Of a stretch of 23,529 nucleotides of DNA, positions 1 to 23,529 are shown one piece after another. The stretch covers positions 1 through 23,529 of IMG/VR virus record IMGVR_UViG_3300044640_000070; one strand, written 5' to 3'. The DNA is from a virus. The notes beneath the pieces are model-generated. The model was given only the letters and a program-made list of their open reading frames with translations. It had not been told where the DNA came from and did not search any database. The translations under genes and the position numbers were made by a program. How positions within the stretch are numbered: the stretch's first letter is position 1; every line of letters starts with the position of its first letter.

Positions 1-1178
1 AAGTCTACCTGGACCAAGAACTCACCCATAAAGCCATTACGGTTCTTACGGAATACGCACTCAAGGATGTCTGAGTTAGTGGCACGACCTAGTGCTAGTA
101 CCCAGTCAGCATCGTAGGCGATCTGACGAGACCATGCGGTCTGGCCTAGCGTAGGAACTGTGTCTAGTTTAGTAACGTCATCTGGCGTAGCAGACGAGAT
201 AGCAATGATAGGCATCTCTTCGCTAATAGCCATAAGTTTGAGTTCACGAGATAGGTTCTTCATACGTACCGTTTCGTTGTCTGACTTCTGGTTAGGCGAC
301 ATCAACTGTAGGTAGTCTACGATGACTAGGTCTGGCTTATACTGGTCAATCTTTCCACGAATAACTGATGGGTTTACTTCTCCACCAGAATCGTTTGAGA
401 TGATGTGGAACTCTGGCTTACCAGCAAGTTCCTTAGAGTGCCAACGCTTTAGGTCGTCAATCTCTACTTGACCATTAGATAGTTTGCGGTGTGACCAAAG
501 ACCCTCGCCCATAATTGCAAATACACGATTACGAACTTCTGTCTCGCTCATTTCAAGAGAGATGATAAGTGGTGATCTGCCTTGCTTCCATGCCTGTACC
601 GCCATGTAGAGTGCAAACCAAGACTTACCGATACCTGGATACGCTAGGAAGACACCCAGTTGGCCTGGCGTAATACCAGCAGGCAGGTAGTTGTCAAATC
701 CTGGCAAACCAGTCTTGATACCAATTGAGCCAAGTGCTTGCTGTCTTGCAAGGTTTTCAAAGTATGCTACCGCTGAATCAAGATCTGTGGCATCAATGTC
801 ACGGATGGTTGCCGTGTTCTTCTTAAGTTCTGAAGTCTTAGCAATGATTGTTTCTAGTGCATCAGAACTGTGGCCAGCCTGCACATCGGCAGCAGCAGTG
901 CGAAGAAGTTCTTTAACGCTGTCGTTTAGGAATTCTTTCTGGAGTTCTTCTAGGTGATACTTGGTAGCACCAATGTTTTCGGCAGGGGTGAAGTCACGAA
1001 ACTTTTCGATTACTAGCGACACTGGTGGCACTGACGAGTTAGCCTCTGAATAGTTTCTGATAAACTGCCAGATGTCTTTGTGGGTACGCAAAAGATTCTC
1101 TACGTTTGCCTGTAGTAGCACGTGAACCTGTTTGTCTTGTAGGACTGCTGTTAGCAGTCTAGCCTCTGTATTACTCAT
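1..1178 (-). CDS. dnaB: DnaB-type replicative DNA helicase, C-terminal end cut by the window edge
   Basis: Replicative helicase: a hexameric ring ATPase that unwinds DNA at the phage replication fork. I translated 392 complete residues from the ATG at 1178; the frame is open to base 1. The C-terminal half has the RecA-like core of the DnaB family: a Walker A-like loop AYPGIGKS (Lys185, Ser186), the SLEMS motif with a likely catalytic Glu209, Walker B LVIVDYLQLM (Asp288), an LSRELK stretch, and FRKNRNG near residues 376-382, where DnaB has its arginine-finger region. The N-terminal ~150 residues would be the DnaB N-terminal domain and linker. Only a few C-terminal residues should be missing. 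Its start overlaps the stop of the upstream gene (ATGAGTAA), suggesting translational coupling. Odd point: the strand after PIIAIS reads SATPDD where DnaB proteins usually have SQLNR. Family assignment is firm; gene_symbol is by family, not locus name. Confidence 0.93.
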   Translation of the reverse strand, partial: MSNTEARLLTAVLQDKQVHVLLQANVENLLRTHKDIWQFIRNYSEANSSVPPVSLVIEKFRDFTPAENIGATKYHLEELQKEFLNDSVKELLRTAAADVQAGHSSDALETIIAKTSELKKNTATIRDIDATDLDSAVAYFENLARQQALGSIGIKTGLPGFDNYLPAGITPGQLGVFLAYPGIGKSWFALYMAVQAWKQGRSPLIISLEMSETEVRNRVFAIMGEGLWSHRKLSNGQVEIDDLKRWHSKELAGKPEFHIISNDSGGEVNPSVIRGKIDQYKPDLVIVDYLQLMSPNQKSDNETVRMKNLSRELKLMAISEEMPIIAISSATPDDVTKLDTVPTLGQTAWSRQIAYDADWVLALGRATNSDILECVFRKNRNGFMGEFLVQVD

Positions 1179-1482
1179 TGTTTAACCATTCCTTAGCCAG
1201 TCTACGGCGTTCGGCTCTCTCTTTATTGTCTTGTTCTAGTTGTTCACGTTTGTCGATTATGTCGTGAGCATAGTTTGCAAAATATTTCCATGTTGGATTT
1301 TGGGCAACACTAAAGTAATATTCTAGCAGATCGTAGCAGAAAGGTAAAGTGTAAGATTCGATTAGAGCATCTGCTGCCCACTGCTCTACGTTTAAATTCA
1401 ATAATGGCTTTGCCTCAAACTTTTTGGTGTGTAGTTTAGAGTATCTTGAAAGCAAAGCCATTCGGTCTTTGCGTTCTGCCAT
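1171..1482 (-). CDS. Small helical protein before dnaB, possible helicase loader
   Basis: A 103-aa charged, mostly helical protein. Its C-terminus is very rich in Lys, Arg and Glu (about residues 76-103) and probably forms a long helix; the middle (residues ~33-72) is aromatic-rich, with motifs WAADAL and YYFSVAQNPTWKYF. The gene starts at the ATG that overlaps the previous stop (TAATG) and its stop overlaps the dnaB start by eight bases, so it is translated with the helicase. Small proteins encoded directly before a phage DnaB are often helicase loaders (for example the G39P type of SPP1). I see no motif that proves this here; the loader role is inferred from position, size and helical character. 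It could equally be another small replication accessory protein. Confidence 0.85.
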   Translation of the reverse strand: MAERKDRMALLSRYSKLHTKKFEAKPLLNLNVEQWAADALIESYTLPFCYDLLEYYFSVAQNPTWKYFANYAHDIIDKREQLEQDNKERAERRRLAKEWLNNE

Positions 1483-1691
1483 TACTTGCCTTCGATCTCG
1501 CCCTTGGCCTCAGTTACCTTTTCTTGAAGTTTGGCCTCAACAAAAGAGTACACACGATCGAATGCTTCGTTGGTGTTCTCACCATCACGCTTGTTATCTG
1601 TTACAGATATGTCAATTCTCAATGACTGAAAATTGCCCAGGTTGAGCGTATAGCCTAGCCCAACGGTTACCTTAGTTTCTTCGTTATTCAT
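1482..1691 (-). CDS. Small conserved-looking phage protein of unknown function
   Basis: A 69-aa protein I cannot assign. The N-terminal half looks like two or three beta strands (VTVGLGYTLN, then SLRIDISV), and the C-terminal part (residues ~38-66) looks like one amphipathic helix with alternating Glu, Lys and Ala. The start is an ATG at 1691 with a good ribosome site (AAGGA, about eight bases upstream). The stop overlaps the next start as TAATG. It sits at the head of a three-gene run ending in the DnaB helicase, so a role in DNA replication or recombination is a reasonable guess from position only. No membrane segment or signal peptide is visible. Confidence 0.8.
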   Translation of the reverse strand: MNNEETKVTVGLGYTLNLGNFQSLRIDISVTDNKRDGENTNEAFDRVYSFVEAKLQEKVTEAKGEIEGK

Positions 1692-1713
1692 ACCCTGTTC
1701 CTTTCAAGAACAA

Positions 1714-2259
1714 TTAAATCGATTCAGACCAGATGGGGATAAATCGTCCATCCTCGGTCCTTGTATATGTAAGTATACCATCTCCCATCCTACGAGTCAA
1801 CTCTTGTCTTGTAGGAGTCATGTCATTGGTAATAAGTTTGTCGTTCCTTGGCCTACCGTGATGATATGATGCCAGTATATCACGAATATCCCTGACCTGC
1901 GACTCGGAGTAGTAGCTCCTGACCTGCCAGGCGGTCTCTCCGCCGATTTGAGCACCTGTAGGTCCTGGAATAACCCCTCTTTTTACGAGGTCTGGTAGGT
2001 ACTTCTTATGCCTGTTTACGAGGTCTGCTGTTTGCCCGACAGTATAAGCACGTTCCCTATTCTTCTTAAAATCATTAATAAGACAACTTTCGATCTGTCC
2101 TTTTATAATATTATAAACAGACATAATTCCATTAGATTTATTTAGGTGGTGAATACGAACAAGGTCGCCATTTAAGAACCACACCTTTTTACTGGCAGGA
2201 ACTACTGGCAATTGGTTGTATCCCTCTGCCTCAATGCTTTGCTTTTTCTTGCCAGCCAT
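1714..2259 (-). CDS. MerR-like helix-turn-helix DNA-binding protein
   Basis: A 181-aa protein with a probable winged helix-turn-helix of MerR type. Residues ~71-99 (AYTVGQTADLVNRHKKYLPD, then LVKRGVIPG) match the MerR layout: a YT(I/V)G start, an A..L helix, a recognition helix, then a 'G(L/V)I.P' turn. The segment RSYYSESQVRDIRDIL (114-129) matches the MerR 'R.YsesdvekL..I' third helix. An extra N-terminal part (26-68) and a basic C-terminal tail (SYHHGRPRND, then TRQELTRR) flank it. No cysteine pair or effector domain is seen, so this is not a metal sensor. The start at ATG 2259 has AAGGAAG upstream. Lying between the tail-fibre gene and the replication genes, it could control the switch between these blocks; that role is inference. 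An excisionase-like or small-terminase-like HTH is an alternative. Confidence 0.78.
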   Translation of the reverse strand: MAGKKKQSIEAEGYNQLPVVPASKKVWFLNGDLVRIHHLNKSNGIMSVYNIIKGQIESCLINDFKKNRERAYTVGQTADLVNRHKKYLPDLVKRGVIPGPTGAQIGGETAWQVRSYYSESQVRDIRDILASYHHGRPRNDKLITNDMTPTRQELTRRMGDGILTYTRTEDGRFIPIWSESI

Positions 2260-2268
2260 TAGGCTTCC

Positions 2269-2730
2269 TTACGAACTTGCAACGCCGATGGCGATCAGGT
2301 TTACGCCGATGGCCAGATTACCGTTAGCACCGAACTTTACTGTACCCTCAACTTTTGCAGTTGTTGGCTCTTTAAGAATAACAGATACATTCTTACCAGC
2401 ATCTGTTCCAAGAATGTTTACTGGAGTTGCTACAACAATTGGTGGGTTCTTAAAGTCAGAGATTGGGAAAGCGTATGAGAAGTCTTTGGTATCTCCTGCT
2501 GCAACCTGATTGCTAGTAGCAAAGATTTCAATATATCCAGCAATGATTTTTAGATCTGCTGTTCTAACTTCAGTCTGTACGTTTCCAGCCTTTGAGTTAT
2601 CCACAACAGATGTCTTGTTTCCTGTAACGATTGTCTCACGTGCTATATCATTAACAGTCTTAACAATCTGTGAAATGTAACTGAGGTCAATTGGCTGACC
2701 TCTCTGCGGTTCTTGTATTGTTCCTATCAT
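2269..2730 (-). CDS. Small putative tail-fibre or tail-tip protein
   Basis: A 153-aa protein, the last of the tail-tip cluster. The N-terminal half (residues 1-70) looks helical, then beta strands rich in Val, Ile, Gly and Asn follow, with a segment FKNPPIVVATPVN near residues 93-105. That pattern (aromatic, Asn-Pro-Pro, valine-rich strand) is typical of short beta-rich tips of phage fibres and resembles the core of H-type lectin-like domains, so a receptor-contact role is plausible but unproven. I chose the ATG at 2730: a longer in-frame opening to 2940 exists, but its extra 70 residues overlap the upstream gene and are Trp/Cys/His-rich, unlike the rest. An AGGA lies five bases before this ATG, and an extended -10 lies just upstream. 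Confidence 0.8.
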   Translation of the reverse strand: MIGTIQEPQRGQPIDLSYISQIVKTVNDIARETIVTGNKTSVVDNSKAGNVQTEVRTADLKIIAGYIEIFATSNQVAAGDTKDFSYAFPISDFKNPPIVVATPVNILGTDAGKNVSVILKEPTTAKVEGTVKFGANGNLAIGVNLIAIGVASS

Positions 2731-2739
2731 AGTTATCCT

Positions 2740-2748
2740 ATTATACCA
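2740..2748 (-). promoter_or_regulatory. Extended -10 promoter element before the 153-aa fibre gene
   Basis: On the minus strand this reads TGGTATAAT, a perfect TATAAT with the TGn extension, in the 20-base gap between the stop at 2751 and the ATG at 2730. I see no good -35 box, which extended -10 promoters often lack. Initiation seven bases on would fall near 2733, giving an almost leaderless mRNA. Confidence 0.5.
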
Positions 2749-2750
2749 TA

Positions 2751-3437
2751 CTAGAGGGCAATGTCTTCTGTGTATACCAGCAATGCATTTCCATCTGGTT
2801 GAAGTAGTGTTTTTGGCAAGACTCCATAGAATCTTTTTGCTCCATCTATGGGAACACTTTCCACCTGTACCCCGATGGTAAGTCGTGATCCAGGCCTCTT
2901 GACAAAAGAATATGTGTAGAATGGTGTTGTTCCGTGACAAAAATAGTCAGAACCTATAGTTCCATTTGGAGAAACATTGTATTCTGATATATTAGTGTTT
3001 GTTTTGTCAAATGATACTGTGTCGTGGGTTTTGCCTGTTATTACATGGGTGCCGTTAAAAACAGAACTAACTCCCTCAATGACAATTGTATCACCGATAG
3101 CAAAGTTGTGATCAATTGTTGTATGAACAGTAGCTACATTGCTTGTCAGCGATGCCTTGCTTACAAAAAAATAAAACTTAGTAAAAATATCATAATTTGG
3201 TCTATTGTTTTCATTAGACCAAGTTACTGTAATAACATTGTCTGACGCACCAGATACTGTTACATCTCCATCAACCATTGCTACCGCTGGAGCTGAAATT
3301 ATTTTAATTGGCGACCATGAAGAAGTTCTGTTTCTGTCTTCAGAGATAATTCGATATCTATAAGCATACTGATTATCTTTGCTTACTGGTGGTAAGTCAC
3401 TAGATGGCAGAGCCGCTTTCTTTACATTTACGTCCAT
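2751..3437 (-). CDS. Minor tail protein with fibronectin type III-like fold and an inserted beta module
   Basis: A 228-aa tail protein. Residues ~18-90 read like a fibronectin III domain: YAYRYRIISEDRNRTSSWSP, then an ITVTW strand and YDIFTKFYFF. The expected next strand (YFCHGTTPFYTYSF) appears only after a ~60-residue segment (about residues 97-158), which has its own beta-module signature: H.F..GD.I.I.G, then FNGTHVIT and T..F. That segment looks like an insertion in the middle of the FN3 fold and resembles one in the head-tail adaptor of this window. The C-terminal part (~170-228) is beta-rich. FN3-type domains in phage tails are thought to help attachment to cell surfaces. The start overlaps the previous stop (TAATG); the TAG stop is at 2751. 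Confidence 0.8.
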   Translation of the reverse strand: MDVNVKKAALPSSDLPPVSKDNQYAYRYRIISEDRNRTSSWSPIKIISAPAVAMVDGDVTVSGASDNVITVTWSNENNRPNYDIFTKFYFFVSKASLTSNVATVHTTIDHNFAIGDTIVIEGVSSVFNGTHVITGKTHDTVSFDKTNTNISEYNVSPNGTIGSDYFCHGTTPFYTYSFVKRPGSRLTIGVQVESVPIDGAKRFYGVLPKTLLQPDGNALLVYTEDIAL

Positions 3438-4648
3438 TAGATACCACTATCAATACCCATAGCAAATCTGAACTCTACAAAGCTTTTGGTGTTTGTGTCC
3501 TTAAGAACTGTCTGTGCATCTGGACTTTTTACTGGAGAGTATCCTGTAAGTCCATAGATTGGATTTTCTGTAGCAACGTTGTCTAATCTAAGTGCGTCAA
3601 GGCAAACAAAGTAATCGGACGATGGTGCATCATCTTTAAGTACCGTTGCATATATTTTTACAACTGAAACCTTGCTCCAAGAAAAACCAGTGCTTTTACG
3701 CAATTCTTGAAGTTGCCTTGAAACTACATAGTATCTATTAGTTGAAAAATCTACTATGCCTTCGATGCCTTTTGGATAAACAAAAAATTCATCCCCAGCA
3801 TTGTTTTCATATGTTGCTCCATTTTCTACAATTGCATCAAATCTTGCGTATTGAGTGGCTTCATCATCATGGGCAAACTCAACCATAATTCTTACTTCGT
3901 CTGGCTGTACTTCTGGACTAGAAAGATTTTTACCAATAACCGAAAAAGCAATCTTTAGCAAATCGTTTGGTGCATTCTTTTCAAGATTGATTCCCACTGG
4001 ACTTAAGTGAATGTGCTTTGAGTCTTCTTCAATTGGTACAAGCCTGTCTTTGCCGTCAATGTTGGATATGCTGAGGTCCGACTCGTCTCCCCTGATTGCA
4101 AGAATATTGTTTAGAAATCTGCATCTTTCATTTCTTGCAGATCTTTCTGAAACAGTAAAGAACGGATTGTTTGACCCTGTCTGAAACACATCTTCTGCAG
4201 CAGCAGTGTCAACCATATCTCCGAAGTCTGGAGTTGGTTTTGAAAGGTTTTCGTCATACCTGTTAATTGCCGTTGAGGAGCTGGGTCCATGCTGTTCCCA
4301 GTTTTCTCTGTTTGAAAATGAGAATAGGACACGGCTATCGTTTCCAGTGGCAGATGGGTTTGCACCAGCAGAGTAGATTCCAACTTCACTAATCTCATAT
4401 CGTTCTTCTGTTGGCAGTTCTGCGGTAAACACAATTTTTGGCCCACCCTCTTCGTTTACGTATCCACGAGAAATAATTGGAACACGAAACATTTCAAAGT
4501 TGAGTTCTGTATTTAGTGTATAGTTTTCAAATGGATCTGTGGTGTCTAGTGGCTTGGCACCACAGCCAATAGCAATATGTGAGGCATAGGCTGGTGCCTG
4601 GCCAATTAGATATTTGGCAATAATGTCTTTACCCTTATTTGTTATCAC
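3437..4648 (-). CDS. Minor tail protein, tail-tip or fibre component
   Basis: A 403-aa protein. Its start, ITNKGKDIIAKYLIGQAPAY followed by ASHIAIGCG, is a form I recall from minor tail proteins of long-tailed actinobacteriophages, and recalls N-termini of tail-fibre or baseplate proteins that begin 'LTnkGr..ia...'. Residues ~60-120 contain ELPTEERYEISEVGIYSAG, like the fibre-family strand 'r..itEvGLfd.'. The C-terminal half (~200-400) has many short beta strands with conserved aromatics and probably forms a jelly-roll-like domain (KVSVVKIYATV, YFVCLDALRL). The start is a GTG at 4648 forming GTGA with the upstream stop and preceded by AAGGAG seven bases away. Its role is inferred as part of the tail tip or side fibre; no enzyme motif is seen. 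Confidence 0.85.
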   Translation of the reverse strand: MITNKGKDIIAKYLIGQAPAYASHIAIGCGAKPLDTTDPFENYTLNTELNFEMFRVPIISRGYVNEEGGPKIVFTAELPTEERYEISEVGIYSAGANPSATGNDSRVLFSFSNRENWEQHGPSSSTAINRYDENLSKPTPDFGDMVDTAAAEDVFQTGSNNPFFTVSERSARNERCRFLNNILAIRGDESDLSISNIDGKDRLVPIEEDSKHIHLSPVGINLEKNAPNDLLKIAFSVIGKNLSSPEVQPDEVRIMVEFAHDDEATQYARFDAIVENGATYENNAGDEFFVYPKGIEGIVDFSTNRYYVVSRQLQELRKSTGFSWSKVSVVKIYATVLKDDAPSSDYFVCLDALRLDNVATENPIYGLTGYSPVKSPDAQTVLKDTNTKSFVEFRFAMGIDSGI

Positions 4649-5232
4649 GATGGAACTCCTTCACTATATTCTATCATTAATTTGCTCTCAATGCTAAGGC
4701 TTTCTATTTCTACAAGCTCGTCAGGCCCTAGGCCAGTAACGTTTATCACCAGGTTATTCTGTTCGTCAAGGTATTCCGCCTCTTTGTTGGGTCCTGTGCC
4801 GTCGCCATCATCTACAACCTTGTCTTCTAGAGATATAGAAAAGTTCTTAAAAATCGTATCTGCTGACTGAAGTGGAAGAATGTTTAATGGGTTATATTGC
4901 AATGTTATGCTAGCAATATTTTTAATTGGCTGATACGTCACATTCTGACCATTAACAATGTTCATAGCACTGTTTCTGGTTACACTTAGAATTTCCTGAA
5001 GTCCGAACTGCTCAAACAACGGCTCAGTTTCTTTTTCATTGGAGTATGCCTTTTCTTGTACTGCCTTTATAATGTCTGGAGTTGCAACCTTAATTACATT
5101 TGAGATACTCGTAGACTCTCTTGGTTTTTCAGACGGTGTAGACGTAAAACTTTCTGGTTTTGGCAACACAATATCTCTAGTCTCTTCTGCAATCATTTCC
5201 CTATTGCTTGGTCCTCTATATCCCATAGCCAT
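4645..5232 (-). CDS. Minor tail protein of unknown fold
   Basis: A 195-aa protein in the tail-tip cluster that I do not recognise by family. The first ~45 residues are polar, Ser/Pro/Glu-rich and probably disordered; residues ~45-75 look helical; from ~85 on it is beta-rich with strands such as SITLQYNPLNILPL, FKNFSISLE and NLVINVTGL. A tract DDGDGTGPNKE near residues 142-152 is a flexible acidic loop that could bind metal. The start needs a choice: a GTG at 5247 would overlap the hub gene by 14 bases, but GAGGTGG lies six bases before the ATG at 5232, so I take 5232. A further in-frame ATG sits at 5226. The stop forms GTGA with the next gene. Position suggests a small tail-tip protein linking hub and fibres. 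Confidence 0.78.
   Translation of the reverse strand: MAMGYRGPSNREMIAEETRDIVLPKPESFTSTPSEKPRESTSISNVIKVATPDIIKAVQEKAYSNEKETEPLFEQFGLQEILSVTRNSAMNIVNGQNVTYQPIKNIASITLQYNPLNILPLQSADTIFKNFSISLEDKVVDDGDGTGPNKEAEYLDEQNNLVINVTGLGPDELVEIESLSIESKLMIEYSEGVPS
4656..4661 (-). promoter_or_regulatory. Strong ribosome binding site for a GTG start
   Basis: AAGGAG on the minus strand, seven bases before the GTG at 4648. It supports the GTG rather than a later ATG as the start of the 403-aa minor tail gene. It lies inside the end of the upstream gene. Confidence 0.75.
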
Positions 5233-5245
5233 ACTATACCACCTC
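5233..5245 (-). promoter_or_regulatory. Ribosome site overlapping a -10-like element, before the 195-aa gene
   Basis: The minus strand reads GAGGTGG at 5239-5245, six bases before the ATG at 5232, which decides the start. The overlapping TGGTATAGT (5233-5241) is a one-mismatch extended -10. If it works as a promoter, initiation would fall close to the second ATG at 5226. The ribosome-site reading is the safer one. Confidence 0.5.
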
Positions 5246-8200
5246 ACTTAAGTATACTGTCATTTCTGGACCAGATGACGTTCTGGAATGCTGAATGTTG
5301 TAAACAATAAATCTGGTTGATAGTGGAGCAACAACGTCTACCCCAGTTTTATCCTTGTAGCTAATTTGAACAATGTCACCTAACTGAAGTGTTGGCGTAT
5401 TAAACAAAGAAATTCCAACAGACTTACGTGGTTTCATTATCTTAGATATGATCCAGGCCATCAGGGATGAGGCATCGTCTTGTGTTTGAATATAATTTGC
5501 ATTTAGGCTAAACTCTTTTTTACCATAGAATGATCTACTTGTTTTAATGTCGTAGTATTGTTGTTTTGCTGTTTGTGGAGAGTAAATAGACAGTTGGCTT
5601 TCTGGATAGGATATGTTAGATATCGGAGTATTGTTTTGACCAGATAGCTTGTTAAAGAAATTATCTAGGGTAAGCTCTTGAGTAGATTCTTGAGTAAAAG
5701 TTACCCCATAAATAAATGGATAATTATCTGTATTTTCTCTAAACACCAGGTTCTGATCTGTATTATTAAACAACATAAACTCCGCAGAATATGCATTTGG
5801 AATAAAGCCAGACACGGTGTAGCCCTTCAGTCCTCTTCTGGAGTCGTACATCTTTGCCATAAAGGCTGGATACGCCTTGTCATATCTAACATCAAAGTAG
5901 GCTGCTTCTCGCATAATCGTTCCGAATTCATCATAGAATATGTTGTATCTTGGCGGTTCTGATGGAGATATACCAGATAGATAAGCAGACTGAATGACAC
6001 CGCTAATTGCATATTTTCTTAATGATTCCTGCATACTAATATACTTGTCGCCAAACACCGCTAGGTCTGTGCTATCTGTGGTAGCAATTGCATAACCTGT
6101 ATTGCTTGCATAGTTGTTGCCAATTGCATAAGTGTTTTCAAACATTAGTCTTGATCCGCCACGAATAAACATAGCCATTGTATTGTTTGTAATTATTTGC
6201 CCACCATCATTCTTGATTGGGTCTTCATCGTCAACAATGGTTAGCATCTTACCGTTTACATATAGATAGAATCTTAGTCGTGACCCAACTACTTTATATT
6301 CGACTGCAACGTCGTATACCGTTGGGAATGTCTCGCTATACATTCTACCCTGACCTACAAAGTCTCCGTAGTTAACCAGAATGTTTGCAAGGCCAGACCA
6401 AAGTTTTGTGGGTATTGCTTTGTCCGTGTCTGCTGCACCAGTTTGCTTCTGAACCTTATAGAATACAACATCGTGGAATACAGCTTGCGATCCTCCTGTT
6501 GTGGCTGTATTACCATCGGCATTTGAAGATAGAGCTATTAGTTCTAGGTAGTATCCATTATTGTTTGATGGGTCAAGCAGCACTGCAATACCGCCAGAAC
6601 CACCAGAAACATTTACATTTTTGCTAGGGTCTGGATTTGATGTAGTGTAGTAAACTGATCCACCTGTTGCATACTGGTCTGTATTCTCTTCATCTTTTGG
6701 CTTTCCAATAATTCGTAAACGTGTTCCAAAGTGTGTCATATCCTTGTTTATTTTTTTATAGACATAGGAAACATAGTTAAGTGGATCTTCTGATGTTGCA
6801 AAAGATGGCCCTTGGAATATGAAGGCAGAAGACTGCACAACTCCGTCAACTCGTTTTCCATCTTTATCATATGCCGATTGATATGAGTTAACTTCAGACT
6901 CAAGCATCTTGCTTTGTGCAAAATAGTTTTTAATAATTCCAGTTCTTGTTGGTAGGCTAACCTTATCCCTGGATGCCAAAGAAACAATTCCTGCCTTACC
7001 ATATGAAACAGATATTGGACCATTTGTAGAATAGTTATCTCTAAACAAATAGTTTGTATCCATTTTGCAAATTCTTAGTGATTTGTTTTCTTCTGTTATT
7101 GATGGATCGTCATTGTTGTCTGTCCAGTATGGGTTCAGCCCTGCCTGGTGTTCTGTTACAGAAGTTCCAAACTGTCCTCGGCCATGCTTGATCACGCTAC
7201 CGTTCTGAGGTCTAAAAAGACCTGAGCTTTCAACCTTTTCGTAATATGGTTCTGCAAAAATTCTTACAAGTCCTGTTGGGTAAATCTTACCACCTGCAAC
7301 GACTTTAGACAATGCATCCTGATATTCCTGTGAGGTAGATATCCATCTTAGTTGCTCGGTTTGTGTTTGGGTAGTTACTGCAAACTCTATAGCATCATAC
7401 TTAATTATTTCTCCGTTAGCATATAGATATCCGCTTCCTCTAACTAGATTCTGAACAGATTCACCAATATCTATAATGTTGTTTACAATTCTATTGTTTT
7501 GTACCGTTGGAACATTAGCGGAAAGGTTTGAGTTTAGTGTTGCTGCTGCTAGAGAGTATAGCTCTGAGTTTGAGTCTTTGTCTGCATCTTTTGCAGCAAA
7601 TATTTGATCTCCAGAGATTTGCCAAAGCAGTGCTGTGTTCTGTGCCCAAATCTTGTTCTTATCATTTTTAAAATATGTTTCCTTGGTTGGAGACTTTTCA
7701 ATGTAGCGTGTAGTATACACAATCTTGCCATCGTTGTATACCTCGTTTTCCTGAGAAGCAATGTTCATAATGTTGGTAAGCTTTGTACCGATTCTTGAGT
7801 TCTTAACCAAACCATCTTTTTCAAAATCTGTAGATCCATACAAAAACATATCTGTTGGTCTTTCTTCTTCTGTAGGCATCATGTAGCCTTTAGTCATTAC
7901 GACAAAGTTATTGTACTCATCAAAGAACATTGCAGACTGGGTTGATACCGCCAATTGATTCAGAATCTCGGCTAGCGATATATCTGGTGGAACAAAGAAA
8001 AATGGAATAACTGGGTCTGCCTCGTCTGCATTTCTCTTAAATACATAATTAGAGAATCCTGCTGCGTCAAGTAGTAGCGATATCGCATAGCTGAGTGTTG
8101 TATCTCTTAGCAAAACTTGGGGTGCTAGGGTTGACTCAAAGAATAAAAATAGATCTCTTAGACCAAGCTTTACTTCTCTTGTCTGTGAGTCTGACTCTGG

Positions 8201-9694
8201 GAAGTTTTCCACATACATTGCTTTTAGTGGAACAAAATAATCATAGCCATCTAGGTTTGTAATTTTGTCGTATAGCTTTATTTGAAGATTCTTGCCCAGG
8301 TATTTGCTAATAATGCTATTAGTGTTGTTAGCATTAAAAGAATCATCATAATCAAACATTCCCAGCGAGCCTGTGCCAGCCAGTAGTTGTCCCACTGGCA
8401 AGCCATTTGCTCCAATATCAGATGCTTGCTTTACAAGAGAGTAATCAGCAACTCTATCCGATATGTTTGCTACTAGCCTTGGAGAAATTTCGATTAAGTC
8501 GAAGGTCGCATCTGATTTGTTCATAGTGTCCACAACAATTCGAACACCATTAATATACATAAACTCTGTATAGTGTGGCTCAGAGCTTGCCGTCTGATCC
8601 CCATCGTATTCTGTCAAATTAACAAACTCTGTTAAAAAGTTTGTGGTATTTGTTATTGTGTTGTCTCCCAGGTGCCACTCATATACTGGAACAAATGACT
8701 GGTAGGTCTCTAAGGAATCAATCCAGATGTAGAACATTCCTGTATCTTTTGGTGATGTCTTTAGTAGGTATGAGTATCCATCGACTGATGTTGTTGGCAA
8801 AGATGATACACTGAGAACTTCTCCAGCAAAGACAAAAATATCTTTATATTGATCTGGCACATTAAGGCCATAAGACATTTCTACATAGCCGTCTGGGCCA
8901 ATAATTGAAGAGCCATCCAACCTTGTATCAGTTGCATTGAAACTAACGGCATCAACCCATGAGTTAGATGAGTCTAGATATTGAACTTTCCATTTTAGTG
9001 GCGTTGCCTTATTCGACTCCCCAAAGAATGGATCATCGATTATGTTACCAGAAGAGCCAACAATCGAACCAAGGTCAACTGATCCTACGTGAGTTTGCAT
9101 CTTAATTACAATCCTATTGGCTGGAACTCTATCTTTATATACTACAAAAGGTGCTGTGTCGTCAATTGCTAGGGATGATTTAGAAACGCCTCTTTCTATT
9201 CCGTCCTCAGTTCTGTATGAAGTCCAATACTTAAACGTATCTTTTTTATCTGCCATGTAGTATCTTGGTCTCTGTGCCATATTGGGCATATCGAAGTGCA
9301 AGAATCTATTGTCAAAGTAACGTATCTTGTTAATGCCTGAGCGTGGTCTAAACCTTCCAAAGCAATCCTCCAAAGAATAAAGCATTTGCTCTTTTTCTTT
9401 CTTAGTTTTGAATGCCGTGGCAGGAGTTCCGCCATCTTCAAAGCCACCGTCAATGATGACATCTGCGTCTGTAGCACCAGTGTATAGTCCTGCAAGGTCT
9501 CTGTCATCAAATGAAGATCCGATAATTGTAAATTTTGCATCTGCTGATAGCAAAGATGTTGGCCTGTATCTATAGTTACCAATCCTATAAATGTTGTTCA
9601 TTTGATTCATATTCCACTCAGCAATCACGAAGCCCTGTGACTTGATTGTTGGTGAGGTTTCTAGGTATGACTGCAAATCTTCATTTACAAACAT
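5234..9694 (-). CDS. Large tail hub / tail-associated protein with inserted lectin-like domain
   Basis: A 1486-aa protein directly after the distal-tail-like gene, the usual place of the Tal or hub protein at the tail tip. Residues ~165-320 are beta-rich with ANRIVIKMQTHVG and LKWKVQYLD, like a discoidin-type sandwich. Residues ~500-620 (LGLRDLFLFFESTLAPQ, then TLSYAISLLLDAAGF and SLAEILNQLAVSTQSAMFFD) resemble the N-terminal hub domain of Tal-like proteins. About residues 1000-1195 look like a concanavalin A/LamG-type jelly roll (GYYLELIAL, then VYDVAVEYKVVGSRLRFYLY and VNGKMLTIVDD), a fold that often binds sugars. The C-terminal ~90 residues (LQLGDIVQISYKDKTG, then RFIVYNIQHS) look like the closing hub strands, so the long middle part appears inserted in a split hub. 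No peptidase or lysozyme motif was noticed. TAATG couples it to the gene before. Confidence 0.85.
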   Translation of the reverse strand: MFVNEDLQSYLETSPTIKSQGFVIAEWNMNQMNNIYRIGNYRYRPTSLLSADAKFTIIGSSFDDRDLAGLYTGATDADVIIDGGFEDGGTPATAFKTKKEKEQMLYSLEDCFGRFRPRSGINKIRYFDNRFLHFDMPNMAQRPRYYMADKKDTFKYWTSYRTEDGIERGVSKSSLAIDDTAPFVVYKDRVPANRIVIKMQTHVGSVDLGSIVGSSGNIIDDPFFGESNKATPLKWKVQYLDSSNSWVDAVSFNATDTRLDGSSIIGPDGYVEMSYGLNVPDQYKDIFVFAGEVLSVSSLPTTSVDGYSYLLKTSPKDTGMFYIWIDSLETYQSFVPVYEWHLGDNTITNTTNFLTEFVNLTEYDGDQTASSEPHYTEFMYINGVRIVVDTMNKSDATFDLIEISPRLVANISDRVADYSLVKQASDIGANGLPVGQLLAGTGSLGMFDYDDSFNANNTNSIISKYLGKNLQIKLYDKITNLDGYDYFVPLKAMYVENFPESDSQTREVKLGLRDLFLFFESTLAPQVLLRDTTLSYAISLLLDAAGFSNYVFKRNADEADPVIPFFFVPPDISLAEILNQLAVSTQSAMFFDEYNNFVVMTKGYMMPTEEERPTDMFLYGSTDFEKDGLVKNSRIGTKLTNIMNIASQENEVYNDGKIVYTTRYIEKSPTKETYFKNDKNKIWAQNTALLWQISGDQIFAAKDADKDSNSELYSLAAATLNSNLSANVPTVQNNRIVNNIIDIGESVQNLVRGSGYLYANGEIIKYDAIEFAVTTQTQTEQLRWISTSQEYQDALSKVVAGGKIYPTGLVRIFAEPYYEKVESSGLFRPQNGSVIKHGRGQFGTSVTEHQAGLNPYWTDNNDDPSITEENKSLRICKMDTNYLFRDNYSTNGPISVSYGKAGIVSLASRDKVSLPTRTGIIKNYFAQSKMLESEVNSYQSAYDKDGKRVDGVVQSSAFIFQGPSFATSEDPLNYVSYVYKKINKDMTHFGTRLRIIGKPKDEENTDQYATGGSVYYTTSNPDPSKNVNVSGGSGGIAVLLDPSNNNGYYLELIALSSNADGNTATTGGSQAVFHDVVFYKVQKQTGAADTDKAIPTKLWSGLANILVNYGDFVGQGRMYSETFPTVYDVAVEYKVVGSRLRFYLYVNGKMLTIVDDEDPIKNDGGQIITNNTMAMFIRGGSRLMFENTYAIGNNYASNTGYAIATTDSTDLAVFGDKYISMQESLRKYAISGVIQSAYLSGISPSEPPRYNIFYDEFGTIMREAAYFDVRYDKAYPAFMAKMYDSRRGLKGYTVSGFIPNAYSAEFMLFNNTDQNLVFRENTDNYPFIYGVTFTQESTQELTLDNFFNKLSGQNNTPISNISYPESQLSIYSPQTAKQQYYDIKTSRSFYGKKEFSLNANYIQTQDDASSLMAWIISKIMKPRKSVGISLFNTPTLQLGDIVQISYKDKTGVDVVAPLSTRFIVYNIQHSRTSSGPEMTVYLSEVV

Positions 9695-10386
9695 TATGCC
9701 TCTTCCAGCGTGAGCGAAATGTTCCAGAAGTCGTGATTGGTTCCGCCTCGCTTTACTACAGAATACTGAAAGTCTGCAAAGTATACCTCTATGACCTCAT
9801 TATATTTTTGAAGATTTACATACTTGGTTTCTGGGTCATCGAAGTTATCGTACTTGTCGTATGCTAGATATACCCAGAAAGATCCAGGGTGGTTTTCGTA
9901 CCAGTCTAGAAGCTCTACTCCACCAGCACCACCATCGGTTGTAAACTGCTGTGCAGGAACTGTAATAAACTCTCCTGGATTGTTTATGTCTGGAACAACG
10001 TCTGGGTATTGATCATAAATAGCGACACCAGATGCAGAAAAAGTTGGGTAACGACCATAAGATCTAGATGGAAGCATGTCCCAAGACGTAGAGATAGTCA
10101 TCTTGTCTGCGATGTGGTGAGACCGCATTCTTCCATTTATCATTCTTTCACGCTTTTCTAAACGTGTTGGGGTAAAGCTAATGTCTCCTCTGTTGTCATC
10201 TGACAGGATTACGAACTGGTCTGCATAGTCTTGATTTAGAACAATTGTGCTATCTGCACCAATCTCATACCCTTCTGGAATATATAGACCATCTACAAGT
10301 ATTCCTGGGTTGTCTGCAAATAGCATTGCCTGTGGTCGCTGATACTTTTTACGCCCTAGCATATATTGAGATGTGTTGTAAGTCAT
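9694..10386 (-). CDS. Distal tail-like minor tail protein
   Basis: A 230-aa, mostly beta-strand protein placed between the tape measure and the large hub protein, the standard position of the distal tail protein (Dit) or an equivalent minor tail protein. Visible features: an N-terminal Tyr/Arg/Lys-rich stretch (LGRKKYQRPQ), a segment TPTRLEKRERMINGRMRSHH (83-102) followed by DKMTISTSWDMLPSRSY, a Gly-rich loop TTDGGAGGVELLDWYENHPG, and C-terminal strands VYFADFQYSVVKRGGTNHDF with a final acidic tail. The 'v..v.F..fs..vvkRg..dfW.vsl.leE' ending is common in phage tail proteins whose last strand closes a beta sandwich. TAATG joins it to both neighbours, so the three genes are translated in series. 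Dit assignment rests on position and fold impression only. Confidence 0.82.
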   Translation of the reverse strand: MTYNTSQYMLGRKKYQRPQAMLFADNPGILVDGLYIPEGYEIGADSTIVLNQDYADQFVILSDDNRGDISFTPTRLEKRERMINGRMRSHHIADKMTISTSWDMLPSRSYGRYPTFSASGVAIYDQYPDVVPDINNPGEFITVPAQQFTTDGGAGGVELLDWYENHPGSFWVYLAYDKYDNFDDPETKYVNLQKYNEVIEVYFADFQYSVVKRGGTNHDFWNISLTLEEA

Positions 10387-13300
10387 TAGAATCTATTACC
10401 TCTTAGTTGTTGGCTGTTAATCTGTTTAATTTGACCCATAACCGCTCTAGCAATTTGGTCTGGGTTGGCATCAGAACGGACGTTAACATTTACCTCATAA
10501 CTATTATACACTGAACCGCCAGACAATTCTCCAGAATTCATTGCTTTCATTGTGTCTACGCCATATGCATCTACTGCGTACTTGCTCATAATAAATTCTC
10601 CAGGTGTTAGCATAGCAGGTACTGTATCTGTTCCCCTAGCCATACCGCCAAAACCAAAGTATGAAGGCTTAACCATTCCACCAGCAGCCATCATCTTTGG
10701 TGGTGGCTCTGGAGATCCCATAACCATTCCACCCTTTGCGTATAACGAATATGCTACTGCACGTCCACCACCGCCACCTGCAGGTATCTCGTCATTGGCA
10801 CCTGGATTTGGGTTAGTGTAGTCTAGCTGTGCCTGAGATGCTAGAAGTTGAGCTTCTGCCAAAATATCTTTGTAGTTGGTTGCTGCAGTTGCTGCAAGAT
10901 CAATGTTGTTTTTCAATTGATCCCACTTAAGCTTTTCATCGTCTAGAGCTTTAAGCTTTACGTCTCTTTCGTACATTGCCAAGTCTACTCTTGTTTGTGC
11001 TGGCTCTAGTCTGTCTTCTTCGATATTAAAAATTTGCATTTCTAGATCTTTGATTCGCTTGTTAATCTCTTCTTTTGTAAGATTTAGAGTTTGCCCATTA
11101 ACCTGAACACGAGTTGTTAGGTTGTTTAGTTCTGCTTCTCTTTGCTTTTCAAGGTTCTTAATTTTTGCATCCATTGCCTCTTTAGCTTGGCGTTGCTGTT
11201 CTTTTTGAATTGCCTCTGCAGCAGCACCAACATCTCCACGAGCCAAGGCAGCAGAAATATTTAGCTCTGCATTCTTTTGTTCTGCAATTTTATCATTAAG
11301 GTCTCTAATACTTTCTAGCGAAGCAATTCTGTCATCATACTTTTTATTAATAGCTTCTTCTACTGGCTCAAGTCTTGTTAGTCCAGCATTGTAGTCGTCT
11401 AGTTGATTACGAACATTATTGATTTCGTTTTGAGCTGCTGCTATAACGTCTTTATCTCCAGAAGTTTTTAGCTCAAAGTCGATAGTTATCTTGTTTCTAT
11501 CGGCATCAAGTTTCTTGTTTACCTTTGTAGTTAAATCGTTAAACTGTTCTTCTGCAGTTTTTGCGTCTTCTGCTGCAGCTTTTTGTTCTTTATACAGTTC
11601 AATTGTTTGTCTAATTGCTGCATTTTTATCTTTAATATTCGTGCTTGCTTTAATTGCTGCAATTGCTTCTGCAAGCCCCGAATCTCTTGATGCTTCAACA
11701 GCTTCCTCGTATGTCATTTTAGTTGCTTGTTGATTTGCCAATAATTCTTTTCTAGCATCCAGTTCTTGCTTTGATGAGTCAATAGCTTTTCTTACAGATC
11801 TTTCATACTCTCCGAGAGTAAGTGCATTGAATAGATTCTGAAGAGCCTCGCCGTCTTTTTTAAGAGTTACAATACCAGCTTTACTAATTGACACATACTT
11901 GCTTCTAACCGCTTCTTCTTGGCTAGAGATAAATTCTATAAAGTCTGCATTATACCCCTTCGCACCCAGTTGTTGTTCAACACCAGCAAATACCGACCCA
12001 TCTTGGTTTTCAAGAGCTCCTGGCTTCATCCATTTAAATAGCTCTTGCATTTTGCCCGAAGCGTTAACTGCTGCCTGACGAATCATCTTCAATCTATTGA
12101 GTAGTTCGTCAAGTGGGTCTGTTCCTGCTCCACCTGTTGGGTCGCCATCACCATCTCCTGTTGCTGGTTTAGGGCCTTCACTTTCTTTTGCTAAGTAGTC
12201 TATCAGCCATAGTTGTGATGAGGCCTTTGCCATTTCTGGAGTAATTACAGATTGCCCACCCATAACTCTTTTAAGATCTATGTTTTGATCTGCTGCCCAG
12301 GCTGTCATTACTGCCTCTGGATCATTAGCAGCAATATAGTCTATCAGTATTGTCTTCTTGATTGTTCCATCAGTATTAGCAAACAACTCCCAGTTACCCT
12401 TAATAGTTTCTAATTCTTCTGTTGTCAGTCCCAGTGTCGCTAGGTCAGTTTCTTTTGTAATTTTTTTGGGCAACTTGTTTAGTGCAGTCATGGCCTTCTG
12501 TACACGTTCAATCTTTTGCTGACCGTTTGTGTTAAGATTTATTTGAACTCCATATTTTCCATTTATGTCTGTAATAGCCTTAAGTGCTGACATAGAGTCA
12601 TTCCATACATCTGGATTCTTAATGTTGGCAAAGAAATCATAGGTTGTTGAGAAGTTTTTTTGATCCAATCCAGAACCAACCAGCAATGATGCCAATTTAG
12701 CATTTTCTGCTGTGCCTCTTTGATTTACAATCAGATCATAGTTTGCAGCAATAGTCTGGTCATTTTGAGCAGCGTTTGCCAAGAAATTAATCGTTCCTGG
12801 ATCTAGCTCCTTCGAAAGAAATGCTAAAGATAGGCCAATCTTTAAATCTTTGTTAAAGACTTGGTCTAGCTTGTCTATAGCATCTTTTGCTTGTGTTCCA
12901 AATGCTGCTAGTGGGGTATCTTTGTAAATGGCATCGGCATTAGTTTTAAAAGCATTGTCAAAATTTTCTTCACCCATAAGCTTAGATTGTTTTACTAGAT
13001 TTTGATATACTTGTGAATTTCTTTTTTGAAGTTTTTCAGTATCGGTATTTCTATTATTAATTAACTGATTTAGTTCAGCTTCAAGCTTTTTACGTTTTTC
13101 AGCATTAGTAGTAGAGGCAATTTCTGCTTCTTTAGCTCTAATTTTTTGGTCATATTGTGAAGCAAGAGAGTCTAGCAATCCCTGGTTTTGTTGTAGTTGT
13201 GTTGCTGCTAAACTAATTGATGCAGCATTGAGTTCATTATTTCTTGCCTGCGTTTTAGCAATGTCTACAACCGATGCTGTTACCAAAGCAGCACTTACAG

Positions 13301-16300
13301 CTAGGGCAGCCCATCCAACTGGGTTCCAAAAGTTAGTGGCTCCAACTGCAAGAATTGTTCCTGCTGCTGCTTGACCTGCTGCTAAAGAACCAGCCACTGC
13401 AGCAGCACCTGCTACAGCGGTAGTAACTGCTGGATTAAAAGCATTTTCTTGACCAGATCTAGCATCATTAAATTGAGCGTTAATCTGTTTTTCGTTTTCT
13501 GCTTGCATTTCAAGCATAACCTTTAGTGGTTCTCTGGCTAGGTCTTCTCCATTTGGACCAAGAATAGAAACAACATTGGCTGAAATATTTGATGCAATTT
13601 CATAGTTCTGCAACTTATTGCCAATACCCATAGCAATGCTTCTAGCTTCTTCTTCAGTAATTGCACCTTGGACAACAGCATAGGCAAGATTCTTTCCAAC
13701 AGTTTTTCCAATCTCTTCATCCGACATGTTACCCTGTTTTTTCATTGCATCTACGTCAGCGAGTATTGACTTTCCTGATTCAGATTCTAGATAGTTCATT
13801 CCGAACTTTCTACCTACGGTCCCTCCTGCACCCATAAAACTTTCGTCTCTTCTCTTTCTAGATTCTGTGGCGGTAACTCTTCCAGTAATTTGAGACATTT
13901 GTATTAGCTTGTCATTTGTTATAGACATTGACTTTCCAAAGTCATACCCCTTTTTGGAACCATCCTCTAGTGCTTTGTTGAATAGGAATACTCCACCAAG
14001 AACAGCCACAAGCCCAGCAACGACTGCTCCGATTGGATTCATAAGCATTGGCAAAACAGATGCAAGCATACCAGCAGCCATTACTCCACCACCAGCAGAT
14101 TGCATTCCTGGATCTCCAGACATCATCATACCCATGCCTACGGTAGATGCAACCATTCCGATACCTCCAGCACGGCCTGCAAGTTTTTGCTTACGTGCAT
14201 CCCTAGCTTCTTTGTTTGCTGCTGCACGTTCTTCTGGGGTCATAGATTTTGTAGCTGACCTAACAGCCTTGCCATCTTCATTAAATGTATATGTTTTTCC
14301 TGTTGGTGTTACATATGAAGAACCTGCTGTTCTTTTATCTTTAATTTGACTTTGAGCAGAATCAAATTCTTCTTTACTTCTGTATGTGGTTCCAGTAGCA
14401 TTGTCAAATATTCTTCCTCCTGCTAACTGAGTGTAAGCATTTGGATCCTTGCTACCTATTGCCCTCAATGTTGCTGCTTGTGCATTTGCAGCGATTGCTG
14501 TTCCAGCCTGTTTAACTATGGGGCTAAGTCCGTCACGAACACCATTTGTAAAGGTTTTTGCTTTTCCTATTGCATTACCTATTGCAGTACCGAATCTTTT
14601 TTGTTGGCTTGAGGATTCAGATCCTGAATTTTCAATTCCAGGAATTGATGGTGCTGTGGGTGGAAGTAGTCCACCGTTATATCCTGGTAGTGTGTCAGTA
14701 ATCATTCCATTAATAAGTGGAGCATACTTCTTAGACATTGCTGCTGGAATAACTGCCTCACCAGGAGAAAGCATTGCTGGCACAACGTCACCAGCACCTT
14801 TTGGACCAGGAACAGAGACAACACCCTTTGCAAGATTCATTGGCTTTGTAGTTGGAATCTTTTTGCCCCTATAAAGTATATGGCTCTCAACAGCCCTATC
14901 GATAGATTTTTTGTCGGTTAGTGGAGATGATGTATCTATCATTTTTGTTAGATCAATTCTCTTGAGTACTTTTCCTACGACTCTCATGTTTCTATTATCA
15001 ATTAGGCCCATGTCTGTTGCTGCCCTTGACAACTTGCCAAGTGTTTCAAGTTCTCTTGGGGTCAGTGTTCCGTTTGATCTTAGTTTTTTAATTAGATCGG
15101 TACCGCCATCTATCTTAGCCTTGTCATTTGCCTTAATAAGTGCAAGCATTGGTGCCGTATCTTTGCCAGTTTTCTTATCTACTAGGCTACTGATGTAACC
15201 ATTAATTGTTCTCGTGTCTGGACTTACGAATGGATACCCCCATCCTGCTACGAATCTTTTAACGTATTCTGGAAGTCCTCCAAGGTGACCTCTAGCCATA
15301 CCTGAAAAAGTTTTTGGGTTTTCTGGATCAAAGTTGGTTATTGCAATTGCTTTTCTGACAAGCTCTCTTTGCTCTATATCTTTATCAGAAAGTCCTGCCT
15401 TTTTGTATTGAGCAAATCTGTCATGATCTTTTCTTTTTTCAAGCTTTTTCTTAATCTGTTTATCATTCAGGCCTTCTTTTTTATATTTTTCAATATCTTG
15501 CTCTATTGTTGTTGGTAGTGGAACTGAAGCTTTTTTTAGCCACGCCTTGAATTCTTTTTTTGTCTGTGGATCATCTCGCATTTCTTCATAGAAGAGCTGA
15601 TTCATGTTTTTAAATATCTTCAGATTGTTTGCTAACGCTTTGTCTGTTTTTGCTTGTTCTTCTAGAAAAACTCCATAGTTTCCAAGAGTTGATGGAGCAC
15701 CTCTAAGTCTTTCTTGTTGGTCTGGACTTTCTCCAAGAAGTCTTCCAATTTGATTTGCTGGTTGAGCATACTTAATTTCTCCAAATGTTGCTGCATAATT
15801 TCTAAATGTTTTAGCATCTACCTTTTCAATTCCTGTTTCTTTGAAATATTTAGCCACCTCTTTTACAATACCCTTGCCATTTGAGCCATATTCTTTTTCT
15901 AAACTTGCAACTTGAAGCTTAATTTGGGCAAGTTCTGTTTCATTTTTTGCATAAATAACAGAGTCTCCAATTGCAAGACTAGATCCACCAGCTTTTGCCT
16001 TTGTATCGACCCTTCCATCGTTAAATCCTGGAAGTCTGTCTTGCATCATGTCAGAAATAAAGCCACGATACTTCTTTGCTTTATCTGCAGGGATTACCGC
16101 TTCGCCTGGAGCAAGCATAGCAGGAACAATGTCTCCTGCTCCCTTTGGTCCTGGAACTGAAAGAACTCCAGATTTATACCCCTTTGTTTTTCCCCCACCT
16201 GCTCTAGTTCTTCCAACAGCTCCCGATGCTGTAAATTTAGCTCCTGCAATCGCAGCATCATTATACGCAGCAGCAAGTTTTCTAACTGCAGTTGTTTCTA

Positions 16301-18182
16301 CTGTAAACTGCTGTGTTAGTTTCTGATGTGCTTGATCTAACGATGCAGCAGCAGCAGCAGCCTCTAACTGCTCATTTGTCATGTATTGTGTTTGTTGTCC
16401 AAGAATATTTGATCCTTGTCCTGCACGAAGAAATAGATTTCTTAGAAAGTTTCCAGTTTTAATTAGGTTTGCAATACCGTTGGCAATAAGACCAAATGCC
16501 ATAATTGCTACTGGTGCTATACCGCCCAAAAGGCCAACAGCATTCATAATAAAAGTCTTAACTCCAGAGTCAAGCTTATTGAACTGCTCCAAGGCCTTTG
16601 TTCCAAATTCAATAATTGGTGTTACAAGTTTTAAGAATTGCTCTCCAAGTGGGATGAGGGATACCTTGATGTCTTCGATAGCTTTTTGGAACTTAAACAT
16701 TGGAGAGTCTTCGACTTTTTTCAATTCTCGTTCTGACAGAATTGCAAGTTCTTCGGAGGTCGCTTTCGCTAACCCAAGTACGGTTTGGGCCTGGCTGCCC
16801 TCTTTTCTTACGTTCTGGAAAAGCGTAGAAAGACGTGCAAACTGGAACTTGCCAAACATTTGTTCGATTGCACGTGCACGGTTTAGTGGGTCAAGGGTGT
16901 TGAGGGCATCTGCCATGCCAAGAACAATACCTTTTACGTCACCCTTGTTAGCGTCTACAATGCCCTTGATGCTAATACCAAAACCTTGCATAAACTCACT
17001 AGCCTTTTGGCTAGGATTAATGATAGACGCAAGACCAGACTTAAGTGCGTTAGCACCTTCTGATGCGTTAATTCCACCTTCCTTCATTGCTGTTAGGAAG
17101 AATGCTAGGTCTTCTACGCTACCGCCGAGCTGTTGAATAACTGGACCAGCTTTTGGAATAGCAATTGTCAGGTCTTCGATGGCTGTTACGGATTGGTTTT
17201 CAACTGCGTTAAGGAAGTTAATTTTTCCAGCAAGGTCTTCTGCAGCAATACCAAAAGCATTAGTGATTGAGATTGTTGTTTCTAGTGCTTGCTCTTGTTC
17301 TACGCCACCAAGAACTGCAAGTCTGTTTGCTTCCGAAACCTGAGCAAGCAGGTCTGCACCCTTCTTACCCATAGCAGCAGCATCGGCAGCTAGCCCCATA
17401 GTTTTAGATGCAGCTACGCCATACTTTGTAAATTCATTACCCAGTTCTTTAATCTGGGAAACCATTTTTTCAGTTTCGTTAGCGGTAGTGGCAAAGTCTC
17501 CATACACACGTCTTAGCCTAATTATCTGCTTTTCCATATCCATGAAGACTCTAGCTGCAGTTGTTCCAAGGTATGCCAGTGGAATTGTAAAACCAACCAT
17601 AAGCTGACGACCAGCCCATTGGGTATTTTTACCAAAGTTTAGAAGGTTGGTAGATCCTTGTTTTATAAGCTGATTAAAGATTTGTTGTTTTTGAGCAGCA
17701 ATTGCTGTTTTTGTTGCAAGCGATTCCATGTCAAGAGCTAGTGGTCTAACCCTAATCGCCTTTACCGCACCACCAGCATCACGACCCAGCTTGATAAACT
17801 GTGTCTGTAGTGTTTTTACTCTTGATTTAGCAACGTGCTCAATCGTATTGAATTCTGTTTTAAACAGTCTTCCAAATGTTTTAGTTGATCCTGCAGCGTA
17901 CCTAAAGTATTGCCCCATAGAGAATTTATTTTTCTCAAGGGCTGTTGTAAAGGATTGTGTGGCACTCTGTACCGTTGCATAAGATGCTGCAAACTTTTTT
18001 GTAGCATTAATAGAGTTGATTAAGTTTCTAGACATGTTCTCTGAGATCGCAGCATTAGCTGCAGATCCAGATGCACGTAAACCTTGATGGAAGAGTGATA
18101 TCTGTCGCTGTAAATTCTTGATACTAGATAAAGCATTGGTAGTATCAATGTTTATATCTATATTGGACTGAATATCAGCCAT
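10386..18182 (-). CDS. Tail tape measure protein, 2598 residues
   Basis: Sets tail length and is likely released when DNA enters the cell. Residues ~195-465 form a clear TP901-type tape-measure domain (RVFMDMEKQIIRLRRVYGDF, then LGNEFTKYGVAASKTMGLAA, GGSVEDLAFFLTAMKEGGIN and EQMFGKFQFARLSTLF). Hydrophobic, possibly membrane-active stretches lie at ~540-580, ~1338-1406 and ~1586-1645. Alpha-helical, coiled-coil-like sequence covers ~2200-2430. A motif around VPAML.PGE occurs three times (from residues 676, 1124 and 2516); the first two bracket a ~400-residue segment of unknown function. Using about 1.5 angstroms per residue known from other siphoviruses, the full length would predict a tail near 390 nm, less if inserts or cleaved parts do not count. 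It starts at ATG 18182 after AGAGGTG and ends as TAATG with the next gene. GC drops sharply after about residue 515. Confidence 0.96.
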   Translation of the reverse strand: MADIQSNIDINIDTTNALSSIKNLQRQISLFHQGLRASGSAANAAISENMSRNLINSINATKKFAASYATVQSATQSFTTALEKNKFSMGQYFRYAAGSTKTFGRLFKTEFNTIEHVAKSRVKTLQTQFIKLGRDAGGAVKAIRVRPLALDMESLATKTAIAAQKQQIFNQLIKQGSTNLLNFGKNTQWAGRQLMVGFTIPLAYLGTTAARVFMDMEKQIIRLRRVYGDFATTANETEKMVSQIKELGNEFTKYGVAASKTMGLAADAAAMGKKGADLLAQVSEANRLAVLGGVEQEQALETTISITNAFGIAAEDLAGKINFLNAVENQSVTAIEDLTIAIPKAGPVIQQLGGSVEDLAFFLTAMKEGGINASEGANALKSGLASIINPSQKASEFMQGFGISIKGIVDANKGDVKGIVLGMADALNTLDPLNRARAIEQMFGKFQFARLSTLFQNVRKEGSQAQTVLGLAKATSEELAILSERELKKVEDSPMFKFQKAIEDIKVSLIPLGEQFLKLVTPIIEFGTKALEQFNKLDSGVKTFIMNAVGLLGGIAPVAIMAFGLIANGIANLIKTGNFLRNLFLRAGQGSNILGQQTQYMTNEQLEAAAAAASLDQAHQKLTQQFTVETTAVRKLAAAYNDAAIAGAKFTASGAVGRTRAGGGKTKGYKSGVLSVPGPKGAGDIVPAMLAPGEAVIPADKAKKYRGFISDMMQDRLPGFNDGRVDTKAKAGGSSLAIGDSVIYAKNETELAQIKLQVASLEKEYGSNGKGIVKEVAKYFKETGIEKVDAKTFRNYAATFGEIKYAQPANQIGRLLGESPDQQERLRGAPSTLGNYGVFLEEQAKTDKALANNLKIFKNMNQLFYEEMRDDPQTKKEFKAWLKKASVPLPTTIEQDIEKYKKEGLNDKQIKKKLEKRKDHDRFAQYKKAGLSDKDIEQRELVRKAIAITNFDPENPKTFSGMARGHLGGLPEYVKRFVAGWGYPFVSPDTRTINGYISSLVDKKTGKDTAPMLALIKANDKAKIDGGTDLIKKLRSNGTLTPRELETLGKLSRAATDMGLIDNRNMRVVGKVLKRIDLTKMIDTSSPLTDKKSIDRAVESHILYRGKKIPTTKPMNLAKGVVSVPGPKGAGDVVPAMLSPGEAVIPAAMSKKYAPLINGMITDTLPGYNGGLLPPTAPSIPGIENSGSESSSQQKRFGTAIGNAIGKAKTFTNGVRDGLSPIVKQAGTAIAANAQAATLRAIGSKDPNAYTQLAGGRIFDNATGTTYRSKEEFDSAQSQIKDKRTAGSSYVTPTGKTYTFNEDGKAVRSATKSMTPEERAAANKEARDARKQKLAGRAGGIGMVASTVGMGMMMSGDPGMQSAGGGVMAAGMLASVLPMLMNPIGAVVAGLVAVLGGVFLFNKALEDGSKKGYDFGKSMSITNDKLIQMSQITGRVTATESRKRRDESFMGAGGTVGRKFGMNYLESESGKSILADVDAMKKQGNMSDEEIGKTVGKNLAYAVVQGAITEEEARSIAMGIGNKLQNYEIASNISANVVSILGPNGEDLAREPLKVMLEMQAENEKQINAQFNDARSGQENAFNPAVTTAVAGAAAVAGSLAAGQAAAGTILAVGATNFWNPVGWAALAVSAALVTASVVDIAKTQARNNELNAASISLAATQLQQNQGLLDSLASQYDQKIRAKEAEIASTTNAEKRKKLEAELNQLINNRNTDTEKLQKRNSQVYQNLVKQSKLMGEENFDNAFKTNADAIYKDTPLAAFGTQAKDAIDKLDQVFNKDLKIGLSLAFLSKELDPGTINFLANAAQNDQTIAANYDLIVNQRGTAENAKLASLLVGSGLDQKNFSTTYDFFANIKNPDVWNDSMSALKAITDINGKYGVQINLNTNGQQKIERVQKAMTALNKLPKKITKETDLATLGLTTEELETIKGNWELFANTDGTIKKTILIDYIAANDPEAVMTAWAADQNIDLKRVMGGQSVITPEMAKASSQLWLIDYLAKESEGPKPATGDGDGDPTGGAGTDPLDELLNRLKMIRQAAVNASGKMQELFKWMKPGALENQDGSVFAGVEQQLGAKGYNADFIEFISSQEEAVRSKYVSISKAGIVTLKKDGEALQNLFNALTLGEYERSVRKAIDSSKQELDARKELLANQQATKMTYEEAVEASRDSGLAEAIAAIKASTNIKDKNAAIRQTIELYKEQKAAAEDAKTAEEQFNDLTTKVNKKLDADRNKITIDFELKTSGDKDVIAAAQNEINNVRNQLDDYNAGLTRLEPVEEAINKKYDDRIASLESIRDLNDKIAEQKNAELNISAALARGDVGAAAEAIQKEQQRQAKEAMDAKIKNLEKQREAELNNLTTRVQVNGQTLNLTKEEINKRIKDLEMQIFNIEEDRLEPAQTRVDLAMYERDVKLKALDDEKLKWDQLKNNIDLAATAATNYKDILAEAQLLASQAQLDYTNPNPGANDEIPAGGGGGRAVAYSLYAKGGMVMGSPEPPPKMMAAGGMVKPSYFGFGGMARGTDTVPAMLTPGEFIMSKYAVDAYGVDTMKAMNSGELSGGSVYNSYEVNVNVRSDANPDQIARAVMGQIKQINSQQLRGNRF
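10587..10637 (-). repeat. Tape-measure PAML-PGE motif, copy 3
   Basis: Residues 2516-2532 of the tape measure, RGTDTVPAMLTPGEFIM, in a Gly/Met-rich C-terminal region. It matches the C-terminal 'G.D.VPAmLtPGEfv' motif I recall from many tape-measure proteins and is a diverged relative of copies 1 and 2. Confidence 0.75.
14745..14813 (-). repeat. Tape-measure PAML-PGE motif, copy 2
   Basis: Residues 1124-1146 of the tape measure, beginning VPGPKGAGDVVPAML and continuing SPGEAVIP. It agrees with copy 1 at 21 of 23 residues. Sixteen of the 24 codons compared differ only by synonymous changes, so the protein sequence, not the DNA, has been kept. Confidence 0.9.
14837..16040 (-). other. Unknown segment inserted between two tape-measure motifs
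   Basis: Encodes about residues 715-1115 of the tape measure. It is lysine-rich and looks globular or helical rather than like the repetitive tape-measure helices. Near residues 897-940 there is an internal twofold repeat: YKKEGLNDKQIKKK and YKKAGLSDKDIEQR, about 28 residues apart. It also has a distinct ARGHLGGLPEYVKRF segment followed by AGWGYPFVSPDTRTINGY. I recognise no enzyme motif. Because it lies between two near-identical motifs it may be a separately acting domain, perhaps carried into the cell with the tape measure; that is inference. Confidence 0.55.
16089..16157 (-). repeat. Tape-measure PAML-PGE motif, copy 1
   Basis: Residues 676-698 of the tape measure, beginning VPGPKGAGDIVPAML and continuing APGEAVIP. 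It is followed by a short stretch also shared with copy 2: KKY, about ten residues, then LPG(F/Y)N.G. It lies just before the unknown segment of residues ~715-1115. Confidence 0.9.
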
Positions 18183-18207
18183 CCATTAAGCACCTCTTTT
18201 TTTATTT

Positions 18208-18522
18208 TTATTTATTGAGAAGTTGGTTTCCGCCGAGGGCGTAGCCAGAAGCTTCTTCAATAATTGCATAGACAGTTGGAAGGTCAATATTGTCTTCCAA
18301 AGCCTTTAGATCTTCAGATAGTTCAGGCTTAAACTGCTGAAGAGCAATCTGTACACATTCCAACAACGCAGTGATTGACTTATCGTTGTCCTCAGCGACA
18401 TCTTGAATCTTTTCAAACTTGGTCATAAAGGTTCTCAATAGAGAAATCTTTAATGGACGGAGTTCGATCTCTGTTCCGTCTAGTAGTTTGACAGTTTTTG
18501 CCTCATTGATAGTTGTTGCCAT
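18208..18522 (-). CDS. Tail assembly chaperone, short G-type paralogue
   Basis: A 104-aa protein directly before the tape measure, the usual place of the chaperones that keep the tape measure soluble during tail assembly. It is a clear paralogue of the first ~95 residues of the gene just upstream: both begin MAT.I.E.K...L.DGT.I, share PLK...LR.F...FE near residues 22-37, and share a late (E/I).(D/E)..IDLPT.Y..(I/L)...(A/S) block. It lacks the T-type C-terminal region. I looked for continuation in the other two frames after its end; they stop within a short distance, so I see no frameshift product from this gene. The start at ATG 18522 has GGAAGGAA upstream and an extended -10 at 18553. A 25-base A/T-rich gap with AGAGGTG leads to the tape measure. 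Confidence 0.88.
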   Translation of the reverse strand: MATTINEAKTVKLLDGTEIELRPLKISLLRTFMTKFEKIQDVAEDNDKSITALLECVQIALQQFKPELSEDLKALEDNIDLPTVYAIIEEASGYALGGNQLLNK

Positions 18523-18552
18523 TTTCGTTCCTTCCGAAAGTTGTATATATAG

Positions 18553-18561
18553 ATTATATCA
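18553..18561 (-). promoter_or_regulatory. Extended -10 promoter element before the short chaperone gene
   Basis: The minus strand reads TGATATAAT in the 43-base gap between the two chaperone genes. Initiation near 18546 would give a leader of about 24 bases that includes the GGAAGGAA ribosome site, a normal layout. This would let the short chaperone, and the tape measure after it, be made independently of the long one. Confidence 0.5.
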
Positions 18562-18565
18562 TAAA

Positions 18566-19249
18566 CTAGGTCAGTTTTTCGTAACTTAGCCCCATGCCGA
18601 TTCCAAAACCAGCCTTTTGTGCGTTTGCACCCTGCAGTGCAACAACGTCATTTGCGTTAGATGCCTTGCCACCAGAAAATACTCTGGCCTTCATTTCTTC
18701 CCAAGCGTTTTGTTTTCCAGACTGCTTGTCAAGGTCTACCCCCTGCATTGCAGCCAAGAACTTCTTTTCTTGGTAGTCACGTTCCCTTATTGCTTCTAGG
18801 GTAGCGGTTAGCTCTGGCATTGATATAGAAGATTCTAGTTCTTCGTAGTCTTTCCAGATACCCAGCATAAAGGCTTCTGCCTCTAGCTTTGCCAGATCAA
18901 ACTTTTCCCAAGTAGATCCGCTTTCCACAGCCTGATCCTTTACTGTATCCTTGGTGTTACTTTTGCTTATCTTAATACCTGCTGCTATATCCAAAACCTC
19001 ATAGATGGTTGGTAGGTCTATTGAATCTTCTATTTGCTGAAGATTAGAAATTTGTGGATAATACTGTTGCATTGCAATTAGTGCACAATAGGTCAGATAT
19101 TCGATAGCCTGCTTGTCGTCTTTGCATTCTTTTACAAATTCAAACATTGATAGGAATTCTCTTAGATATTTTAGCTTTAGTGGCGAGGCTACAATTGTAG
19201 TACCGTCCACCAGTCTAATTCGTTTTGTTTCATATATTTTAGTTGCCAT
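18566..19249 (-). CDS. Tail assembly chaperone, long in-frame GT-type protein
   Basis: A 227-aa protein with two parts. Residues 1-95 match the short paralogue downstream (G-like part). Residues ~110-227 are a T-like part: a helix with FDLAKLEAEAFMLGIWKDYE, then SISMPELTATLEAIRERDYQ and EKKFLAAMQGVDLDK, a pattern I recall from the frameshifted extension of actinophage chaperones. Here both parts are in one frame, so the long form is made without frameshifting. I saw no classical XXXYYYZ slippery heptamer at the junction. The start at ATG 19249 has no ribosome site; a perfect extended -10 ends six bases before it, so the mRNA is probably leaderless. It would act with the short paralogue to load major tail protein on the tape measure. 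Confidence 0.9.
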   Translation of the reverse strand: MATKIYETKRIRLVDGTTIVASPLKLKYLREFLSMFEFVKECKDDKQAIEYLTYCALIAMQQYYPQISNLQQIEDSIDLPTIYEVLDIAAGIKISKSNTKDTVKDQAVESGSTWEKFDLAKLEAEAFMLGIWKDYEELESSISMPELTATLEAIRERDYQEKKFLAAMQGVDLDKQSGKQNAWEEMKARVFSGGKASNANDVVALQGANAQKAGFGIGMGLSYEKLT

Positions 19250-19255
19250 ATATCT

Positions 19256-19264
19256 ATTATAGCA
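19256..19264 (-). promoter_or_regulatory. Extended -10 promoter positioned for a leaderless mRNA
   Basis: The minus strand reads TGCTATAAT, then AGATAT, then the ATG at 19249. With the usual seven-base distance, transcription would begin at the A of the start codon. No purine-rich ribosome site exists between it and the gene. It follows directly on the U-tract of the preceding terminator. Confidence 0.65.
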
Positions 19265-19302
19265 AAAGAAAACTGCCCAAGAGTAATCTCCTAGGCAGTT
19301 CT
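19264..19302 (-). terminator. Rho-independent terminator after the major tail protein gene
   Basis: On the minus strand, AACTGCCTAGGAG (19288-19300) pairs with CTCTTGGGCAGTT (19271-19283) over 13 positions including two G-U pairs, with the four-base loop ATTA, followed by a U-rich run (UUCUUUU). The stop of the major tail gene lies about 20 bases upstream. On the plus strand the G-U pairs become mismatches, so it is directed at minus-strand transcripts. Confidence 0.82.
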
Positions 19303-19321
19303 CATCTATATTAAGTTATTT

Positions 19322-19999
19322 TTATGATGCTGGAACGGTGCGATCTACGATCTTACCGTATGATGCGTCATCGTTTGGTAGCAAACGGAACGAAACTTCA
19401 AACATTGTTGCTTCGTCACGCTTCGCTGATACTGTAACATTCTCAATTGAGAGTGCACGGTAACCTACGTAGATACGCTCTAGAGCAGATCCAACCTCAC
19501 AGTCACCTGTACCTGGACCTACTGCTACAAGACCACGCTCAACTGGACATTCTCCAATGTCACCAGCCGATAGTCTCATAACTGGGTTGCCATTTGCGAA
19601 TTCTCCAGAACCTGCGGTTCCTAGATCGTCGTCCTTGCCTGCAAGAGAGAACAATAGGTTCTCTAGTGTAGACTCAGCAAATGTGGTATTTAGGTTTACC
19701 TGCATACCTTGCTTGTATAGCTTGGCAACGTCAAGAACCTGGTCAACACGCACCTCACCGAAATCAGGCTGGAACTGTAGTTCTAGACCGTTCATGGTGT
19801 ATCCAACGTTGCGGAAGTCAGTATCTGCTTCAAGGGTGTCCTTGTAAGAAGTTCCTGCTACAACTGATGGAAGGTCTGTGTTAGCCTGAGCATCGGTAAG
19901 CTTTCCTGCGATAGTCTTACCAATTGGTCCTGCTTCGTATGTAAAAAGTGCTGCTGCACCAACAATGATGTTAGCACTTGTACCTCTGTTATATGCCAT
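19322..19999 (-). CDS. Major tail protein
   Basis: A 225-aa protein forming the stacked rings of the tail tube. Evidence is its size, beta-rich sequence, position between the tail-terminator-like gene and the chaperones, and signs of high expression: its own promoter region and ribosome site, a strong terminator behind it, and higher GC (a sample line counts 52%) than most fibre genes. Segments fit a tail-tube fold: an N-terminal small-residue stretch ANIIVGAAALFTYEAGPIGK, a central YTMNGLELQFQPDFGEVRVD strand pair, and a late strand MFEVSFRLLPNDD. Two cysteines sit close together in GECPVERG and TGDCEVG (about residues 151-169). The start at ATG 19999 is preceded by AGAGGTG about seven bases away. 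I recall similar N-termini in long-tailed actinophages, but cannot verify it here. Confidence 0.85.
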   Translation of the reverse strand: MAYNRGTSANIIVGAAALFTYEAGPIGKTIAGKLTDAQANTDLPSVVAGTSYKDTLEADTDFRNVGYTMNGLELQFQPDFGEVRVDQVLDVAKLYKQGMQVNLNTTFAESTLENLLFSLAGKDDDLGTAGSGEFANGNPVMRLSAGDIGECPVERGLVAVGPGTGDCEVGSALERIYVGYRALSIENVTVSAKRDEATMFEVSFRLLPNDDASYGKIVDRTVPAS

Positions 20000-20026
20000 A
20001 ATTTTTCACCTCTTTTTCTTATTGAA

Positions 20027-20054
20027 ATTATAGGCGATGTTTCCTCAAGACCAA
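20027..20054 (-). promoter_or_regulatory. Likely promoter of the major tail protein gene
   Basis: TATAAT on the minus strand at 20027-20032 with TTGGTC at 20049-20054, 16 bases apart, a weak -35 match (TTG kept). Initiation near 20020 gives a leader of about 20 bases with the AGAGGTG ribosome site. A second -10-like TGGTATACT lies at 20054-20062. Both are in the 69-base gap before the gene. Confidence 0.5.
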
Positions 20055-20068
20055 GTATACCACGCTTT

Positions 20069-20668
20069 TTAAGCATTAGTCAATTCTGGCATCTGATGAT
20101 ACTCATACTCAATAATGATCTTGTTACCGCCGTATGTTCTGGCTGTTCCAAAGTCAATGATATCTGCAACCTCTTCTAGTTGATATACCCTAAACTTGTG
20201 AAACATAAACTTTGGGGAGAATCCAGATATTTGCTTACCCTTCATCCAATTGTTAATTTCTTCTGCAGACTCGTCTTCACGGTCCATAAGTCTTAGCACT
20301 GTTTCTGTGACCGCAATCATTTTGTCTGTTACGCCTTCTGCTGTAGCATAAAAGTAATACAGAAGCTGCTCACCCTTGATGTGTGGAAACGGTGATCTAC
20401 GCATTCTAATCAGTCTGTCATAGGTGCAGCGTATTCCTGCGTATGGGAATCTGGTGTCATTTAAAACTATCCATGTCTCTGTCAGGTCGTCGATGGTGTT
20501 TGGTGATGGTGGGAAAAATGGAACTCCGACACCTGGGCCACCCTGAGTAGAAGTTGTATATTGAGCGATCTTTTCTTGGATATAGGTATTTATCCACAGC
20601 ATTGGTGTGTTGATTACGTAGCTACCGCTTGCTACTGATGCCTGTTCTTCTGAAGAATATATTGTCAT
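20069..20668 (-). CDS. Tail terminator-like (tail completion) protein
   Basis: A 199-aa protein located just before the major tail protein, where tail-terminator proteins of siphoviruses normally lie. They form a ring that ends tail growth and joins head and tail. The sequence shows a Ser/Thr/Gly/Pro-rich loop (TTSTQGGPGVGVPFFPPSPN, residues ~38-57), a central alpha/beta part with LLYYFYATAEGVTDKMIAVT and ETVLRLMDREDESAEEINNW, and C-terminal strands FHKFRVYQLEEVADIIDFG and IIIEYEYH. The helix 'ae.v...v..il.L.drED.sA' followed by strands fits the alpha/beta fold of terminator proteins. It begins at the ATG sharing a base with the upstream stop (TAATG). The assignment rests on position and general layout. 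Confidence 0.82.
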   Translation of the reverse strand: MTIYSSEEQASVASGSYVINTPMLWINTYIQEKIAQYTTSTQGGPGVGVPFFPPSPNTIDDLTETWIVLNDTRFPYAGIRCTYDRLIRMRRSPFPHIKGEQLLYYFYATAEGVTDKMIAVTETVLRLMDREDESAEEINNWMKGKQISGFSPKFMFHKFRVYQLEEVADIIDFGTARTYGGNKIIIEYEYHQMPELTNA

Positions 20669-21342
20669 TATCTACCAATCCCTGCCCTTGCTATCCAATT
20701 GTAGCCTACCTTTTTGCCAACTGATCTTCCGCCAGACTTACCAGACTTTAGGTTTCTCTTAAATGCAACAGGATTCCTTATGTAGTCAGCCACTCCGCTA
20801 GAGTATAGGAATGCTTGGGTAAAGTAAACCTGAAAAAACCTATCAAATGTTTTTTCAAACGATCCTTCAACGCCCTGCCCTCCAGGATTAGATACATTTA
20901 CAGGCTTTTTGGTAAATACCATTTCTCCATTTTCCTCAAATGCTAGAACCTGTGAACTCTTTGGCTTGATGGTTACGGCTGTACCATTTTCCATAATTGT
21001 TGCCTTGTCGTAAAATGGAACCTTCGACCCTTGTTTTATAGAGTTTGACTGCCTAAATGCTGGCACAAAAGAAATTCCGCTAGCACGAACAATGTAGTTT
21101 ATGTCAAATAGTCTTGCGTCTGGGCTGCCTGTTCTGTTCCACTCATACATGTGATGTAAAAGTTGCTGGTCTACTCTAGCCATTGTGTCAATGTATTGCT
21201 TAAGAACCTCTATGGTTTTCTTGCCAACATTGTTTAAAAATTGTGCCTTACCGTTTTGTACCCCAGAGAGAAAACCTAGAGAATACTCAATAACGTTGTT
21301 CATATCACGCATAAACTTCTTATCGTTGATTATTGCCCTCAT
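20668..21342 (-). CDS. HK97 gp10-like neck or tail-completion protein
   Basis: A 224-aa basic protein. The N-terminal part is helical (residues ~5-70: FLSGVQNGKAQFLNNVGKKT, then a helix with VLKQYIDTMAR), and the middle has the segment KSSQVLAFEENGEMVFTKKP followed by VNVSNPGGQG, a pattern found in phage proteins of the HK97-gp10 type, in which a beta strand with 'L.F..nG..vf.k.V.hpG' precedes the C-terminal helix. The tail end is Lys/Arg/Gly-rich. Such proteins act at the head-tail junction or in tail completion. ATGA (21339-21342) couples it to the stopper-like gene, and TAATG to the next. Annotation by motif and gene order; exact role is uncertain. Confidence 0.82.
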   Translation of the reverse strand: MRAIINDKKFMRDMNNVIEYSLGFLSGVQNGKAQFLNNVGKKTIEVLKQYIDTMARVDQQLLHHMYEWNRTGSPDARLFDINYIVRASGISFVPAFRQSNSIKQGSKVPFYDKATIMENGTAVTIKPKSSQVLAFEENGEMVFTKKPVNVSNPGGQGVEGSFEKTFDRFFQVYFTQAFLYSSGVADYIRNPVAFKRNLKSGKSGGRSVGKKVGYNWIARAGIGR

Positions 21343-21788
21343 AGATCTACCGCCTGGTTCTCCGAACGCCTTAGAACCAGTCCGTAGTGCTCTACAGACC
21401 CGAATGGTCCCATGTATGGTTCATTGGTAGCGACCTCAAAAATTGTAGATTTTCCTGCCCTTGGGCCAGATGTTTCTAGATAAACAAAATTGCCAAACTT
21501 ATCTTTAATGTTTGTTATGATTACGTTGGTGATAGAATTTTTTGATCCTTGTGTGGAGATACGAACATCTGTCCTTGCTCTTCCCATCAAAATGCCTTCT
21601 TGGGTTATGTTGACATTTGGCTTTACGTCTTCTCCAAAAGCAGAGCCTGCTGGGGTAAGATTACAAACAACTGTTCTGTCTAGAATCCATTGTTTCTTTA
21701 GATTACCGTATGTTCCTTGCTCAACAATTGGATAGAATATGTCTGCCTGCATTGGAAACACAAAGTCTGGAGTTTCACAAATTGCCAT
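21339..21788 (-). CDS. Head closure (stopper-like) protein
   Basis: A 149-aa protein between the adaptor-like and HK97-gp10-like genes. In siphovirus gene order this is the place of the head-closure or stopper protein (for example SPP1 gp16-type), a small beta-barrel ring that holds DNA in the filled head. The sequence is mostly beta strands: MQADIFYPIVEQGTYGNLKK, WILDRTVVCNLTPAG, ARTDVRISTQGS, TNVIITNIKDKFGNFVYLET, and a C-terminal STIFEVATNEPY. The 'DIFyP...Q..YG...k.W..drt' opening is a form I recall from minor head-tail proteins. Joined by TAATG to the adaptor gene and by ATGA to the next gene. No catalytic motif. Confidence 0.78.
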   Translation of the reverse strand: MAICETPDFVFPMQADIFYPIVEQGTYGNLKKQWILDRTVVCNLTPAGSAFGEDVKPNVNITQEGILMGRARTDVRISTQGSKNSITNVIITNIKDKFGNFVYLETSGPRAGKSTIFEVATNEPYMGPFGSVEHYGLVLRRSENQAVDL

Positions 21789-22936
21789 TATAGCACCCCA
21801 ACTTTAGTAATAGACTTCATATACTTGTCAAGTATTTTGTCTACTATAAGATTACCTGTTCCTTCTAGCATCTTCTTGTCAAACTGAATTCTAAATTGAT
21901 CTGTGTTGTATGATGTTACATACTTTTGGTAGTAGTCAAGTTTTCCACACTTTAGATCGTGGATTAGCATTGCTGCAGCCTTCTCTACGTCTGCTGGAAT
22001 GGCACGGAACCCTTCGTCAAGAACGAACAGGTAGTCGTGGCCTTTGGCAAAAGTTCCATATGGTCTAGCGTCATAAATATAATCTCCTCTAGAGACTGGC
22101 ATCAGGGGATAGTTTACACTGATGATTTCTGTGTATCCTGTAAACTCTTTTACAATTGCTGAGTTGTCTAGTGTAATCTTGTAGCTATTTGCCCAAACTC
22201 TTTTAACGGTCTCTCCAGTTCCAGTCAGTCCATTTACAGTATTTAGTGCTAGGCTAATTCTAATTGTCGTGCTGTCAATTACTTCGGTAACTGCATAAGT
22301 TCCGTCGATATCTTCGCTTGGCAATACAACCTCTATAGACTCGCCAACATTAAAAGCATGTGGTGCATCAAGGACTAGGCCAAGGTGGGGGTTTGAGGTG
22401 GGGTCTTCGTCATAAAAATCTGATATGCCAATTTCTGTGTCTTCTCCATCGAATACAAGTACATTGTTTTCGTATACTTTTAGTACACGGTTTGCGTCAC
22501 GCCATACTGGCATATAGTCTAGGCCATTCCCGATATCTTGTAGAATTGACTTGTGGTTATAGAAACCAATTCCTGTGTATGTGTCAATAAGCGATCTTGC
22601 AACCATTTCCCACATTTTGTAGTCTGCAATTTCTGATGCCGTGCCTGACGTAGCAAGGCTTGTTGGGTCTACATATGGTCTAATAATATCAAGATTTGAC
22701 TCGTAGATAATGTGTTCAAATTCTTCGTCATAGAATCTAATTAAAAACTGACGGTCAAACTGTACCTTGGCTGCTGGAATAACATATGTTACCACCCCAG
22801 AGCTGTCTGATGTTATGGTTGACACTTGGGTTGAGTGGTCCACCAAATCCTCAACATAGACTGTATAGTCATAATTTGCATCTGGCAAATTCCATGTTGT
22901 TGTAATAGGATATGGCGGAACCCTCAAAATTTCCAT
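21788..22936 (-). CDS. Head-tail adaptor-like protein with extra beta modules
   Basis: A 382-aa protein, longer than usual adaptors (often 100-200 aa). The first ~85 residues are an Ig-like beta domain (ANYDYTVYVEDLVDHSTQVS). Residues ~100-170 are helical (IADYKMWEMVARSLIDTYTG), and the end (~310-382) has VPADVEKAAAMLIHDLK-like helices (here IPADVEKAAAMLIHDLKCGK) followed by FDKKMLEGTGNLIVDKILDK, which fits the HK97-gp6-type adaptor helix bundle that binds under the portal. Residues ~181-246 carry a small beta module (HAFNVGESIEV, then DGTYAVTEV and TTIRI) that splits the adaptor and resembles a module in the FN3-like minor tail protein at 2751-3437. The start follows the upstream stop directly (TAAATG). 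Confidence 0.8.
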   Translation of the reverse strand: MEILRVPPYPITTTWNLPDANYDYTVYVEDLVDHSTQVSTITSDSSGVVTYVIPAAKVQFDRQFLIRFYDEEFEHIIYESNLDIIRPYVDPTSLATSGTASEIADYKMWEMVARSLIDTYTGIGFYNHKSILQDIGNGLDYMPVWRDANRVLKVYENNVLVFDGEDTEIGISDFYDEDPTSNPHLGLVLDAPHAFNVGESIEVVLPSEDIDGTYAVTEVIDSTTIRISLALNTVNGLTGTGETVKRVWANSYKITLDNSAIVKEFTGYTEIISVNYPLMPVSRGDYIYDARPYGTFAKGHDYLFVLDEGFRAIPADVEKAAAMLIHDLKCGKLDYYQKYVTSYNTDQFRIQFDKKMLEGTGNLIVDKILDKYMKSITKVGVL

Positions 22937-23413
22937 TTAGAGACCAAACTCCTTAGCAACTTCTTCTGGTGTTGCTAGACGAATAAAGTCTTTGGTTAGC
23001 CACTTTTCTGCAAGCTCTGGCTTTACAATGTTGTAGCCACGGTAAACCTTGCTACCAATTTCTGACCAAGTTACGTTCTTTGATGAGTAAATTGCTACCT
23101 TGTCAGTATCGTTAGTCTTTGACTTTGATGTAGATACCTTTGGTTTTTCTGTTTTAGATACTAGGCTGCTTCCCATAACGCCATCGGCCACTGGGCCTAG
23201 TCCTGGTACTACCTGGTCTGCAACTGGAGCCTTGATAACATCCTCGGTCTTTGTTGCTTCTTTTACACTCTTGCTCTTAATTACTTCGTCTACTGCAGCC
23301 TCAAACTCTTCGAACTTTTCCTCTGGAATAATTGTTTCGCCTTCAGCAAGATTTGCAGGAACCTCTTCGTCAAGGATCTCGGTGATTTCTTCGTTGTTTT
23401 TATTTTCTGACAT
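22937..23413 (-). CDS. Acidic structural-region protein of unknown function
   Basis: A 158-aa protein at the head of the connector operon. The first ~105 residues are very acidic then Lys/Ser/Thr-rich and probably disordered (NNEEITEILDEEVPANLAEG at the start, SKTEKPKVSTSKSKTND near 86-102). The last ~50 residues form a compact part: VAIYSSKNVTWSEIGSKVYR, then GYNIV, a short helix with AEKWLTK, and TPEEVAKEFG. I recall this C-terminal block in proteins encoded just after the capsid gene of actinophages, where they are left as hypothetical. The layout (long disordered arm plus small domain) would suit a head decoration or head-tail joining role, but nothing in the sequence proves it. Start ATG 23413 has AGGAGG upstream. 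Confidence 0.8.
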   Translation of the reverse strand: MSENKNNEEITEILDEEVPANLAEGETIIPEEKFEEFEAAVDEVIKSKSVKEATKTEDVIKAPVADQVVPGLGPVADGVMGSSLVSKTEKPKVSTSKSKTNDTDKVAIYSSKNVTWSEIGSKVYRGYNIVKPELAEKWLTKDFIRLATPEEVAKEFGL

Positions 23414-23432
23414 AAATGCCTCCTAAATATTA

Positions 23433-23441
23433 ATTATAGCA
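23433..23441 (-). promoter_or_regulatory. Extended -10 promoter before the connector operon
   Basis: The minus strand reads TGCTATAAT, identical to the element at 19256-19264, and again right behind a terminator. Initiation near 23426 would leave a short leader with AGGAGG just downstream of the start point. No good -35 is visible, since that space is taken by the terminator arm. Confidence 0.6.
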
Positions 23442-23449
23442 GATAAATT

Positions 23450-23482
23450 AAAAAGGAGGCAGAGGCCGAAACCCCTGCCCCC
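23450..23482 (-). terminator. Rho-independent terminator after the upstream gene
   Basis: On the minus strand GGGGGCAGGGG (23472-23482), loop UUUCGG, CCUCUGCCUCC (23455-23465), then UUUUU. That is an 11-base-pair stem with two G-U pairs. On the plus strand the same positions would be A-C mismatches with no U-tract, so it acts on minus-strand transcripts, ending most transcription of the gene that stops at 23502. Confidence 0.88.
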
Positions 23483-23501
23483 CTTAAGGTGTTGTTGCAG
23501 A

Positions 23502-23529
23502 TTATGAATCTGCTCCAGCATCAGCGAAT
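23502..23529 (-). CDS. C-terminal end of an upstream gene, possibly the major capsid protein
   Basis: Only the last codons are in the window: one minus-strand frame gives FADAGADS then TAA at 23502-23504, twenty bases before the strong terminator stem. Another frame stays open through the terminator hairpin, which makes it an unlikely gene. A highly expressed gene with its own terminator just before the connector genes is normally the major capsid protein; eight residues cannot confirm it. Confidence 0.4.

Follow-up and report, generated by a model that had tools for sequence, protein, structure and literature searches.

Two adjacent tail-assembly chaperone genes appear to take the place of a programmed frameshift in a group of uncultured phages

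Few recoding events in tailed phages are as conserved as the -1 frameshift of the tail-assembly chaperones (TAC), which is considered necessary because it fixes the ratio of the short form (G) to the long form (GT). A 23.5-kb IMG/VR virus record (IMGVR_UViG_3300044640_000070; the whole stretch of 23,529 nt is hereafter the window) raises the question of whether both forms can be supplied without it. The tail genes of the window lie on the - strand in the order major tail protein, 227-aa GT, 104-aa G, and 2598-aa tape measure protein (Table 1), such that both chaperone genes are placed where a TAC belongs, between the major tail protein and the tape measure protein. A first interpretation, made without database searches (the sequence-only reading), had proposed that the two forms come from separate genes instead of from a frameshift. 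The analysis presented here makes it probable that two adjacent genes make both TAC forms, where the nearest annotated phages have a single gene with T in the -1 frame, and that the ratio of the forms would be set by initiation.

Table 1. Features of the chaperone locus in the window (GT, long form; G, short form).
Feature	Position	Strand	Basis or remark
GT, long tail-assembly chaperone, 227 aa	18566..19249	-	ORF list, BLASTP, profile matches
GT parts: G domain ~residues 1-100, linker ~100-113, T domain ~114-227			single continuous frame
G, short tail-assembly chaperone, 104 aa	18208..18522	-	paralogue of the G domain of GT
Intrinsic terminator between major tail protein gene and GT	19268..19303	-	terminator scan
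Extended -10 of GT, TGCTATAAT	19256..19264	-	hexamer end 6 nt 5' of GT ATG
Extended -10 of G, TGATATAAT	18553..18561	-	hexamer 30 nt 5' of G ATG
Shine-Dalgarno of G, GGAAGGA	18529..18535	-	read from sequence
Major tail protein, upstream neighbour	19322..19999	-	~45% identity to Stanwilliamsviridae Ig-domain tail protein
Tape measure protein, 2598 aa, downstream neighbour	10386..18182	-	assigned by position and length

The proposal depended on similarity between the N-terminal part of the long protein and the short protein, which was highly significant (BLASTP; 40/93 residues identical [43%], 66/93 positive, E = 3e-25). Both proteins matched phrog_10504 (E = 4.7e-20 for the long and 3.6e-18 for the short), while phrog_10474 was matched by the long gene only (residues 131–189, E = 2.2e-14). 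In Streptomyces phage Circinus, G matches phrog_10504 and the T ORF, in the -1 frame, matches phrog_10474, and the labels ‘G-like’ and ‘T-like’ given in the sequence-only reading therefore hold, identifying the long gene as a G and T fusion and the short gene as a second G. Sequence comparison thus confirmed the 227-aa gene as an in-frame fusion, with the two profiles following one another in a single frame, and the 104-aa gene, resembling only the G-like part, as a paralogue of its G domain. There is no room for a T domain 3' of the 104-aa gene because the tape measure ORF begins 25 nt past the G stop, and no promoter was seen in this 25-nt gap. Judged from the genes, the locus holds a short and a long form with a common N-terminal domain, both homologous to annotated TACs of related phages. 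A Pfam search gave no relevant match for the chaperone genes, and a PDB sequence search with the G profile gave nothing meaningful.

Predicted structures were compared to known chaperones. The AlphaFold2 model of GT had a mean pLDDT of 76 (~90 in the G domain), and that of the 104-aa G was of low confidence (pLDDT 57). The G domain was modelled as a hairpin and helices (in the case of G at low confidence), the TAC fold being a beta hairpin followed by helices. Weak matches in a viral structure library included an annotated TAC (2e-4), the N15 GT (1.2e-2), and an Enterococcus frameshift chaperone (2.9e-2), and Foldseek against the PDB returned no match at E ≤ 0.001. The HK97 TAC (gp13; 2ob9) was a weak PDB match (Z = 4.4), level with unrelated chains of similar score, so that the models are no more than suggestive of a TAC fold for the G domain.

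Relatives were gathered from viral contigs with the GT protein and with profiles of the T domain and the G domain as queries. The protein query, itself fused, produced a collection skewed to fused loci, and the two profiles produced collections independent of layout. Layouts were scored at 250 loci by searching every forward ORF with profiles. A fused GT with a separate G occurred at 147 loci, and a single G whose T lies in the -1 frame at 100 (99 by automatic scoring, plus Rhodococcus phage Francesca, which lies 14 nt beyond the distance cut-off used and was counted as split). The remaining three loci were fused, on contigs that end 102–139 nt past GT with no G visible. Among the 250 loci, a fused GT never stood alone where a G could have fitted, and no split gene was accompanied by an extra G. 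The contigs are related, so that these counts are not counts of independent events; dereplication left 110 fused and 75 split distinct sequences. Exactly two G domains were present on each of six contigs of 101–125 kb. The mutual exclusion of the two layouts bears out the proposal that separate genes stand in for the frameshift, and the paralogy, the one-frame fusion, the order of GT before G, and the separate promoters were all kept in >100 distinct relatives. On general reasoning, an indel at a slippery site would give a single contig the same look, so that the fused frame might be a sequencing or assembly artefact of an ordinary frameshift gene, but the 110 distinct fused sequences derive from many samples, with a second G in each that has enough downstream sequence, and these independent contigs refute an artefact, the probability of which is negligible.

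Searches with tblastn found matches in 127–130 annotated phages, nearly all Stanwilliamsviridae of Streptomyces and always at <60% identity. In all ten annotated records examined, Francesca included, G is a single gene and T occupies the -1 frame; the Francesca chaperone is annotated as a join, with GGGAAAA at the overlap. In several Stanwilliamsviridae records (including L084, L087, and L092), the annotation gives T a late start and calls it a hypothetical protein in its own right or a second chaperone, although no stop interrupts the -1 frame between there and the slippery site, making a join the better annotation. No case of the two-gene layout was found among annotated isolate phages, and for this reason host and function are assigned from kinship with Streptomyces phages. 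The layout occurs in a large group of uncultured aquatic phages, the hosts of which are probably actinobacteria. A genome scan for a host gave one relative, of the split type (L253, CAINGU010000031.1), on a 110-kb contig binned as an uncultured cyanobacterium that is probably a misbinned phage, and no host is claimed from it.

All of the distinct split sequences (75/75) had a slippery-type motif at the overlap (CCCAAA, n = 59; CCCGGAA, n = 13; GGGAAA, n = 3), mostly at the same LNDP codons, though CCCGGAA does not strictly fit the X XXY YYZ heptamer pattern, and that it is used was deduced from its position. An in-frame X XXY YYZ heptamer was absent from 100 of 110 fused linkers, the other ten being of scattered types, and from 100 of 108 separate-G 3' ends. 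Neither gene of the window has a conserved slippery heptamer, and the arrangement of a frameshift-type TAC, in which G carries a slippery sequence towards its end and T is read in a different frame, is not found there; the earlier expectation that the 104-aa gene has no frameshift agrees with the scan, which found neither a conserved slippery site nor a second T domain. Synonymous conservation at the 3' end of split G was 1.5–1.8 times the expectation, as for a dual-coding or recoding region, compared to ~1.1 at the end of separate G and a peak of 1.27 in the GT linker. A cryptic frameshift might persist, with GT slipping in its linker to yield a short form or G slipping into another frame, and isolated heptamers do occur (e.g., TTTTTTG near residue 125 in 10 of 81 GT genes, and one CCCAAAT in the linker of L227), but the scarcity of in-frame heptamers, synonymous conservation that is flat at the 3' end of G and only slightly raised in the GT linker, and the lack of a T domain after G make this very improbable. 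Two split loci, L119 (2190–2866) and L158 (2211–2899), have GGGAAAC at another spot than the usual CCCAAAY and fall near or among the fused loci in trees; these could be re-evolved frameshifts or misplaced long branches.

The two genes of the fused layout differ in their start signals. A terminator-like hairpin with a T run occurs 5' of GT in 39/39 fused representatives, directly followed by a -10 element that is extended in 37/39, and the end of the -10 hexamer is 4–10 nt, usually 6, before the GT ATG in 107/108 distinct sequences. The usual spacing places the predicted +1 on the A of the ATG, and the GT mRNA is predicted to be leaderless; leaderless starts and promoters were assigned as consensus calls. 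Genes led by a TA-type element at this spacing have been taken as leaderless, amounting to >20% of genes in Actinobacteria (PMC3160421). A Shine-Dalgarno-like motif was found upstream of GT in 0/108 distinct sequences (20 nt searched), whereas one precedes the separate G in 108/108 distinct sequences and 40/40 representatives. TGN and TATAAT make up the separate-G promoter in 39 of 40 representatives, with TATACT as the hexamer of the remaining one, and the usual distance to the start is 24–27 nt; promoters departing from TATAAT accounted for 27/39 of GT compared to 1/40 of G, with the GT promoter of the window itself being a perfect TATAAT. An extended -10 is expected in 7–8% of upstream regions (dinucleotide shuffles), compared to the 37/39 and 40/40 observed. 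Median anti-Shine-Dalgarno energies were -10.2 (G), -8.9 (split G), and -2.8 kcal/mol (GT), and 73 of 74 split G genes have a Shine-Dalgarno-like motif. As far as these motifs indicate, the separate G and the split genes share one kind of start, and it is GT, in the old position after the tail protein, that differs.

The extended -10 elements that the sequence-only reading had assigned to each gene are real (TGCTATAAT at 19264–19256 and TGATATAAT at 18561–18553), to which can now be added that the long gene looks leaderless and the short gene has a strong Shine-Dalgarno leader. TGNTATAAT occurs in five copies on the coding strand of the window and in none on the opposite strand. The extended -10 pattern (TGNTAT[AT][AC]T) has a strand bias of 10 versus 1 in the window, with sites on the - strand at 23441, 20062, 19264, 18561, 2748, 1882, and 1780, several of them just 5' of genes, which suggests that promoters of this type serve the structural region of the phage. 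At 19303–19256, the T run of the terminator leads directly into the TGN of the GT extended -10, and this compact unit of terminator and promoter recurs throughout the fused representatives. A generic sigma-70 scan was discarded as promoter evidence, as it performed at chance (7 found, 6.4 expected) and misses extended -10 elements without a -35, its useful result being the terminator (19303–19268) alone.

Two genes could replace the frameshift with G and GT nevertheless made at similar rates, stoichiometry then arising from assembly affinity or proteolysis. The N-terminal domain of GT (GT-N) and G have diverged to 43% identity, with the longer stem on the GT-N side (0.75), and their binding may differ; leaderless initiation is also common in actinobacteria (PMC3160421). 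Against this, the contrast in start signals is conserved almost perfectly, both in the Shine-Dalgarno-like motif (none of 108 GT, all of 108 G) and in the leaderless-type -10 (107/108 GT), and off-TATAAT promoters are largely confined to GT (27/39 versus 1/40 representatives). Production at similar rates is therefore considered rather unlikely, and we infer from the start signals that the G:GT ratio would be set by the strength of promoters and initiation, not by ribosomal slipping.

In a G-domain tree rooted on Francesca, split G was basal and paraphyletic, and GT-N formed one group, on a long stem branch (0.75), which the separate G genes adjoined. GT-N and separate G fell within one 83-row group (SH-aLRT 94) that includes one long-branched split row (L119). 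This nesting among split G suggests that a frameshifting ancestor probably duplicated once, and one duplication is the simplest reading, though reversals between layouts may also be compatible with the trees. A tree of T and the major tail protein required three changes to the fused layout when every row was included, and a single one (SH-aLRT 88) after removal of four long-branched rows. The trees rest on short alignments, and because of this and the three changes before long-branch removal, a single origin is favoured, short of proof. Since the fused clade may stem from one event, all co-occurrence could be one inherited accident, with the 104-aa protein having another task (e.g., as a second tape-measure chaperone or in regulation) and its pairing with the fused GT reflecting shared descent. 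However, G stays near the split G genes in both sequence and start signals, it is retained in all long contigs checked, and TP901-1 is not viable when G and T are forcibly fused and free G is lacking (PMC4493119), which together make another task improbable.

For the preferred reading, that both forms are made by two initiation-controlled genes, a single clade-wide switch in the control of the G:GT ratio is a likely account, held with less confidence than the replacement itself: from frameshifting to initiation, by way of a leaderless, terminator-insulated GT and a Shine-Dalgarno-led G with its own promoter. A frameshifting ancestor would have duplicated its promoter-leader-G unit, with one duplicate becoming fixed in frame with T and losing its leader to give GT, and the other keeping promoter, leader, and Shine-Dalgarno and losing T to give the separate G. 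GT would be produced sparingly from a leaderless transcript of its own, which the terminator insulates from the major tail protein gene, and G in excess from the second, closer-to-consensus promoter and strong Shine-Dalgarno, with G probably made from the GT transcript too. Lower output of GT is put forward with caution, because leaderless initiation can be efficient in actinobacteria and the window has a consensus GT promoter. By analogy to lambda, the tape measure protein would then be coated by many G and few GT, with the major tail protein recruited through the T domain of GT. In lambda, ~30 G per GT are required, with G coating the tape measure and T recruiting the tail tube protein (PMC5009743), and TP901-1 locked in the GT frame, a permanent G–T fusion, forms normal-looking, non-infectious particles (PMC4493119). 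A fused gene alone should therefore fail, an expectation that fits fused-only loci never being seen.

The clade suggests that the chaperone frameshift can be replaced by gene duplication and divergent start signals while tail-gene order and homologous tail proteins are kept, and offers a natural test of whether it is the ratio itself that matters or its hard-wiring in one mRNA. Frameshifting sister lineages survive, and the two solutions are therefore directly comparable. For annotators, finding one long chaperone gene, or an additional short one, does not have to mean an error or a missed frameshift.

In the literature searched, no report was found of a siphovirus lineage with the two-gene layout, of its exclusion against frameshifting sisters, or of the contrast between leaderless and Shine-Dalgarno starts, and these appear to be new here, though incomplete coverage of the literature makes this weak evidence of novelty. 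The principle of a two-gene TAC is already known, since the PRFect authors (PMC10885494) cite T4-like phages that carry both a short TAC gene and a longer, fused one (Vladimirov, Gautam, and Davidson 2022, doi 10.1016/j.virol.2021.11.003). As cited there, the T4-like case resembles the window in its separate short and fused long genes, a likeness of layout only, which leave a frameshift unneeded, and differs in belonging to another TAC lineage. Some subclusters of Microbacterium Cluster EA phages have no evident frameshift and two TAC ORFs that are apparently separately expressed; unlike the window, these are given as a TAC ORF pair, with no mention of a fused long gene and a paralogous short gene (PMC7302621). 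Lambda G/GT, TP901-1 gpG/gpGT, and HK97 gp13 share the predicted roles of the G and T domains, but lambda and TP901-1 make both forms from a single gene by a -1 frameshift. The closest comparison is to the Stanwilliamsviridae (Forrest, Karimac, Circinus, Coruscant, and others), which, like the window, have homologous G and T domains and a promoter before a chaperone gene positioned between the major tail protein and the tape measure protein, but in which a single G gene shifts at CCCAAAY or CCCGGAA into T in the -1 frame, a separate G is lacking, and the chaperone gene, unlike GT of the window, has a Shine-Dalgarno leader.
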